Source of the DNA: Porphyromonas cangingivalis
GTDB taxonomy: Bacteria > Bacteroidota > Bacteroidia > Bacteroidales > Porphyromonadaceae
DNA length: 64,000 nucleotides
Direction of reading: 5' to 3'
Assembly: GCF_900638305.1 (NCBI RefSeq)
Contig: NZ_LR134506.1
Span: 1,736,001-1,800,000, forward strand
Numbering within the stretch: the first letter of the stretch is position 1; each line of letters begins with the position of its first letter. The notes beneath the pieces were generated by a model. It worked only from the letters and a program-made list of their open reading frames with translations. It was not told where the DNA came from and ran no database searches. Positions 1-64,000 of this stretch are shown here, piece by piece. A program made the translations under genes and the position numbers.

Positions 1-1043
1 ACATCAAGCTCCCCACTTCGAGGAAGAGAGGTCTGTCCTCTCACCTCCTCAGTGGGATACTCAATCCCTCTTTGCTCTGGCTGTCGGTACTGCCCATACT
101 GTTGGCCGAGAGCGAAGGGTTCGGTCTTTGGGGACTCACGCCACACCTCTGCGCTGCGGGACTCCTCATACTCTTTGCGGTCATACAGAGCCTCTTCAGG
201 ATCAACTACCGCAGTCTCTATGCCCATCTGCCTCTTCTGCTTCTCATTCCGTTTCACAAGGTCATTCTTGTGCGCCTTATGGAGGGCATGATGTCTCTTT
301 CAGGGAACTATTCTACACCTCTCCTTTTCGGTCTTATTGTCGTGGCAAGTATCTGGGGCATCTCCTCGATACGCACCTGCGAACTATCCAAGCATCCCAC
401 CTGCCGTGAGCTCCTCTTCTCACACCGACTCATGGGTGCAGTCGCAGCACTTTACCTTCCGCTCTATATCGTCTTATCAGGCCATACATGGATGGATGGA
501 GTGCTCCCTGCCCTCCTCATCGTATCGGTATGGGCGACGCACACACTGCGCATCCTCGGACGTGCACGACGAAGAGCCCGCACGACGATCCCTACATGTA
601 TCGAAAGTCGCCAAGAGGTACGCGTAGCCATCATACGAGGGCAAGAGGTGTGGCTCACGCCAAACCCTTGTACCGATCGTGAAGAATGCCGAGACTATGA
701 TCTCCCTTTCTCTACATTCATCAGATCCGGCGAAGATCGTCAGACCGCCTTGGATCGTCTCAAAAAACGTCTGCCGAAAGGGCATAACCCAAAGTTTTTG
801 CTTCGTTACAACTCCGATGACAACGACGGTGGCCATGTCGTCTACCTCTACGTCATCAATCTCGGCACCGAGTGTCCTCCTCCCGAAGTGACCGTAGGGG
901 GCGAGTTTTGGTGTGCTCGAAGGATCAACGAGGAGATCAACAAAGGTATGCTCTCTCCTGTCTTCAAAGAAGAGTATCAGTACCTCAAGCACACGATCCT
1001 CCTCGCCAATTCGATCGTCTCCAAGCGCAAGTGCGGTGCGTGA
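1..1043 (+). CDS. Membrane protein with C-terminal NUDIX-like domain (5' end outside window)
   Basis: The reading frame is open to the left edge (first full codon at base 3), so the N-terminus is missing. The visible part has about five or six hydrophobic segments over the first ~165 residues, then a basic linker (GRARRRAR), then a soluble domain of ~140 residues. That domain has the look of the NUDIX-fold tails found on some Bacteroidetes membrane proteins and glycosyltransferases (YLYVINLG, EFWCARRINEEI, EEYQYLK), but I see no full NUDIX box, so catalysis is doubtful. The missing N-terminal half could be a family 2 glycosyltransferase; this is inference only. It converges with the leftward giant gene downstream and shares a terminator with it. 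Confidence 0.6.
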   Translation, partial: IKLPTSRKRGLSSHLLSGILNPSLLWLSVLPILLAESEGFGLWGLTPHLCAAGLLILFAVIQSLFRINYRSLYAHLPLLLLIPFHKVILVRLMEGMMSLSGNYSTPLLFGLIVVASIWGISSIRTCELSKHPTCRELLFSHRLMGAVAALYLPLYIVLSGHTWMDGVLPALLIVSVWATHTLRILGRARRRARTTIPTCIESRQEVRVAIIRGQEVWLTPNPCTDREECRDYDLPFSTFIRSGEDRQTALDRLKKRLPKGHNPKFLLRYNSDDNDGGHVVYLYVINLGTECPPPEVTVGGEFWCARRINEEINKGMLSPVFKEEYQYLKHTILLANSIVSKRKCGA

Positions 1044-1075
1044 CGAAGCACTCCCCCTCAAACAACATAGCATAC

Positions 1076-1120
1076 AAAAAGGTGTCTGTCCTGTGTCAAA
1101 CAAGACAGACACCTTTTTTT
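1076..1120. terminator. Bidirectional terminator between convergent genes
   Basis: Perfect inverted repeat GGTGTCTGTC / GACAGACACC with a 13-nt loop, preceded by an A run and followed by seven Ts, so it can stop transcription from both sides. It lies between the stop at 1043 (+) and the stop at 1155 (-). Confidence 0.85.
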
Positions 1121-1154
1121 CGTGGTACCACGGCATATACCGGAGGGAAAGATC

Positions 1155-4100
1155 TCAGAAACCTCGGTACAACCACTTCCCCTTGTAATGGAGGTCATGC
1201 TGTTTGTCAGAGCCTCTGATACGAATGGAGATGATATAGAGTCGTGTATCCCAAGACAGACGACTCTGTCGGAAGTCATCGATGAACTGAAGGCAGTCTG
1301 TACCTCGTTGGCTCACGAGGGGTTGTCCCAGCAGAGAGAAGACCTCCATCACGAGTCGATCGGCATAACGACGGGCATAACGCTCCAGCTGTGTGTAGTC
1401 GAGTTCGGGGTCATCGGGCCAGAGATCTCCCACCTCCTCTTCCTCTTCAGAAAGAGCCGGAAGGTCGTAGACAGAGTTGACCCGACCGGGTGTACCTCCG
1501 TTACTCTCTTTCAGTGCTCTTCGCCACGAACTTTCCTTGGTACCATCGAGCGTGGGAAGGCGGCGTTCGAGAGCAAAGCCGTTGCGGTCTTTGGTCGACG
1601 AACCGAGATGCTGACGACGGTAAACCACCCTATCGATGACTTCGTCCGTGGCATAAGCGTGCAGAGAGATCTCCGTATAAGTAGGACTGAGCGAGGGAAA
1701 GTCTATGCGCTCGATGAGTACATCTGTCGGCACATCTCGGTACAACCGTACCAAGGCATCAGGATAGGGAGTGAGGACGATGTATCCATGAGCAGGGATG
1801 AGATGCTCTGAGGTGACGAGTCTCCACTCGGTGGGATCGCCCTCAGGCTTATTGCGATAGCGCAGATACAAGTCTTGGAGACGGATGGGCTTGTCACTCG
1901 TGTTGTGAAGTTCGATGTACTTCTCTCCCGTCGATGGAGGTGAGAGGAGGAGCTCGTTGATGATGACAGTACCTGACACGACAGGCAGGGGACGCTTCAT
2001 CTTGGTGGGCTCGGACGGTGTCCCTCCTCGGGGATCGTCGGATCGCCTCCATCGGTCATCTTGTCCCGAAAAAGAAAGGCGTTCGACCGAGGCTCTTCCC
2101 TTCTCAAAACCATAACCATAGAGTCTGTGCCCAAACTTGACACGGTCCACAACCTTCCTCGAATCAACCCCGATGAGTTGAAGGACAAATGTACCCGAAA
2201 GAGCCGGAAACTTACCCATCCCTACCGAGTGTGGCAGAGGCTCTGCAGGGGGATTATCCTCATCAAAGAGGGTCACATAAGAGCGAGGTGCGACAGTGAC
2301 TTCGGGCAGGGTGTAAGAGGTATTTTTGTAACGCAAGACAAATGTATGGAGAGAGACCTCTGTCTCATGTGGATTGTAGAGTTCGAGATACTTGAAACCC
2401 TCAAACGGCCCGTCCTCAGGTGCCGAAGCCATGATCTCTGAGATATACAGTGTCTTCTCTTCCGCAGGAGGAGGGGTAGGTGTGGGCTCTTCGGCAGGAT
2501 CATCCTCGGCAGGTGTCACAGCAGGGAGTCGCCAGTGTAGCTTTTTCTTTTCGTTCTTGGTGTACTTCGCAGTGAACTTCATCGTGCCGTCAAAAGTGCC
2601 CTGTCGATCGATCCTGACGGTATCTGCAAAGAGAGTCTGTTCACCCTCTTGGAGAGAGAGACAAAGACCTTTTCGGGTGTGAGTGACGCAGATGTCGAGG
2701 CCATGCCAAGACTGAGAAGGGTCTTGGAGGTCGAGCGAAGAGAGGATTTTCACCTTGGATGTCGAAGTACCTGTGGAGCGTTCGATACAGAGCTGAACCG
2801 ATGTGCCGGAGAGGTCGGGACGGACGAAATAAGAGTTACTTCTGCGCTCATCATCGGTATAAGAGAACAAATCCCAGCGGAAGGAGTTCTGTGGCGAGGG
2901 CTCCCTCTCCATAAGACAACCCAAGGCAAACGACCAAGCCGTCGGAGCATCTCCATACTTGTGGGTGATGGTACTCTTAGGACCGCTGCTTTTCTCCGCA
3001 ATGGATAGCTTACCATCCCGATAGTCGAAGTGAGATAGCTGTCCCTCCCATCCTGTGATCTCTTCGGGTGAGGGATCGGGAGAAGGTGTGGGCTCTTCGG
3101 CAGGATCATCCTCGACAGGTGTCACAGCAGGGAGTCGCCAGTGCAGCTTTTTCTTTTCGTTCTTGGTGTACTTCGCAGTGAACTTCATAGTGCCGTCAAA
3201 AGCCCCTTGTCGATCAATCTTCACTGTATCTGCAAAGAGGGTCTGTTCACCCTCTCTGAGGGAGAGACAAAGACCTTTTCGGGTGTGTGAGACCGACACA
3301 TGTAGACTTTGCCAAGACTGAGAAGGATCATTGAGTTCGATTGAGGAGAGGATACTGACCTTGGGAGACTTGGAGCCGTCGCTCACCTCCCTGCAGAGAC
3401 GCACGGCCGAACCCGTCGCATCCGGGCACACAAAGTAGGATGTCTTGCGCTGCCGATCAGTGAAAGAGAACAAATGCCACTCGAACGTATTCTGACCCGA
3501 GGGGAGTCGCTCCATAAGGCAGTCGAGATCGAAGTTCCAAGCCGTCGGTATCTCTCCATACTTGTGGGAGATAGTGCTCTTGGGTCCGGTACTATCGGGA
3601 TGTATGGAGAGCCGTCCCGATCGGTAGACGAAGTGTGAAGTCTGTCCCGACCAACCGACCATTTCGTCCGAAGGAGTATCTACTTTCGGGATACGTACCT
3701 CGAAAGAAAGGGTCTTCACAGTCTTGCCCGAAATGGTGCGCAAACCCTTGATGGATAACTTGTAAATGTGGTCCGACTTGAGCTCTTTTCCCATCGTTAT
3801 GAGGGCTTTTCGGGGTTCGTCTGTTATTGCCGAAATCATCGGAACAAAGCCTCGGCAGGTGACCTTGGCCACAGACACATCGACCTCCTGACTGAAGACC
3901 AATGTGATCCGACCCTCCGCCGTGGCAGAGGTAGACACGATCCTTACTTCTGTCGGTGACGGAGGATCGGGCTCTCCCGGTGATGGTGGTGTGGGTGGTG
4001 CGACCATATCCCCTTCTTGGAGTACCTTGGGTATCTGCCAGTGAAGTTTATCCTTTTCGCCTTTCGTAAATTTGGCAACAAAACGCATCTCTCCCACAAA

Positions 4101-5504
4101 ACGACCTCCGACGTCAAACGGCACAAGATCTGAAAGTCGTTCTTCTCCATCTTTTTCGATGCTTTTCAGTCTCAATCCGTTCTTCTCCCGTAAGACAAAT
4201 ATCTTCAGTCCTGCCCAAGACGTCTTGGGCGAATGCACTGCAAGGGAGGTGAGCAATGTTTGTTTCGAGACCTTCTCACCCCTTGTCGTCTCTCTGTACA
4301 ACTGTACCGAAGCTCCATCATTACCGGGCTTGACGACGAGAGCTTCCCTCGTTGTCCCATTTTCATAAGCAGCCACTTGCCACCGGAAGGTATTACGGCT
4401 CGTCGGGATACGCTCCATCCTGCTCTCCATGCCGAATACTCTGATCTTATCCTCTTCTCCATAACGAAGCATGAGTTCGGCACTCGGCGGTAGTGCATCC
4501 CGATGTACGGACAGTGTGCCATCCCTGAGTACAAACTGTGACAAGTCTCCCGTCCATGCTCCGAAATCCGATGGTGGTGTGTCTTCGCTTGTCGAGATCT
4601 CGAACGAAAAGGTATTAACGACACGACCATCAAGCGTCTTCAGGCCTTGTACACTGATCGTATAGACTTTCCTTTCGACAAATGGGCGGTGCAGATCTAT
4701 CTCCATGCTCTTATCATCCTGCGGAAGCGAGCGCAGTGTAGGATTGTGTCCTTCGCAGTAGACTTCGGCTCCGGAGGTGTCCACGGCTCTGTCGAGGGTG
4801 AGGGTTACTTTTCCCGAAGGGTCGGGCTTGATCGAAAGGATCTGCACATCGACATGCACCTCATCATCCGGCACTCCTTCGAGCCCCTCAGAGACTGTGG
4901 GAAGTCGCCAATGGAGATGACTACGAGCATTCTTCGTAAACTTTGCGGTGAATATCATCCGTCTGATGACATCACCCTCCACCGGCAATGTGAGCCAATC
5001 TCCTTTGATCGCCCTACCTGTGGGAGTGATGATCCTCAGCCGGTACTTTGTCTTGTCTCTCTCGACAAGGATCTTAAGCCTTTGCCAGTCGCTGAGTCGG
5101 TCGGGAAGTACAAGTGAGGTGAGCAACCTGTCTGTGCCGGAGGGAAGTTCCTGATACAGTCCCACACCCTGTCCCTGAGCCGTAGGCGCGACATACAAGC
5201 CATATTCACCCCCATTGCTGCGAAGTGAGAGTACCTCCCACTTGAATGTGTTACGACTTGTGGGAGGTTTGTCCATAAGGGTAGTGATGCTGAAAGAATA
5301 CACATCACCGAGATCGGAAAATCCCCTGTAAATCATTGCAGAACTTCCCGCTGCACCCTCGGCTATCGATAGTACACCATCTTTGAATACGAATGCCGAA
5401 GTGTCTCCATGCCAGTCTTGCAGGGTCTGAGTCGAAGCCTTGGCTCGGAGCAAGGGGAGGAGCACCAGCAGTATCAGTATAAGGTTTCGCTGTGGTTGTT
5501 TCAT
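1155..5504 (-). CDS. Giant secreted repeat protein with two lamin-tail domains
   Basis: 1449 residues with a clear signal peptide (MKQPQRNLILILLVLLPLL, cleavage probably after AKA). Four copies of a ~180-200-residue module follow, each opening with W-x-G-x-x-S-x-F and a D-G-x-L-S-I motif and ending K-x-H-W-R/Q-[LI]-P; this pattern resembles a concanavalin-like jelly-roll but I cannot name the family. Ig-like (SbsA-type) domains of ~90 residues separate the first modules. Two lamin-tail domains follow (ISEIMAS...YLELYNP and INELLLS...YIELHNT). The last ~75 residues (EVFSLLGQPL...LYIISIRI) resemble a degenerate FlgD-like or type IX secretion C-terminal domain, so cell-surface export is likely. 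Proline/acid-rich linkers (PAEEPTP) join the modules. Leftward, single gene, terminated at 1076-1120. Role unknown; adhesion or surface scaffold is inference. Confidence 0.7.
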   Translation of the reverse strand: MKQPQRNLILILLVLLPLLRAKASTQTLQDWHGDTSAFVFKDGVLSIAEGAAGSSAMIYRGFSDLGDVYSFSITTLMDKPPTSRNTFKWEVLSLRSNGGEYGLYVAPTAQGQGVGLYQELPSGTDRLLTSLVLPDRLSDWQRLKILVERDKTKYRLRIITPTGRAIKGDWLTLPVEGDVIRRMIFTAKFTKNARSHLHWRLPTVSEGLEGVPDDEVHVDVQILSIKPDPSGKVTLTLDRAVDTSGAEVYCEGHNPTLRSLPQDDKSMEIDLHRPFVERKVYTISVQGLKTLDGRVVNTFSFEISTSEDTPPSDFGAWTGDLSQFVLRDGTLSVHRDALPPSAELMLRYGEEDKIRVFGMESRMERIPTSRNTFRWQVAAYENGTTREALVVKPGNDGASVQLYRETTRGEKVSKQTLLTSLAVHSPKTSWAGLKIFVLREKNGLRLKSIEKDGEERLSDLVPFDVGGRFVGEMRFVAKFTKGEKDKLHWQIPKVLQEGDMVAPPTPPSPGEPDPPSPTEVRIVSTSATAEGRITLVFSQEVDVSVAKVTCRGFVPMISAITDEPRKALITMGKELKSDHIYKLSIKGLRTISGKTVKTLSFEVRIPKVDTPSDEMVGWSGQTSHFVYRSGRLSIHPDSTGPKSTISHKYGEIPTAWNFDLDCLMERLPSGQNTFEWHLFSFTDRQRKTSYFVCPDATGSAVRLCREVSDGSKSPKVSILSSIELNDPSQSWQSLHVSVSHTRKGLCLSLREGEQTLFADTVKIDRQGAFDGTMKFTAKYTKNEKKKLHWRLPAVTPVEDDPAEEPTPSPDPSPEEITGWEGQLSHFDYRDGKLSIAEKSSGPKSTITHKYGDAPTAWSFALGCLMEREPSPQNSFRWDLFSYTDDERRSNSYFVRPDLSGTSVQLCIERSTGTSTSKVKILSSLDLQDPSQSWHGLDICVTHTRKGLCLSLQEGEQTLFADTVRIDRQGTFDGTMKFTAKYTKNEKKKLHWRLPAVTPAEDDPAEEPTPTPPPAEEKTLYISEIMASAPEDGPFEGFKYLELYNPHETEVSLHTFVLRYKNTSYTLPEVTVAPRSYVTLFDEDNPPAEPLPHSVGMGKFPALSGTFVLQLIGVDSRKVVDRVKFGHRLYGYGFEKGRASVERLSFSGQDDRWRRSDDPRGGTPSEPTKMKRPLPVVSGTVIINELLLSPPSTGEKYIELHNTSDKPIRLQDLYLRYRNKPEGDPTEWRLVTSEHLIPAHGYIVLTPYPDALVRLYRDVPTDVLIERIDFPSLSPTYTEISLHAYATDEVIDRVVYRRQHLGSSTKDRNGFALERRLPTLDGTKESSWRRALKESNGGTPGRVNSVYDLPALSEEEEEVGDLWPDDPELDYTQLERYARRYADRLVMEVFSLLGQPLVSQRGTDCLQFIDDFRQSRLSWDTRLYIISIRIRGSDKQHDLHYKGKWLYRGF
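2480..3286. repeat. Two near-identical ~200-bp DNA copies, 606 bp apart, inside the giant gene
   Basis: Bases 2480-2680 and 3086-3286 are nearly identical, including the linker coding for PAEEPTP and the end of modules 3 and 4. The offset of 606 bp equals 202 codons, so recombination between the copies would add or remove exactly one module in frame. Confidence 0.85.
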
Positions 5505-5606
5505 GTATAGGTTTCAATTTGCTCTCCATGAGAGCCGGACATCAAGGTCATCGATGTCCCTAAAATATATCCGAAGCTCGACAAAAGGTTATATATCCCG
5601 ATGACG

Positions 5607-5644
5607 AAGATTGTATGAATCAAGGCATCAAGTCATACAATCTT
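5607..5644. terminator. Hairpin between dgt and the giant gene
   Basis: Perfect 12-bp arms AAGATTGTATGA and TCATACAATCTT around a 14-nt loop. The T run is on the plus side (TCTTTTGT), whereas both flanking genes run leftward, so its use as a terminator for dgt is uncertain. It is preceded by GATGACGAA and may be a decayed member of the dispersed repeat family seen elsewhere. Confidence 0.4.
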
Positions 5645-5678
5645 TTGTCGAGCCTTGTATATCTTGTTTTGGTTGCTT

Positions 5679-7028
5679 TTACACCGCAGGCAGACTCATC
5701 CCCGTAAACTTTCGATAGACATCGAGAGCGTAGACGTCGGTCATCCCGGAGATGTAGTCAAGGGCTGTCTGTATCTTGCCGTAAAGAGTGGTACGGTTGA
5801 GTTCGTACTGCGAAGGGATACGGTTGAACCACAGCTTCGAGTACGCATGGTCGGGTTGCAACTGTGCCTCGATGACCGTCTCCAACAAATACTCGAAGAT
5901 CCTGAAGCCGGCCAACTCGATGTCGACGACCTCCTTGGCGTTGTATATCCGTCCATAAGCCACCTTCTGACAAGCCTCATAAGCTTCTTTTGGGCGTTTG
6001 GGAAGTACCTTGATGAGCGAACTGTCGAATGTCCCCGAAAGTATCTCGTCCTCATGATCGAGGAAGCACTGCACGCAGGCATCGACCAGTACCCCTATGG
6101 CGGACGAACGCAGATAGGCGATCCGCTCGTTGGTGTCTTGGACACGCTCCATCATCTTCGAGAGCGATGCTTTGCGCTCCTCGTCGAAGAAGCCCAACAA
6201 CAACTCTGTCGTCTCCTCGTAGCTCAATATCTTGAGTTTGAAGGCATCTTCGATGTCCATGATCTGATAGCATATGTCATCCGCAGCCTCGACAAGAAAG
6301 ACCAACGGATGGCGGGCATAGACGGGTAGCTCGCCTTCGGGCGAAAGTCTCAAGAGTCCGAGATGATCAGCTATCTTGGCATACGAAGCCTCTTCGGTCT
6401 CGAAAAATCCGAACTTATGTCCATTGTACTTCGAAGTGTAAGGATACTTCACTATCGAAGCCAAGGTGCTGTATGTGAGTACAAAGCCTCCTGCCCTACG
6501 CCCCTCGAAAGCATGGGTGAGGAGTCGGATGGCATTGGCATTACCCTCGAAGTGAGCAAAATCCTCCCATCGACACCCTTCGGCACGCACCTGAGCCTCC
6601 CACTTGCGCCCCTTACCCTCGGTGAAATAAGCTGTGATGGCGCGTTCGCCGGCATGACCGAAAGGTGGATTGCCCATGTCGTGCGCAAGACAAGCAGCAG
6701 AGACGATGGCCCCGAAGTCGGAGAAGTCCGCTTCGAGGTCGGGATGACGCTCCTTGACAGCCCTACCGACCTGAGTACCCAGAGATCTGCCGATACAAGA
6801 GACCTCAAGACTATGCGTGAGTCGGTTGTGAACGAAGATCTTACCAGGGAGAGGGAAGACCTGTGTCTTGTTTTGCAGCCTCCTGAAAGGTGCCGAAAAT
6901 ATCAATCTGTCATAATCCCTCTGAAAGTCGGTACGGGTACTCTCCTTGACCTCATAGTCCTCCAGTCCGAACCTCCTATCACTGATCAGCCTGTGCCAAT
7001 CCATCTTTCCTCTATCGGTATGACTCAT
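5679..7028 (-). CDS. dgt: Deoxyguanosinetriphosphate triphosphohydrolase (dGTPase)
   Basis: 449 residues of an HD-domain dNTP triphosphohydrolase, which cuts dGTP (or other dNTPs) to the deoxynucleoside and triphosphate and so trims the dNTP pool. Visible motifs: FRRLQNKTQVFP near residue 48, the first metal histidine in NRLTHSLEV (~68-76), and the HD pair in AHDMGNPPFGH (~115-125). Length fits the family. Its ATG overlaps the stop codon of the upstream sirtuin gene by 4 bp (ATGA), so the two are translated from one message. Confidence 0.95.
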   Translation of the reverse strand: MSHTDRGKMDWHRLISDRRFGLEDYEVKESTRTDFQRDYDRLIFSAPFRRLQNKTQVFPLPGKIFVHNRLTHSLEVSCIGRSLGTQVGRAVKERHPDLEADFSDFGAIVSAACLAHDMGNPPFGHAGERAITAYFTEGKGRKWEAQVRAEGCRWEDFAHFEGNANAIRLLTHAFEGRRAGGFVLTYSTLASIVKYPYTSKYNGHKFGFFETEEASYAKIADHLGLLRLSPEGELPVYARHPLVFLVEAADDICYQIMDIEDAFKLKILSYEETTELLLGFFDEERKASLSKMMERVQDTNERIAYLRSSAIGVLVDACVQCFLDHEDEILSGTFDSSLIKVLPKRPKEAYEACQKVAYGRIYNAKEVVDIELAGFRIFEYLLETVIEAQLQPDHAYSKLWFNRIPSQYELNRTTLYGKIQTALDYISGMTDVYALDVYRKFTGMSLPAV

Positions 7029-7726
7029 AGCTTGAGGTCTTTGAGGATTTCGACGAACTTCTTCATCCCTTCCGAAGCTCCTGCCTTGATATAATGAACC
7101 TTAGATCCTGCATGGACATCGTTCGGGTCTATGAGGAAGATAGGAGTATCACTCTTGGTGTAGTGGATCAAGCCCGATGCAGGATAGACGTTGAGCGAAG
7201 TCCCTATGATGAGGAAGATGTCCGCCCTCTGTACTTCACGAGCACCGTCTTCGAGACGAGGTACTTGTTCGCCGAAGAAGACAATGAACGGCCTGAGCAT
7301 ATACCCATCCGCATCCTTGTCCTCCACAGTCATCTCTATACGACCATCGGGGAGCGGAAGGGGGCGATAAGGATTGGCCATCGAAGCACATTTGAAGAGT
7401 TCGCCATGAAGGTGGATGACATTTGTCGATCCTGCCCGCTCATGGAGATCATCCACGTTTTGGGTCACGATACGTACATCGTAATCCTTCTCAAGCTCGG
7501 CAAGGAGACGATGTGCCTCATTGGGCTGAGCCTTGGCACACTCACGACGCCTCATGTTGTAGAAGTCTATGACAAGTGCGGGATTGGCACGCAGAGCCTC
7601 AGGCGTACAGACCTCTTCGATCTTGTACTTTGCCCACAGACCATCCGAATCCCTGAAAGTGGCCAAACCACTCTCGGCACTCATCCCCGCACCCGTAAGT
7701 ACGGTAAGTATGGGTTTTCTATCCAT
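7025..7726 (-). CDS. Sir2-family NAD-dependent deacylase, zinc-less type
   Basis: Sirtuin that uses NAD to remove acyl groups from lysine or, in some members, to handle ADP-ribosyl groups. Seen: GAGMSAESGLATFRDSDGLW at the N-terminus, TQNVDDLH, the catalytic His in HLHGE, and GTSLNVYPASGL. The usual four zinc cysteines between HLHGE and LRPFIVFFGE are absent; only one Cys (FKCAS) remains. This is a known pattern in many Bacteroidetes sirtuins. I chose the ATG at 7726 (MDRKPILTVLTG), since the next in-frame ATG upstream (7753) would add nine residues not typical of the family. Heads the dgt operon; an ADP-ribosylglycohydrolase gene lies upstream in the same direction. Confidence 0.88.
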   Translation of the reverse strand: MDRKPILTVLTGAGMSAESGLATFRDSDGLWAKYKIEEVCTPEALRANPALVIDFYNMRRRECAKAQPNEAHRLLAELEKDYDVRIVTQNVDDLHERAGSTNVIHLHGELFKCASMANPYRPLPLPDGRIEMTVEDKDADGYMLRPFIVFFGEQVPRLEDGAREVQRADIFLIIGTSLNVYPASGLIHYTKSDTPIFLIDPNDVHAGSKVHYIKAGASEGMKKFVEILKDLKL

Positions 7727-7947
7727 TGTTACAATAACTTGGTTTGTAAACAAAGATAGAATTTTTTAGTCCATTACTCCCCCACTCCACAGCAAGAAAA
7801 TAACCTGATTTACAAAGTTTCTCTTCGATCTCACACCTTTTTGAGAGCCTTTGGAAGACCTTCATTTTTTATTAGAAGTAGAGTATGTAAGTAATCCGTG
7901 CCCGAAAAAACACAAAGGCAAAGAAGAAAAGCCTTTGCCCTTATGTT

Positions 7948-8724
7948 TCATTTATGTTTTCCGTATTTCTTTTCAAAGAGATCGATGACTTCTTTCATGT
8001 CTTTTTTGAGATAAGTCAAAGCCTTGGCTCTCATTTCGTCCGATATTCCATGATAAGCTTCGGCAATACCTCCGGTAATGGCTGCTATCGTGTCACTGTC
8101 TCCACCGATGGAGACGGCAAGCCTGATGGCGTCTTCAAAATCCTTACTCTCAAGAAAACATACAATAGACTGAGGTACGGTGACTTGGCAAGTCTCATTG
8201 AAGGTGTTTGTAGCTCGGATCTCATCGCACGTTTGGTCAAGATCATAACCATATCCCGAAATCACAAGGGCTTTTATCTCTTCTTTCGTAGCTCCACGGA
8301 GGACATGATGGATACAGTCTGCCACACACACAGCCCCCTTTATACCTTCGGGATGATTGTGTGTGCACTCGGCAGAAGCCTTGGCTTTCGTCAGTACCTC
8401 TTCTCTCATCGGTAGCCAACCACAAGCCGAAACACGCATAGCCGAACCGTTGCCAAAACTTCCATAGGGCTTGGGAGTACTCGAATGTACCCACTCCGAA
8501 AATCTACCTCCATAAGCTCCCATGGGATAAGGATAACGGTTGCACCAGTCGTGCAAAGTCTTCCCAAAATCCAGATCCCTCAACACTGCATCCGCCACAG
8601 CGACAGTACACACGGTATCGTCTGTGAAATCACATTCTCCGGTAAAAAACTCAAAATCCTTACGTCTCGTATTATTGAACTCAAATCTCGACCCTACAAT
8701 ATCCCCTATAATAGCTCCTAACAT
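7948..8724 (-). CDS. ADP-ribosylglycohydrolase family protein
   Basis: 258 residues from the ATG at 8724. The family hydrolyses ADP-ribose bonds on proteins or small molecules using a di-magnesium centre. The metal-binding signatures are present: FTDDT near residue 34 and GGDSDTIAAITGGIAEAYHG near residue 205. The start at 8724 (MLGAIIGDIVGSRFE) puts the conserved GDxxGS motif at the N-terminus, as usual; an upstream in-frame ATG at 8805 would add 27 poorly conserved residues. About 220 bp separate it from the sirtuin gene. Having a sirtuin and an ADP-ribose eraser side by side suggests linked ADP-ribose metabolism, but no ADP-ribosyltransferase is visible nearby. Confidence 0.9.
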   Translation of the reverse strand: MLGAIIGDIVGSRFEFNNTRRKDFEFFTGECDFTDDTVCTVAVADAVLRDLDFGKTLHDWCNRYPYPMGAYGGRFSEWVHSSTPKPYGSFGNGSAMRVSACGWLPMREEVLTKAKASAECTHNHPEGIKGAVCVADCIHHVLRGATKEEIKALVISGYGYDLDQTCDEIRATNTFNETCQVTVPQSIVCFLESKDFEDAIRLAVSIGGDSDTIAAITGGIAEAYHGISDEMRAKALTYLKKDMKEVIDLFEKKYGKHK

Positions 8725-8872
8725 GATACCATATACATTTATTATTTGATGAAACTTCACCTGACTCTCAAGGGTGTCCTCAGATAGCAAGATACCAACT
8801 ATCAACTCACACTAAAGTTACTTCTTTTTGAGATAATAATGACTCTCAAATAATATAGATAGATTCGTCATC

Positions 8873-9004
8873 TCCCTCATAAAAGTGTGAATAATATCGA
8901 TAAAGTCCCTCATAAAAATGTATATAATCATAATTATCTCCCTCATAAAAGTGTGAATGATATCAATAAAGTTTCTCATAAAAATGTAGATAATTATAGT
9001 AAAC
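8873..9004. repeat. Four tandem 33-bp AT-rich iterons
   Basis: Units begin at 8873, 8906, 8939 and 8972, an exact 33-bp period. Each starts YCTCATAAAA followed by RTGT/RTGTGAA and an AT-rich tail; units 1/3 and 2/4 are most alike, so the array is also a 66-bp dimer repeat. A weakly similar stretch precedes it at 8840-8872. The period is a multiple of three, which creates a spurious 66-codon open frame across the array. It sits directly beside the DnaA-box cluster and resembles an iteron array or an AT-rich unwinding region. Confidence 0.85.
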
Positions 9005-9041
9005 TCACAGACAAAGGGTTATTTTCTTATATCCATTCCTC

Positions 9042-9132
9042 AAAAAAAGTCGTTAAAGACGATGTGACAAGTTTAACGACTTCGTGACGAAAGTCGTTAA
9101 ACTTGATCTCGAAGGTCCAAGGACTTTTTTTT
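9042..9132. repeat. Dispersed intergenic repeat, copy 1
   Basis: Starts AAAAAAAGTCGTT and ends with the mini-palindrome GGTCCAAGGAC plus eight Ts. Internal arms AAGTCGTTAAA and GTTTAACGACTT can pair, followed by the family core GTGACGAAAGTCGTTAAACTT. It lies between the iterons and the DnaA boxes. Confidence 0.75.
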
Positions 9133-9601
9133 ATCCACATCGATTGTGGAAAATCTGTGAATAGGCTGTGGAAAACTTGTGGAAAAATAAGTGTTAAAAT
9201 ATTTGGATTAACGGATACAAAATCGGTATAAAATCTTTATCGAAGTGACCAAAAAATAAGGGCAAAAGTTATCCAAAAGTTACTCTATGGGTTATCCACA
9301 TCAAATCCACACAAAATCAAGATCAGTTAGCTCTCCACAGTGATTATTCGGACTATTCACAATAATGTTTATTTACTTATATCAGAGGTCTATAAGCTGT
9401 GGATAGACTTGTGGATGGATGTGAATAGAGATCCTCATGTGATAGCTAATGAAAATGTCTCAAAATCTCTATCCACAATATCCACAGCTATTATCATCGT
9501 TTATTAGGCGAGTTCTTTTTTTTTAGAATAACCTTTTTTCCACAAGTCTTCAAAAAGAAGTTACTACCATATAATATAAAGAAGATGAAAAGTGTGGAAA
9601 A
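9131..9601. other. Candidate oriC: cluster of about fifteen DnaA-box-like sites
   Basis: Two perfect TTATCCACA boxes (9131-9139, 9292-9300) and many one- or two-mismatch boxes on both strands, e.g. 9145-9153, 9167-9175, 9178-9186, 9269-9277, 9353-9361, 9398-9406, 9410-9418, 9420-9428, 9469-9477, 9478-9486, 9536-9544 and 9593-9601 (variants CTATCCACA, TTTTCCACA, CTATTCACA). The region is non-coding and AT-rich. Genes on the left (1.2-8.7 kb) all run leftward and genes on the right run mostly rightward, as expected for an origin. dnaA itself is not in the window, which is common in Bacteroidetes. The role is inferred, not shown. Confidence 0.75.
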
Positions 9602-9639
9602 AGCTAAACTAATTGTCCGTCAGACTACAAAATAATGGT

Positions 9640-9647
9640 TACATTTG
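9640..9647 (+). promoter_or_regulatory. Probable -7 box of the pta promoter
   Basis: TACATTTG matches the Bacteroidetes -7 consensus TAnnTTTG, 35 bp upstream of the pta ATG at 9682. An ATTG lies at 9612-9615 but the spacing (24 bp) is longer than usual for a -33 box. Transcription from here rules out the TTG at 9613 as the pta start. Confidence 0.5.
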
Positions 9648-9681
9648 TGCAAGAATTCAATTCATTATCAATATATCATTT

Positions 9682-10689
9682 ATGAAACTACTCGAAGATA
9701 TCATCAAGAGAGCTCAAAACAACCCTATGCGCATCGTGTTGCCCGAGGGTACAGAAGAGCGTACACTCAAAGCTGCTGATCGTCTCCTTGCTGAAAAGGT
9801 GGTCAAGGTCATCCTTATCGGAGATCCTGCGGAGATCAGAGCAAAGGCCGGAGAGCTCGGTCTCAAGCACATCGAAGAGGCTACCCTCGTATGCCCTAAG
9901 AGCAACGACAAGAAAGAGGTCTATGCCAACCTCCTTTTCGAACTCCGTAAGAGCAAGGGTATGACCATCGAAGAGGCTACAAAGAAGGCTGAAGATCCTC
10001 TATATCTCGCTTGCCTTATGATCAAGAACGGTGATGCGGATGGTGAAGTCGCCGGTGCACTCAACACGACAGGTAACGTCCTTCGTCCTGCACTTCAGAT
10101 CGTCAAGACTGCTCCGGGCATGAAGTGTGTGTCGGGTGCTTTCCTAATGATGGTGAAGGAAAAGGGTTATGGCGAAGATGGTCTCCTTATCTTTGCGGAC
10201 TGTGCAGTGATGCCTCAGCCTACTGCCGAAGAGCTTGCACAGATCGCTGTGGCTTCGGCTCAGACAGCGAAGGCTATCGGTGGTATCGAACCACGTGTGG
10301 CTATGCTCAGCTTCTCTACCAAGGGTAGTGCGGCTCACGAGTGTGTGGATAAGGTGGTCGAAGCTACTCGCCTTGCGAAAGAAATGGCTCCCGAGCTTGC
10401 CATCGATGGCGAACTCCAAGCCGATGCTGCTCTCGTAGAGTCTGTGGCTCGTCAGAAAGCTAAGGACAGCACCGTAGCCGGTAAGGCGAATGTCCTTGTC
10501 TTCCCTAACCTCGAAGTGGGTAACATCTCTTATAAGCTCGTCCAACGCCTTGGTGGTGCCGAAGCTGTAGGTCCTATCCTTCAGGGTATGGCTGCTCCTA
10601 TCAACGACCTCAGCCGTGGTTGTTCGGTCGAAGATATCTACTACATGGCAGCAATCACTGCGAACCAAGCCATGGCAGCCAAGAAGTAA
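9682..10689 (+). CDS. pta: Phosphate acetyltransferase
   Basis: 335 residues, the short single-domain form. It converts acetyl-CoA and phosphate to acetyl phosphate, which AckA then uses to make ATP and acetate; this pathway ends fermentation in the cytoplasm. Seen: [19 protein letters not shown] at the N-terminus, [48 protein letters not shown] and the C-terminal [15 protein letters not shown], all typical of the family. The ATG at 9682 ([14 protein letters not shown]) is chosen over an in-frame TTG at 9613 because a promoter box lies between them. Followed 42 bp later by ackA, presumably one operon. Confidence 0.97.
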
Positions 10690-10731
10690 AGAAATCAACA
10701 TTTATACACACAAATAGACAAAAGGGAAATA

Positions 10732-11931
10732 ATGAAAATTCTTGTTTTGAACTGCGGAAGTTCCTCAGTTAAGTACAAGCTATACGAGATGCCTGCAAAG
10801 GATGTGTTGGCACAGGGTGTAGTCGAAAAGTTGGGTCTCAAGGACTCGTTCCTCAAGATGACTTTGCCAAACGGCGAAAAGGTCGTCCTCGAAAAAGAAA
10901 TGCCTGAGCACACCAGCGCGGTGGAGTTCATCCTCGAAAACCTCACAAGCCCACAGTATGGCTGCATCAAGTCTTTCGACGAGATCAACGCCGTGGGTCA
11001 CCGTCTCGTACACGGTGGTGAAGCGTTCAAGGAAAGTGTCCTCATCACCGACGAAGTGATCGCTAAGGTGAACGAGTGTATCGATCTCGCTCCTCTACAC
11101 AACCCACCCAACCTCAAGGGTATCGATGCCATCAAGAAGCTCCTCCCTTCTATCCCACAGGTAGGTGTATTCGACACAGCGTTCCAGCAGTCTATGGAGC
11201 CACACGCATTTATGTATGCTCTTCCATACCGTGTGTATGAGAAGTACGGTGTACGTCGTTATGGCTTCCACGGTACCAGCCACAGATACGTAAGCAAGAG
11301 AGCTTGCGAAATCCTCGGTAAGGACTACAATAACGCACGCATCATCACTTGCCACATCGGTAACGGTGCATCTATGAATGCGATCAAGAACGGTAAGGTC
11401 ATCGATACCACCATGGGTCTCACTCCTACCGAAGGTCTCATGATGGGTACACGTTGTGGTGACGTCGATCCGGGTGCTTTGGCATTCATCATGGGTAAGG
11501 AAAACCTCAATGTCGAAGGATTCAGCAACCTTATCAACAAGGAATCAGGTGTATTCGGTGTGTCAGGTATCTCTTCGGATATGCGTGACATCGAGAACGC
11601 TATCGAGTCAGGCAACGAACGTGCGAAGCTCGCTATGGATATGTACAACCACCGTATCAAGAAGTATATAGGTGCGTTCATGGCCGAACTCGGTGGTTGC
11701 GACATCATCATCTTCACAGGTGGTGTGGGCGAAAACCAAACTTCTACACGTGAGATCGTATGTGCAGGCATGGAGTATTGCGGTATCGAGCTTGATAACG
11801 AACTCAACTCTAAGACTCGTGGTAAAGAAATCGTCATCTCCAAGCCTTCAAGCAAGGTGACAGTGATGATCGTACCTACCGACGAAGAGTTGATGATCGC
11901 TACAGATACACTCACCCTCGCAGGTAAGTAA
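10732..11931 (+). CDS. ackA: Acetate kinase
   Basis: 399 residues, the usual length. Transfers phosphate from acetyl phosphate to ADP, producing ATP and acetate; works with Pta encoded just upstream. Family signatures visible: VLNCGSSSVKYKL at the N-terminus, VGHRLVHGG, FDTAFQQSM, RRYGFHGTSHRYVS, HIGNGAS and FTGGVGENQTSTRE. A purine-rich GGGAAATA sits just before the ATG. The operon is closed by a strong hairpin at 11963-11997. Confidence 0.98.
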   Translation: MKILVLNCGSSSVKYKLYEMPAKDVLAQGVVEKLGLKDSFLKMTLPNGEKVVLEKEMPEHTSAVEFILENLTSPQYGCIKSFDEINAVGHRLVHGGEAFKESVLITDEVIAKVNECIDLAPLHNPPNLKGIDAIKKLLPSIPQVGVFDTAFQQSMEPHAFMYALPYRVYEKYGVRRYGFHGTSHRYVSKRACEILGKDYNNARIITCHIGNGASMNAIKNGKVIDTTMGLTPTEGLMMGTRCGDVDPGALAFIMGKENLNVEGFSNLINKESGVFGVSGISSDMRDIENAIESGNERAKLAMDMYNHRIKKYIGAFMAELGGCDIIIFTGGVGENQTSTREIVCAGMEYCGIELDNELNSKTRGKEIVISKPSSKVTVMIVPTDEELMIATDTLTLAGK

Positions 11932-11962
11932 TACCGAATCTATCACCAAAGCTAAATAGGAA

Positions 11963-11997
11963 AGAGGGTGTACCGAAACATATTCGGTACACCCTCT
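11963..11997 (+). terminator. Terminator of pta-ackA
   Basis: Perfect 15-bp inverted repeat AGAGGGTGTACCGAA / TTCGGTACACCCTCT with a 5-nt loop, followed by TGTCTTTTGTCC. It sits 31 bp after the ackA stop. Confidence 0.85.
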
Positions 11998-12023
11998 TGT
12001 CTTTTGTCCTTATTAACTCTTAC

Positions 12024-12057
12024 TTTTGTCGTAAAAAAGATGTATTTTTGCGACAAA
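12024..12057 (+). promoter_or_regulatory. Inverted repeat overlapping the -7 box of the abiE promoter
   Basis: TTTTGTCGTAAAAA and TTTTTGCGACAAAA form an imperfect dyad around GATGTA. The right arm overlaps TATTTTTG (12043-12050), a match to the -7 consensus TAnnTTTG. AbiEi antitoxins are known to bind inverted repeats in their own promoter and repress it, so this is a good candidate operator; that role is inferred. Confidence 0.6.
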
Positions 12058-12074
12058 ATAAGGTTAATAATAGT

Positions 12075-12689
12075 ATGGAAAGTATTGATGAAAAGGTAAT
12101 TAAATCTATATCTAAACGCGGAAGGGGTAGTGTTTTTTTTTCGAGTGATTTTATAAGTCTCGGGGAGCATAAGACAATCCTCAAATCCTTGGAGCGTTTG
12201 ACTCAATCGGGTAAGATTATTCGTCTTGCTCGAGGCGTGTACTATTATCCGAAACGAGATAAGGTACTTGGTCTCGGCGTACTTTATCCATCTTACGATG
12301 AGATAGCCATGAGTATAGCGAGGAGAGATAAGGCTCGTATCACACCTGCAGGAGCCTATGCGATGAATATACTCGGTCTTACGACGCAGATACCTATGAA
12401 CATAGTCTTCTTGACCGATGGATCTCCTCGTAAAATAAGGATGTTCAATGGGCATCAGATTACTTTCAAACACACTGTCCCTAAGAATTTATCATTTCAA
12501 GACAAAACAGCTCAGCTCATCACTTTTGCCCTCAAAGATTTAGGACAAGATAATGTCACCGATGAACATAAAAAGATCCTTCGAAGGACACTGGAGAAAA
12601 TCCCTGAGAACAGGGTATCCGGTGATTATAGGTTGATGCCCGTTTGGATACGTACGATCATAAAAGACATCTATGAACAACTACTTTGA
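12075..12689 (+). CDS. AbiEi-family antitoxin (type IV toxin-antitoxin)
   Basis: 204 residues from the ATG at 12075. The N-terminal ~75 residues form a winged helix (KTILKSLERLTQSGKIIRLARGVYYYP), the DNA-binding part that represses the operon; the rest is the AbiEi-type domain (ITPAGAYAMNILGL, VFLTDGSPRKI) that counters the toxin. Type IV antitoxins act on the toxin's effect or target rather than binding it. The start at 12075 is favoured because upstream in-frame codons lie in the promoter dyad. The last 17 bp overlap the toxin gene, as in many AbiE pairs. Confidence 0.88.
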   Translation: MESIDEKVIKSISKRGRGSVFFSSDFISLGEHKTILKSLERLTQSGKIIRLARGVYYYPKRDKVLGLGVLYPSYDEIAMSIARRDKARITPAGAYAMNILGLTTQIPMNIVFLTDGSPRKIRMFNGHQITFKHTVPKNLSFQDKTAQLITFALKDLGQDNVTDEHKKILRRTLEKIPENRVSGDYRLMPVWIRTIIKDIYEQLL

Positions 12690-13674
12690 GTTGACCGAAG
12701 AACAACAGCGAATCATCATTATTCAGACATCGGCACAGATGGGTATCCCCCCGCAAGCCGTAGAGAAGGACTTGTGGGTAAGTATCATCTTGAAGATTGT
12801 TTTTACTTTACCATTTTCCGACTACTTGGTTTTCAAGGGAGGGACTTCACTAAGTAAGTCTTACGGATTGATCGATCGCTTTTCCGAGGACATTGATCTG
12901 GTCATCGATCGAGAGTATTTCGGGCTCTTCGGGGATTTGACGAAGAGGCAGATAAAAAACTTGCGCAAGCAGTCTTCCTTATTTGTGAAGGATGATTTTT
13001 CTTTGGCTCTTCGTAAATCGATGGTTGACTTCGGACTTGATCATCTGTGTGATATTGTGCCCGAACCGGATGGAGAAGGTGATTCTACTTATCCCGAGCC
13101 TCGTAAGATACACGTACGATACAAGTCTCTTTTTCAGTATGACAGTTACCTTAACTCTGAGATAATGTTGGAGATAGGTGCACGTTCGTTATTCGAACCC
13201 ACTGAAGTTACTACAATCAAGAGCTTTATCTCTGCCAAATTTGATCATATCAACACAGATATTATTTCTCCACAGATTACAACCTCTACTCCTGCAAAGA
13301 CATTTTTGGAAAAAGCATTTTTGTTGCACGAATTGTTCACGACAGGGAGGGCAACTATAGCTGACAGAAAGTCACGACATCTGTATGATCTGGAGAAGAT
13401 GATGGATCATGACTTTGCAAGGCAGGTGATTAAGGACGACAAACTTTGGGAAAGTATTGCACATCACCGAGAAGTATTTACGAGTTTGTCAGGGGTGGAC
13501 TACACACCTGATATTCGGAATCGTATAGTATTGCTTCCTCCTGCTGAGGTTAGAGACGTTTGGGAAAAGGATTATAAGGAGATGCAGACTTCGATGATTT
13601 ACGGCTCATCATTGCTTTTTGGAGAGTTGTTGAATAGGATTTCTGATCTTGAGAATCATTTTCGTAATAGGTAA
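12673..13674 (+). CDS. AbiEii-family nucleotidyltransferase toxin
   Basis: 333 residues. The polymerase-beta-like nucleotidyltransferase signature is intact: VFKGGTSLSKSYGL followed by SEDIDLVID, i.e. GG(S/T)S...DxD, near residues 55-82. The C-terminal part (LHELFTTGRATIADRKSRHLYDL) carries the conserved K/R-H-xYDL region of the family. Relatives transfer nucleotides to RNA (tRNA acceptor ends in studied cases) and arrest growth, giving phage defence by abortive infection. Overlaps the antitoxin gene by 17 bp. No sign of decay, so the pair should be active. Confidence 0.88.
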   Translation: MNNYFELTEEQQRIIIIQTSAQMGIPPQAVEKDLWVSIILKIVFTLPFSDYLVFKGGTSLSKSYGLIDRFSEDIDLVIDREYFGLFGDLTKRQIKNLRKQSSLFVKDDFSLALRKSMVDFGLDHLCDIVPEPDGEGDSTYPEPRKIHVRYKSLFQYDSYLNSEIMLEIGARSLFEPTEVTTIKSFISAKFDHINTDIISPQITTSTPAKTFLEKAFLLHELFTTGRATIADRKSRHLYDLEKMMDHDFARQVIKDDKLWESIAHHREVFTSLSGVDYTPDIRNRIVLLPPAEVRDVWEKDYKEMQTSMIYGSSLLFGELLNRISDLENHFRNR

Positions 13675-13691
13675 GTTTTTCTGATAGGAGA

Positions 13692-13756
13692 CAGAATGCG
13701 TTCTGTTGCACAACAGAAAGTGTTCCGTAGCTCGGCAGAGGGTATTCTGTCGGGCT
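13692..13756. repeat. 22-bp dyad repeat array A (3 units)
   Basis: Units start at 13692, 13714 and 13736. The first is CAGAATGCGTTCTGTTGCAC; the last ends TTCTGTCGGGC. Each unit has an imperfect dyad CAGAA/TTCTG. Located just after the abiEii stop, inside a 291-bp spacer (13675-13965) where I see no gene. Confidence 0.7.
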
Positions 13757-13965
13757 TTTTAGTTTACTGTCTTGGGAATGTTTGGAGGGATGGGTGTCTG
13801 ATCCGATGGATCAAGTCAGCAATAATTGATGATAATCGATCAAAAACGACGGTAATCGACTGTAATCAACCGAAGGGATGGTGTCGTGCCTGATCTTCGC
13901 TTTCGTCCGAAATAAGGCTATCTACGGCTTATCCAATAGAAGTGTAGAGTGTGTGCTCTTTATCG

Positions 13966-14784
13966 TTATCTCCTTGTGCTTAGGATGGCTTCGACCTCTG
14001 CGTCGAGACGAGGCACCTTGACGAGGTGATAAGAGCTGTATACGGGGCTGAGGACAGCGAGATACATCTCCTCCACCTCTATGTCATAACGAGTGCGGAG
14101 GATGTGGCTGTACAGGTTTTGCTGGAGTATATATTTGGTGAATGGGGTATCGCTCATGTGAGACAACGCTCCTTTTCCTATGGCATAGGGGAAGGGATTG
14201 GTCGTCATGGGGATGAAGTTGCCGTATTCCTCTCTGCCGATCTTCTCGCTGCGCTTCCAGTCCATGAGGACGAACTTCCCTTCGGGCGAACGCAGAAGGC
14301 AGTCTATCGTTCCTGCTATACGGAGGTCTTCGTCGTAGATACGCCATTCGGTGCGGTATATGGGATGTTCGAGAAGGATGGGATGCTTGCACAAGTCGGC
14401 GAAGTAAGTCATCTCTCGTTCGATGCTGACGTGTTCCTCACGACGGATCTCTTTGCCCTCGTAGACGAAGTGGTAGGTCATCTCTGTGGGCAGACCCAAG
14501 AATGTGCGTTCGATCTGTGAGTGGATGAATGTGCCGACCTCTCTTGCCACTGCGCCCTTGGCATCCCATTGTTCGAGAAGTAATGTAGGAGTGACTCCCT
14601 CATGAACTGCCTTTCGCTGCGCCATGGCTTCGGCATCGAAGTCGGGGAAGAAGTCCTTGATGACATTGCTGACGGAGGTGAGTGCGACCCCATTGTGTAT
14701 GTACGTATGGGTATCCTCGTAGAAGATCAGATCTCTGTCTCTGCTGTGGGCATTGGTGGTATTGTAGTTGTTCGGCGCAGTCAT
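13966..14784 (-). CDS. PD-(D/E)XK nuclease-superfamily protein
   Basis: 272 residues from the ATG at 14784. The nuclease core is visible: an upstream Glu in the HSQIE helix (~80), D in GTIDCLL, the DWK of VLMDWKRS, and the QxxxY motif in LQQNLYSHIL, the same order as in RecB/Cas4-like exonucleases. No helicase or iron-sulfur cysteines are seen. It stands alone, leftward, between rightward genes, so no partner can be named; phage-derived exonucleases and recombination nucleases have the same build. An in-frame upstream ATG at 14871 would add 29 residues without clear conservation. Confidence 0.75.
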   Translation of the reverse strand: MTAPNNYNTTNAHSRDRDLIFYEDTHTYIHNGVALTSVSNVIKDFFPDFDAEAMAQRKAVHEGVTPTLLLEQWDAKGAVAREVGTFIHSQIERTFLGLPTEMTYHFVYEGKEIRREEHVSIEREMTYFADLCKHPILLEHPIYRTEWRIYDEDLRIAGTIDCLLRSPEGKFVLMDWKRSEKIGREEYGNFIPMTTNPFPYAIGKGALSHMSDTPFTKYILQQNLYSHILRTRYDIEVEEMYLAVLSPVYSSYHLVKVPRLDAEVEAILSTRR

Positions 14785-14970
14785 GTCAAAAGTTTTTTTT
14801 TGAGTTGTGGGCACATTCTGTCCGTCGGGCAGCGATGGCTTGCAGACTACAAAGTTGCACAAATTTATCAAAGTATCATTCTTGTCAAACGGTATATATT
14901 CAGATGATTAAGCAAATATCATTTCTCCCCAATCATGGTCATACCGGATCATGGATAGATGATTTTGAAT

Positions 14971-14978
14971 TATATTTG
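14971..14978 (+). promoter_or_regulatory. Probable -7 box for the lipoprotein/barrel operon
   Basis: TATATTTG matches TAnnTTTG, 28 bp upstream of the ATG at 15006. No convincing -33 box at the usual spacing. Confidence 0.45.
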
Positions 14979-15005
14979 TGCTAATATCAAATAAATTAAG
15001 CCTTT

Positions 15006-16574
15006 ATGTACAGACAAATTTCAATGCTTTTGGCACTTGCCCTTTCGGTCTTGGGGTGTATAGACAGAGATTATTTCAAGGGCGAAGTACGACTTGTGGC
15101 GGAGGAACCGCCCTCCTTGGTCGCTCCTGCGGTCTATGCCTCCGCCAATCTGAAGGACATCCTCATCAAGGGAGACCGGGAGCGTGCCTCCGTCCTCCGG
15201 GTGGATGACAAGGGGGTACTCAAGCTCCACAAACGCCTTGAGTCGGTGTATAGAGCCAATCTCCTCGAACTCATACTTCCAGAGAAGAGGGAGTACCGTA
15301 CACAAGTGCGATGGACGGTACCCCACAGGACATGGTCGGGCTCTGCGGTGGTGATGACCGAGGAGGTGCAGTTGCCTGTGCAAGAGGGCGAATTTCTCCT
15401 CAATCTACCCGAAAAAGTCGTCTCCATAGACCGTCTGACTTGGTCTTGTCGTGCGAAACTATCCATCCCCGATCTGCCCGTACACATGAGTTATTCGCTC
15501 GAACTACCGGAGATAAAGGACGAAAACAACCGTCCTCTCAAGGTCGAATGGCGCACGGATGAGGGTTCGGGCGAGCTTGACAAGCTCCTGCCCCGACTCA
15601 CGATGGAGAACAAGAAAGGCAGTGCCATATCCTTGAAGTACCGCTTATCTGCTCGCACACTTGGTACCAAACGCCCCGGCGAGACCCTGCCGAGAGAGAT
15701 CATGGTGGACTTGGCTCTGTCGGAGTTGGATGTGTCCAACTTTGAGGGACGACTCAGCAATACCATAGACATCAAACCCAAGAAGCCCATCACTTTTGCT
15801 TATGACGAATGGGATGATCTCGAAGATCTCGCCATACAAGGTAGCAGTCTCGAACTCGATCTCAGATACAGAGGTAAGATGGGCTTCAGCACCAAAGCAG
15901 ACATCAGTCTCACCAACAAAAAAGGAAAGACCCTACGCATCAAACCCACCCTGCCCCTCATCACCCTCAATGCCTTGGATACCGAGGGCTCGCAGAAGAT
16001 ACCTTTCGAAGCAGGGGTATTGGACGATATCCTCTCCGGCTTGTCGAAGAGCGGAGTCTCCATAAATGCCTTCTCGCTCGACTTTTCGCGCTCTCAGATC
16101 GTGCTGGACAAGGAGAGCTTCATCGATCTATCGTTGGTCTTGGACATTCCGCTGAGGATGAAGTTCGGTCGCCTGCCGATCAAGTTTGACTTCGCAGCTC
16201 CGAGGATTCCTCTCAACCAACATATCGACGAGAGTCAAGAGGGTTTGCTCCGCAACTTTGCCTTGGACATCGACGTGAGCAGCAGACTGCCCATAGGCTT
16301 CAGGATAGACGGACTGACGATGCTGGACAAGTCCGGCAAGGAGATCGAGCAAGGCAAGATACCGATAGACTTTGACCTCAAAAACAGTCCCGACGGCACG
16401 CAGGCACAGGTGAGTAAGCTCCGCCTGGGTCTCAGTCTCGACCAAGTCCGACGCTTGGAGCAGGCACACCGCATCCGCTTCTCGGGCGAAGTCAAGTCTT
16501 CGGACAGTTGGGTCGAGCTCCGTCCCGAACAAGATGTCCGGTTCCGCATCATCGTATTGATCAACAGTAAATAA
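15006..16574 (+). CDS. Predicted lipoprotein, unknown function
   Basis: 522 residues with a lipoprotein signal peptide (lipobox SVLGC at about residues 14-18). The rest is beta-rich with no recognised motif; repeated patterns of the kind LPxxV-x-I-D and IPIDFDL suggest stacked beta-sandwich modules. Followed 9 bp later by a DUF5723-like outer-membrane protein gene, so the two are probably made together and may act together at the outer membrane. I cannot assign a function. Confidence 0.65.
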   Translation: MYRQISMLLALALSVLGCIDRDYFKGEVRLVAEEPPSLVAPAVYASANLKDILIKGDRERASVLRVDDKGVLKLHKRLESVYRANLLELILPEKREYRTQVRWTVPHRTWSGSAVVMTEEVQLPVQEGEFLLNLPEKVVSIDRLTWSCRAKLSIPDLPVHMSYSLELPEIKDENNRPLKVEWRTDEGSGELDKLLPRLTMENKKGSAISLKYRLSARTLGTKRPGETLPREIMVDLALSELDVSNFEGRLSNTIDIKPKKPITFAYDEWDDLEDLAIQGSSLELDLRYRGKMGFSTKADISLTNKKGKTLRIKPTLPLITLNALDTEGSQKIPFEAGVLDDILSGLSKSGVSINAFSLDFSRSQIVLDKESFIDLSLVLDIPLRMKFGRLPIKFDFAAPRIPLNQHIDESQEGLLRNFALDIDVSSRLPIGFRIDGLTMLDKSGKEIEQGKIPIDFDLKNSPDGTQAQVSKLRLGLSLDQVRRLEQAHRIRFSGEVKSSDSWVELRPEQDVRFRIIVLINSK

Positions 16575-16583
16575 ATCATCCCT

Positions 16584-17963
16584 ATGTCAAGCATCGGTAA
16601 AAATCTATTCCGCACCCTCCTACTCCTCAGTCTACTTACCTTGACAGGCCAGAGCCTCAGAGCCCAAAGTCCGGAGATACCCTTGATGGGCTCACGGGCG
16701 GACTTCGTGCGCATACAGCTCAATCCCTCTTACATCCCTACGGATGTCGACCTTGTCATCGGCATCCCCCTGATCTCCGACATCAGCGTCTCCGCACACG
16801 TGCCCTTTACGCTCTACGATGTCGCCAAGCCTTCGGACGACAAGCAGCTCTTGAGGGTGTATTACGACCGCCTTATCAAGAGTCTTTCGGGCAATAACTT
16901 AGGTCTCGATGCAGAGGTCAATCTTTTGCAGTTTGGTTTTAAGACAAAGGTAGGCTTCTTCTCGTTTTCGTTCGGGGCGAAAGCATCGGCCTTCGCATCG
17001 ATAGACAAGAGCTTTGGCACGCTCCTCTCGGAGGGCAATATGAACACCCTCGGTGAGTGGCGACGGGGTCGTATGGGGTCGATGAAGGCTCGTGTCTACA
17101 ACGAACTTGCCCTCGGCTATGCTACGGACAAGCTCCTCAGCGACGGCCGTCTGCAGGTCGGTGCGCGCCTCAAGCTCCTCGGTGGGCACCTTTATGCAGA
17201 GCTTGTACAGAGCGACTTCGGCCTCTATACCTCACCTTCGGGTGACGAGCTTCGTCTCGAAGCCTTTCAGACCGGCTATATCAACGCCAAGGGTCTCCCA
17301 AGGACCGATGCTCAAGGCAAGATCGACTGGTCCACTGCGGACGTCGCTTCTGCCGTGACACCACGTTTCCCATCGAGCTATGGTCTCGGTGTCGATCTCG
17401 GTGCGAGTTACAAGATCAACGACCGGTGGAGCGTTTCACTCTCGTTGAGAGACCTCGGTTTCATCCGTTGGGCAGGGAGTAACGTGTTGGAAGAAGACCT
17501 AATGGGAGACAAGGCCATATCCTTCAAGGGTATAGATGTCTCCGACGGACTCACCTCGACACCCGGAAAGAAGACCAAAACGGATGTCATAGAGACGATG
17601 AAAAATGCCTTTTCGGACAACTTCACCTATCGTGAGGATAAGGACATCAGTTCGGCACTCGACGCCAACTTCCACGCCGGAGTGACCTACAACCCCATCG
17701 AAAAGCTCGCCATCACCGGTCTCCTCGGTGGTAGCAGCATCCTCGGGCGTTGGCGTCCCGATGTGGCACTCTCTGCGAACTGGCAACCATGGGATCTCCT
17801 CGGTACGGCGATCAGTGTCAGCTCCCTACACGGCACGCCCGTGACCGTCGGCTGGGGACTTGTTCTGGGCAATAGGTTGCAGTTCCATTTTGGCGTGAAC
17901 CACATCCTGCCCTTCAACCTCATCAGCCTTCAAGGTCGTGCAGGGCTCAGCCTGCGCTTCTGA
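16584..17963 (+). CDS. DUF5723-like outer-membrane beta-barrel protein
   Basis: 459 residues with a signal peptide ending LRAQS. Alternating hydrophobic strands, a conserved NPSYIP near the N-terminus, GLGVDLGASYKINDRWSVSL in the middle and a terminal strand ending LSLRF (aromatic last residue) point to an outer-membrane barrel assembled by BAM. The pattern (SADFVRIQLNPSYIP-like start) matches Bacteroidetes DUF5723 proteins, a relative of the FadL/PorV-type barrels. Second gene of a pair with the upstream lipoprotein; terminated at 18011-18053. Confidence 0.72.
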   Translation: MSSIGKNLFRTLLLLSLLTLTGQSLRAQSPEIPLMGSRADFVRIQLNPSYIPTDVDLVIGIPLISDISVSAHVPFTLYDVAKPSDDKQLLRVYYDRLIKSLSGNNLGLDAEVNLLQFGFKTKVGFFSFSFGAKASAFASIDKSFGTLLSEGNMNTLGEWRRGRMGSMKARVYNELALGYATDKLLSDGRLQVGARLKLLGGHLYAELVQSDFGLYTSPSGDELRLEAFQTGYINAKGLPRTDAQGKIDWSTADVASAVTPRFPSSYGLGVDLGASYKINDRWSVSLSLRDLGFIRWAGSNVLEEDLMGDKAISFKGIDVSDGLTSTPGKKTKTDVIETMKNAFSDNFTYREDKDISSALDANFHAGVTYNPIEKLAITGLLGGSSILGRWRPDVALSANWQPWDLLGTAISVSSLHGTPVTVGWGLVLGNRLQFHFGVNHILPFNLISLQGRAGLSLRF

Positions 17964-18010
17964 ATCTTCTCTGAACATGAAGAGGTAAGCCAAGTATAAA
18001 ATATGACCGT

Positions 18011-18053
18011 TACTCCCCCTTGCCCTCACTCGGAGCAAGGGGGAGTACTTTTT
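18011..18053 (+). terminator. Terminator after the DUF5723-like gene
   Basis: 13-bp perfect arms TACTCCCCCTTGC / GCAAGGGGGAGTA, then CTTTTTT. Confidence 0.9.
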
Positions 18054-18106
18054 TGCCATAAATCAACGAATATCAACCATATCCCTCATCATCCTCTTTT
18101 GTCCGA

Positions 18107-18195
18107 CAAAAGTCATAGGATGCGATAAAACGAATCGTAGGATTCGATGACGAAAGTCGTATGACTTGTTTCATCGAATCCTACGACTTTTTTTG
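18107..18195. repeat. Dispersed intergenic repeat, copy 2 (long hairpin)
   Basis: Arms 18135-18150 (TCGTAGGATTCGATGA) and 18171-18186 pair perfectly over 16 bp with a 20-nt loop that repeats the family core CGAAAGTCGTATGACTTG; seven Ts follow. Compared with copy 3, the stem differs at paired positions on both arms. Confidence 0.85.
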
Positions 18196-18489
18196 TCACT
18201 TCAGACGAAACGGCTGTGTCTTGTCGGATGTGATTATCGAACAAAGAATGAATGCTTTGGTCTCTTTGGTATCAATCTCGCTGTCTGTCTCTGTGTCTTT
18301 TCTTTTACTCTTGGGCTTGGGGCTTCGAGGGCTTTTGTCATTGTCGCAATCGTTCAGATACCGATAATCGTGAAGATAGTCGGCAGATATAGTGAGACTT
18401 AGCATAAATAAGACCTTTCGCCTCAATCCTTCCGATGGGCTTCGGCCGGAAGCTCGATCTGTTTCTGTTTTTGTCCCTGAATATCCGTA

Positions 18490-18520
18490 TTGTCAGAGCC
18501 TCTTATTTTTCGTACCTTTG
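18490..18520 (+). promoter_or_regulatory. mnmG promoter
   Basis: -7 box TACCTTTG at 18513-18520 with a TTG-type -33 box at 18490-18492, spacing 20 bp, 47 bp upstream of the mnmG start. Confidence 0.6.
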
Positions 18521-18567
18521 TGTGTTTCACAGTTTTATAAAATCGAATAAGGATATAACGATATACA

Positions 18568-20451
18568 ATGAGAGTCAACTACGACGTCATCGTGGTAGGT
18601 GCAGGTCACGCGGGTTGTGAGGCGGCTACGGCTGCGGCACGGCTGGGATCGAAGACCTTGCTCATCACGATGGATACGAACAAGATAGCTCAGATGAGCT
18701 GTAACCCTGCCGTGGGCGGTATCGCCAAGGGTCAGATCGTCAGAGAGATAGATGCTCTGGGTGGACACATGGGGGTGGTGTCGGATCAGACGGCCATACA
18801 GTTCAGGATGCTCAACCGTAGCAAGGGGCCTGCGATGTGGAGTCCTCGTGCGCAGAGTGACCGTCAGAGGTTCAGCGAGGCGTGGCGTATGATCGTGGAG
18901 CAGACGGAGAATCTCTCCGTGTGGCAGGATACGGTCAGTGAGGTGCTTGTCAAGGATGGCGAGGTGAGGGGCGTGCGTACGTTCATGGGCGTGGAGTTCG
19001 TGTCTCGTGCGGTGGTCTTGACCAACGGGACGTTTCTCAACGGTCTCATGCACGTGGGTAAGCTCCAGTTTGCCGGAGGTCGTATCTCCGAACCTGCCTC
19101 GATGGGGCTCACGGAACAGTTGCGCTCGTTGGGCTTCGAGTCGGACCGGATGAAGACGGGTACACCCATGCGTGTGGATGCCCGTACGATACACTTTGAC
19201 TTGTGCGAGGTGCAGTATGGGGATGAGGACTTCCATAAGTTTTCGTTCCTCCCGGGGGTGTCGAACAAACTCCTGGTCCAACGCCCTTGTCACATCACCT
19301 ACACGAACCCCGAGGTGCACAAGATACTCGCCGACAGCCTCGATGACTCTCCGTTGTACAACGGTCAGATACAGAGCATAGGGCCGAGGTATTGTCCCAG
19401 CATAGAGACGAAGATCACGACGTTTGCGGAGAAGGAGCGTCATCAGCTCTTCCTTGAGCCCGAGGGCGAGCACACGACGGAGTATTATATCAATGGCTTC
19501 TCTTCTTCGTTACCCTACGAGGTGCAGGATGCGGCGATACGTGCCATCCCTGCGCTCAAGGATGCGCACATCCTTCGTCCGGGGTATGCGATAGAGTATG
19601 ACTTCTTCCCTCCCACACAGCTCAAGCACACGCTTGAAACAATGCTTGTGAAGAGACTCTTCTTCGCAGGGCAGATCAACGGTACGACAGGGTACGAGGA
19701 GGCGGCAGGCCAAGGTATAGTGGCAGGAGTCAATGCCCACTTGGCGGTGCACAGTGCTTCGGACGAATTTGTCCTACATCGTGATGAGGCCTACATCGGG
19801 GTGCTCATCGATGACCTCGTGACGAAGGGTGTGGATGAGCCTTACCGTATGTTTACGAGCCGTGCAGAGTACCGCATCCTCCTTCGTCAGGATAATGCGG
19901 ATGCGAGGTTGACACCGCTGGCAGACAAGTTCGGCATCTGTGGCGCGGAGCGTATGGAGCTCCTTCGTCAGAAAGAACGCCTCATGGAGGATCTCGTACA
20001 CCTTTGTCACAATACTTCGGTGTCTCCTTCGGAGGTGGATAAGCTCCTCGAAGAATGCGGCACGACACCTCTTCGTCACGGTTGTAAGCTCGTCGACCTT
20101 GTGCTTCGTCCTACGCTATCGCTGAAGGTGTTGGCAGAGGCTATCCTTCCTCTTTCGAACGCAATCGCTTCATTACCAGGTGATAGACGTGAGGAGATCA
20201 TCGAAGCGGCAGAGATCGCCATGAAGTATAAGGGGTACATAGATAGGGAAAGAGAACTCGCTGATAAGGCTAAGAGATTGGAACACATTAAGATACGTGG
20301 TCACTTTGACTATGACTCGATCAAATCTCTCTCTACCGAAGCGAGACAAAAGCTCAAGAAGATAGATCCGGAGACGATAGGTCAAGCCGCTCGCATCCCG
20401 GGTATATCCCCAAGCGACATCAATATACTATTGGTGCTGATAGGTAGATAA
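18568..20451 (+). CDS. mnmG: tRNA uridine-5-carboxymethylaminomethyl modification enzyme MnmG
   Basis: 627 residues, family length. FAD-dependent enzyme that with MnmE modifies the wobble uridine of several tRNAs, improving decoding. Seen: the FAD-binding GAGHAGCEAA at residues 11-20, the conserved CNPAVGGIAKG and the DQTAIQFRMLN loop, EYYINGFSSSLPYE, and the NGTTGYEEAAGQG motif. C-terminal helical domain starting near residue 430 contacts MnmE and tRNA. Classical origin-neighbour gene (gidA) in many bacteria. A parS site lies in the 23-bp gap to uvrC. Confidence 0.97.
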   Translation: MRVNYDVIVVGAGHAGCEAATAAARLGSKTLLITMDTNKIAQMSCNPAVGGIAKGQIVREIDALGGHMGVVSDQTAIQFRMLNRSKGPAMWSPRAQSDRQRFSEAWRMIVEQTENLSVWQDTVSEVLVKDGEVRGVRTFMGVEFVSRAVVLTNGTFLNGLMHVGKLQFAGGRISEPASMGLTEQLRSLGFESDRMKTGTPMRVDARTIHFDLCEVQYGDEDFHKFSFLPGVSNKLLVQRPCHITYTNPEVHKILADSLDDSPLYNGQIQSIGPRYCPSIETKITTFAEKERHQLFLEPEGEHTTEYYINGFSSSLPYEVQDAAIRAIPALKDAHILRPGYAIEYDFFPPTQLKHTLETMLVKRLFFAGQINGTTGYEEAAGQGIVAGVNAHLAVHSASDEFVLHRDEAYIGVLIDDLVTKGVDEPYRMFTSRAEYRILLRQDNADARLTPLADKFGICGAERMELLRQKERLMEDLVHLCHNTSVSPSEVDKLLEECGTTPLRHGCKLVDLVLRPTLSLKVLAEAILPLSNAIASLPGDRREEIIEAAEIAMKYKGYIDRERELADKAKRLEHIKIRGHFDYDSIKSLSTEARQKLKKIDPETIGQAARIPGISPSDINILLVLIGR

Positions 20452-20456
20452 ACCAT

Positions 20457-20472
20457 TGTTCCACGTGGAACA
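20457..20472. promoter_or_regulatory. parS centromere site
   Basis: TGTTCCACGTGGAACA is a perfect 16-bp palindrome and fits the bacterial parS consensus TGTTNCACGTGNAACA exactly. ParB binds such sites to organise and segregate the origin region. It lies between mnmG and uvrC, about 11 kb from the DnaA-box cluster. No other full copy was seen in the window; parA and parB are not present. Confidence 0.9.
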
Positions 20473-20474
20473 TC

Positions 20475-22292
20475 ATGCTTATTCCAAGAGAAAATATAAA
20501 GGCTTCGCTCAATGCCATTCCGGAGAAACCCGGGTGTTACCGTTATCGTAACGATAGTGGTACGGTCATCTATGTGGGTAAGGCGAAGAACCTCAGGAAG
20601 CGGGTGTCTTCGTACTTCCAAAAGGAGAACAACGACCCCAAGACACGGGCTTTACTCAGGGACTTGGTGTCGGTGGAATACATCGTCGTAGAGACGGAGC
20701 ATGATGCCTTGCTTCTCGAAAATAATCTCATCAAGGAGCATCAGCCCATGTACAACATCCTCCTCAAGGAGGGTAACACCTATCCGTGGATCTGTGTCAC
20801 GAGGGAGCCTTTCCCGAGGATATTTGTGACGCACAAGATGAGTAAGGATGGGTCGTTGTACTTCGGTCCTTATCCGGATCGGAGTCTGCCGTACACGCTG
20901 ATCAAACTGTTCAAGTGGTTGTTCAAGTTCCGCACGTGCAAGCTCGCCCTCACTCCGGAGAGTGTCAGAGCGGGTAAGTTCCGAGTCTGCCTCCAGTACC
21001 ACATCAAGAGGTGCAAGGCACCTTGTGTCGGCGATGTCTCGATCGAGGAGTATCGTAAGGATGTGGAGAGCGCGAAGAAGATCCTCAATGGCAACATCAA
21101 GGAGGTCGTCAGCGAACTCAAGGATGCCATGCTGACCCATGCGGAGAAGTTGGAGTTTGAGAAAGCCCACGAGATACAACAAACGATCATTGCACTCGAA
21201 AATCATCAAGCAAAGTCGACCATCATCAGCGATGTCATCGGGAATGCTTTGGTGGTGTCTTGCGAGTCGGACAGCGAAGCGTTTTATGTCAATTATCTTG
21301 AGCTACGACATGGCAATATCATCGCCGGAAAGACGATGGAGTACAAGATGAGACTGGAGGAGGATAAGGACGATGTGTTGGCTTCGGTCGTGCAGGAGCT
21401 GATACAGACGAGCCGAAGTGGCAGTATCAAGGAGGTGATATTACCGTTTGATCCGGGCTTCAAACTCGATGCTTCCGTATCGATCACCGTGCCTCAGAGG
21501 GGCGACCGAAAGAGGGTCTTGGATCTTTCTCTCGAAAATGTCCGCCAGTATATGACCGACAAGTATAAGCAGGCGGAGAAACTCAATCCTGAGCAACGCA
21601 ATACCCAACTCCTTCGCGAACTCATGGTGACGGTAGGATTACCTACTCTGCCTTACCACATAGAGTGCTTCGACAACTCAAACATCGCAGGGGATGCCCC
21701 TGTCGCTGCTTGTGTCGTCTTCAAGGGTGCTCGCCCCTCCAAGGCGGACTACCGACACTACCATATACGTGATGTCGTCGGACCTGATGACTATGCTTCG
21801 ATGAGCGAGGTCGTCAAGCGTCGTTACAGCAAGATGATCGAAGAAGGGGCTGATCTCCCCGACCTCATCATCACGGATGGTGGCAAGGGGCACATGAGCA
21901 CCGTCTCTGCTGCCCTTGCTGAGCTTGGTATCGAGGTGCCCATCCTCGGTCTGGCGAAGGATAAACACCATAACACCGCCAACATCCTTTTCGGTGATCC
22001 TCCCCAACTCGTCGGCATCATGCAGCGCAGTCAGGCCTTCCATCTCTTGACGAGGATACAGGATGAGGTGCATCGTTTTGCGATAAAGTTTCACAGAGAG
22101 GTGCGTGCCAAGAAGCAAAACAGATCACAGCTGGACGACATCAAGGGCATAGGTCCGGTGACCAAGAAAGCCCTCCTGTCGCACTTCAAAAGCATCAAAA
22201 GAATACGTTCGTCTTCGCTCCAAGACCTATCCGATGTCATAGGCGAGAGCAAGGCAAAGATCATATACAACTACTTCAATAACGAGCAATGA
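20475..22292 (+). CDS. uvrC: Excinuclease ABC subunit C
   Basis: 605 residues. Makes both incisions around bulky DNA lesions in nucleotide excision repair with UvrA and UvrB. Domains in order: GIY-YIG nuclease (GCYRYRNDSGTVIYVGKAKN, residues ~16-36), a cysteine cluster (RTCKLAL, CLQYHIKRCKAPC), UVR helix for UvrB contact (~205-240), RNase H-like C-terminal nuclease (HIECFDNSNIAGD; LIITDGGKGH), and a helix-hairpin-helix end (IKGIGPVTKKALLSHF). Its last 4 bp overlap dtd. Confidence 0.97.
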   Translation: MLIPRENIKASLNAIPEKPGCYRYRNDSGTVIYVGKAKNLRKRVSSYFQKENNDPKTRALLRDLVSVEYIVVETEHDALLLENNLIKEHQPMYNILLKEGNTYPWICVTREPFPRIFVTHKMSKDGSLYFGPYPDRSLPYTLIKLFKWLFKFRTCKLALTPESVRAGKFRVCLQYHIKRCKAPCVGDVSIEEYRKDVESAKKILNGNIKEVVSELKDAMLTHAEKLEFEKAHEIQQTIIALENHQAKSTIISDVIGNALVVSCESDSEAFYVNYLELRHGNIIAGKTMEYKMRLEEDKDDVLASVVQELIQTSRSGSIKEVILPFDPGFKLDASVSITVPQRGDRKRVLDLSLENVRQYMTDKYKQAEKLNPEQRNTQLLRELMVTVGLPTLPYHIECFDNSNIAGDAPVAACVVFKGARPSKADYRHYHIRDVVGPDDYASMSEVVKRRYSKMIEEGADLPDLIITDGGKGHMSTVSAALAELGIEVPILGLAKDKHHNTANILFGDPPQLVGIMQRSQAFHLLTRIQDEVHRFAIKFHREVRAKKQNRSQLDDIKGIGPVTKKALLSHFKSIKRIRSSSLQDLSDVIGESKAKIIYNYFNNEQ

Positions 22293-22744
22293 AAGTCGTA
22301 ATCCAACGGGTCACCGAAGCCCGACTCACGATAGATGGCACCGTGTATTCGGAGATCGGTGCAGGGATGGTCATCCTCCTTGGCATCAGTGTCGACGATA
22401 CCGCAGAGGATATGGATTATCTCCTGAAGAAGATACCGAAGCTGCGTATCTTCGATGACGAGTCCGGGGTGATGAATCTCGACATCACCCAAACGTATCC
22501 GAGCGGAGATATACTCCTCGTGTCGCAGTTCACGCTGCTTGCCGATACACGCAAGGGCAACCGTCCATCGTACATCGGAGCTGCAAGACCCGAACAAGCC
22601 ATCCCCCTTTACGAACAAATGGTCGAAAAACTATCCGAAAGTTTGGGAAAGCGAGTTCAAACCGGTAAATTTGGGGCTGATATGAAGGTTGCCTTGGTCA
22701 ATGACGGTCCTGTCACCATCATCATAGACAGTAAGAACAGATGA
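22289..22744 (+). CDS. dtd: D-aminoacyl-tRNA deacylase
   Basis: 151 residues. Removes D-amino acids (and glycine from tRNA-Ala) wrongly attached to tRNA. Active-site motifs: SQFTLLADTRKGNRPSY and the C-terminal NDGPVTIIID, close to the family's NxGPVT. The start ATG overlaps the uvrC stop and the stop overlaps the next gene's ATG, each by 4 bp: tight translational coupling. Confidence 0.96.
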   Translation: MKVVIQRVTEARLTIDGTVYSEIGAGMVILLGISVDDTAEDMDYLLKKIPKLRIFDDESGVMNLDITQTYPSGDILLVSQFTLLADTRKGNRPSYIGAARPEQAIPLYEQMVEKLSESLGKRVQTGKFGADMKVALVNDGPVTIIIDSKNR

Positions 22745-23106
22745 ATACAAATCAATCATCTCTCTCCTCCCCTACCCTATCCGAAGTGCAAGAGTCGGTA
22801 GACCGATGGATCAAAGAGTATGGGGTAAGGTATTTCTCTCCTCTGACGAATATGGCTATCCTCACCGAGGAAGTCGGCGAAGTGGCTCGGCTCATGTCGC
22901 GTATCTACGGTGATCAGTCCGCGAAGAAAGGCGAAGATATCTCGACCGATAAGCTCGCAGACGAACTCTCCGATATCCTTTGGGTCGTTGCTTGTATCGC
23001 TAATCAGACCGGTTGTGACCTCTCTGAGGCTTTCAGACGAAACATAGACAAGAAGACCTCAAGGGACAAAGACAGACACATCAACAATATCAAACTGAAA
23101 GAATAA
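22741..23106 (+). CDS. MazG-like nucleotide pyrophosphohydrolase
   Basis: 121 residues, single MazG domain. The metal-binding pattern ExxE12-28ExxD is present: LTEEVGEVARL near residue 40 and DELSDILWVV near residue 78. Single-domain members hydrolyse NTPs or dNTPs to NMP and pyrophosphate, as house-cleaning enzymes. Overlaps dtd by 4 bp and lies 20 bp ahead of deoC, so it belongs to the mnmG/uvrC cluster. Confidence 0.9.
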   Translation: MNTNQSSLSSPTLSEVQESVDRWIKEYGVRYFSPLTNMAILTEEVGEVARLMSRIYGDQSAKKGEDISTDKLADELSDILWVVACIANQTGCDLSEAFRRNIDKKTSRDKDRHINNIKLKE

Positions 23107-23126
23107 CTACACAAAAATATTAAGAT

Positions 23127-23999
23127 ATGATTAACATGAAGAGTAAATTTCAAGAAGCATTCGAAGGCTTCTCTCCCGTCCTTTCTGACGAACAAATCAA
23201 GGCGGAGATCCAAAAGATCATCGACAAGCACTACGACAGCCTCAACAACAAGGACAGCATCAAGCTCATCCATAGCTGCGTAGACCTTACATCTCTCAAT
23301 CCCACCGACCACGTCGATCACATCTACAACTTCGTAAAGCAGGTCAACGAGCTCGATGAGACCAATCCTACCATCCCACCCGTTGCTGCCATCTGCGTGT
23401 ACCCCAACTTCGTCAAGACTGTCAAGGATGCCCTCATGGTTCAGGACGTCGCGATCGCTTGTGTATCGGGTGCATTCCCATCCTCACAGTCCTTCCTCGA
23501 AACAAAGATCGTGGAGACCGGTCTCGCTGTTGCAGATGGAGCTGACGAAGTAGATATTGTCCTTCACCTCGGCAACTTCCTTGCAGGCAACTACCAAGAA
23601 GTCGCTGACGAGATCCAAGAGATCAAGGCGGCTTGCAAGGGCAAGAAGCTCAAAGTCATCCTTGAGACGGGTGCACTCAAGAAGGCGGAGAACATCCAAC
23701 GTGCTTCTATCCTCTCACTCTTCTGTGATGCCGACTTCATCAAGACATCGACAGGTAAGGAGTATCCAGGAGCATCGCTCGAAGCTGCTTATGTCATGTG
23801 CCAAGTCCTCAAGGAGTACGATGCCAAGTATGGTATCAAGAGAGGGCTCAAGGTGTCCGGCGGTATCCGTACCACCGAAGAGGCTATCAAGTACCTCTGT
23901 ATCGTGAAAGAGATCCTCGGCGACGAATGGATGAACAACAAGCTCTTCCGTGTCGGTGCTAGCTCTCTCGTCACAGATCTTCAGAAGAGGCTCGACTAA
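23127..23999 (+). CDS. deoC: Deoxyribose-phosphate aldolase
   Basis: 290 residues. Splits 2-deoxyribose-5-phosphate into glyceraldehyde-3-phosphate and acetaldehyde, letting the cell use deoxynucleosides as carbon. Schiff-base lysine in FIKTSTGK (~210), the second catalytic lysine region in LKVSGGIRT, and KVILETGALK are all visible. Longer at the N-terminus than the E. coli type, as usual for Bacteroidetes. A second ATG lies three codons in. Closed by a terminator at 24039-24072. Confidence 0.95.
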   Translation: MINMKSKFQEAFEGFSPVLSDEQIKAEIQKIIDKHYDSLNNKDSIKLIHSCVDLTSLNPTDHVDHIYNFVKQVNELDETNPTIPPVAAICVYPNFVKTVKDALMVQDVAIACVSGAFPSSQSFLETKIVETGLAVADGADEVDIVLHLGNFLAGNYQEVADEIQEIKAACKGKKLKVILETGALKKAENIQRASILSLFCDADFIKTSTGKEYPGASLEAAYVMCQVLKEYDAKYGIKRGLKVSGGIRTTEEAIKYLCIVKEILGDEWMNNKLFRVGASSLVTDLQKRLD

Positions 24000-24038
24000 G
24001 CTGTCATAACATCATCATCCGGATCCATCATGGGTCGA

Positions 24039-24072
24039 GGGTACCTTGTCTTCGGATAAGGTACCCTTTTTT
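24039..24072 (+). terminator. Terminator after deoC
   Basis: GGGTACCTT / AAGGTACCC with a 10-nt loop, then TTTTTT. Confidence 0.9.
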
Positions 24073-24432
24073 GTATTTCAGGTCGAAAAAAACGACGCTC
24101 ATAAATGGTTCTAAAAATGGAGATCTCTTTTTGGGCGATATGTTTATCCAAAATAAAATTGAGTCGTAAATTCGAGCTGTAAATGGCGAATAATCGAGTG
24201 CTGTTCGTCATCCTCCTTCATCTAAGCCTCATTTTGGCTCTCCCCTACCCTATCTGTGTCAAAAGTGATGGTGAATGATGTTTCACACGAATGACGAACG
24301 TAAAGATGTTTTATCCGTCATCCGATTTTTCACTTTGTGTCGTCTCTCAGACGAAAGTCACATTTTTCCTCTCGTGGAGGTTTTGGATATCTGTTGTTTC
24401 ACGGCGGAGGTATGGTAGATACACAAAAAAAG

Positions 24433-24483
24433 AAATACCCGTAAGGTAGGACTGCCTCACGGCATGCCAGCTTACGAGTATTT
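24433..24483 (-). terminator. Terminator of the candidate small RNA
   Basis: Minus-strand hairpin AAATACTCGTAAG / CTTACGGGTATTT capped by TGCCGTGAGGCA, then CTTTTTTT. It is oriented away from aroA and towards deoC and does not serve either. Confidence 0.75.
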
Positions 24484-24543
24484 AGCACTGTCGTTGCATA
24501 ACGAATGAGTACTGCGTAAAAACTCTTAAAAAAACTCAGTACC

Positions 24544-24672
24544 TTACAGTGATATCTTTCTCAAGCGAATTGTAAGTTCAAAATCATGACCAAATCCTCC
24601 CATATCTCTGAATTTCATGAGAAATCGGTTTGACAAACCATTCATAATTGATAGCTTTACGACATGGTTCAT
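24544..24672 (-). CDS. Possible 42-residue small protein
   Basis: ATG at 24672, preceded by a stop codon and by an AAGGATAA stretch that could bind ribosomes. The peptide (MNHVVKLSIMNGLSNRFLMK...LRKISL) is basic, not membrane-like and not recognised. It lies wholly within the candidate transcript between the promoter at 24729 and the terminator at 24433. May be chance. Confidence 0.25.
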   Translation of the reverse strand: MNHVVKLSIMNGLSNRFLMKFRDMGGFGHDFELTIRLRKISL

Positions 24673-24785
24673 TTACAAAATAATTATCCTTGAAATGTGT
24701 TCTTCAGAGAGGACATTGACCTGTACTACAAAAGTATAAAATAAAATTAAAATAACACAATAAGGAAACGAATAAATTTTCTCTA

Positions 24786-26108
24786 ATGGCGTTAAAAGTC
24801 GAGATTTGCCTGAAAAAACCATTAAAAAAACGTGAAATGCTTCTTTTGAGCCGTTCGAAGAGCATTTATTCGAGGGATATCATCATCCGAAACATACTCG
24901 GTAAGCCGATACCTGCGGGTGAGCATAGGGACGAAAGTAAGGATATTCAGATCCTTCTGGAAGCTTGTGAGGCACTCTCGAAGTGTTATTTAATGTGTAA
25001 GGATCATAATTTAAGTTCTCCTGTCTACATCCATCAGTCCGGCACCGCCATGAGACTGATGACCGCCCTCTTATCCTGCTCGGAGGGTAGCTTCATCCTC
25101 CGAGGTGACCCCCAGGTGCAGAAAAGACCCATCGCACCCCTTGTCGATGCGCTCAAGACTCTTGGCGCAGACATTACTTATATGGATAAGGAGGGGCATC
25201 TCCCTCTACTCATCCGAGGGTGCAACCTCGCTTCGCATGGCACGATCGATGCCCGAGGATGGGAGAGCTCGCAGTATGTGAGTGCCCTGCTCCTGATTGC
25301 CCCGAAGGTCAAAGGTGGTCTCAGGTTGCTTAGAAGCAGACAAGATGGATCTACCCCATATATAGACCTCACCATCGAACAGATGAAGAGGTATGGTGCA
25401 TCCGTGGTGTGGCAAGGCGATCTCATCACCGTCTCCGACACGCCCTACCGCCTACCTCCGCAGATCACGGATGAGAGGGACTGGAGCAGTGCCGGATACT
25501 GGTATCAGCTCCTTGCGCTACATCCCGACTTGTCTGAGCTGTATCTGCCCGGGCTTTTCTTCACCGACAGCCTCCAAGGCGACAAGACCGTCGCAAAACT
25601 TTTTGAGGCTTTCGGCATATACACCGCCGAGAGTAGCGGTGGGGTTACACTCTCCAAGCGTATTCCCACCGATCCGGATCAAGGCGAAGTCCCCACCATA
25701 GATCTCTCACACTATCCCGACCTCTTCCCCACCCTTGCGGTGAGCTATGCCATGCTCGGAAGGAGTGTGCACCTCGTCGGTCTTCGTAGTCTTGCGATCA
25801 AGGAGAGCAACCGTCTCGATACCGTCCTTTCGGGTCTCCGAGCCATGGGGTTCACCGACGGTTTGAGGTACGACAGTGATACCTTCTCGTACGACGGCAC
25901 CCCTCGAAATCCCTCTTCTACACCCATCATCATTGACAGTCACGACGACCACCGCATAGCGATGAGTTTTGCCATTGCAGGAGCCACCATGCCCATAGGT
26001 CTCACTGTCGAAGGAGCAGAGAGCGTCCGTAAGAGTTACCCCGCCTTTTGGGACGAGCTTTCCAAGGTCGCCACCCTCCGTCCCCATCCTATCCCCTCTC
26101 TCCCCTGA
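24786..26108 (+). CDS. aroA: 3-phosphoshikimate 1-carboxyvinyltransferase (EPSP synthase)
   Basis: 440 residues. Joins shikimate-3-phosphate and phosphoenolpyruvate in the aromatic amino acid/chorismate pathway. Active-site motifs are intact: SRSKSIYSR near residue 22, SGTAMRLMTALL, QKRPIAPLVDAL, SSQYVSALLL, PDLFPTLAV, KESNRLDTV, HDDHRIAMSFA and KSYPAFW. The motif spelling is divergent from the E. coli enzyme (SGTAMRL instead of AGTAMRP). A second ATG at 24837 would leave too few residues before the SKS motif, so the upstream start is preferred. Monocistronic, followed by repeat copy 3. Confidence 0.93.
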   Translation: MALKVEICLKKPLKKREMLLLSRSKSIYSRDIIIRNILGKPIPAGEHRDESKDIQILLEACEALSKCYLMCKDHNLSSPVYIHQSGTAMRLMTALLSCSEGSFILRGDPQVQKRPIAPLVDALKTLGADITYMDKEGHLPLLIRGCNLASHGTIDARGWESSQYVSALLLIAPKVKGGLRLLRSRQDGSTPYIDLTIEQMKRYGASVVWQGDLITVSDTPYRLPPQITDERDWSSAGYWYQLLALHPDLSELYLPGLFFTDSLQGDKTVAKLFEAFGIYTAESSGGVTLSKRIPTDPDQGEVPTIDLSHYPDLFPTLAVSYAMLGRSVHLVGLRSLAIKESNRLDTVLSGLRAMGFTDGLRYDSDTFSYDGTPRNPSSTPIIIDSHDDHRIAMSFAIAGATMPIGLTVEGAESVRKSYPAFWDELSKVATLRPHPIPSLP

Positions 26109-26122
26109 TCATTCTCTCCCCC

Positions 26123-26187
26123 AAAAAAAGTCGTTAGATTCGATGACGAAAGTCGTTAGACTTGTTTCATCGAATCTAACGACTTTT
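26123..26187. repeat. Dispersed intergenic repeat, copy 3 (21-bp perfect hairpin)
   Basis: Arms 26126-26146 and 26167-26187 are perfectly complementary over 21 bp (AAAAGTCGTTAGATTCGATG...), loop CGAAAGTCGTTAGACTTGTT. Placed 15 bp after the aroA stop, so it may also act as its terminator. Confidence 0.9.
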
Positions 26188-26728
26188 CATCGACCTTCCT
26201 ATGACTCCTTCTGTGCAGATGGTGTGTCGGGATCGGGAGTGCTCAGGGGCTCTACTTTTTTCTTTTACTCTGGGGGAAATATGATATTTGCACGCATTGA
26301 TAGGGATTTACGGTCTGTCTTTATGATTGATAAACAGATACTATGGAAATAATATCGTCTTTCGAAAACCTTGAAGTCAACTCTTCTTCCCTCCCTTGTG
26401 TGGAGGAGATGTTTTGCAGTGACACAGTCCTTATCTTCAGAAACGCAGTGGTTGTGACGAATCTATCATCCACACCATAGCCGGTGCATGCAGCGTGCGG
26501 AGTCTCCCCTACTACGAAGCCTGAAAAATCAGGGATTATGTCTTCTATGAGCTCGAAATACGTGTGTCGTGACACAACGGACCAATGTGTCACTACTATT
26601 TGGCTTGTATCACACACAAAAAAATGGGTACAGCTCTTGCAATCATCCCCCTACGAAATAAAATAATCCCCTCAGAAGCCTATAAATGGCCGTAATCGTG
26701 TCCGAAATGCTTTTCGTGTTGTCCCCTC

Positions 26729-26794
26729 CAAAAATCGTTCTGACGCGCGTCAGAATGAATTCCGGCGCATTACAGAATACTTTCTGTCGGGCTA
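26729..26794. repeat. 22-bp dyad repeat array B (3 units)
   Basis: Units at 26729, 26751 and 26773; the second is CAGAATGAATTCCGGCGCAT and the third CAGAATACTTTCTGTCGGGC. Exact 22-bp spacing as in arrays A and C. Confidence 0.75.
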
Positions 26795-26976
26795 TGTAAT
26801 ATCAACACTCGATTTATGGTCTCCATGCTTCATATGACCGGAAAGCTGGGGTTGTTCCGTACGTCTGTATATAAAAAGCTGGCTTGGGGGCAGGGATTAT
26901 GAGGTTTGATCCCTGATTTTCTGTGCATACGGAAGTATTTGTCGCTCTCTTACCTCGCTAAGTAACCATGACGCCA

Positions 26977-27022
26977 TAAAAAAGCCCGATCCGATGTCGA
27001 CTCTCGTCGGGGATCGGATCGG
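26977..27022 (-). terminator. Terminator of the SusCD operon
   Basis: Minus strand: CCCGATCCGAT / ATCGGATCGGG around a loop that can pair further (CCGACGAGAGTCGAC), then CTTTTTT. It lies 30 bp past the last gene of the operon. Confidence 0.88.
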
Positions 27023-27052
27023 GACTTCAGAACTATTAGATTGAAAGATGAT

Positions 27053-28000
27053 TTATCTTGTGTAGTAAGGTATATGTACCTTGAATCGTGGATGACGGAG
27101 GATGACCGTACCGGTCTTCTCTCTGATCTCCTCGATGGTGAGGCTGTACTTGCCTGACGCTATTATGGGCTCTTCATTGCCCTTATTGAGCAGATCTACC
27201 TCGATGATGTCCCCGAGCTTGGGGTTGATGACTTCGGGTGTGATCTGGAGTGAAGCACCGTTGTAGGTGGTGATCCATCCTCCATAGGGTCGTGCGCTGT
27301 TGTGCATCGTCACTCCGAAGCCCTCTTTCTCCACCATCATCACGCATCGCATGATCTCATTGCTGCTGTAATACTTCCTGTCTGTGCCATAGACGCCGGG
27401 CTCGATGATCTCGTCGGCGACTTTGACCTTGACATGGAGCTTGGCTTCGGTGCCGTTTTCGCCTGTGGCGGTGATGTCCACTGCTCCCTCATAGTGGGCG
27501 TGCATCTCAAGGATGCCCGTCCTGCCGTTCCATCTCATGGAGAGGATGTTGTGTGGGTCTACCTTTTTGAGCGTGACGTTTTCGCCACCGCCGGCAAGGC
27601 TGACGTAGAAGATCTGATCCTTGGGATATACCACGATGGAGTCGTGGCTGAAGCCGAGCGTCGGTGGGACGACACTGATCTTGAGGCGTGCTCTCTTGTC
27701 ATGAGAGGTGACGGTGGCGAAGGTCTCACCCTCAAAGAGTCCTTTGACTCGGAGGGTATCCCTGCTGATGGAGACGGAGGCGATGCGTGAGTCTTCGACA
27801 TTGACCCTGAACTTCCCATTACCACCGCTGAGGAGGATCTTGCGCTCTGTCTGACGGTTGAGTGCGACCTCTTTCAGCATCTCTTCCTTACCGATCTTGA
27901 TGTCCGAGATGGGAGTCTTGTCTTCTTCCTTACAGCTCTGAAAAGAGAACAATAGGAGGGCGACAAGGGAGGTATAGAGTGTTGTTGCTTTTGTTGTCAT
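27053..28000 (-). CDS. Surface lipoprotein, last gene of SusCD operon
   Basis: 315 residues with a lipoprotein signal (lipobox FQSC near residue 23). Middle part looks like repeated Ig-like/BIG2-style strands (SRIASVSISRDTLRVKGLFEGETFATVTS), then a unique C-terminal ~110 residues. No enzymatic motif. Because it closes the SusC/SusD operon it probably sits on the cell surface with the transporter and helps bind substrate; that is inference. Confidence 0.68.
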   Translation of the reverse strand: MTTKATTLYTSLVALLLFSFQSCKEEDKTPISDIKIGKEEMLKEVALNRQTERKILLSGGNGKFRVNVEDSRIASVSISRDTLRVKGLFEGETFATVTSHDKRARLKISVVPPTLGFSHDSIVVYPKDQIFYVSLAGGGENVTLKKVDPHNILSMRWNGRTGILEMHAHYEGAVDITATGENGTEAKLHVKVKVADEIIEPGVYGTDRKYYSSNEIMRCVMMVEKEGFGVTMHNSARPYGGWITTYNGASLQITPEVINPKLGDIIEVDLLNKGNEEPIIASGKYSLTIEEIREKTGTVILRHPRFKVHIPYYTR

Positions 28001-28024
28001 ACTGTATCGTTCGGATGGAATTTA

Positions 28025-29119
28025 TCAGTTAGTGATGTAGATGCGATAGGAGAGTCTGAACTTATTGCCATTGCCTTCGTCGATGTTTACGACGAGACGA
28101 TGCTCGCCCTTTCCGGAGAAGACCAGATAACCATCCTGAAGCTCTGCCGGTGCACCGTCGATGATGTAGGTGATGGTGGCGGTGGAGGAGCCGAGGTCAT
28201 TGAAGTAGGGTTTGATGCGTCTTTCGCTACGTCCGTCGGGGTAGATCGTACGCAGGTAAGGGGTACGATCGGGCGCATCCAGGGCTTTCTCCAAAGGCTT
28301 GGTACGGTAGTATTTTGTGGGTGAGAAGTCAGACTTCTTTGTCCCCTGTACGGAGCGTATCTTGACGGCATGAGGACTGTCCGGATTGAGGTTGTCGAGC
28401 GTGAAGCTGTTGGTCTTGATGTCGGTATAGAGCTTGTTGTTGACAGAGACCTCCCATGTGATCTTGGGATCTCCGGCTCTGTCCCAGGTAAACTCAATCT
28501 CTCTCTGATGAGAGGTCGCACGGATATTGGCCGGCGGTGTGAGTGGCTCGGGTATATCTCCTTCATGGAGAAACATCTCGACATCATCGAAGCTGACTTG
28601 TCCGCCATTGTTGTAGTCCAATGTGAACTTGAGCTCTCCCCTATCGGCATCCGCAGGGACACGGAAGTAGAGCTCCTCCTCCACCCACGTCTCCGCAGAG
28701 GTCTTGACAGTGGACTCGGGAGATACTCCTTTGTGGGTCTCACCTTGATACCACGTAAATCTGACTTTTATGACGAGATTTCTCTTGTTCCCTTTGTGCC
28801 AGAAGGTCAATCGATAGGCTTTGCCGCCCTCTACGGGGACGTTGCCGGGATCATCGACATCCAAGGTGTGGAAGTTGCCCCCGTTGGCATACACGTGTAG
28901 GAGATAGCTCCCTTTGCCACCGGGGCGTTGGCCCTCCCTCTTCATCCCAAAGAGGGTGTTGCTCACGAGCCATCCCAAAGGCCTTTCGCTCAGTCCGGCT
29001 TGGATAAACTCTTCGAACCCTCCGTGACGGAGTACATTCTGCTGGGCTTTGAGATCGGTGTGACAGGTCAACCCCATGAGGGCCGAAAGGAGTAGGATCA
29101 GTATCTTATTTTTCATCAT
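28025..29119 (-). CDS. Secreted protein with carbohydrate-binding-like and fibronectin III domains
   Basis: 364 residues from the ATG at 29119; a second ATG follows directly (29116). Signal peptide ILILLLSALMGL...KAQ; a Cys at about 20 could also be a lipobox. Residues ~25-185 have the jelly-roll layout of a CBM-like module (NVLRHGGFEEF, YRLTFWHKGN, SFDDVEMFL). Residues ~195-275 form a fibronectin type III domain (PPANIRATSHQREIEFTWDR). The C-terminal ~85 residues are unassigned. Starts just after the DUF4856 gene with no gap. Confidence 0.7.
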   Translation of the reverse strand: MMKNKILILLLSALMGLTCHTDLKAQQNVLRHGGFEEFIQAGLSERPLGWLVSNTLFGMKREGQRPGGKGSYLLHVYANGGNFHTLDVDDPGNVPVEGGKAYRLTFWHKGNKRNLVIKVRFTWYQGETHKGVSPESTVKTSAETWVEEELYFRVPADADRGELKFTLDYNNGGQVSFDDVEMFLHEGDIPEPLTPPANIRATSHQREIEFTWDRAGDPKITWEVSVNNKLYTDIKTNSFTLDNLNPDSPHAVKIRSVQGTKKSDFSPTKYYRTKPLEKALDAPDRTPYLRTIYPDGRSERRIKPYFNDLGSSTATITYIIDGAPAELQDGYLVFSGKGEHRLVVNIDEGNGNKFRLSYRIYITN

Positions 29120-29125
29120 GATCAA

Positions 29126-30313
29126 TTATTTTTTTATGTCTTCGGGCGTGATACCTATGGCTTGTCCGAGGCGCATCGCTATATTGCGAAGAGACCCCTT
29201 GGTCGCTGCATCGGAGAGGAGTCGCTTGCTGTCCCACAAGCCCTCGCCCTCTCCAAGGCTTTGTAAGATGTCTTCTATGTCGGCTTGAGTGAAGTATGGC
29301 TTGCCCTCTGCATCACGGATGAACATTGCAGAATAAATGAGTCCGCAGGCTTGTGAGATGAATCGGAAGGCGTACTTGGGCTTCTCCTCAAGGTTTGCCA
29401 TCGTGTTGGGGCCTACCAAGAGGTGCATGGCTCTGATGATCAGTACTCTGGCAAGCTCTTCTCTGATGATCTTGGCCTGGGTAAGCATATCTGAGTATCT
29501 GAACGTGTCCATGACGACACGCCCCTCGACAAAGGCTCTGAATATCTTGTATTCGCTGTCTCGTAGTGCAGGGATACCCTCGGCTTGTGCCAATGGTCTC
29601 CAAAAGGCGTAGTAACCATAAGCGAGATCCCAGTGGTGCTCAAGGACGGTGTAGTTGCGTCCGGAGGGCAGGGTCACCGACTCGTGCGCCTTTCGGATGG
29701 CTTCGTCTCCCAAGGTCTTGGGGTCAAGATGGATGTTGAGGATCTTGTCCAGATATACCGCTCCCATCACGGCATATTTGAATATGTCTGCGACGACGAA
29801 GCCTTTCTCGTCTACGAAGTAGATGTCTCTGTCACCTATATTTTTGCCTACGTAACCGGTATTGCCGGGCTTGGCCTCTTGTCTGCGGTGCTCTACGTAG
29901 TCGGGCTTCCCTTTCCCTGCTATGGCGGCAGAAGCATCGATGAGTCCGTCGATATATGTCCGGACTTCAGCACGCATGGAGGAGGCAAACTCCGACTTCG
30001 CGATCTCTTCGCGAGGCTTGAAGCCGAAATCCCCCTCTCGGTAAAGCCCCATGATGTGATCATAGTCAGCGGCTGCGCCAAGACGTGCCTCCCTCAATCC
30101 GCTCTCGTAGATATAATCCAATGGGGTGCTCAGGTACTCGCACTCCTGGATGTCCACACTGCTGCTGCCATTGCGTGCAAATGAGTACTTGGGCTCGGGG
30201 AAGAGTGGTGGTATGTATGCACTCTCGACGACCTCTCCGGGGCGATGATGGGTACAGCCTCCCAAGAGTATGCCCCCTATGATCGCTATAATGTATTGCC
30301 ATTGTTTGTCCAT
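29126..30313 (-). CDS. DUF4856 lipoprotein
   Basis: 395 residues, lipobox LLGGC near residue 20. The mostly helical body with AKPGNTGYVG and LEHHWDLAYGYYAFW fits DUF4856, a Bacteroidetes family distantly reminiscent of imelysin-type iron-regulated surface proteins. The His-rich EHHWDLAYGY segment (~225-235) is the most likely ligand site. It is the sixth gene of the SusCD operon, 15 bp after the preceding one. Function of the family is not established. Confidence 0.75.
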   Translation of the reverse strand: MDKQWQYIIAIIGGILLGGCTHHRPGEVVESAYIPPLFPEPKYSFARNGSSSVDIQECEYLSTPLDYIYESGLREARLGAAADYDHIMGLYREGDFGFKPREEIAKSEFASSMRAEVRTYIDGLIDASAAIAGKGKPDYVEHRRQEAKPGNTGYVGKNIGDRDIYFVDEKGFVVADIFKYAVMGAVYLDKILNIHLDPKTLGDEAIRKAHESVTLPSGRNYTVLEHHWDLAYGYYAFWRPLAQAEGIPALRDSEYKIFRAFVEGRVVMDTFRYSDMLTQAKIIREELARVLIIRAMHLLVGPNTMANLEEKPKYAFRFISQACGLIYSAMFIRDAEGKPYFTQADIEDILQSLGEGEGLWDSKRLLSDAATKGSLRNIAMRLGQAIGITPEDIKK

Positions 30314-30328
30314 TATCTGATCTTTGCT

Positions 30329-30967
30329 TTAGGGTAAAATAATGAATTCGCAGTAAGGCGTCCTAAGTTTGTTCGGCCCTTCTTCATTCTGATATTGCTC
30401 CGTGGATAGCTCGGGTGTCTCTACAAGACCATCGACAGAGGTCGCTTTGATGCTTGCTTTGACGTTCGAATTTCGAGGCCCTACACCGTTCACGGACAAG
30501 TACATGGGGAAGCCCGAACGCACCTTGAAGGTGATTTCCTTTATGATGCCGTTTTCCATCACCGGAGGTGCTTCTTCGTCCTCCTCGTCACCTGCTCCAT
30601 CCTCTCCACAGACGATGACCACGAGCTCCTTTTTCTCATTGATGTAGGAGACGGTATATTGCGAAGTCGAATGATCGACAAAGCGACCGTTGTTGTCCAC
30701 TTCGTTGAACACGCACGTCAGTACTACTTCATATTCGTCGCCTGCCGGTACATCCTCTCCGGGATAGGTATAGTTTTCGAGAGCCAGTTCGGGATCGCAT
30801 GGCTTCACGACCATGTCTCCCCTTATGTTGTCGGGTTTGTCTATGCCACCGAAGGGAAACAACTTATCATAGTCCTCGGGTGCTGGGTCTCTGTCGATCC
30901 TGTTGCACGAGGGGAGGAGAAGTAGCAAGAGTAAAAATAAATATCTCATAATGATCGTTTTATCCAT
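30329..30967 (-). CDS. Small surface lipoprotein, unknown
   Basis: 212 residues with a long hydrophobic signal and lipobox LLPSC (~20). An internal ATG at 30949 (MRYLFLLLL) gives a more typical signal peptide and may be the true start. The mature part is beta-rich with an acidic loop (GEDGAGDEEDEEAPP). No known domain. Starts 3 bp after the DUF4302 gene ends. Confidence 0.62.
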   Translation of the reverse strand: MDKTIIMRYLFLLLLLLLPSCNRIDRDPAPEDYDKLFPFGGIDKPDNIRGDMVVKPCDPELALENYTYPGEDVPAGDEYEVVLTCVFNEVDNNGRFVDHSTSQYTVSYINEKKELVVIVCGEDGAGDEEDEEAPPVMENGIIKEITFKVRSGFPMYLSVNGVGPRNSNVKASIKATSVDGLVETPELSTEQYQNEEGPNKLRTPYCEFIILP

Positions 30968-30970
30968 GAA

Positions 30971-31972
30971 TTAGTTTTCGTTCCATATCTTCGCAACCAT
31001 ACCTGTGGGTTCACCGTTGGGAGCAAGGTGTTTGCTCTTATACCTCCATATACGGGTCTTGGGGTCATATACACGCACGAGTTCGCAGACAAAGGTGTCC
31101 CCTACCCTTTCAAAGTCATAAAAGATGGCATCCTTGCTGTATCTCAGCCCGGTGTGGAAGCTCAGCCCCTTGTCCGTTCCCGTATAACCCGATCCGAGTC
31201 CGATCAGGTTCTCCTTGAGGCTCAAGAGGGTCTTGTCATAGAGAAATACCCTGTACCGTCTCTTGATGCTCTTCTGCACCCACTCTTCGAACAGATTGTC
31301 CTGACTGATGACGACATTCGTGCTGAAGTAGATACGATCCCCTTTTTGGATCTTCATCTGTGGGTAACGCATCTGCTCGAAGAAGGCTCTGTTCTCGACT
31401 GCCTTGGTGACGACAGCCTGCTCGTCCTCGGGTGAGGTGACCTTCTCGAATCGGATGTATTCTCTCGCAGGCTCTGCATAAGATGGGGTCTTGAAGATGA
31501 GGTTGCCGTCGAGGTCTTTGCCGACATAGAGGAAGTCCGGTGCGCCGGAGAAGACATCGTTGACGAGGTTGTGGAGGTAGTTGTATGTCGTGAAGCTCAA
31601 CTGTGTATAGGTGTTTTGCTTGATTTCGAACTCACTCTCCTTAAACTCTGCTGCCGATGCTTCGTCATAGTCGGCACGCATCCGGACAGTCCCTTTGGGA
31701 TCAAACTTCATGTGGAAGTAATGACCTCCGACACCGTAATCGTACTCATAGCCCCTCCCTATCTTTGCCGTCACATCCGAAAAGATCGTGGAGTCGGTCT
31801 TGGAGAAATAGACGACTTTCCACCCATGAGTAGCATCGGTAAGCTCTTTTCTCAGATCCGAGATACTCAGCGCACTTCGCTCCGATGGGGATAGAGAGAA
31901 GACCCCATCTTCCTTACACGAAGAGAAGGCGACGATAAAGAGTGCCAGTAGGTAAATTCCGTATTGTTTCAT
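30971..31972 (-). CDS. DUF4302 lipoprotein
   Basis: 333 residues, lipobox FSSC near residue 19. The mature start (RKELTDATHGWKVVYFSK) is the hallmark of DUF4302, Bacteroidetes lipoproteins that recur in SusC/SusD operons with the metallohydrolase lipoprotein encoded just before it. Its ATG overlaps the upstream stop codon by 4 bp. Surface substrate binding is the likely job, by context only. Confidence 0.8.
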   Translation of the reverse strand: MKQYGIYLLALFIVAFSSCKEDGVFSLSPSERSALSISDLRKELTDATHGWKVVYFSKTDSTIFSDVTAKIGRGYEYDYGVGGHYFHMKFDPKGTVRMRADYDEASAAEFKESEFEIKQNTYTQLSFTTYNYLHNLVNDVFSGAPDFLYVGKDLDGNLIFKTPSYAEPAREYIRFEKVTSPEDEQAVVTKAVENRAFFEQMRYPQMKIQKGDRIYFSTNVVISQDNLFEEWVQKSIKRRYRVFLYDKTLLSLKENLIGLGSGYTGTDKGLSFHTGLRYSKDAIFYDFERVGDTFVCELVRVYDPKTRIWRYKSKHLAPNGEPTGMVAKIWNEN

Positions 31973-32961
31973 CTGTCTGTTTCGCTTTTTTCCTCTGTGG
32001 ATAAATAAGTTCTCATGAGTTTGTTTGAAGCACGTTGAAATCGTACCATGTTTATGCCGACCGTCTTGGAGAAGTAGTCGTTGACAAAGTCGAGCTTGGT
32101 GACGAGTTCGTGATGAGCCTGCTTTGCTGCTTCGAGAGCCCGTTGCTGATCCTGAGGATCATCCCCCGATGGATAAGGGGTCTGAGCATTTCGGATGGCT
32201 TGCTTGATGTCCTTGGCGGTGTACGTGATCGTTGCGCTGACGATCTCGCAGAAGTCATCCTGCGCAGAGAGCAGGGCATTGATGGTGAGTGTCCCCCTCT
32301 TGTTGCCGTAGTCACTTATCGAGAAGATCCTGCTGCGGTCTGTGATCCCTTTTTGCACCGTCGCGAGATAGTCTCCCGTGGAGGACACATAGCGATTTTT
32401 GCTGATCGCGAGGAACTTGTCTCTGTCATAAGCAAAGAGTTCGGAGAGTCGTCGGGCAAACTGGTGATGCACACTGCGCATCAAAGCATATACTTTGGAC
32501 TGATCCTTGGGGTCGAAGTCATTGACGTTGTAGATGTGCATCTCAGAGCCGATGGCAGTGGCATTCGACAGTAGTTCGAATCCATGTATATCGACATTCT
32601 TCCCGCCATACATGTATATCTTGATGGGAGCTTTGCCCTTCATGAAGTCTTTGCCTCCGAACTCGTCCTGCGTATATAGGTCGATCCAAAGATGCTTGGC
32701 CGTCTCCAGCACCGCCTTGACATTGTCGGCCTTGGGCGGATAGGTAAAGCTCCCGGGCTGAGCCGCATTGCGCTCCCAGCGGTAGATGACCTCTATACCG
32801 TATGGCAGGGTGAGTGTCTCTCTGATCCACCGATCCAGTTCGTTATGCTGTCTCTCCACTTTGTTGCTGTCTACCACACTTAGATCCGAGAGTTTTTCGC
32901 GACTGCACCCCGATACGACGAGGATAAGGAGCGAAAGGAGCGATAATATCTTAGTATTCAT
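31969..32961 (-). CDS. Import-associated zinc metallohydrolase-family lipoprotein with degenerate active site
   Basis: 330 residues from the ATG at 32961 (MNTKILSLLSLL, lipobox VVSGC); a longer frame starts at 33030 but overlaps the susD-like gene. The family profile is clear: LDRWIRETLTLPYGIEVIYRW, LWIDLYTQ, and the region that in relatives reads HHEFAHIL. Here it reads HHQFARRL, so both the catalytic Glu and the second zinc His of HExxH are replaced (codons at 32452-32466). Zinc hydrolysis is therefore unlikely; a binding role is more plausible. Third gene of the operon, as in the family's normal setting. Confidence 0.85.
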   Translation of the reverse strand: MNTKILSLLSLLILVVSGCSREKLSDLSVVDSNKVERQHNELDRWIRETLTLPYGIEVIYRWERNAAQPGSFTYPPKADNVKAVLETAKHLWIDLYTQDEFGGKDFMKGKAPIKIYMYGGKNVDIHGFELLSNATAIGSEMHIYNVNDFDPKDQSKVYALMRSVHHQFARRLSELFAYDRDKFLAISKNRYVSSTGDYLATVQKGITDRSRIFSISDYGNKRGTLTINALLSAQDDFCEIVSATITYTAKDIKQAIRNAQTPYPSGDDPQDQQRALEAAKQAHHELVTKLDFVNDYFSKTVGINMVRFQRASNKLMRTYLSTEEKSETDR

Positions 32962-33010
32962 AAATCCTGATACGTTGCTTTTTTGTGAATGTGACAATAA
33001 TCCTCCGACA

Positions 33011-34516
33011 TCATCTGGGGTTGGGTTCAAGCCCGTTGTTGATGGCCTCTATGGGGATCTGAAGGAGTTTGCGTGGGTCTTCCTTGAGGAGGGGGCGGTA
33101 GAGCGGATTTTTTGACTGACGTTTCACCGGCATATAGAAGCGACGCAGGTCAAACCACCTCAATCCCTCGTGGACGAACTCCTTCTGACGAAAATCCGTG
33201 ATGATCTTCACCAAGGCAAGCTGCTTGATCGTCATGCCATAAAATGGAGTGTATGTCTCGTAGTTGCTGCTGTTGGTCCACGTGTAATCAGCTCTTGTGC
33301 AGGCCGGTATGTCGCCGAACTTCGTCTTGATGAACAAGAGCAGGTCGTCGATCGAACGCTCATACTCTCTCAGCATGGCGTAGGCCTCCATCCTGTTGAG
33401 GAGCACCTCATCGGTAGAGAGGAGCACATTCGTGACATAGAGCCCTTTTGGTCTCGTACCGTCATGTCCGAGGACGGAGAGCTCGTCAAACTTTGCGATG
33501 TATCTCGCATCAGCCACGGGGATGTTCGATGCGTTGAAGAGGTAGAGGGGTGCGAGATTGGGTTTCTTGAAGTTGTCACAGCCATCGATCCCCTTGTTGT
33601 TGAAGACCTCCACCATCGAGTCGTAGGTCACGCCATACTTCTCGACAGGGTTGTTGCGAGCTATGCGAGACTCTGTCGAAGTCAAGAGTAGGTTTGCAGG
33701 CTCCGCAGGGTCGGTATATTTGCGATAGAGTCCGACATGGTTGAGCCCGAGTTCGCGTCCATAGCCGATCCAAGGACGGAGTATCTTGCCCGGGTCATGT
33801 CCGAGGACATAGTTGGCATAGTCCACGACGAGCTGCCACTCCCCTTTCATCAGATAGAAGCGCGAAGCAAAAGCATAGGCCGCCTTCTTGTTGAAGTGAA
33901 ACTTAGGGTGCTTGTAGTACTTGTCGCTGACGAGGGTTATACCCAACTTCAGATCCTTTTCGATGTTGTCGTAGACCTCCTTCACCGTGCCACGTTTGTA
34001 CTGCACGAGGGCGTTCTTCTCGGGCTTGGTGAGGTAAGGGATCCCGGGTGCCACAGCCGACTTGGCAGTGCCATAAGGCTCCGACCATATATTGACGAGC
34101 ATGAAGTGTAGGTAAGCACGGAGGAGGAAAGCCTCACCATACAACGCCTTGACACGCTCTGTCTTGGGATATGTCGCAAGCAGTTCGAGAGCCTTATTGG
34201 CCTGAGCGATACCCGTGTAACAAGCATTCCAATAGTTGAGAGGAGTGTCGAGGTCCTCGTGATCATAGTCCTCCCAGAAGTACATCGCTTCGTTGAGACG
34301 CGAGTGTACTCCGTTGACACGTTCGCCGACATTGTCTGTGCGAGCCTCAAGGAATGCGAAGTAGCTCGCATCGGGATAAGCCCCGGTGAGGAGCTCCGCT
34401 ATCTTGTCCTCGCTGTCTATTTTGACTTCGAGCGAAGAGTCGGGATTGGTACTTAGAAAGTCCTGACACGCACTCAGCGAAAGTGCTACTGTCATCAGGA
34501 AAAATATCTTCTTCAT
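33011..34516 (-). CDS. SusD/RagB-family outer-membrane lipoprotein
   Basis: 501 residues from MKKIFFLMTVALSLSAC; another ATG lies two codons upstream at 34522. Lipobox LSAC. Helical TPR-like N-terminal half (YWNACYTGIAQANKAL) and the C-terminal SusD signature (EFVHEGLRWFDLRRF) are present. SusD proteins form the lid on the SusC channel and capture substrate at the cell surface. Nine to fifteen bp separate it from the susC-like gene. Confidence 0.95.
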   Translation of the reverse strand: MKKIFFLMTVALSLSACQDFLSTNPDSSLEVKIDSEDKIAELLTGAYPDASYFAFLEARTDNVGERVNGVHSRLNEAMYFWEDYDHEDLDTPLNYWNACYTGIAQANKALELLATYPKTERVKALYGEAFLLRAYLHFMLVNIWSEPYGTAKSAVAPGIPYLTKPEKNALVQYKRGTVKEVYDNIEKDLKLGITLVSDKYYKHPKFHFNKKAAYAFASRFYLMKGEWQLVVDYANYVLGHDPGKILRPWIGYGRELGLNHVGLYRKYTDPAEPANLLLTSTESRIARNNPVEKYGVTYDSMVEVFNNKGIDGCDNFKKPNLAPLYLFNASNIPVADARYIAKFDELSVLGHDGTRPKGLYVTNVLLSTDEVLLNRMEAYAMLREYERSIDDLLLFIKTKFGDIPACTRADYTWTNSSNYETYTPFYGMTIKQLALVKIITDFRQKEFVHEGLRWFDLRRFYMPVKRQSKNPLYRPLLKEDPRKLLQIPIEAINNGLEPNPR

Positions 34517-34531
34517 AAGCATAATAGCGTG

Positions 34532-37500
34532 TTAAAATCCGATGTTCAATGTCATTGTCAACTGTCTCGGTGTGGGGAGAGATACCCCACCCGACTTGTA
34601 GTACTCGGGATCTTGTCCTTTGAGCTTCTTGTCGGCATAGATCAAGAATGGGTTGGTGACATTCACCTTCAAGCCTGCGTGTTGGAGTTTGAGGGCTTCT
34701 CTCATCTTCTTTGGCAGGTTGTAGCCGAGAGAGATATTCTTCATACGTACAAAGCTACCATCTGCGACACGCATCTGAGAGTAGTTGTAGGTATTGTATG
34801 CTCTCTCTATGTTTTCGACACCGATCTGACGGATCAAGTCCTGCGATGGCAGTGTAGGCACGTCGGTCTTCAGCTCTTCGCCGGGATTGAGCCAACGGTC
34901 GTAGTACTCCTTGGAGAAGACATTGAGGTCGGCGAAGTTGGGATCGAAGGTCGGATTGAGACGGATCTTGTTGCCTGCCTGCATCGTGATGAAGAACGAC
35001 AGCTCCCACTCCTTGTACCTGAACGTATTCGAGAGACCTCCGATGTACACGGGCTCGATAGGACCGTGATAGATGAGGTACGACTTGGAGTACTGTGCAT
35101 CGAGGAAGTCTGCGCCGTGGACGTTGTTGTTCGGACTCTGGTTCGATGGATAGAGACCGAAGTCAAACGTCGGCAGACCATTGGCATTGAGCCCTTGGAA
35201 ATTGAATGAGAAGAGCGATCCCCGTGGGAAGTCCACGATGTTGCCTCGTCCCGTACCTGCCACCATGTCGAAGGTATTGGGCGTGTTGAGGAGGCGTGTG
35301 ATCTTCTGATCCATCGCACTGAGGGTGAGGTTTGTCGTCCAGGAGAAGTCGTCGGAGACGATGTTCTTCGAATGGATGAGGAGCTCCACCCCTCTTGTCC
35401 TCATGTCGCCGAAGTTGGCATACTTGTAGTACTGCCCTCCGATGCCCGATGTGCGCACAAGGTCGATGAGGTCGAACGAGTTACGTTGATAGACATCGAG
35501 GGTCGTATTGAGACGGCCGCCGAAGAGCCTGATGTCCGCACCGATATTGAGTTCGTACATCTTTTCCCATGTCAAGTCACGGTTTTCGAGGTGCAGGATA
35601 CGGAGGGCATTCTCTCTGTCCTTGATGTCGAATCTGTTGGTGATGATGTTTTTGAAGACAGCGGTCGAGCTGATCGCCTCCTCGTTCATCTTTGCGGTGA
35701 GACCATAGCTCGCACGGAGCGCAAGTCCCGAGATATGGCTGTATCCCTTCATGAACTCCTCACGGTCGAGGTTCCACTTCACACCCACGTTCCATGTCGG
35801 TAGCCAACGAGAGGCTGCCGACTGTCCTGCGGTGTTGGAGCCTTCGTAGTTCAGCACGGTGTTGAAGATGTACTTCCCTGCGTAGCCGTAGGTGGCACTT
35901 CCGGAGAAGGTCACACCTCTCTCGTATCTGTTGAGGAGAGAGAAGTAGCTGTTGCCTTCGTTGGACAACTTTTGGAATATCCGAGGGTCTGTAAATATCT
36001 GATTACCCCTGTCGTACTGTATCCCATAGCCTTGAAACGGATTGATCGTACGATCGGTATGGCGTACCTCTGTAAATCCGAACGCACGGAGGTCGTGCTC
36101 TCCCATCTCCTTGTTGAACTCCACCGCAAATCTCCCCATATAGTTCTTCATCGACGTCTCCGTCTTGTTGAAGATGCCTCCGTGAGGGAGAGCGATCTGA
36201 GGCTGGTGTAGCGGGTTATCCTTATCCCTGAGGAGATAGATGTTTTGGCGAGCCACATCGGGTGTTTCGTTGGCACGAAAGGCCTGTACCACGTTCGAGC
36301 CCTCCTTGATGAAGTGCGAAGTGCTCGTAAGGGCATGACGAGCGGCCGCAAGAGCGATGAGTCGGAGGTGACGATTGACATTGTAGGTGATCTCTCCCTG
36401 TACCTTGAAGTCCAATACGTTGGTCTTCATGTAGTTGTTGTCGTACTCGTTGAGTATGTTGAACGGTGCCCAGTTGTTTCGGTAGTAAGAGAGCGTACCA
36501 TCACTGTTGCGTGGCGAGAGCGTACGGCTCGTACCGAGAGCGTAAGAGAATGGGTTGATGTCGAAGTCTCTCTCGAATGCACCGATGACCGCATTCTTCT
36601 TCTGAGGGATGGTTCCCGGAGCCGACTGGTTACGCATATTACCCTGAGCGGAGATCGTGGTCTTGAGGCTCTCTCCCCAGTGGTAGACATTCTTGAGGTT
36701 GGCAGTCACACGCTTCACGTTGTCCGCGAGTGTCCACCCCTTATCGTCATAGAAGCCCACCGATGCATACGTGGTGGAGTGCTCTCCACCGCCCGAAAAT
36801 GTCACCGTGTGGCTGTGTATAGGCTTGTAGGTAAAGAGCTCTCTGAACCAGTCCGTATTGGCATACTCCCTCTCCTTGAGGAAGGCAGCCTTGGCCTCGT
36901 CCGTGTTGGGGAGGTAGAAGTTGCCTGTCTCCGGATTGATCGTGCTCAGAGCCTTGTACATCTGATAGTACACCCCACTTCGTCTGCCGTAGAGGGCGTT
37001 GGAGAGAGAGAAGTACCCCTTCTTGTCCATTTCCATGTACATCGACATCGTCTCCTGGGAGTTGAGGAGGTCAAACTGTGTGTATGATGGGATGGCCCTC
37101 ATACTGAGTTCGTACGAGTATGAGATGCGGTTCGGAGCATTGCGCTTGCCCGACTTTGTCGTGATGACGATCACACCATTGAGGGCACGAGCTCCGTATA
37201 TGGAGGTGGCCGAAGCATCCTTGAGTACCTGTATGTCTTCGATGTCCGAAGCATTGAGTCCTGCGACAGCCGAACTGATCAATGTCACAGCATCTCCCGA
37301 AGCCAGCTGATCCAGCGTGAGCGACACCAAGTCCTCATACACAGCACCGTCGATGACCCACAGGGGCTGTACGTTGCCGAGGATGGATGCACCCCCACGG
37401 ATGTTGATGCGGGGTGCCGAGCCGAAAGATCCGGAGATGTTCTGTATCGACAGACCCGCCACACGACCCTCAAGCATACGAGAGACGTCGCTCACCCCTT

Positions 37501-37906
37501 CGAGCTTGATGTCATCGAGCTTGACCGATGCCGCAGCACCGGTGTAGACTCTGTTCTTGATCGTCTGATAGCCCGTGATGACGACTTCGTCGATCTCCTT
37601 GACATTGTCTTTGAGGACGATGGTCATCTTTTCGGCCGTCACCTTGACCTTCTGTGTGATCATCCCCACGAAGCTCACTTCGAGGACATCACCCATACGG
37701 GCCGTGATGACGAACTCGCCATCGATATTGGTTGCTGTACCACCCCCCTTGCGTACCTTGACGGTCGCACCGGGTAGGGGCTCGCCCTTGGTGGTCTGTA
37801 CGACCCCTTTGACCTTCATGGGACGCTGAGCCTCCGCTTGGAGCGCAACGCCGAACATCATCAAAAGGAAGACGACGAGTAACCTCATAAATCTGTAGTT
37901 GTTCAT
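34532..37906 (-). CDS. SusC/RagA-family TonB-linked outer-membrane transporter
   Basis: 1124 residues. Signal peptide ending LQAEAQ; carboxypeptidase-D regulatory-like domain (VKGVVQTTKGEPLPGATV, ~33-110), TonB plug domain with EVVITGYQ and the IRGGASILG region, then a 22-strand barrel ending TMTLNIGF. Imports substrate with the SusD partner, powered by TonB. The accessory set (metallohydrolase-like, DUF4302, DUF4856 proteins, no glycoside hydrolase or sulfatase) points to peptides or another non-glycan ligand, in line with RagAB of Porphyromonas. A 22-bp dyad array lies 6 bp upstream of the start codon. Confidence 0.95.
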   Translation of the reverse strand: MNNYRFMRLLVVFLLMMFGVALQAEAQRPMKVKGVVQTTKGEPLPGATVKVRKGGGTATNIDGEFVITARMGDVLEVSFVGMITQKVKVTAEKMTIVLKDNVKEIDEVVITGYQTIKNRVYTGAAASVKLDDIKLEGVSDVSRMLEGRVAGLSIQNISGSFGSAPRINIRGGASILGNVQPLWVIDGAVYEDLVSLTLDQLASGDAVTLISSAVAGLNASDIEDIQVLKDASATSIYGARALNGVIVITTKSGKRNAPNRISYSYELSMRAIPSYTQFDLLNSQETMSMYMEMDKKGYFSLSNALYGRRSGVYYQMYKALSTINPETGNFYLPNTDEAKAAFLKEREYANTDWFRELFTYKPIHSHTVTFSGGGEHSTTYASVGFYDDKGWTLADNVKRVTANLKNVYHWGESLKTTISAQGNMRNQSAPGTIPQKKNAVIGAFERDFDINPFSYALGTSRTLSPRNSDGTLSYYRNNWAPFNILNEYDNNYMKTNVLDFKVQGEITYNVNRHLRLIALAAARHALTSTSHFIKEGSNVVQAFRANETPDVARQNIYLLRDKDNPLHQPQIALPHGGIFNKTETSMKNYMGRFAVEFNKEMGEHDLRAFGFTEVRHTDRTINPFQGYGIQYDRGNQIFTDPRIFQKLSNEGNSYFSLLNRYERGVTFSGSATYGYAGKYIFNTVLNYEGSNTAGQSAASRWLPTWNVGVKWNLDREEFMKGYSHISGLALRASYGLTAKMNEEAISSTAVFKNIITNRFDIKDRENALRILHLENRDLTWEKMYELNIGADIRLFGGRLNTTLDVYQRNSFDLIDLVRTSGIGGQYYKYANFGDMRTRGVELLIHSKNIVSDDFSWTTNLTLSAMDQKITRLLNTPNTFDMVAGTGRGNIVDFPRGSLFSFNFQGLNANGLPTFDFGLYPSNQSPNNNVHGADFLDAQYSKSYLIYHGPIEPVYIGGLSNTFRYKEWELSFFITMQAGNKIRLNPTFDPNFADLNVFSKEYYDRWLNPGEELKTDVPTLPSQDLIRQIGVENIERAYNTYNYSQMRVADGSFVRMKNISLGYNLPKKMREALKLQHAGLKVNVTNPFLIYADKKLKGQDPEYYKSGGVSLPTPRQLTMTLNIGF

Positions 37907-37912
37907 ATATAC

Positions 37913-38000
37913 TTCTTTCTATTCTGTCCCGTGCCGGAATGTTTTCTGTCGCCTGTCAGAATGCTTTCTGTCGTGTGGCAGAACGTCTTCCGTCGGGCAG
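37913..38000. repeat. 22-bp dyad repeat array C (3-4 units) in front of the susC-like gene
   Basis: Units at 37935, 37957 and 37979 with a partial unit at 37913. The middle one is CAGAATGCTTTCTGTCGTGT, with the dyad CAGAA/TTCTG. It fills the gap between the FecA-like gene's stop and the susC-like start, so it lies in the leader or promoter of the SusCD operon. Confidence 0.78.
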
Positions 38001-38016
38001 GCTTACATTGGTTGAA

Positions 38017-40248
38017 TCAAAAACGATAAGTGAACCCTCCGAAGATGCCGAACGGATGCCCTGCTCTCAAGCCCGAGGGGTGACGAGAGGTGATATAGGT
38101 CTTGTCGGCAAGGTTGATGGCATTGACCGAGAGGGTGAGTCTGTCCGTAGGTCTCCAGTGTGCCGATGCGTCGATGATGACGTGCGCAGGGACACGCTCC
38201 GATTCAGCGATGGAGCCTTGTCCCGGTGTGGTACGCATATCGCTGTTGTAGCGCACGTTGACCGTCGCATCGACCCTCTTGTACTCTGCGCCGAGCTGTA
38301 CATTGAGGGCGTGCTTGTAGATGTATGGGATCTCATCACCGACGTGGACAGTGCCCCAGGCATTGCTGTCGAAGGAGTTTTTCATCTCCGTGTCGGTATA
38401 AGTATAAGAGACTTGGAAGGGCAGTTTGAGGGCGAAGCTCTCGCCGATCAACTGTGCCTGAAGGAGAAACTCCACACCTCGCACGAGGGCGGCACCGACG
38501 TTGAACTGCTCCAGCGTACCGAGACCACCGCCTGCGGCAAGGTCGCTACCGAGCATGTTGCTGTAATCGTTGTAAAATCCGATGATCTCGGCCTTCACCG
38601 CCGAGGTCGAGAAGCGTGTGCCAAGCTCCACATTGATACTGCTCTCAGGCTTCTGATAGAGCTCCGCACTCGGTGGCGCAAAACCCTTGTGTACGCCCGA
38701 GAAGACGGACAAGAACTTGGCAAACTCATAGTTCACCCCAAGGCTTGGGATGATGGCTCTCGCGTGGTTAGGCGTCTCGATCCTCACCCCACCGGTGCGA
38801 CGGAGGTCGGCCTTGGTGTAGTCCTTCTTCAGCAGATCCACATCCTCATAGCGCACCCCTGCGGTCACAGTGAGCTTGTCCCAGCGTACTTTGTTGAGGA
38901 TATAAGCAGCGAGGGCATTGGCCGAAGTGATACGATTGGCTTGTGTGCCGTGGATGCCGGGGAGGAAGAGGGACATCTTACCTCCTTTGATGGAGTAGCT
39001 GTCATCCCATTGGAAACGATCCTCTTCGTCCATGTGATAGCGTATGGCTGCTTCGAGGTTGTTGTACACACTGCCGAGGCGGAAGTTGTACTCCATCTTG
39101 GACTGGATGCCACGCGACTTGTAGTTACGGTTGTTCGCACGAACGATGAGTGCCTCACCGTCATAATCTTTACGCCCCGTAAGGATGTCGAAGTAAGCCG
39201 CATTGGTCTCGGGATCGGCCAGTACCCGCTCTATGCTTCGCTTCTCATCCTTCGTGACACCTGCACGCACATCGTTGAGCTTGTACCAGTTACGATGGAA
39301 GGTATTGTAGTACGCATTGGTCGTGATCTTGAGTGTCGGAGTGAGTTCGAGGAGATAGGTCGCTACCCACTGCATGTGCCGGGTCGTCATGTCGTCCATG
39401 CGAGAGCCGGGGTACTTCAAGAACGGTGTGGCCTTGAAGTCTTGCTCCGAGAGACCTACGTAAGACTCGTGGGAGTATTCGTCGGCATAGCCGAACTTCA
39501 GTTCGAGAGCCTGATTGATGCCTTCTTCGTTGTCCGTATTGGCGACAAACTTTGCCAGCACATCGTTGCGCTTGAAGCCTTCCTTGTCTCCGTCGGCAAA
39601 CTTCTTGAAGCCATCCGACTGATAGCGGAGGTACTCGACAAGGTAGCCGAAGTGACGAGAGCGGTCGCCGATGTTGAAGTGACCTTTGATCGTGTTGTTT
39701 GTACCGTAAGAGAAGTTGACCTTACCCGAAAATCTGTCAGGGATAGGGGTCGAGACGAGGTTGACGGCACCACCGGTGGTGAATGGTCCGTACTGTACCT
39801 GACTGCTACCCTTGAGTACCTCGACAGCGTGCATCCTCGCAGCGTTGGGGAAGTAGTAGGCTGCCGGTGCCGAGTAAGGCGCAGGAGCCGCAAGGACACC
39901 ATCCTCCATGATCGATACACGTTCGCTACGCTCTGCCTTGGTACCACGGAGGCTGATATTGGGGCGGAGGCCGTAGCCATCCTCCTCATACATATTGACC
40001 CCCGGCACGGATCTGAGCATACGGATGACGTCCGTGTACTCCAGCTTCGCTATCTCTTCGGGAGACAGGAAGTACGCCGATCCTGTACGGTTGCGTGCTT
40101 GGAACTTGCTCCCAAGCATCGGCTTGGTCACCACCACAAACTCTTTCAGATTGTACGTCGTGTCGCGTTCGTGCTCGACCTTCTGAGCCGCGAGGGTGAG
40201 CGGAGTCAGAGCTACAACACACGTAAAGAGAAATTTTGATCGCTTCAT
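38017..40248 (-). CDS. FecA-like TonB-dependent receptor
   Basis: 743 residues, signal peptide ending TLAAQ. No carboxypeptidase-like N-terminal domain, so it is not of SusC type. Plug motifs IRMLRSVPGVNMYEEDGYGLRPN and GLRAGHPFGIFGGFTYRF at the end match the Fe(3+)-dicitrate (FecA)-type siderophore receptors. It takes up ferric chelates or another metal complex across the outer membrane with TonB energy. Runs leftward just ahead of the SusCD operon; no terminator separates them except possibly array C. Confidence 0.9.
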   Translation of the reverse strand: MKRSKFLFTCVVALTPLTLAAQKVEHERDTTYNLKEFVVVTKPMLGSKFQARNRTGSAYFLSPEEIAKLEYTDVIRMLRSVPGVNMYEEDGYGLRPNISLRGTKAERSERVSIMEDGVLAAPAPYSAPAAYYFPNAARMHAVEVLKGSSQVQYGPFTTGGAVNLVSTPIPDRFSGKVNFSYGTNNTIKGHFNIGDRSRHFGYLVEYLRYQSDGFKKFADGDKEGFKRNDVLAKFVANTDNEEGINQALELKFGYADEYSHESYVGLSEQDFKATPFLKYPGSRMDDMTTRHMQWVATYLLELTPTLKITTNAYYNTFHRNWYKLNDVRAGVTKDEKRSIERVLADPETNAAYFDILTGRKDYDGEALIVRANNRNYKSRGIQSKMEYNFRLGSVYNNLEAAIRYHMDEEDRFQWDDSYSIKGGKMSLFLPGIHGTQANRITSANALAAYILNKVRWDKLTVTAGVRYEDVDLLKKDYTKADLRRTGGVRIETPNHARAIIPSLGVNYEFAKFLSVFSGVHKGFAPPSAELYQKPESSINVELGTRFSTSAVKAEIIGFYNDYSNMLGSDLAAGGGLGTLEQFNVGAALVRGVEFLLQAQLIGESFALKLPFQVSYTYTDTEMKNSFDSNAWGTVHVGDEIPYIYKHALNVQLGAEYKRVDATVNVRYNSDMRTTPGQGSIAESERVPAHVIIDASAHWRPTDRLTLSVNAINLADKTYITSRHPSGLRAGHPFGIFGGFTYRF

Positions 40249-40447
40249 TTGTATCTGTACAGGGGTATTTCAGACCTGCACTTTTTGAAGTTTTGTACTA
40301 TGTTTTAGAATAATCTTTCAATCCGAGTCGCACCGCAAGATCTACAAAATCAGGCTGTATTGCCACTCAATATATTTACGAGTGCAAAGGAATATATTTT
40401 GAAAAACTGTCACAATCACCACAATTAAGTATTTGTTTACATTTGAT

Positions 40448-40465
40448 ATACCAATATGTTGGTAT
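40448..40465. promoter_or_regulatory. Palindrome, possible operator
   Basis: ATACCAA-TATG-TTGGTAT: seven-base arms around a 4-nt spacer, about 200 bp upstream of the FecA-like start. Could be a regulator site for iron/metal control, but it does not match a Fur box that I recognise. Confidence 0.35.
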
Positions 40466-40640
40466 TTCTCCCCTTTTCACAGAATATCGACAGGGCGATC
40501 GATAGAGCTGCATAACTCATTGACAATGAAATGTGTTTTGTATTTATGTATTGCCTCTTTGTGTCGAAATGAATAAATCTCATATACCCACATTTGTTGG
40601 CTCACCGTCCCCGGTAGGCCTATCTACCCTCGCATGAATG

Positions 40641-40676
40641 AAAAAACCGCCACAGAGATCATCTGTGACGGTTTTT
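40641..40676 (-). terminator. Terminator of the tpiA operon
   Basis: Inverted repeat AAAAACCGCCACAGA / TCTGTGACGGTTTTT (one mismatch), giving a T run on the minus strand 25 bp after tpiA. Confidence 0.85.
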
Positions 40677-40700
40677 CTGTGATTTTGGAGTCTTGCTTTC

Positions 40701-41465
40701 TCAGTTTTTGTCGAAGGCCTCGATGATGGGGAGGAACTTCTCTGCTGTGAGCGCAGCTCCTCCGATGAGACCTCCATCGACATCGGGCTTGGAGAAGAGC
40801 TCGGAAGCATTACCACCGTTGCAGCTGCCTCCATAGAGGATGGAGCAGTCTTGGGCTACGGCTTCGCCATACTTCTTCGCCACGGCCTTGCGGATGTGAT
40901 CGTGGATCTCTTGAGCCTGCTCTGCTGTTGCTGTCTTGCCTGTACCGATGGCCCATACGGGTTCGTAGGCGAGGATGACCTTGCGGAAGTCTGTTTCGGA
41001 GAGACCGAAGAGAGACTCCTCCACTTGGCGACTGACGACTTCGAAGTGCTTGCCGGCCTCACGCTCTTCGAGCACTTCTCCTATACAGAAGATGGGCGTA
41101 AGACCGTTGTCAAGTGCCAATCGTACCTTTTTTGCAAGGGTCTCGTGGCATTCCTTGAAGTACATACGACGCTCGGAGTGACCCAAGATGACGTGTGTCG
41201 CACCTGTCGAAGCGACCATCTCTGCCGACACTTCGCCCGTGTATGCCCCCTTGTCGTAAGCTGCACAATCTTCGGCAGCCACCTTGATGGGTGAGCCCTT
41301 GACGACCTCTGCGACAGAGGCGAGGTGTGTGAAGGGGACACCGAGGATGACATCACATCGGAGTGTCTTGCCCTCTATGGATGCCTTGACGTCCTTGGCA
41401 AGGAGGATACCCTCAGCGAGGGATGTATTCATTTTCCAGTTTCCTGCTACGATATTCTTTCTCAT
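40701..41465 (-). CDS. tpiA: Triosephosphate isomerase
   Basis: 254 residues. Interconverts dihydroxyacetone phosphate and glyceraldehyde-3-phosphate. Motifs: AGNWKMN at the N-terminus, catalytic His in LGHSERR, catalytic Glu in [14 protein letters not shown], and [10 protein letters not shown] plus GGLIGGAAL at the phosphate site. Third gene of a leftward operon after the DoxX/MauE-like gene (9-bp gap). Confidence 0.98.
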
Positions 41466-41474
41466 AACTATTTT

Positions 41475-42749
41475 TCATCTTGGTTTATAGGTTAATACAT
41501 TCTTTTTGTCGAAGAAGAGCAAGAGACCCAGCACCAGCAATGCAATGACAAAGGGTACAAACTTCATTATGCCTGCACGCTTGGCGGCAGAGAGGTTGTA
41601 CTCGGCATCGAACACTTTGGCGACAAAGTCCTTGTCTTCGATGAGGCTGTCTATCTTGCGGTCAGCCACCTTGCGTACGAGTACTCCGTCACTGATGATG
41701 AGGAGAGCAGGGTCTGAGCGCACGACGGTCTTCATGAGCGTGGCATCCATGTGGTACAGCGAGGCGATGTCTCTGAGCGACCACACGGGGGCTTCGTAAT
41801 CGGTAGGTAGGGTGTGTGCCGTGGCGATGTAGAACGAGCCGTTGAGGTCGTAGGCGATCTTCGAGAGGCGTTCCAGACGATCACGCTCTGAAAGGAGCTT
41901 GTCACCTCCCTTGAGACCTGCACAGTACACCAGCATATAGGGCTGCGCAGTCATCAGTCGGTGCGACACATCGCTCCCATCGACATCGGTGAGTGCGAAG
42001 TCTGCCGCCGTGACCTGTACCTCTGCCATAGGCTCCTGAGAGGCATCTCTTACGAAGACCCATGTCGAGTCGACTTGGTCGAGTTCGTTCATCTTGAAGA
42101 CACGCTCTTCGCCATCTTTACTGTAGACGAAGCGGAAGTTTTCGGGGTTGTCCATCTGCGCCTTCTGTGCCGACTTGACCTCCAAGAGGTTGGTCCCCAC
42201 CTTGAACGGTCTGAAGTCTATGGCAGGGAGATCTGTGACGGTGGCAAAGAGGAAGTTTGCCATCACGAGTCCAAAGCCCACCACTGCCAGTTTGCCTCTG
42301 CGGAAGGACATCAACGGACTCACATACTCCGAATAGTGGAGGAGCACAAATGCGAGGGGCAGGAGCAGGAGGTTCTTGACAAAAGTCGCCTCATTGCTCA
42401 GCTTCATCGCATCGCCGAAGCATCCGCAGTCGCTGATAGGATCCTTGATCATGATATAGAGCGTGAGCAACGTCATCGCTGTCATCATGATCGTCGCGAG
42501 TGCCCCTGCGATCCTGCGCCATACCCCGATGAGCAGAGTCACTCCGAGGGTAAACTCAAACAGGCACAGAGCCACCGACCCCGACATCGCAAGCCAAGAC
42601 GTCATCGGCAACGATGCCGTGGCGAAGTACTCTTCGATCTTGATCGCCGTGCCCATGGGGTCTATCCCCTTCATGAGACCGGAGAAGATGAAGAGCAGGC
42701 TCAGGACGATACGAGCCCCCCAGACGAGGCATTGTATACTCTTTTTCAT
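41475..42749 (-). CDS. DoxX/MauE-like membrane protein (BT_3928 type)
   Basis: 424 residues. Residues ~1-160 hold four membrane helices of the DoxX/MauE type, with SGLMKGIDPMGTAIKIEEYF and the conserved DCGCFGDA motif. The middle ~230 residues are periplasm-facing and look thioredoxin-fold-like without a CxxC; a final helix (FVIALLVLGLLLFF) ends the protein. MauE-type proteins take part in disulfide chemistry; here the substrate is unknown. Start codon overlaps the DUF1599 stop by 4 bp. This DUF1599-DoxX-tpiA order is common in Bacteroidetes. Confidence 0.82.
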   Translation of the reverse strand: MKKSIQCLVWGARIVLSLLFIFSGLMKGIDPMGTAIKIEEYFATASLPMTSWLAMSGSVALCLFEFTLGVTLLIGVWRRIAGALATIMMTAMTLLTLYIMIKDPISDCGCFGDAMKLSNEATFVKNLLLLPLAFVLLHYSEYVSPLMSFRRGKLAVVGFGLVMANFLFATVTDLPAIDFRPFKVGTNLLEVKSAQKAQMDNPENFRFVYSKDGEERVFKMNELDQVDSTWVFVRDASQEPMAEVQVTAADFALTDVDGSDVSHRLMTAQPYMLVYCAGLKGGDKLLSERDRLERLSKIAYDLNGSFYIATAHTLPTDYEAPVWSLRDIASLYHMDATLMKTVVRSDPALLIISDGVLVRKVADRKIDSLIEDKDFVAKVFDAEYNLSAAKRAGIMKFVPFVIALLVLGLLLFFDKKNVLTYKPR

Positions 42750-43309
42750 GCTTTGCCCTCCTTCTCTTCGTTGAGTCTGATGAGCGCAAAGACGGCGTAG
42801 TTGATCATATCGAGATAATTGGCATCTATCCCCTCGGAGACATTGGTCTGTCCCTTATGGTCCTCGATCTGCTTGGTACGGAAGACCTTCGTGAGGATCA
42901 TGTCCGTGAGCGATGCGATACGCATACTGCGCCAAGCCTCATCGTAGTCGTGGTTTTTGGACTGCATGAGGGACTTCGCCACCGAAGCATAGTGGTCGTA
43001 CCACTCGATGATCTCATCGACCTGCTCTTCGGGCAACTCTGTGTGCCCCTTGTCGAGCTGAATGAGTCCCATGATGCCGTAGTTGATGATGGCGACGAAC
43101 TCCCCACGGATGCCGTCTCCCACGAGGCTGATGCCTTTGTCCTGTATGGTACGTATCCTATTGACCTTGATGAAGATCTGGTCGGTCATGGAGGTGGGGC
43201 GCATGATGCGCCACGATGCACCATAGTCTTGGAGCTTCGCGACGAAGAGCGAACGACACTCCTGTACTACCTCATCGTACTGTCTCGATGTATCGGGGGT
43301 ATGAGCCAT
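42746..43309 (-). CDS. DUF1599 protein
   Basis: 187 residues made of two related halves, each with the pattern L-x-x-K-x-x-D-Y-[GD]-x-[SA]-W-R-x-M-R (KLQDYGASWRIMR near 30; KNHDYDEAWRSMR near 120). This pattern resembles the MazG-like/nucleotide-binding helical fold but the activity is unknown. First gene of the tpiA operon. Confidence 0.85.
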   Translation of the reverse strand: MAHTPDTSRQYDEVVQECRSLFVAKLQDYGASWRIMRPTSMTDQIFIKVNRIRTIQDKGISLVGDGIRGEFVAIINYGIMGLIQLDKGHTELPEEQVDEIIEWYDHYASVAKSLMQSKNHDYDEAWRSMRIASLTDMILTKVFRTKQIEDHKGQTNVSEGIDANYLDMINYAVFALIRLNEEKEGKA

Positions 43310-43360
43310 AGGGCGGATAGATGTTGTTGTGATGTGAAAGTATTTTGAGAGAAAAAGCCC

Positions 43361-44074
43361 TCAAGGCTTGCGCAAGAGGAAGTTGACATCTTCGCTCGGA
43401 GCCACTTCACGAGGCTCATCGCCGAAGAGGAAGAGACGTGCGGTATGCTCGCCCACGAGGGTCAACTTGCCACCTTCGTAAAACATTCGAGAGCCCTCCC
43501 TGAGTCCTACGACACGGACACCGGGGTTGGCCACGAGATACTCGCGGATGCGTTGTTCACGAGTCTCTCCTCCATGCCCTTCGGGATGTGCATCGAGGTA
43601 GTGAGGATTGATCTGGAAGGGGACAAAGCCGAGTGCCTCGAAGCTCAATGGCTCGACGATAGGCATATCGTTCGTCGTACAGATCGTAGGGCAAGCCACA
43701 TTGGCACCTGCGCTCCATCCTACATAGGGTACACCGGCCTTGACGCGTTCACGGATGGCATTGATGATCCCAGACTCTTGCATCATCTTGAGGAGGCGGA
43801 AGGTATTGCCACCACCGATCATGATCGCCTTGGCTTCGGCAATGGCACGAAGAGGCTCGTCGAAGGTATGGATACCTCTTACCTTGACACCGTGCGGTGC
43901 AAGCGCGGCATTGACCTTTGTGACATAATCGTCAAAGGTCATCGTGACCCCTGCAAACGGAATAAATACCACATCACCCTTGGCATCGCCGAGGTGACGA
44001 GCGATGTCTGCGCCTGGTTTTTCGAGATAAGTCTCTCCGGGAGATGCCGAGTTGCTGATAAGAAGTAGTCTCAT
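43361..44074 (-). CDS. pepE: Dipeptidase E (peptidase S51)
   Basis: 237 residues from the ATG at 44074 (MRLLLISNSASPG). Cytoplasmic serine peptidase that cleaves Asp-X dipeptides. Nucleophile Ser in GWSAGAN (~120), GGGNTFRLL, and NPHYLDAHPEGHGGETREQRI with the catalytic His. A longer in-frame extension to 44239 crosses the likely promoter (-7 box at 44118-44125) and is rejected. Fits a peptide-using lifestyle with Dpp4 nearby. Confidence 0.93.
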   Translation of the reverse strand: MRLLLISNSASPGETYLEKPGADIARHLGDAKGDVVFIPFAGVTMTFDDYVTKVNAALAPHGVKVRGIHTFDEPLRAIAEAKAIMIGGGNTFRLLKMMQESGIINAIRERVKAGVPYVGWSAGANVACPTICTTNDMPIVEPLSFEALGFVPFQINPHYLDAHPEGHGGETREQRIREYLVANPGVRVVGLREGSRMFYEGGKLTLVGEHTARLFLFGDEPREVAPSEDVNFLLRKP

Positions 44075-44117
44075 ATCTATCAAAAATTTTATGTTGGTTT
44101 GTACTCTATAATCTCCA

Positions 44118-44125
44118 CAAATATA
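44118..44125 (-). promoter_or_regulatory. -7 box of the pepE promoter
   Basis: Minus-strand TATATTTG (TAnnTTTG consensus), 43 bp before the pepE ATG. No clear -33 partner. Confidence 0.45.
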
Positions 44126-44280
44126 ACTTTTTTCCCCCGAAGAAGAAGCCCACACACTGCACGGATCACGCATTTTTCTGATTCCTAAGCCTTTCATGAC
44201 TGCCTTACCCTCCGATTTCTTTTTCCGACCCCTCCTCAAAGCTCCTCTGACATGGTGATCTCACATCCCTTCATGACTCC

Positions 44281-44391
44281 GAAAAAAAGTCGTTAGACTC
44301 GATGACGAAGGTCGTTAGATTCGATGACGAAAGTCGTTAGATTCGATTTTGAGAGTCCATGGACTTGGTTCGAGAGGGTCTGCGGAGGTCA
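44281..44391. repeat. Dispersed intergenic repeat, copy 4
   Basis: AAAAAAAGTCGTTAGACTCG, then two tandem copies of the core GATGACGAAGGTCGTTAGAT / CGATGACGAAAGTCGTTAGA, the mini-palindrome AGTCCATGGACT, and a GAGAGGGTCTGCGGAGGTC tail shared with copies 5-7. Lies in the 475-bp pepE-copy 1 spacer; nothing else but a terminator is seen there. Confidence 0.82.
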
Positions 44392-44405
44392 CTTGCGAAA
44401 ATGAG

Positions 44406-44447
44406 AAAGGGAGCGTGTCGAGGTGATCCCTTCGACACGCTCCCTTT
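44406..44447 (-). terminator. Terminator of membrane-protein copy 1
   Basis: AAAGGGAGCGTGTCGA / TCGACACGCTCCCTTT, 15-16-bp arms. Near-identical hairpins end the other two units at 45133-45170 and 45902-45939. Confidence 0.8.
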
Positions 44448-44549
44448 GCTGATCTCTTCAAGCCATCAGGTTTCATGAATCTTCTTGCGGAGCAACCTGA
44501 AGTGTCGGAGCATTTCCTCTCCGAATGTGGCTTTTATGTAATCTTTTGC

Positions 44550-44948
44550 TTACTCGTCTTGCTCTTCCATGTCGGCGATCCATCGCTCTTCTTTGCTCTC
44601 TTTTCTCAGGAACAAGAGGATAAGTATTATGCCGAAAAGCGCACTGGCGGCTCCTCTCCAATACTGAATAGCGAGGCTGTAGATCCCGATAATACCCCCC
44701 AAAATACAAATCACCGATGTCCCTACGATGAGAGCTTTTTTGTATTTCTTCAGAGATTCGCCACTTGTCCCATCAATGGCCATCTTCACATCTATGACAG
44801 AGCTCAGTAAATAGTAGCCAAATATTATGTACCACATGGATAGGTAAGTAAATGGACGTTCGCTATCATAGAGCCAAAAGATAGTTAATACCGCTAAGGT
44901 GACCATAAGTGCCCCCCTCAAAAGTGCGTTACGGACGGATTTTTTCAT
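44550..44948 (-). CDS. Small membrane protein, tandem copy 1
   Basis: 132 residues from MKKSVRNALLRGA. Four predicted membrane helices (ALMVTLAVLTIF; LSMWYIIFGYYLL; ALIVGTSVICILGGIIGIYSL; AASALFGIILILLFL) and a short charged tail (MEEQDE). No family recognised. Diverged from copies 2 and 3 by many substitutions, yet the frame is open, so it is likely expressed. Promoter: -7 TACCTTTG at 45003-45010 and -33 ATTG at 45032-45035 on the minus strand. Confidence 0.68.
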   Translation of the reverse strand: MKKSVRNALLRGALMVTLAVLTIFWLYDSERPFTYLSMWYIIFGYYLLSSVIDVKMAIDGTSGESLKKYKKALIVGTSVICILGGIIGIYSLAIQYWRGAASALFGIILILLFLRKESKEERWIADMEEQDE

Positions 44949-45002
44949 GTTTGTATTTGGTTTTAGGTGATATAATCTTGTGAGAAGAATGTGTTTCAAA
45001 CC

Positions 45003-45035
45003 CAAAGGTATGATTTTTTTGTGAAATTTGCCAAT
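45003..45035 (-). promoter_or_regulatory. Promoter of copy 1
   Basis: Minus strand: ATTG, 21-bp spacer, TACCTTTG; about 55 bp upstream of the ATG. The same arrangement at 45773-45804 (20-bp spacer) serves copy 2. Confidence 0.6.
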
Positions 45036-45051
45036 CTGCTTTTGTGACAGT

Positions 45052-45115
45052 GAAAAAGTCATTAAACTCGATGACGAAAGTCGTAAGATTTGATTCGAGA
45101 GGGTCTGCGGAGGTC
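45052..45115. repeat. Dispersed intergenic repeat, copy 5
   Basis: GAAAAAGTCATTAAACTCGATGACGAAAGTCGTAAGATTTGATTCGAGAGGG..., part of the triplicated unit. Confidence 0.75.
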
Positions 45116-45283
45116 ACTTGCGAAAACGAGATAGGGAGCGTGTCGAGGTGATCCCTTCGACACGCTCCCTTTGCTGATCTCTTCAAGCCATCAGGCTTCG
45201 TGAATCTTCTTGCGGAGCAACCTGAAGTGTCGGAGCATTTCCTCTCCGAATGTGGCTTTCATGTGGTGTGTATCTATGTTTAT

Positions 45284-45718
45284 TTATGCCTGTGATATGG
45301 TCTTTTCGGTGTCTTTTGCCTCCTCATTTTTCTCATTCATGTCTGCGAGCCTATGTTCACCTTTGAGGTTTTTTCTCAGAAATGAAAGGACTATTGCTAT
45401 ACCGGCAAGGGCACCCACCCCTCCCATCGTATCCGGAATGGTGAGACTATAGATACCGGCAATACCCCCCAATACGCAAATGATAGCTGCACCTATGGTG
45501 AGGCTTTTGTTGTACTTCTTCCGATCTTTTTCCTTTGCCTCATCTGCGAGCATCTTTGCATCTACGATCGTAAGCAGTGCATAGTAACTAATCATCATGA
45601 TCCACATGGATAAACGGGTTAGTGGACGCTCACTATCATAGCTCAAAGATACAAGTATGGCTGAAGAGAAAACCAGAGCTCCTCCTTTCAAAAGTGCGTT
45701 ACGGACGGATTTTTTCAT
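45284..45718 (-). CDS. Small membrane protein, tandem copy 2
   Basis: 144 residues from MKKSVRNALLKGG. Four membrane helices as in copy 1, then a longer charged tail ending KDTEKTISQA. Differs from copy 3 at only a handful of positions. The frame stays open after the stop codon for 30 more codons (through a conserved MKATFGEEMLRHF segment), as it does in copy 1, which hints that an ancestral gene was longer. A frame reaching 45886 lies over the promoter and is not used. Confidence 0.7.
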   Translation of the reverse strand: MKKSVRNALLKGGALVFSSAILVSLSYDSERPLTRLSMWIMMISYYALLTIVDAKMLADEAKEKDRKKYNKSLTIGAAIICVLGGIAGIYSLTIPDTMGGVGALAGIAIVLSFLRKNLKGEHRLADMNEKNEEAKDTEKTISQA

Positions 45719-45772
45719 GTTTGTATTTGGTTTTAGGTGATATAATCTTGTGAGAAGAATGTGTTTCAAACC

Positions 45773-45804
45773 CAAAGGTATGATTTTTTGTGAAATTTGC
45801 CAAT
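45773..45804 (-). promoter_or_regulatory. Promoter of copy 2
   Basis: Minus-strand ATTG - 20 bp - TACCTTTG, same place as in copy 1. Confidence 0.6.
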
Positions 45805-45820
45805 CCGCTTTTGTGACAGT

Positions 45821-45895
45821 GAAAAAGTCATTAAACTCGATGACGAAAGTCGTAAGATTTGATTCGAGAGGGTCTGCGGAGGTCATTTACGAAAA
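45821..45895. repeat. Dispersed intergenic repeat, copy 6
   Basis: Nearly identical to copy 5, duplicated with the gene unit. Confidence 0.75.
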
Positions 45896-46060
45896 CGAGA
45901 TAGGGAGCGTGTCGAGGTGATCCCTTTGACACGCTCCCTTTGCTGATCTCTTCAAGCCATCAGGTTTCGTGAATCTTCTTGCGGAGCAACCAGCAATACG
46001 AAGTCTCGGAGCGTTTCCTCTCCGAATGTGGCTTTCATGTGGTGTGTATCTATGTTTAAT

Positions 46061-46495
46061 TTATGCCTGTGATATGGTCTTTTCGGTGTCTTTTGCCTCC
46101 TCATTTTTCTCATTCATGTCTGCGAGCCTATGTTCACCTTTGAGGTTTTTTCTCAGAAATGAAAGGACTATTGCTATACCGGCAAGGGCACCCACCCCTC
46201 CCATCGTATCCGGAATGGTGAGACTATAGATACCGGCAATACCCCCCAATACGCAAATGATGACTGCACCTATGGTGAGGCTTTTGTTGTACTTCTTCCG
46301 ATCTTTTTCCTTTGCCTCATCTGCGAGCATCTTTGCATCTACGATCGTAAGCAGTGCATAGTAACTAATCATCATGATCCACATGGATAAACGGGTTAGT
46401 GGACGCTCACTATCATAGCTCAAAGATACAAGTATGGCTGAAGAGAAAACCAGAGCTCCTCCTTTCAAAAGTGTGTTACGGACGGTTCTTTTCAT
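46061..46495 (-). CDS. Small membrane protein, tandem copy 3
   Basis: 144 residues from MKRTVRNTLLKGG, otherwise almost the same as copy 2. Homology to copies 1 and 2 stops about 20 bp upstream of the start codon, so this copy lacks their promoter and must use another or be silent. The conserved 3' segment after it carries small insertions that break its frame. Upstream, 46550-46730 is an AT-rich spacer with imperfect TTCTATT-type repeats. Confidence 0.7.
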   Translation of the reverse strand: MKRTVRNTLLKGGALVFSSAILVSLSYDSERPLTRLSMWIMMISYYALLTIVDAKMLADEAKEKDRKKYNKSLTIGAVIICVLGGIAGIYSLTIPDTMGGVGALAGIAIVLSFLRKNLKGEHRLADMNEKNEEAKDTEKTISQA

Positions 46496-46729
46496 GTTTG
46501 TATTTGGTTTTAGGTGAAATTGTTTTTGCTGTAAGGTTATTTATTTAGTGACAATGAAACTCTATTCCAATTCTCATTTCTATTCTCAAGTTCTATTGTA
46601 GTAATAGTATTATATCTATTGTGTTGATTATTAGTAGAAAAGACTGTGTCAATTCCAGTTCTCATTTCCACTTCAATTTCTATTCGATATTCTATTTCAT
46701 TTTTTGGAAAAGAGAATAATAATGAGACT

Positions 46730-48370
46730 CTATTTCCGGTGGAGTTGATATTTTACCCATCTGTTTCTGCCGACTTCTTTGATGATACCCTCATTTACCA
46801 AGTGCTTCATTTGGAGCCAAAGTTTTTTGTAGGGGATCTCCTTCCCTACCCTTTGGTGTATATCCTTCAACGGAGCACAGGAGTATATTTTCAGATCCTC
46901 TACGATGAGTTCCCTTATACGATAATCTTCGATCCTCTTGAGGGAGGTCTTCCCCTTGTAGTTGCTTTGTTGTAATACGGGCGAACTCACTCGATATTCC
47001 TTCGCCCTGTGTGATCCTACGGCTTGTACTATACTATGTTCGAGTAGAGGGTCAAGCCAAGGCGATAGTTCATGCCTGTCTCGAAGATGCAATGTTCGGA
47101 TCAGACTTGTGGCAGATATGCTCTCGTGTTGTGCAATCAAACCCAAGCAGATGATCTGTTTTTGCCTTAGATCTGCTATTTGTAGGGCCTCTTGTACGAC
47201 TTTGATCGCCTCTTTGCTGATGATACGACGCTCGATGATGGCTGTGACCGAATCATTTCCCTCTTTTACCTGTGGTACTTGCTTACCGTTGGACAACTGG
47301 ATCTCATACATTTTGTCGTACCCGGATCCTTCACGTTCCATCAGTCCGAGTGCATAGCAAAGGTTTGCGAAATGCTCGTTTCTTTTGACTGTCTTGTGAA
47401 GGATGTTTTCCGGAGTGACGCCCAATGGCAAAGTGCCCGGGTTGGTGACTTCTATTCGGGTTGGATGTATATTTATGAAGATGTCGCCCTTCGTCGTGTA
47501 CGGTCTGTGTACTAGAGCGTTGCAGAGTAACTCCCGAATGACACGACTGTCATAAGCCGGGATTTCTTTGCGAAATAACCCCTCGCTGATTTCGTTTGTC
47601 TCTCTCCATTCGGGCACTGTTTCCCAGATGCTTTCTATTATTTCTTGAGGAGTCTGTGAGAAGTCATCCCAGAGGTACTTTTGTACTTTCTCTCCTTTTT
47701 CGTCATATTTGATGCACTGGACGACAGGAGCATTGACCAACCTTCCTCGTTGAGACTGCGTCCCGATAAACAATACCCCAAGGTTAGTCATTTTGTCTGA
47801 TTCTTCTTCTGTCAAGAAGTAGTGGTCAAGTAGTTCTTTAGTCTCTTTATCTTTGGTGAAGGCTGAGACCCTGGCTGAAGAGGTCAGTCTTTGGATCAAT
47901 AGATCCAATTTTTGGTGATCGGCATCCTGCCAGTTCCATACGGTTGTTTGAGTCTCCCAGGAGTAATACCCCTTCTCAGCAGCCAGCCTTGTTATCTCAT
48001 TTCCGGTGATTGGCACACTGTTGTCCGCTATCCGCAAGAAGTACTTTCCTGATGTTGTTGATGCAATGGTATGTCCGCGAGAAATATGGAGACGGAGGTA
48101 TTGAGAGCCATTTTCATGACGTATGATTTCTGGTGAAGCCGTGACATTTATAGTCATGCCACTTATTTTGTTTATTAAGGTTACAGGCAGTCTCTCATCA
48201 ATGATCTGCCCGATAGGGGGAGTGTCAGACTTGTCTTCTATGCCATAGTCTATGATGCCACCTTCTGCGTTGCTAAAGGCCACACAGTCCTTCGCAACCT
48301 CTTTCCAGTCAGCGCTTTTGCCCATTATCTCTCGAATGGACTTCTTGTCATATAAGCTGTTTTCTTTCAT
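46730..48370 (-). CDS. AlbA_2 (Schlafen-type) domain protein with ATPase-like C-terminus
   Basis: 546 residues. N-terminal AlbA_2 domain (EVAKDCVAFSNAEGGIIDYGIED, ~25-110), then a GHKL ATPase-like region (IPAYDSRVIRELLCNALVHRPYT; VTNPGTLPLGVTPENILH; ALGLMEREGSGYDKMYE) as in RecG-like putative regulators, and a winged-helix C-terminus. Such proteins are often called ATP-binding or RNA-binding regulators; roles differ and none is proven for this type. The canonical GGxIxxGIeD motif is intact apart from DYG in place of FFG. Gene lies apart from the triplication. Confidence 0.8.
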   Translation of the reverse strand: MKENSLYDKKSIREIMGKSADWKEVAKDCVAFSNAEGGIIDYGIEDKSDTPPIGQIIDERLPVTLINKISGMTINVTASPEIIRHENGSQYLRLHISRGHTIASTTSGKYFLRIADNSVPITGNEITRLAAEKGYYSWETQTTVWNWQDADHQKLDLLIQRLTSSARVSAFTKDKETKELLDHYFLTEEESDKMTNLGVLFIGTQSQRGRLVNAPVVQCIKYDEKGEKVQKYLWDDFSQTPQEIIESIWETVPEWRETNEISEGLFRKEIPAYDSRVIRELLCNALVHRPYTTKGDIFINIHPTRIEVTNPGTLPLGVTPENILHKTVKRNEHFANLCYALGLMEREGSGYDKMYEIQLSNGKQVPQVKEGNDSVTAIIERRIISKEAIKVVQEALQIADLRQKQIICLGLIAQHESISATSLIRTLHLRDRHELSPWLDPLLEHSIVQAVGSHRAKEYRVSSPVLQQSNYKGKTSLKRIEDYRIRELIVEDLKIYSCAPLKDIHQRVGKEIPYKKLWLQMKHLVNEGIIKEVGRNRWVKYQLHRK

Positions 48371-48679
48371 CTGCTACACCTTCTCTATCAAGGAATTCAT
48401 ACCAAGAGCGTCGGTAACGTTTTTGGTACGATATGTTTTTATGAATATGCTACTATGTGTTATTCGGGCATATCCTCCCAATGGTTTTTCTATAGCTTTT
48501 CAGTCTCCTTTTTGTGTAATGATATTGTTTGCTGAGAAGCCTGTTTCGTCAGGTACACTCAAATCCTAGGGGAGAATAAGTCACATTTCCCAATGTCTCA
48601 AATGTATAAATTATCTTGCAATCGAGCAACTTGTATGTGGATGAGGGTGGCGAAGATGTATGCGTATAAAAGGCTTGTC

Positions 48680-48735
48680 TGACTCGATGACGAAAGTCGT
48701 AAGATTTGATTCGAGAGGGTCTGCGGACTTTTTTC
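48680..48735. repeat. Dispersed intergenic repeat, copy 7
   Basis: GACTCGATGACGAAAGTCGT...GATTCGAGAGGGTCTGCGGACTTTTTT; like copies 4-6 but with the GGACTTTTTT end. Confidence 0.75.
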
Positions 48736-48789
48736 GGATCGTTGAGAGAAGAGAGAGTAGGGTGGATCGGAGGTTAAGTCGTTTTTGGT

Positions 48790-48797
48790 TATCTTTG
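48790..48797 (+). promoter_or_regulatory. -7 box of the dpp4 promoter
   Basis: TATCTTTG (TAnnTTTG), 23 bp before the ATG at 48821. Confidence 0.5.
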
Positions 48798-48820
48798 TCC
48801 GAGTAAGAAACAAAATAGCT

Positions 48821-50989
48821 ATGAACAGATTAAAATACTTTTTGTTGGCTGCCCTTTTGAGCAGTCCCGTGTGTGTCGCTCAGACGACAAGTGCGAAGAC
48901 GCCGACCATCAAGGAGATCACAACCGGAGCTTTTGCGGCTCGTAGTGCAGGTAATGGTTTTCGATCGACTGCCGATGGCAAGCACTACACGATCTTGAGC
49001 GAAGATCATGGTGCCATCGTGCGCTATTCGTATGAGACGGCTAAGGTCGTGGACACGTTGTTCAACTGCAAGACGGCTCGTGAGTGTGACTTCGAGAGCA
49101 TCGACGACTACCGCATCAGCGACAATGGACATCACATCGTCCTCCTCAGAGAGACAAAGCCCATCTATCGTCGCAGTCGTAGTTATACCGCTTACCACTA
49201 CGATGTCCGTCGCAATATGGTCAAGCCTCTGGCGACGACCAAGGGGCAGGTACGCATTCCGACCCTTTCGCCCAATGGTCGTATGTGTGCTTATGTCATC
49301 GACAATGATATATACATCAAGAAGTTTGACTACGACACCGAGGTGCGTGTGACCACCGATGGCAAGATCAATGCCATCCTCAACGGTGTCACCGACTGGG
49401 TGTATGAGGAGGAACTATATACCATCGGACTGATGGAGTGGAGTAGGGATGGAGCATTCTTGGCGTTCGTACGCAGCGACGAGAGCGCAGTGAAGACCTT
49501 CGACATGACCATCTTCGGCCGTGGCAACTATCCTCTCAACTACGTCTACAAGTACCCTAAGGCCGGCGAGAAAAATTCGGACATCTCCCTCAAACTCTAT
49601 AACGTCGACAATCGTGACACCAAGGAGATCAGGCTCCCCGAAAAGGCTGAGTACTACATCCCTCGTCTCGACTTCCGTGGCGATGCATTGTATGTCTTCA
49701 CCCTCAATCGCCATCAGAGCATCTTCAAGGTGTACAGCGTCAATCCCAAGAGCTTTGTTGCAAAGCTATGGCTCCAGGACAAGGACGAGAAGTACATCGA
49801 CACCGAGTGGGTGCGTCAGCTCACCTTCGACAACGAGGGTGCACTCTACGTGAACGAGTCAGACGGCACAGCACAGGTGTACAGATATGGCAAGAACGGT
49901 ACGCTCGTGGGCAAGGTGACCAAGGGTAAGAGCGATGTCGCACAGCTTTATGGCGTGACGGCTTCGGGCGAACTCATCTATTCGTTGGCTTCTCCGACAC
50001 CGGCCGATCGTGTCATCATCGCACAGGACAAGAAGGGTAAGCAACGTTTCCTTTCGCCCAAGGACGGCGTGAGCTCGGTCGTGTTCAGCAAAGATATGAG
50101 TTACTACCTCCTTGCACATTCTTCAGCGACAGAGGTGCCCCGATATGAGATCCGCCGCACTCGTGATGCCAAGGTCGTCAAGCTCCTCGAAGACAACAGC
50201 AAGCTCAGTGCTACCCTTGCGCAGTACAAGATGCCCAAGAAGGAGTTCATGACCCTCAAGATCGCCGATGGTACCGAGCTCTCTGCATGGATGATCAAGC
50301 CCTCGAACTTCGACCCTTCGAAGCGTTATCCCGTCGTGATGACTCAGTACAGCGGTCCGGGCTCACAGGAGGTCAAGAACGAGTATGAGGCGGATTGGAC
50401 GACAGCCATGGCCGAAGAGGGCTTTATCGTCGTCTGTGTCGATGGCAGAGGGACAGGCTTCCGTGGTCGTGAGTTCAAGAAGTGTACTTACCTCAACCTC
50501 GGTATCACCGAGAGCAATGATCAGATCGCTGCGGCAAAGGCCTTGGGCAAACTCTCCTACATCGATGGAAGCCGTATCGGCATCTTCGGATGGAGCTTCG
50601 GCGGATACAATGTCCTCATGTGTATGTCTCGTGGCAACGGTACTTTCCGTGCAGGTGTGGCTGTGGCACCTCCAAGCGACTGGAGACTCTACGATACGAT
50701 CTACACCGAGAGATATATGCGTACGCCAAACGAAAATCCCGAGGGCTATCGTCAGACCTCAGTGCTCAGTCACGTGGATGGTCTCCAAGGCAAACTCCTC
50801 ATCGTCCATGGTACAGCGGACGACAACGTGCACATCCAGAACATCATGCACCTCACCGAGGCACTCATCGCCGCAGACAAGGATTATGACATGATGGTTT
50901 ATACCGACAAGGATCACGGCATCCGTGGCGGCAATACTCGCAACCACCTTTTCCGTAAGGTCATCAGCTACTTCAAGACGCACCTATGA
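48821..50989 (+). CDS. Dipeptidyl peptidase IV (S9 family)
   Basis: 722 residues from the ATG at 48821; signal peptide MNRLKYFLLAALLSSPVCVAQ. Frees X-Pro and X-Ala dipeptides from peptides in the periplasm, feeding amino acid fermentation. Domains: eight-bladed propeller (~40-490) with DWVYEEE, the Glu-rich substrate-anchoring loop, then an alpha/beta hydrolase with the nucleophile in GWSFGGYN, Asp in HGTADDNVH and His in DHGIRGGNT. Sequence pattern is very close to Porphyromonas gingivalis DPPIV (GHHI, RRNLVKPL-type blocks). One change: GWSFGGY instead of GWSYGGY. Last 4 bp overlap lipA. Confidence 0.95.
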   Translation: MNRLKYFLLAALLSSPVCVAQTTSAKTPTIKEITTGAFAARSAGNGFRSTADGKHYTILSEDHGAIVRYSYETAKVVDTLFNCKTARECDFESIDDYRISDNGHHIVLLRETKPIYRRSRSYTAYHYDVRRNMVKPLATTKGQVRIPTLSPNGRMCAYVIDNDIYIKKFDYDTEVRVTTDGKINAILNGVTDWVYEEELYTIGLMEWSRDGAFLAFVRSDESAVKTFDMTIFGRGNYPLNYVYKYPKAGEKNSDISLKLYNVDNRDTKEIRLPEKAEYYIPRLDFRGDALYVFTLNRHQSIFKVYSVNPKSFVAKLWLQDKDEKYIDTEWVRQLTFDNEGALYVNESDGTAQVYRYGKNGTLVGKVTKGKSDVAQLYGVTASGELIYSLASPTPADRVIIAQDKKGKQRFLSPKDGVSSVVFSKDMSYYLLAHSSATEVPRYEIRRTRDAKVVKLLEDNSKLSATLAQYKMPKKEFMTLKIADGTELSAWMIKPSNFDPSKRYPVVMTQYSGPGSQEVKNEYEADWTTAMAEEGFIVVCVDGRGTGFRGREFKKCTYLNLGITESNDQIAAAKALGKLSYIDGSRIGIFGWSFGGYNVLMCMSRGNGTFRAGVAVAPPSDWRLYDTIYTERYMRTPNENPEGYRQTSVLSHVDGLQGKLLIVHGTADDNVHIQNIMHLTEALIAADKDYDMMVYTDKDHGIRGGNTRNHLFRKVISYFKTHL

Positions 50990-51909
50990 TGATCAAGCCT
51001 TCAGTAGCCAAAGCCAACAAGCCTCTTCGGAAGCCCGATTGGCTCAAGATAAGCATCCGTAGCACGGACAACTATTCACACACTTCGGAGACACTCTCCT
51101 CAGGAGGTCTGCACACGATATGTGCCAGCGGAAGGTGTCCCAACATGCACGAGTGTTGGAGTCGTGGCACGGCGACATTCATGATCTGTGGCAACGACTG
51201 CACCAGAGCTTGTCGCTTCTGCGCCACCAACTCCTGCGCCAAGCCTGCACCTGTCGACCCGCTCGAACCTCGTCGTCTCGCCGCCAGTGTCGCTCAGATG
51301 AAGCTCAAGTATGCCGTCATCACTTCTGTCGACAGGGACGATATGGACGATTATGGCGCAGGACATTGGGCGGCTTGTGTGGGGGCGGTCAAGGATCGAT
51401 GCCCCGAGACAACCGTCGAAGTGCTCATCCCTGACTTCCAAGGGGATCTCGACTGCCTTCAGAAGGTGCTCGATGTCAAGCCTGATGTCGTCGGTCACAA
51501 TCTTGAGACCGTACGCAGGCTCACCCCTACGGTACGCCACCGTGCGACCTACGACACGAGCCTCAAGGTCTTGCGTGCCATCTCTGACAGAGGGTTTGTC
51601 GCCAAGACCGGCATTATGGTAGGCCTTGGTGAGACGCCCGAAGAGGTCGAAGAACTCATGCGTGACTGTGTCGCCAACGGGGTCTCCACCCTCACCATCG
51701 GTCAGTACCTGCGCCCGTCGAAGCGCAATATAGAGGTCGTCGAGTATGTGCACCCTGACCAATTTGCCGAATATAAGCGCATCGGCGAAGCCCTCGGGCT
51801 TACCCACGTCGAGAGCGGACCTCTCGTACGCTCATCGTACCACGCTGACAGCCAATTTGTCAAGGCTAAAGAGCAGAAGAGTCTGCGTGACTTGGGTAAG
51901 GCGAAGTGA
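50986..51909 (+). CDS. lipA: Lipoyl synthase
   Basis: 307 residues. Radical SAM enzyme that inserts two sulfurs into octanoyl groups on lipoate-dependent proteins. Both cluster motifs are present: CASGRCPNMHEC (auxiliary) and CTRACRFC (radical SAM, CxxxCxxC), and the C-terminal VRSSYHA serine ligand. Starts inside the dpp4 end (MM at 50986). Operonic with dpp4 by overlap, which looks coincidental in function. Confidence 0.97.
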   Translation: MMIKPSVAKANKPLRKPDWLKISIRSTDNYSHTSETLSSGGLHTICASGRCPNMHECWSRGTATFMICGNDCTRACRFCATNSCAKPAPVDPLEPRRLAASVAQMKLKYAVITSVDRDDMDDYGAGHWAACVGAVKDRCPETTVEVLIPDFQGDLDCLQKVLDVKPDVVGHNLETVRRLTPTVRHRATYDTSLKVLRAISDRGFVAKTGIMVGLGETPEEVEELMRDCVANGVSTLTIGQYLRPSKRNIEVVEYVHPDQFAEYKRIGEALGLTHVESGPLVRSSYHADSQFVKAKEQKSLRDLGKAK

Positions 51910-51956
51910 CAAAGGATGCATCTCATAACAACATTCACCACAAATAGCCGTAAACT

Positions 51957-52202
51957 ATGAAATGTTCAGTCGAACTCAGTTACTATCCCCTTGTCGATGA
52001 CTTCAAGCCACACGTCAAGGCCTTCATTGCCGAGCTTCAGAAGTACGACCGCCTCAAAGTCGAACCCGGCAGTATCTCCACACGTGTGTTTGGCGAATAC
52101 ACCGAGGTCATGGCTGCTCTCACGGAGGTGATGGGCAAGTCGTTCCAAGGCCCTGCCGCAAGCGTGGTCATCAAGATCCTCAATGCGGATCGAGACAAGT
52201 AG
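51957..52202 (+). CDS. YkoF/thiamine-binding-like small protein
   Basis: 81 residues with the ferredoxin-like pattern of the YkoF/UPF0045 families (VELSYYPLVDDFKPHVKAFI; ISTRVFGEYTEVMAAL). Relatives bind thiamine or HMP-type ligands in some species; binding here is untested. Follows lipA by 47 bp and is closed by the hairpin at 52224-52265. Confidence 0.75.
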   Translation: MKCSVELSYYPLVDDFKPHVKAFIAELQKYDRLKVEPGSISTRVFGEYTEVMAALTEVMGKSFQGPAASVVIKILNADRDK

Positions 52203-52223
52203 TCTCTGTCCGATACACATGCA

Positions 52224-52265
52224 AAACAGGGTGTGGCAAGACTCATGGTCTGCCACACCCTGTTT
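52224..52265. terminator. Terminator after the YkoF-like gene
   Basis: AAACAGGGTGTGGCA / TGCCACACCCTGTTT, 15-bp perfect arms; symmetrical, so it may also serve the leftward rhodanese gene. Confidence 0.88.
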
Positions 52266-52401
52266 GCTTGTATTGTAGATAGATGAAGTGGAGTGTGTGT
52301 GCGCCCTCCGCTACTGTCTGGCCGAGACGATGAGAAAAGTCTCGGGACTTGATTTAGGCCTTAGTCCGCCTTTCGGGGGAGGGCGGTTTCAAGCCGGTTA
52401 T

Positions 52402-52722
52402 TCAGATGCTTTTCTTGAGGGAAGCGACGTGGTTCCACGTGCCGCCGTTGAGGACGTTGTCGAAGCCGTTGCGTTGGAGGATGACGTGGGCTTGAGAGCT
52501 GCGGCCACCGCTGAGGCAGAAGACGATGATCGACTTTTTGCCTTTGAACTTGTCGAGTTTCTTTTCGATCTGATCGAGGGGGATATTGACAGCTCCGGGG
52601 ACACTGCCCGAAGCAAATTCACCGGCAGAGCGGACATCGACCAAGAATGCACCGTCCTTGATGGCCTCTATGAGGGTCTGATCATCCGGACGAGAGAAGA
52701 GACTTTTGATGAGTTTGAACAT
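52402..52722 (-). CDS. Single-domain rhodanese
   Basis: 106 residues. Sulfurtransferase fold with active-site Cys in FCLSGGRS (~68) and the DVRSAGEFASG motif. Transfers sulfane sulfur between persulfides and acceptors such as cyanide or thiols. Lies 36 bp downstream of the MBL-rhodanese fusion gene, probably co-transcribed. No signal peptide, so cytoplasmic. Confidence 0.92.
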   Translation of the reverse strand: MFKLIKSLFSRPDDQTLIEAIKDGAFLVDVRSAGEFASGSVPGAVNIPLDQIEKKLDKFKGKKSIIVFCLSGGRSSQAHVILQRNGFDNVLNGGTWNHVASLKKSI

Positions 52723-52758
52723 AATAATTATGATGTTTTACAGATGTGATGAATGACT

Positions 52759-54174
52759 TTATTGTTTGGACATCTTGCTCTGGCACACATAGTCCGTCTT
52801 GGGGATGCTCGTCTGAGCGATGGCTCCGAAGCCCCCTTCGACGTCCGTAAAGTTGCGGTATCCCCTTGCCTGGAGGATGCTCGCAGCTATCATACTGCGG
52901 TAACCGCCGGCACAGTGGAGGTAGAAGTGCTTGTCACGAGGGAGATCCTGTATCCAGTCGTTGATATAAGCGAGGGGACGGCTGTAAGCCTCTTCGACGT
53001 GTTCTGCCGCATACTCGCTCTCCTTGCGGACGTCCACGATGATGCTGTCTGTGAGAGGGAAGCGTCCTGCAAGCTCTTCTGCCGAGATGCGCTCGACATG
53101 ATCGACCTCCTTGCCCGAAGCCTGCCAAGTTTCGAAACCTCCATCGAGGTAGCCGAGGACATTGTCAAATCCCACACGGCTGAGCCTTGTGATGACCTCT
53201 TCTTCACGACCCGGTTCGGTCACGAGGACGAGGGGCTGCTTGACATCCACTATCATCGCTCCTGCCCAAGGTGCGAAGTCGCCGTCGATGCCGATGTTGA
53301 TCGAGCGAGGGATGAAGCCTTGTGCAAAGACTTGAGGAGCTCTCGTGTCGAGTACAAGGGCATCGGAGGCTTCGACTATGTGTTCGAGCTCATCCGCAGA
53401 GAGTGCCGACTGACCACGCTCCAAGACGTGTTCGAAGCTGTCGTAGCCTTGCTTGTTCATCGCCACATTGCCACCGAAGTAAGCCGGAGGAGGGAGGAGT
53501 CCGTCGATCACGGATGCGATGAAGGCTTCTTTGCTCGGTTGTTTGAGGGCATAGTTGACACGCTTTTGGTTGCCGAGGGTATCCACGGTCTCCTGCATCA
53601 TGTTTTTGCCACAAGCCGAACCCGCACCGTGACCCGGATAGACGACGATGTCATCCGAGAGTGGGAGTATCTTTTCGTAGAGACTGTCGTAGAGTAGACC
53701 TGCAAGCTCTTCTTGTGTGAGGTTTGCGGCCTTCTGTGCCAAGTCGGGGCGACCCACATCACCCAAGAATAGGGTGTCGCCACTGAAGAGTGCCGTCTCA
53801 CGACCATCTTCGTCGATGAGAAGGAAGCAGGAGCTCTCCATCGTGTGTCCCGGAGTGTGGATGACCTTGATCTTCGCCTTGCCAAGCTCCAGTATCTGAC
53901 CATCTTCGACCACGATGGCATCGAACCCCGGCTTGGCCGTAGGCCCGTAGACGATGGGTGCGCCGGTGGCACGGCTCAGGTCGAGGTGACCGCTCACGAA
54001 GTCGGCGTGGAAGTGGGTCTCCAAGATGTATTTGAGTCGGACACCGTCACGCTTGAGGCGTTCGACGTATGGTGTGATCTCGCGAAGAGGATCGATGATG
54101 GCAGCTTCGCCCATGGAGGTGATGTAGTATGCACCTTGGGCAAGACAGCCCGTATAGATTTGTTCTACTTTCAT
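52759..54174 (-). CDS. MBL-fold persulfide dioxygenase fused to two rhodanese domains (CstB-like)
   Basis: 471 residues from the ATG at 54174 (MKVEQIYTGCLAQGAYYI). N-terminal metallo-beta-lactamase domain with iron ligands in THFHADFVSG, PGHTMES, SGDTLFLGDVGRPDL and PGHGAGS, as in ETHE1/CstB enzymes that oxidise persulfides to sulfite. First rhodanese (~255-350) lacks the catalytic Cys (VTEPGREEE); the second (~370-460) has it in HCAGGYRS. This architecture matches sulfide-detox fusions. It follows the exporter gene with its own promoter, which carries the same 29-bp element. Confidence 0.93.
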   Translation of the reverse strand: MKVEQIYTGCLAQGAYYITSMGEAAIIDPLREITPYVERLKRDGVRLKYILETHFHADFVSGHLDLSRATGAPIVYGPTAKPGFDAIVVEDGQILELGKAKIKVIHTPGHTMESSCFLLIDEDGRETALFSGDTLFLGDVGRPDLAQKAANLTQEELAGLLYDSLYEKILPLSDDIVVYPGHGAGSACGKNMMQETVDTLGNQKRVNYALKQPSKEAFIASVIDGLLPPPAYFGGNVAMNKQGYDSFEHVLERGQSALSADELEHIVEASDALVLDTRAPQVFAQGFIPRSINIGIDGDFAPWAGAMIVDVKQPLVLVTEPGREEEVITRLSRVGFDNVLGYLDGGFETWQASGKEVDHVERISAEELAGRFPLTDSIIVDVRKESEYAAEHVEEAYSRPLAYINDWIQDLPRDKHFYLHCAGGYRSMIAASILQARGYRNFTDVEGGFGAIAQTSIPKTDYVCQSKMSKQ

Positions 54175-54207
54175 AATATAGCCGGATTTTGTTGTTGTGT
54201 TACGATG

Positions 54208-54257
54208 CAAAGATGAAGCATTTTTATCCCCCGTACAGCTACTTTAGTCACATAAGG
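54208..54257 (-). promoter_or_regulatory. CstB-like gene promoter with shared 29-bp element
   Basis: Minus-strand element CTTATGTGACTAAAGTAGCT... (54229-54257), then 14 bp, then ATCTTTG (54208-54214). Same order and spacing as at 55095-55144; only one base differs in the 29-bp element (A for T). It begins just after the stop of the exporter gene. Confidence 0.75.
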
Positions 54258-54263
54258 ATGTTT

Positions 54264-55070
54264 TCAGGCAAACAAAGTCTCTTTCAGGATGATATATATA
54301 CCCATGACGAAGACGAACCACCCGAAGGCAGGCTTCAGCCTTGCTCCGTCAATACGGTGAGAGAGCTTCATGCCGAAGAAGATGCCGAGAGTGGCAAATG
54401 CCGTCACGGAGAGTAGAAATCCCCAGTCCAGACTCGTCAATCCCTCCTCCCCCAAGAAGCCCAGCAGGGACTTCGCAGAGATGATGACAAGGGAGGTGCC
54501 GATGGCTTGTTTCATCGGTAGTCGCCCGAGGACGACGAGGGCAGGGATGATGAGGAAGCCCCCACCTGCACCGACAAGGCCCGTGAGCGATCCCACCACG
54601 AGACCCTCTATGAGGATCAAGGCGTAGGGATACTTGCGGTGCGTTGGGGCTGATTGTGGGGGCTTGTGGCTTTGGGTGCTCGGGCGGATCATGCTGACGG
54701 AAGCCACGAGCATGAGTATCGCAAAGAGGAGCATGAGCAACATGCTCTTATCGATGACGAAGTCTCCCAGCCTCAACACCTCTTGGGGTATGGCAGGGAC
54801 GAGGTAAGCCCTTGTGAGGAAGACAGCGACGATCGACGGCAGTCCGAATATGACCGCCGTGCGCACATCCACAAGCGAGTGACGGGAGTAAGAGATGCTC
54901 CCGATGATGCCCGTGACACCTACGATGAAGAGGGAGTACGCTGTGCCCAAGACAGGGTCGATGCCGAAGAGATAGACCAGTACGGGGACGGTGAGGATAC
55001 TACCTCCGCCTCCGACGAGTCCGAGCGAAAGACCTATTAGGATAGAAGCTAAATAACCTGCGATGTACAT
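54264..55070 (-). CDS. TauE/SafE-family sulfite exporter
   Basis: 268 residues from the ATG at 55070. Eight predicted membrane helices in two halves, each opening with a Gly-rich motif (GLSLGLVGGGGSILTVPVL and GLVGAGGGFLIIPALV), the hallmark of the family. Carries small sulfur anions (sulfite, sulfoacetate or thiosulfate) out of the cell. Placed between the regulator and the persulfide dioxygenase, so exporting the sulfite made by the dioxygenase is the natural reading. Confidence 0.92.
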   Translation of the reverse strand: MYIAGYLASILIGLSLGLVGGGGSILTVPVLVYLFGIDPVLGTAYSLFIVGVTGIIGSISYSRHSLVDVRTAVIFGLPSIVAVFLTRAYLVPAIPQEVLRLGDFVIDKSMLLMLLFAILMLVASVSMIRPSTQSHKPPQSAPTHRKYPYALILIEGLVVGSLTGLVGAGGGFLIIPALVVLGRLPMKQAIGTSLVIISAKSLLGFLGEEGLTSLDWGFLLSVTAFATLGIFFGMKLSHRIDGARLKPAFGWFVFVMGIYIILKETLFA

Positions 55071-55094
55071 GATGGGATCGGTTGGTGGACGACA

Positions 55095-55144
55095 CAAAGA
55101 TCGTCATAAGCCGAGCCCCGTACAGCTACTTTTGTCACATAAGG
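55095..55144 (-). promoter_or_regulatory. TauE/SafE gene promoter with shared 29-bp element
   Basis: Element at 55116-55144, 14-bp gap, ATCTTTG at 55095-55101. The element overlaps the last three codons and stop of the Crp/Fnr gene. Its core TATGTGAC resembles half of a Crp/Fnr site. Confidence 0.75.
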
Positions 55145-55758
55145 GTGATTTTGTTGCGCCCCAGACGGACAGCTCCCGACTCTTCGAGTTGTTTGAGCAG
55201 TCTTGACACCACGGCTCGGGCTGTCCCCAGCTCGGTCGCCAACTGTTCGTGTGTGATCTGTATGGTATTGCCCTCGATGAGTTCGGCTTTCTTGTGGATA
55301 AGGTCCAGCAGACGCTCATCCATCTTCTTGAAAGCTATGGCATTGACTGTCTCAAGGAGCTCCTCGAACCTCTTGTGGTACGTGCGGAAGATGTAGTTGA
55401 GCCACTCGGGGTGCTCTTTCATGAAGAGGGAGACCTTGTTGATGGGCAAGAAGAGGATCTCTGCATCATCCTCTATTTCGACCTTCACCTTGCTCGTCTC
55501 GTTGTGCAAGCCCCCGAGGAAAGACATGATACAGCTCTCACCTGCCTTGATGTAATAGAGCAGGATCTCACGCCCATCGTCCTCGGTGCGTATGACCTTC
55601 ATCACCCCTTTGATGACGATGGGGATGGAGCGGATGTGAGAGTGCTCGTTGAGGATCACGCTACCTGCCTTATATACCTTGAGGATGCCGTGGGTGTAGA
55701 GCTTTTCGACGAGTTCGGGCGAACTGCGAAATTCGGTTATGTCTTCTAACTGCTTCAT
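55135..55758 (-). CDS. Crp/Fnr-family transcription regulator
   Basis: 207 residues from MKQLEDITEF (55758); an ATG four codons upstream is possible. N-terminal cyclic-nucleotide-binding-type beta-barrel (~25-115), dimer helix, and C-terminal Crp-type helix-turn-helix (ITHEQLATELGTARAVVSRLLKQLE). The FNR iron-sulfur cysteines are absent; one Cys sits in AGESCIMSFLGG, a position where related regulators of sulfur genes carry reactive cysteines. Directly upstream of the exporter and persulfide dioxygenase genes, it is the best candidate to control them. Confidence 0.92.
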   Translation of the reverse strand: MKQLEDITEFRSSPELVEKLYTHGILKVYKAGSVILNEHSHIRSIPIVIKGVMKVIRTEDDGREILLYYIKAGESCIMSFLGGLHNETSKVKVEIEDDAEILFLPINKVSLFMKEHPEWLNYIFRTYHKRFEELLETVNAIAFKKMDERLLDLIHKKAELIEGNTIQITHEQLATELGTARAVVSRLLKQLEESGAVRLGRNKITLM

Positions 55759-55888
55759 GGTGGCAAACATAATAAAAAAACGTGACTTCGCCCTAAAGCT
55801 GGCTTCGAAAAGTATTCTAATCCTTTAATAGTCTTTTACTTGTCGTGTGTGTGGTGTCGGTATCTGTGCCGGGCTTCCGATCCGAGCC

Positions 55889-55977
55889 AAAAAAGTCCCG
55901 GGATTTGATTTCGAAAGTCGTAAGATTCGATGACGAAGGTCGTAAGACTTGATCGTGAGGATCCAAGGACTTTATTT
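55889..55977. repeat. Dispersed intergenic repeat, copy 8
   Basis: AAAAAAGTCCCGGGATTTGATTTCGAAAGTCGT, core TTCGATGACGAAGGTCGTAAGACTTGAT, then GGATCCAAGGACTTTATT. Lies in the 336-bp space between the regulator and the tRNA; no gene is seen there. Confidence 0.8.
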
Positions 55978-56060
55978 ATCCCTTTGTTTTCAGTTGGATG
56001 TATACCTTCAAAAGTGGGTGTCGGGGGAACTGCTGCTTTGGCTTTGGGGAGGAGCAGACA

Positions 56061-56099
56061 AAAAGAAAGAGGCTGAGGATCAATATGTCCTCAGCCTCT
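56061..56099 (-). terminator. Terminator of tRNA-Leu
   Basis: AGAGGCTGAGGA / TCCTCAGCCTCT, 12-bp perfect arms, 8-nt loop, then TTCTTTTTGT on the minus strand, 7 bp past the tRNA 3' end. Confidence 0.92.
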
Positions 56100-56106
56100 A
56101 CTCAAG

Positions 56107-56188
56107 TACCCAGACCCGGGATCGAACCGGGATGGATTGCTCCACTGGTGTTTGAGACCAGCGCGTCTACCGATTCCGCCATCTGGGC
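56107..56188 (-). tRNA. tRNA-Leu (CAA)
   Basis: 82-nt minus-strand gene, class II type with a short variable arm. Acceptor GCCCAGA pairs with TCTGGGT (one G-U), anticodon arm CTGGT-CTCAAAC-ACCAG gives anticodon CAA, T arm CCCGGTTCGATCCCGGG. The 3' CCA is not encoded and must be added by CCA-adding enzyme. Confidence 0.95.
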
Positions 56189-56325
56189 GCACCAATTCTT
56201 TGTTGCTGGTGCAAAGGTAAACAAATTTGAGAAATCTGACAATACGTGACGAAAAAGTGATGATTATTCTTGTTATTCTGTCTTTTCGGGGGCTTCTCAT
56301 TGTTCCCTTCACCGTAATTCACTCC

Positions 56326-56775
56326 TTATTGCCGGTCTGCGGAAGTTGCCTTCATCGCTTTCAGAAAGATGCTCTTGTTGCCGTTCTCGTCAAGGAGCAC
56401 GAAGCCTTCGCCATCACGAGCGACCTGCACAGATGACTGGAGGGCATCCAAGATTTGGCGTTCGAAGTCGAGGTGAGGACAAGCCATCATGGTCGTGGCG
56501 ATAGGCGCGAAGCTGAACTTATCTGCTTCCTTCTCGTCCTTTTCGAAGCTGGCATTGAAGAGGTTGCAACTTGCCTTGCCACTGATGGTCTGAAGGGTGA
56601 GGTCAAAGCTGATGTACGACTCGTCCAACAACGTGTCCGGAGTCATGACATCATTCACCTTGACGATCTGCCATGAGCCTTCGAGCTCTGCGACTGTGGT
56701 CTTTTGTTCTTTGGGCTGGCAGGCTGTGAGGATGAATGCTGCCGCCACGAGGATAGAGCTTACAATTTGTTTCAT
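56326..56775 (-). CDS. META-domain (HslJ-like) lipoprotein
   Basis: 149 residues, lipobox LTAC near residue 19. META domain with ELEGSWQIVKVND and GKASCNLFNASF (the NxxxG/C-N loop), TTMMACPHLDFERQ, typical of HslJ-type proteins in Bacteroidetes. Function is not established; E. coli HslJ is linked to novobiocin resistance and heat shock. Possibly one operon with the two barrel-like genes upstream. Confidence 0.85.
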   Translation of the reverse strand: MKQIVSSILVAAAFILTACQPKEQKTTVAELEGSWQIVKVNDVMTPDTLLDESYISFDLTLQTISGKASCNLFNASFEKDEKEADKFSFAPIATTMMACPHLDFERQILDALQSSVQVARDGEGFVLLDENGNKSIFLKAMKATSADRQ

Positions 56776-56800
56776 AGTTGATAATGTATTTGTTAGTGAG

Positions 56801-57340
56801 TTAAAATCTGAATCCTATGGTCGTCATCCCTATGGATGTCAATGCCGACATCAAAAGGATATCCTTCGGGGTCGGTAATTCGACCCGACCTTTCCTTATC
56901 GTGAGCGGATAGCCCACCGTGAGTGTGGGGCGGATGAAGAGCGACTTGCGACTGAACTCCAAGCTCCCTGCGACATAGGGTGAGATCCCCGTATCGTTTG
57001 TCAAGGGGAAATAGGGCAGGACTTCCACACCTGCTTGTACCATGCTCCTTTTCGTCCACACCTCCGGCTGTAGGGCGATCTCGGTAGGGTAGTATTTGTA
57101 GCTGATGGATACCAATGAGTAGATGATCGGCAGGTAGTTGCAGGTCTTCGCTGTCACACTGATGATGTGTCGTGGGGTGAGTACTCGGTCGTAGGTCAGA
57201 CCGAAGAAAACCGGTGATGCGGTGTAGTCGAAGAGGTTTTTGGAGGCAGGAGAAGCCCCTCTGTCGGACATGTCGACCTCTTGGGCATGGAGGTGTAGTG
57301 TGCTCACGGAGAGCAGGATGAGTAGCAGGAGGTATTTCAT
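56801..57340 (-). CDS. Small outer-membrane barrel-like protein, paralogue 2
   Basis: 179 residues, signal peptide ending LHLHAQ. Beta-strand-rich, ends with an aromatic strand (SIGMTTIGFRF) typical of 8-stranded outer-membrane barrels. Clearly related to the next gene in length, strand order and the ends (ST/SMTTIGF-RF). Function unknown. Confidence 0.72.
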   Translation of the reverse strand: MKYLLLLILLSVSTLHLHAQEVDMSDRGASPASKNLFDYTASPVFFGLTYDRVLTPRHIISVTAKTCNYLPIIYSLVSISYKYYPTEIALQPEVWTKRSMVQAGVEVLPYFPLTNDTGISPYVAGSLEFSRKSLFIRPTLTVGYPLTIRKGRVELPTPKDILLMSALTSIGMTTIGFRF

Positions 57341-57372
57341 TGTGAGAGAGACATCAGGTTTTGAGCGGAAGA

Positions 57373-57906
57373 CTAAAATTTGAAGCCTATGGTGCTGAAG
57401 AATATCGAGTTCAACAGTGTCGATTCCTTGAAGTCGTCCCCAAAGGACTGCTTGTCGGTCTCTCTGTGGATCACGAAAGGGCTGCTGATCACGACCGAAG
57501 GGCGCAAGAAGAGTTTCTTGTAATTGACCTCCAGCCCTGCTCCTATAAACGGATGCAACGCCACAACACCCTCAAATGGAGCATAAGAGAGGACTACGCC
57601 TGATCGAACGAGTGGATTGAGACCTATCCCTTTTGGCCGGCTGTAGACATAGTCGAGAGGATAAAACCTCACGTCCCCCGCTACCATATTGTAGATGATC
57701 GGCACCGGGAAGAAGGTCTTCATATCCAGTCCTATGAGCACCTTAGGAGATACCTTTTTGTGAAGGCTCACCCCGATGAATACAGGCGCCAGCGAAAATT
57801 CGGCGAAGACCTTGGGCTCTCTTTCCGGTACATGTGTGACCTCTTGGGCCGACAGCCGTGACGATGCGAAGAGCAGCAGGGTCACGAGGGTAACGTAGCG
57901 TTTCAT
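57373..57906 (-). CDS. Small outer-membrane barrel-like protein, paralogue 1
   Basis: 177 residues, signal peptide ending RLSAQ. Same layout as the gene downstream: APVFIGVSL near the start, FFPVPIIYNMVAGDVRFYP in the middle, terminal SIFFSTIGFKF. The two arose by tandem duplication and have diverged strongly. Role unknown. Confidence 0.72.
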   Translation of the reverse strand: MKRYVTLVTLLLFASSRLSAQEVTHVPEREPKVFAEFSLAPVFIGVSLHKKVSPKVLIGLDMKTFFPVPIIYNMVAGDVRFYPLDYVYSRPKGIGLNPLVRSGVVLSYAPFEGVVALHPFIGAGLEVNYKKLFLRPSVVISSPFVIHRETDKQSFGDDFKESTLLNSIFFSTIGFKF

Positions 57907-57990
57907 GATCGGTCAGGTTTTGGGGAGCAAGCCCCGAGAGAGCGAAATCCTTGCCCCGGCTTTCGGCCTCTCTCGGATCTGCTGCCATGG

Positions 57991-58992
57991 TTATTTGTTG
58001 TCGATCAGGTACTCCGCTATCTGTACGGCATTGAGTGCCGCACCCTTGCGGATCTGATCGCTCACGCTCCAAAATGTCAACCCGTTGGGGTTCGTCAGGT
58101 CTTGTCGTACCCGACCCACATACACGGGATCTTTGCCCGAGAGATAGCGAGGCATGGGGTACTCCTTCTCCGCAGGTTTGTCGATGAGGACGACACCCGG
58201 AGCTTCCATAAATGCCTTGTGCGCCTCCTCCTTCGTCATCGGGCGAGCCATCTCCACCCATATCGCCTCCGAATGGGCGCGGAGGACCGGGACACGCACG
58301 CAGGTCGCACTCACAGCGATGTCTTTGTCGAGGATCTTGCGGGTCTCATGGTACATCTTCATCTCCTCTTTGGTGTAGTCGTTGTCCGTAAAGACATCGA
58401 TCTGTGGGATGAGGTTGTACACGAGGGGGTAAGCAAACTTCTCGACCGTGAGCTCTTCGCCACGAGCCGTCTGTGCCACTTGTTCTTCAAGTTCGGCCAT
58501 GCCCGAAGCTCCTGCACCGCTGGCCGACTGATAGGTCGCCACGTGGACACGGCTGATGGGGTTCACACGATGGAGGGCATTGAGTGCCACGACCATCTGG
58601 ATGGTGGTACAGTTGGGATTGGCGATGATGCCACGAGGGCGTACTTTCGCCGCTTCGGCGTTGACTTCGGGCACGACAAGTGGCACATCGGGGTCCATGC
58701 GGAAGGTGCTCGAATTGTCGATCATCACCGCTCCATGCTTGGTGATCGTCTCCGCAAACTCCTTCGAGGTGCCACCGCCGGCAGAGACGAAGGCGATGTC
58801 TATCCCCTTGAAGGCATCTCCATGCTCAAGGAGCTCGACCACGATCTCCTCACCACGCACACGGTACTTCGAGCCCGCACTACGAGCCGATCCAAAGAGT
58901 CTGAGGGAGGAGTAGGGGAAGTTGCGTTCTTCGATGAGCCTGATGAGCTCTTGACCCACGGCACCACTTGCGCCGACGATAGCTATATTCAT
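57991..58992 (-). CDS. asd: Aspartate-semialdehyde dehydrogenase
   Basis: 333 residues. Reduces aspartyl phosphate to aspartate semialdehyde for lysine/diaminopimelate, threonine and methionine. Rossmann motif [14 protein letters not shown], active-site Cys in NPNCTTIQ (~130), and the catalytic His region in [10 protein letters not shown] are visible. Essential for cell-wall diaminopimelate. No operon partner in close contact; ung follows in the same direction upstream. Confidence 0.97.
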
Positions 58993-59030
58993 ATTCGAGA
59001 ATTGTTATCTTGTTCGTTAATCCGTTAATA

Positions 59031-59702
59031 TCATTCCATAATCCATTGTATAGGAGCAAGTCCGTGGGCAAAGAGGAAGTAGTTTGCCTTACTGAACGGT
59101 TTGCTCCCGAAAAATCCCCTGTGCACCGACATCGGCGAAGGGTGTGCCGACGAGAGCACCAAGTGCTTTGTCTCGTCGATGAGTCCACGCTTGCTGCCTG
59201 CAAACGCACCCCATAGGATAAATACGACATGCTCCTTTTCCTTGCTTATGGCGCGTATCACATTGTCCGTGAAGATATGCCAGCCTATCGTGCTGTGCGA
59301 CATCGGACGATGCTCCTCGACGGTGAGCGAAGCATTGAGGAGGAGGACTCCCTGCCGAGCCCAGTGTGTGAGGTTGCCCGAAGTGGGGCTGTACGCCACA
59401 CCCATGTCGTCCGACAACTCCTTGTAGATGTTGCGAAGGGATGGGGGGATCGCCACACCGTCCTGCACGGAGAAGCTCAGACCGTGCGCCTGTCCCGGGC
59501 CGTGATAAGGGTCTTGACCGAGGATGACGACCTTGACCTTGTCGAATGGGCAGAGATCAAAGGCCGCAAAGATGTCTTTTCCCTTCGGATAGATACGTCC
59601 TGTGGTATAAGCTTGTCGTACACGCTCGATGAGGATGCCGAAGTACTCCTTCTCAAACTCCGGGGCAAGGACCCTCTGCCATGACTCTTCTATCCGTACC
59701 AT
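59031..59702 (-). CDS. ung: Uracil-DNA glycosylase (family 1)
   Basis: 223 residues, usual length. Cuts uracil from DNA to start base excision repair. Water-activating motif GQDPYHG (~63), uracil pocket FSVQDGVAIPPSLRNI, and the DNA-intercalating HPSPMSVHRGFFGSKPFS (~190) are complete. Monocistronic or with asd downstream (38-bp gap). Confidence 0.97.
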   Translation of the reverse strand: MVRIEESWQRVLAPEFEKEYFGILIERVRQAYTTGRIYPKGKDIFAAFDLCPFDKVKVVILGQDPYHGPGQAHGLSFSVQDGVAIPPSLRNIYKELSDDMGVAYSPTSGNLTHWARQGVLLLNASLTVEEHRPMSHSTIGWHIFTDNVIRAISKEKEHVVFILWGAFAGSKRGLIDETKHLVLSSAHPSPMSVHRGFFGSKPFSKANYFLFAHGLAPIQWIME

Positions 59703-60001
59703 CTCTCACTGTCTTCGAAATCAATATCTGTTGTACTTGTCATTGTTACCCGATCATTTTGTACAAAGATAACTTTTTTGGATATAAGTACACCGCCTTG
59801 GGCGACCAACATTTGTCCTCCGTATTGTTTCGATGGACACCGGATGAGATCTCTGTGTGAGATATATCTGATCACAGAAGAGTTTTTTCAAAATCCGAAT
59901 CAGTCACTCCGAACGTCATGGATGATCCTCATTCGACTTCTGTTTTGTGAGACAAAGGGGGAGGGAGGGGTGGTTAGGATGTGGGTTTGTGGCTGTTGGC
60001 T

Positions 60002-60033
60002 CTTGTCAATTGGTGATAAATTAGATACCTTTG
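60002..60033 (+). promoter_or_regulatory. tal promoter
   Basis: CTTG at 60002-60005 as -33, 20-bp spacer, TACCTTTG at 60026-60033 as -7: the best full match to the Bacteroidetes promoter in this window. About 75 bp before the ATG. Confidence 0.65.
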
Positions 60034-60108
60034 CTATGATGGTAGCTTCGGTGTTGCCGAAGTTGTTGTAGACATCCAATTTATCCAATATTTATATCGT
60101 ATAGACTT

Positions 60109-60762
60109 ATGAAGTTTTTTATCGACACTGCAAATCTTGATCACATCAAGACAGCTCAGGATCTCGGTATCCTCGACGGCGTCACCACCAATCCCTCTCT
60201 CATGGCCAAGGAAGGTATCACCGGCAACGATGCTGTCAAAGCACACTATAAGGCTATCTGCGACATCGTCGATGGTGATGTGAGTGCCGAAGTGATCTCG
60301 ACCACCTATGACGAGATGATCGCCGAAGCTCACGTACTCGCTGCCCTCGATCCCAAGATCGTGGTCAAGGTGCCCATCACCGTGGATGGTCTCAAGGTGA
60401 TCAAGACATTGGCTTCGGAAGGTATCCGTACCAACTGTACGCTCATCTTCTCTCCCGGTCAGGCTCTCCTTGCAGCAAAGGCCGGTGCTACATACGTGTC
60501 TCCATTCCTCGGACGTCTCGATGACATCTGTCAGGATGGTCTCAACCTCATCGAAGAGATCCGTGAGATCTTCGACAACTACGACTTCACCACTGAGATA
60601 TTGGCTGCATCGATACGTTCGCCACTCCACATCACTTACTGTGCGAAGTTGGGTGCGGATGTCGTGACTTCGCCTCTTGACTCTATCTTGAGACTGCTCA
60701 AGCACCCTCTCACCGACAACGGCTTGGCACAGTTCATCAAGGACTCTGCTAATCTGAAGTAA
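60109..60762 (+). CDS. tal: Transaldolase, short (TalC/FSA-like) form
   Basis: 217 residues. Moves a dihydroxyacetone unit between sugar phosphates in the non-oxidative pentose phosphate pathway; some members instead split fructose-6-phosphate. FFIDTANL at the start, [11 protein letters not shown], Schiff-base Lys in VVKVPIT (~87) and [23 protein letters not shown] mark this subfamily. Own promoter and own terminator: monocistronic. Confidence 0.95.
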
Positions 60763-60805
60763 TCTCCTCGGCAAGGACTCACTTGCCAAGACCCAAAAAT
60801 AACAC

Positions 60806-60842
60806 CCCCACATCGAGAGCGACATCTGCTCTCGATGTGGGG
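60806..60842 (+). terminator. Terminator after tal
   Basis: CCCCACATCGAGAGC / GCTCTCGATGTGGGG, 15-bp perfect arms, then CGTTTGGTT; the T run is weak. Confidence 0.8.
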
Positions 60843-61053
60843 CGTTTGGTTCATAGATGCATAGTGGCAGGCATTCTGGCACGAGGCTATTTTGGCGGAC
60901 GACAAAATTTCGACAAGAGGCTGAAAGGAGGTATCTGTTACCTATAGGTCGAGGTGATGTCTTTGTGGCGATGTAGTTTTGTCGTAAACTCGACTGTGGA
61001 TGAAAATCTTTTCGTTTATTTGGAGTATCTTTATTGATATCTACAATACGGAC

Positions 61054-62526
61054 ATGAGAAAGATAAAAGATATTGCTATAGCCGAGTCTGGAGACAGCGA
61101 CTTCAAGGAACGGCTTGAGACAAAGAATGCTAAAAGTTGGCTGAAAAGTGTAAGTGCGTTTGCCAATGGTATTGGAGGGACTCTCTATTTTGGCGTAGAA
61201 GATGGTACACGTAAAGTGATCGGCATAGAAAATATCCAAACGGTCATTAGCAAAATTACAGAGCTGATAGTCGCTCGTATCACACCTCGTCCCACCTTTG
61301 AATGCATCCCTTTGGAGAGAGAGGGTAAAGATGTTTTGGTTGTCAGTGTAGACTCCGGGAAGCAAACACCTTTTTACTATGTTCACGAACACCACCATAC
61401 AGCATATATCCGTATGGGAGATGAGTCTGTCCCCGCGACCGACTATCAGCTGAATGAACTTATCCTCAAGGGACGGAACGAGACATACGACAGTCAAATA
61501 ACAGATAAATTGCGAACGGATTATAGTTTCACATTACTGGAAGCAACTTACTTACACACTCTGAATCAACATATGACAGAGAGTGATTATGTCTCTTTTG
61601 GTTTGGCGACCGAAGATGCTCATTTGACCAATGCAGGATTGCTTTTTGCGGATCAATGTCCGTTGTCGGATAGTAGAGTGTTTTGTACCCGTTGGAACGG
61701 ATTACAAAAAGGATCGGTGCACGATGATGCCGCTGACGATGCCGAATACAGTGGTAATCTGATATCCTTGCTAAAAAACACCACTGAGTTTATCCGGAGA
61801 AATACTCGGAAAGGATGGATCAAAACACCTGATAGCAGAATCGAAAAACCTGATTATGCTGAACGTGCTTATTTTGAGGGAGTTGTCAATGCCTTGATAC
61901 ACAGGTTATATGACTTTAGAGGGACAGAGGTTCATGTGGATATGTTTGATGACCGTCTCGTTATTTCTTCTCCCGGAGGGGTCTATGGTGGTGGCGAACT
62001 CGAACCAATGAGGGATGGATCCTATATCTCAAAGAGACGTAATCCGATATTGGCCGATGTCTTCAGCCGATTGAGATTTATGGAACGAAGAGGTAGTGGA
62101 ATGAAGAAAATATTTGATGCCACAAAGGATCTTTATGGTTATACGAAAGAAAAGACTCCTTTTTTTGAAGTGTTTGGAAAGAGTGATTTTGTCTTGACCA
62201 TCCCGAACGTCAATTATATCCATGATACCATACATGACAACATACATGACAACATACATGACAACATACATGATACCATGCATGATACCATACATGATAC
62301 CATACATGACAACATACATGACAACATACATGAAAAAGTCTCGATGTTATTGTCCTTTTGCGAAGTTTCTCGAAGTCGAGAAGAGATGATGGAGTTTTTG
62401 GAGTTAAGGAACCGAGATCATTTTTTGAAGAAATACCTTCGCCCGCTATTAGATCAGGGCAAAATTGAAATGACTATCCCCGAAAAACCTCGGAGCAAAC
62501 ACCAAAGATATAGAACCACGTCTTAA
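61054..62526 (+). CDS. AlbA_2 (Schlafen-type) domain protein with IHD(N/T) repeat linker
   Basis: 490 residues from the ATG at 61054 (MRKIKDIAIAESGDSDFKE); an in-frame ATG at 61000 is possible. AlbA_2 domain ~10-130 with FANGIGGTLYFGVED intact, ATPase-like region (YFEGVVNALIHRLYDFRG; ISSPGGVYGGGELEP; FMERRGSGMKKIFD), then ten 4-residue IHDN/IHDT repeats (~389-428), and a winged-helix C-terminus. It is a cousin of the 46.7-kb gene. Such linker repeats recur in this family. Regulator or nucleic-acid-linked role is likely but unproven. Confidence 0.8.
   Translation: MRKIKDIAIAESGDSDFKERLETKNAKSWLKSVSAFANGIGGTLYFGVEDGTRKVIGIENIQTVISKITELIVARITPRPTFECIPLEREGKDVLVVSVDSGKQTPFYYVHEHHHTAYIRMGDESVPATDYQLNELILKGRNETYDSQITDKLRTDYSFTLLEATYLHTLNQHMTESDYVSFGLATEDAHLTNAGLLFADQCPLSDSRVFCTRWNGLQKGSVHDDAADDAEYSGNLISLLKNTTEFIRRNTRKGWIKTPDSRIEKPDYAERAYFEGVVNALIHRLYDFRGTEVHVDMFDDRLVISSPGGVYGGGELEPMRDGSYISKRRNPILADVFSRLRFMERRGSGMKKIFDATKDLYGYTKEKTPFFEVFGKSDFVLTIPNVNYIHDTIHDNIHDNIHDNIHDTMHDTIHDTIHDNIHDNIHEKVSMLLSFCEVSRSREEMMEFLELRNRDHFLKKYLRPLLDQGKIEMTIPEKPRSKHQRYRTTS
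62218..62337 (+). repeat. Ten tandem 12-bp repeats inside the AlbA_2 gene
   Basis: Units of ATACATGACAAC / ATACATGATACC coding IHDN or IHDT. Twelve bp keeps frame, so slippage would change only linker length. Confidence 0.95.
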
Positions 62527-62696
62527 AGTGAAGACGTCTCTGTAAATGGTGTAATACGTGGCTGAAATAGGCGTTAGGGCTGTGTCTTTGTTCGGCGATT
62601 GGTTGAAGTGAAATCCCTCCTTTTCTTTAACGAGCGATTTCGATTATTTTGTGTATCTTAGCCTTGATATATGTTTAACTATATCTTGCTTTTAAG

Positions 62697-63497
62697 ATGG
62701 ATTGGATACAGTTTTCCCTCAAAGACTTCATAGACGTACTCCTCGTGACTCTCTTCTTGTACTACACGTACAAGGCACTGAAGACATCGGGGAGTCGTAC
62801 GCTCTTTACGGGGATCATCTCGTTCATCATCCTTTGGGTGGTGATATACAGGCTCTTTGATATGCGCTTGATGGGGGCTATCCTCGATAAGTTCATGGGA
62901 GTGGGCTTCTTCTTGCTTGTCATTCTTTTTCAGGATGATATCAAGAGATTTCTTAATGCGCTGGGGTCGAGGGGGAGATGGAAGTTTTTGGGTCGCCTTT
63001 TCGGTAAGGAGAATGGCGAGGAAAAGCTGGATGCAAGCTACATCGCTTCGCTCACCTTGGCGTGTGTCAACATGGCCAAGAAGAAGAGTGGTGCCCTCAT
63101 CGTCATAGAGGGGGACATCGACCTTGAGGCTTATGAGCATACCGGTGAGATCATCAATGCCGATGTCAATGCGCGCTTGATCGAAAATATCTTCTTCAAA
63201 AACAGTCCGCTCCATGATGGTGCGCTCATCATCAGCAACTATCGCATGGCTTCGGCGGGGTGTATCCTCCCCGTAGCTCAGAATGTGATGATGCCCAAGG
63301 AAATGGGGCTTCGCCACCGTGCGGCTCTCGGGATGGCTCGACTGACGGATGCTAAGGTCATCATCATTTCGGAGGAGAGGGGCAAGATGTCGGTGGCGTA
63401 CAAGGGTGAAATCTTGGCAGATGTCAACGCGGATGAGCTCCAAAAGTTTTTGTCCGCCACGACCACCGATCTGAGCACAGTAAGAGAGACGACTTAG
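62697..63497 (+). CDS. cdaA: Diadenylate cyclase CdaA
   Basis: 266 residues. Three N-terminal membrane helices (~12-85) followed by the DAC domain, which joins two ATP into cyclic di-AMP, a second messenger for osmolyte and cell-wall balance. The DGA motif (NSPLHDGALII) and RHR motif (GLRHRAALGMA) are intact. The next gene (tamB-like) starts 18 bp later, so they are likely co-transcribed. Confidence 0.95.
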   Translation: MDWIQFSLKDFIDVLLVTLFLYYTYKALKTSGSRTLFTGIISFIILWVVIYRLFDMRLMGAILDKFMGVGFFLLVILFQDDIKRFLNALGSRGRWKFLGRLFGKENGEEKLDASYIASLTLACVNMAKKKSGALIVIEGDIDLEAYEHTGEIINADVNARLIENIFFKNSPLHDGALIISNYRMASAGCILPVAQNVMMPKEMGLRHRAALGMARLTDAKVIIISEERGKMSVAYKGEILADVNADELQKFLSATTTDLSTVRETT

Positions 63498-63515
63498 GAT
63501 AGACATTTTGTCAGA

Positions 63516-64000
63516 TGCAAAAAGAAGAAAGAGATATCATCGATAATAATAACGAACCGACCGAAACGGTGACAGAGACCCCTGCTCCGAAGCCCAGGAA
63601 GCGGCGGAGGGTGCTGAAGTGGGTGATAGGGGTGTTGGTCTTCATACTCCTGCTCCCGGTCATCGTGGTGGGGTTGTTGTATGTCCCACCTTTGCAGAAC
63701 TGGGCTATAGGTCTTGTCTCCAAGCAGGTGTCCAAGGCTACGGGCTGGGATGTCACCGTGGGGCGTTTTCACCTTGGACTGCCTCTGTCGGTGGAGGTTG
63801 GCGATGTGCTGGCTCTCTCTGCCGAGGGGGATACGATAGCGTTCGTGTCGAAGTTGGAGGCGGATGTGTCCGTCTTCTCGATAGCGAATGGGATCATCCC
63901 GATATCGAAGACTGCATTGGAGGGAGCGAAGGTGGACTTCATGACGACGGATTCCACGTTTGCTGTCCAAGGTCATGTGGGGGAACTGAGGGCCAACAAT
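63516..64000 (+). CDS. TamB/AsmA-like translocation and assembly protein (3' end outside window)
   Basis: First ~161 residues of an open frame that runs off the window. Acidic/proline start (MQKEERDIIDNNNEP), basic stretch KPRKRRRVLKW, one membrane helix (VIGVLVFILLLPVIVVGLLYV), then LQNWAIGLVSKQVSKATGWD and DVTVGRFHLGLPLSVEVGDV, the classical start of TamB/AsmA-type lipid-bridge proteins that span the periplasm. Follows cdaA by 18 bp. Confidence 0.82.

Follow-up and report, generated by a model that had tools for sequence, protein, structure and literature searches.

The AT-rich gap upstream of pta in this Porphyromonas genome (8806–9681), or at least its 9131–9601 segment, is very probably the chromosomal origin of replication (oriC), of the ordinary DnaA type. 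The assignment is based on the position of the GC-skew minimum, a dense cluster of DnaA boxes, a core module that is conserved in other lineages and a linked parS site. The DNA analyzed (the window; all positions refer to it unless stated otherwise) comprises 64,000 nucleotides, positions 1,736,001–1,800,000 of the single 2,404,857-bp contig of a 99.97% complete genome. The Pta protein encoded in the window is 96% identical to that of a Porphyromonas sp. metagenome-assembled genome, its nearest named relative. An earlier note on this DNA had interpreted the gap as a replication origin, a proposal that is supported here by the skew minimum and by a box cluster with no match elsewhere in the DNA compared.

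According to PMC4755523, origins of Bacteroidetes commonly lie far from dnaA, so the usual landmark cannot find them. Adjacency to dnaA, which is common but not required for oriC, is not seen here either: dnaA occupies positions 1–1344 of the contig, 659 kb from the candidate origin, and encodes a protein with both the ATPase and the C-terminal DNA-binding domains. An origin beside dnaA was considered and rejected, as at most two near matches to the DnaA box per 500 bp were present on either side of the gene and across the contig junction, and as dnaA lies inside the positive-skew arm with both flanks positive.

GC skew and DnaA boxes point to the gap before pta

Cumulative GC skew, sampled in 40 stretches of 20 kb, one every 60 kb, reached its minimum at 1.74–1.76 Mb (−1336) and its maximum at 0.60–0.62 Mb. 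The minimum is flat, with values of −1331 at 1.68–1.70 Mb and −1310 at 1.80–1.82 Mb. Over 260 contiguous kb, the GC-skew minimum was located at 9041, inside the gap, and points no more than 100 counts above it extended from 814 to 26849; the TA and keto skew minima were found at −13.8 and +26.1 kb, respectively. Given this flat GC minimum and the offset of the other two, skew places the origin within about 10–15 kb only, and the exact gap is picked by the box cluster. With the whole genome sampled and 260 kb read contiguously, the minimum therefore falls at the candidate origin, which was the check that the earlier note had proposed.

Two perfect boxes and about 13 near matches had been claimed for this gap. 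At 9131–9601, we counted two exact copies of TTATCCACA, nine boxes with one mismatch and seven with two (Table 1), and the gap proved to be non-coding, as had also been claimed. Across 8860–9690, 13 boxes have at most one mismatch to TTATCCACA and 24 have at most two, compared to means of 0.30 (maximum 2) and 4.06 (maximum 9), respectively, in 500 dinucleotide shuffles. Exact TTATCCACA occurs 40 times in the whole genome (12 times for the reversed pattern), and the sole pair of exact boxes no more than 500 bp apart is that of the candidate origin, with a spacing of 161 bp; all other pairs are separated by at least 519 bp. When boxes with at most one mismatch were counted per 500 bp, the gap contained 11, versus a maximum of 3 in 47 other stretches of the same genome (936 kb). 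The cluster in the non-coding gap is the densest found, as expected of an oriC, with near matches counted in the window and the 47 stretches. A denser cluster elsewhere, which would have spoken against the proposal, was found neither among exact boxes genome-wide nor among near matches in 1.0 of the 2.4 Mb.

In the whole genome G003, exact TTATCCACA is strand-lopsided (12 forward and 43 reverse), which contig orientation may explain. Two exact boxes 50 bp apart on contig C39 of G003 were rejected as a candidate because they lie inside a gene.

Table 1 Features of the candidate origin and its surroundings. Positions are those of the window unless a locus is named.
Feature	Position	Strand	Remarks
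ADP-ribosylglycohydrolase family gene, left neighbor	7948–8805	−	Points away from the gap
Candidate origin gap	8806–9681		Non-coding, AT-rich throughout; between the ADP-ribosylglycohydrolase gene and pta
Four direct repeats, 33-bp spacing, core TCCCTCATAAAARTGT	8873–9004	+	Putative accessory site
Dispersed intergenic repeat, 22-bp unit, inverted copies	9040–9132		Between the 33-bp array and the box cluster
Exact DnaA box TTATCCACA	9131–9139	+	
Four same-strand DnaA boxes	9145–9186	−	11-bp period (9145, 9156, 9167, 9178)
DnaA boxes	9269–9311	+	9269 (one mismatch), 9292 (exact), 9303 (two mismatches)
Three same-strand DnaA boxes	9398–9428	−	10–12-bp spacing (9398, 9410, 9420)
Putative core module	9469–9501	+	Abutting boxes CTATCCACA-ATATCCACA, 3-nt spacer, triplets ATT-ATC-ATC-GTT
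AT-rich stretch with T run	9502–9535	+	After the triplets
Outer DnaA boxes	9536–9601	+ (9536), − (9593)	
pta, right neighbor	9682–10689	+	ATG at 9682
ackA	10732–11931		After pta; pta–ackA pair also in the sister species
mnmG (gidA)	18568–20451	+	Identification in the earlier note confirmed
parS TGTTCCACGTGGAACA	20457–20472		Only genome match to TGTTNCACGTGNAACA with at most one mismatch; between mnmG and uvrC
uvrC	20475–22292		Right of parS
TCCCTCATAAAARTGT-core direct repeats outside the origin	L211:5005–5086; L251:3001–3080; L283:5577–5623; L204:9374–9421		Segatella plasmid, faecal clone, viral contigs and another genome of the order; mostly intergenic; 32-bp spacing in L204

A core module with the spacing of a known unwinding system

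New in this analysis is a putative core module of two abutting DnaA boxes, a 3-nt spacer and a run of NTN triplets, spaced as in the known DnaA-box/DnaA-trio unwinding system. Judged from its sequence, the module would serve as the site of DnaA loading and unwinding, and the AT-rich stretch that follows it as a duplex unwinding element. AT content is 72% at 9500–9549, beside the boxes, in a gap that is AT-rich as a whole. In an alignment of four genomes (own, sister species, G011 and G002), the best-conserved 30 columns corresponded to 9469–9498 and included 17 invariant columns (mean 4.5, s.d. 3.4).

The same layout was present in all five clusters compared, which also included that of G008. 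In the order own, sister, G011, G002 and G008, the first core box has 1, 2, 2, 1 and 0 mismatches, within the limit of two for the trio system, and is followed by 4, 4, 5, 5 and 5 triplets with a conserved middle base, at or above the minimum of three. The triplets begin 12 nt after the first box in each of the five, with a spacer inside the permitted 0–16 nt. The second core box has 1, 3, 3, 4 and 3 mismatches in the same order and is degenerate outside the own species; the limit for this box (four mismatches) is lax, so that staying within it is weak evidence. A run of at least four triplets occurs at 0.8–1.7% of positions in these regions; at the core distance, such a run was found for 7 of the 83 boxes in the compared regions, the five core boxes included.

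A strict pattern for the core gave one match each in the own, sister, G011 and G002 genomes and none elsewhere in 3.26 Mb, although it misses G008, and the reversed strict pattern gave no match in 3.24 Mb. A relaxed pattern recovered all five cores together with four other places in 3.26 Mb. Both patterns were written after the sequences had been seen and, therefore, show specificity and not discovery.

As described in PMC8287927, the basal unwinding system has no fewer than three triplets, in which the middle base is conserved, and a box-to-trio distance that peaks at 10–13. The core resembles this system, which operates in Bacillus subtilis and other bacteria, in its tandem boxes, in its number of triplets with the conserved middle base and in a distance of 12 nt from the first box to the triplets, which falls within the published peak. 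It differs from the B. subtilis type in that its triplets, known here from sequence, are mostly ATT or ATC instead of the complement of 3'-GAT-5', and in that the second box is degenerate in the relatives. The GAT consensus was not matched in the cores compared, the triplets on the box strand being mostly ATT, ATC, ATA and GTA.

From this arrangement, we infer DnaA binding, unwinding, initiation and ParB action at the candidate origin. DnaA, encoded 659 kb away, would bind the strong boxes and then fill the weaker tandem arrays at 9145–9186 and 9398–9428. The abutting boxes at 9469–9486 would place DnaA beside the NTN triplets at 9490–9501, on which it could polymerize along one strand and open the AT-rich DNA to the right. 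Helicase would be loaded after opening and forks would leave both ways, while ParB on parS 11 kb away would move the new origins.

Conservation in several Porphyromonas lineages and linkage to parS

The sister species (G007, locus L042) carries the same region before pta and ackA. The two regions are 79% identical across 540 bp, and that of the sister contains 12 boxes in 500 bp, with the boxes and core at the same place. A single base distinguishes own and sister species in boxes 9156, 9167 and 9178 and the 20 bp that follow, and the box-pair pattern TGTGGAWWANNTGTGGAWWA of the 9145–9186 array has one match in the own genome, one in the sister and none in the other 10 genomes of the genus. 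On its left, the gap of the sister is bordered by a LysR-family gene directed toward it. The GC minimum of the sister, taken over 58 kb of contig, lies 17 kb from the cluster, at which there is a small local dip.

Adjacency of the candidate origin to pta is limited to the own species and its sister among the genomes examined. The box cluster before pta is absent from the other 10 of the 12 genus genomes (own and sister included). A general placement of the origin next to pta was likewise rejected, as only the sister among 80 named pta loci has the cluster; the next highest locus holds four near matches in 1.2 kb, and in four of the loci the upstream DNA is shorter than 1.2 kb.

Other lineages have the core in other settings. 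In G002, a box cluster precedes a SAM-II riboswitch and metK, 15 kb from parS, and contains 18 boxes with at most two mismatches, a count reached by none of 500 shuffles. Read over 94 contiguous kb, the GC skew of G002 is lowest at 18,288, inside the non-coding gap that holds the cluster and the core (18,083–19,345), and 16 of the 23 stretches of the contig have positive skew. G008 has the same metK arrangement with the core present, and skew along its 30.6-kb contig is lowest at 9,288, which misses the gap by about 1 kb. In G011, GC and TA skew over 290 kb (about 0.36 Mb in other contigs left out) have their minima at 114,005 and 114,096, respectively, both in a 1-kb non-coding gap flanked by a Dus gene and a DUF4249 gene, where the core is also present. 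The G011 boxes are degenerate, and the eight with at most two mismatches, a number reached by 16 of 500 shuffles, are too few alone. The box cluster of G002 was found first and its skew examined after, while the skew minima of G011 were found first and the sequence examined after. G006 has a minimum at 273,654 (80 kb around parS) without box cluster or core, and no origin candidate was found in 20 kb of G009.

The SAM-II riboswitch before metK adjoins the candidate origins of both G002 and G008 (L168:5231–5291 and L175:11479–11540). A 6S-like RNA beside the G011 gap was considered and rejected, as Rfam gave no match there at gathering scores.

A cluster of boxes is by itself no proof of initiation, and the limited resolution of the skew (about 10–15 kb) would accommodate a true origin a few kb away if the gap were a DnaA-titration or DnaA-reactivation locus that binds DnaA without starting replication. 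The datA and DARS loci of E. coli are examples of such loci. The cluster is, however, the sole one of its kind in the DNA examined and sits at the skew minimum, and its core has unwinding-module spacing and recurs at the skew minima of two other lineages; we consider a titration or reactivation locus highly improbable. The near identity of box 9593 and the DNA to about 9660 between own and sister species would also suit a pta promoter region that is box-rich for transcription control by DnaA. The same core, though, precedes metK in G002 and G008 and lies between the Dus and DUF4249 genes in G011, and the cluster before pta is confined to the sister among the named loci and missing from the other genus genomes, which leaves DnaA control of pta an extremely slim chance as the explanation.

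The candidate origin is further accompanied by a canonical parS and mnmG, which had been placed about 10 kb away; mnmG was confirmed and parS is at 11 kb. A single exact parS at this distance is akin to the ParB–parS segregation sites found near oriC. Exact parS is present in 5 of the 12 genus genomes, each of which has one in the interval from mnmG to uvrC. The uvrC gene of G008 is truncated where the contig ends and was identified from its GIY-YIG domain. A second parS of G006 is located within another ORF, and G011 has no exact parS. In the own genome, G002 and G008, the core is located 11, 15 and 18 kb upstream of parS, respectively, in the same orientation, with different adjoining genes.

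A broader reading, which we offer tentatively and regard as rather unlikely, is that one core (abutting boxes, 3 nt and NTN triplets) persists across Porphyromonas while its neighbors (pta, metK and Dus) are exchanged. Because the core is kept 11–18 kb upstream of mnmG–parS–uvrC, in the same orientation, in two of three lineages, the conserved unit might be an origin–centromere pair and not the gene context. The origin of the own lineage would, in addition, carry the 33-bp array for a putative non-DnaA factor with sites on a Segatella plasmid and viral contigs.

Repeats beside the box cluster

The direct repeats to the left of the box cluster had been described as an exact 33-bp iteron array. 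Their 33-bp spacing is kept exactly, but the copies vary in sequence, with 70–88% identity in the 66-bp register. A role as origin iterons was not supported, given the inexact copies and their occurrence outside origins. Between own and sister species, units 1–3 differ at 3 of 48 bases in the TCCCTCATAAAARTGT core and at 21 of 51 in the spacers, and unit 4 is not recognizable in the sister. Two or three copies with 32–33-bp spacing were found on a Segatella copri plasmid, where a similar array stands before an AAA_14/DUF4143 ATPase gene, in a human-faecal clone and in two viral contigs of the same sequence. One further genome of the order also has such copies, which makes 2 of 199 genomes with the own genome counted. 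With copies on a plasmid, in a faecal clone, in viral contigs and in another genome, the array is not an origin-specific iteron; that one binding protein is common to these TCCCTCATAAAARTGT arrays is a guess.

The similar array on the Segatella copri plasmid would fit an integrated iteron plasmid whose Rep protein acts on the 33-bp repeats, but no Rep family was found among the flanking proteins scanned with Pfam (a subset of ORFs), the Segatella array precedes an ATPase gene, the repeat pair also occurs in viral contigs and the region is common to the sister genome, so that the probability of a plasmid origin is close to nil.

Other roles for repeats next to the candidate chromosomal origin were explored. 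As weak DnaA boxes they were rejected, as the sister keeps the TCCCTCATAAAARTGT core and not the box-like part. An operator of AAA_14/DUF4143 genes, the arrangement seen in Segatella, was rejected as well, with no array in 30 such loci from relatives and one lone match with three mismatches in 3 of the 30. Single copies of CCCTCATAAAARTGT were set aside too: apart from own and sister, they occur in 2 of 297 relatives, versus nine genomes for the reversed control, and those in 39 viral stretches, one each, were judged to be chance. Among the matches listed, array matches in Synechococcus and Bacteroides phages were weak. The human-faecal clone L251 (MT837731.1), filed as Bacteriophage sp., contains a gene for a TonB-receptor-like outer membrane protein and looks bacterial.

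The dispersed repeat between the array and the box cluster has over 40 further matches across the own genome and is not origin-specific. This repeat with its 22-bp unit (like AAAGTCGTTAGATTCGATGACG) also occurs at 18105–18161, 44286–44347 and 55902–55953, the likeness being judged by eye.

Relation to known origins

In PMC4755523, the oriC of chromosome I of Prevotella intermedia OMA14 is given as 476 bp and as predicted by Ori-Finder and skew. It parallels the candidate origin, both being DnaA-box clusters of Bacteroidales located at a skew switch and far from dnaA. The DoriC and Ori-Finder origins, as presented in PMC6323995 and PMC10225481, are defined by the same criteria of skew, box cluster and intergenic gap, and these sources note at least one that is distant from dnaA. 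Among the matches listed for Porphyromonas, Bacteroides, Bacteroidetes and Bacteroidota oriC, DnaA box and parS, taken as titles and abstract openings from literature that does not extend to DoriC, no mapped Porphyromonas origin appeared.

A candidate at base level and a core common to three lineages allow cheap marker-frequency, DnaA-footprinting and origin-plasmid tests as well as coverage-based growth-rate estimates. Further Porphyromonas genomes could also be searched with the core as a pattern.

Neighboring genes and minor observations

The gene directions claimed for 1.2–26 kb, leftward up to the gap and mostly rightward beyond it, were borne out by the longest ORFs to about 26 kb, and long ORFs at 27–38 kb point left. 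Directly after ackA, AT-rich DNA at 11997–13674 holds a DUF6088 (AbiEi-like) gene and an AbiEii gene, a pair that is likely a type IV toxin–antitoxin system. In the sister, an ORF with a DUF1648 domain follows ackA in place of these genes. Toward the right end of the window, about nine copies of the 12-bp repeat CATGACAACATA are present at 62221–62333.
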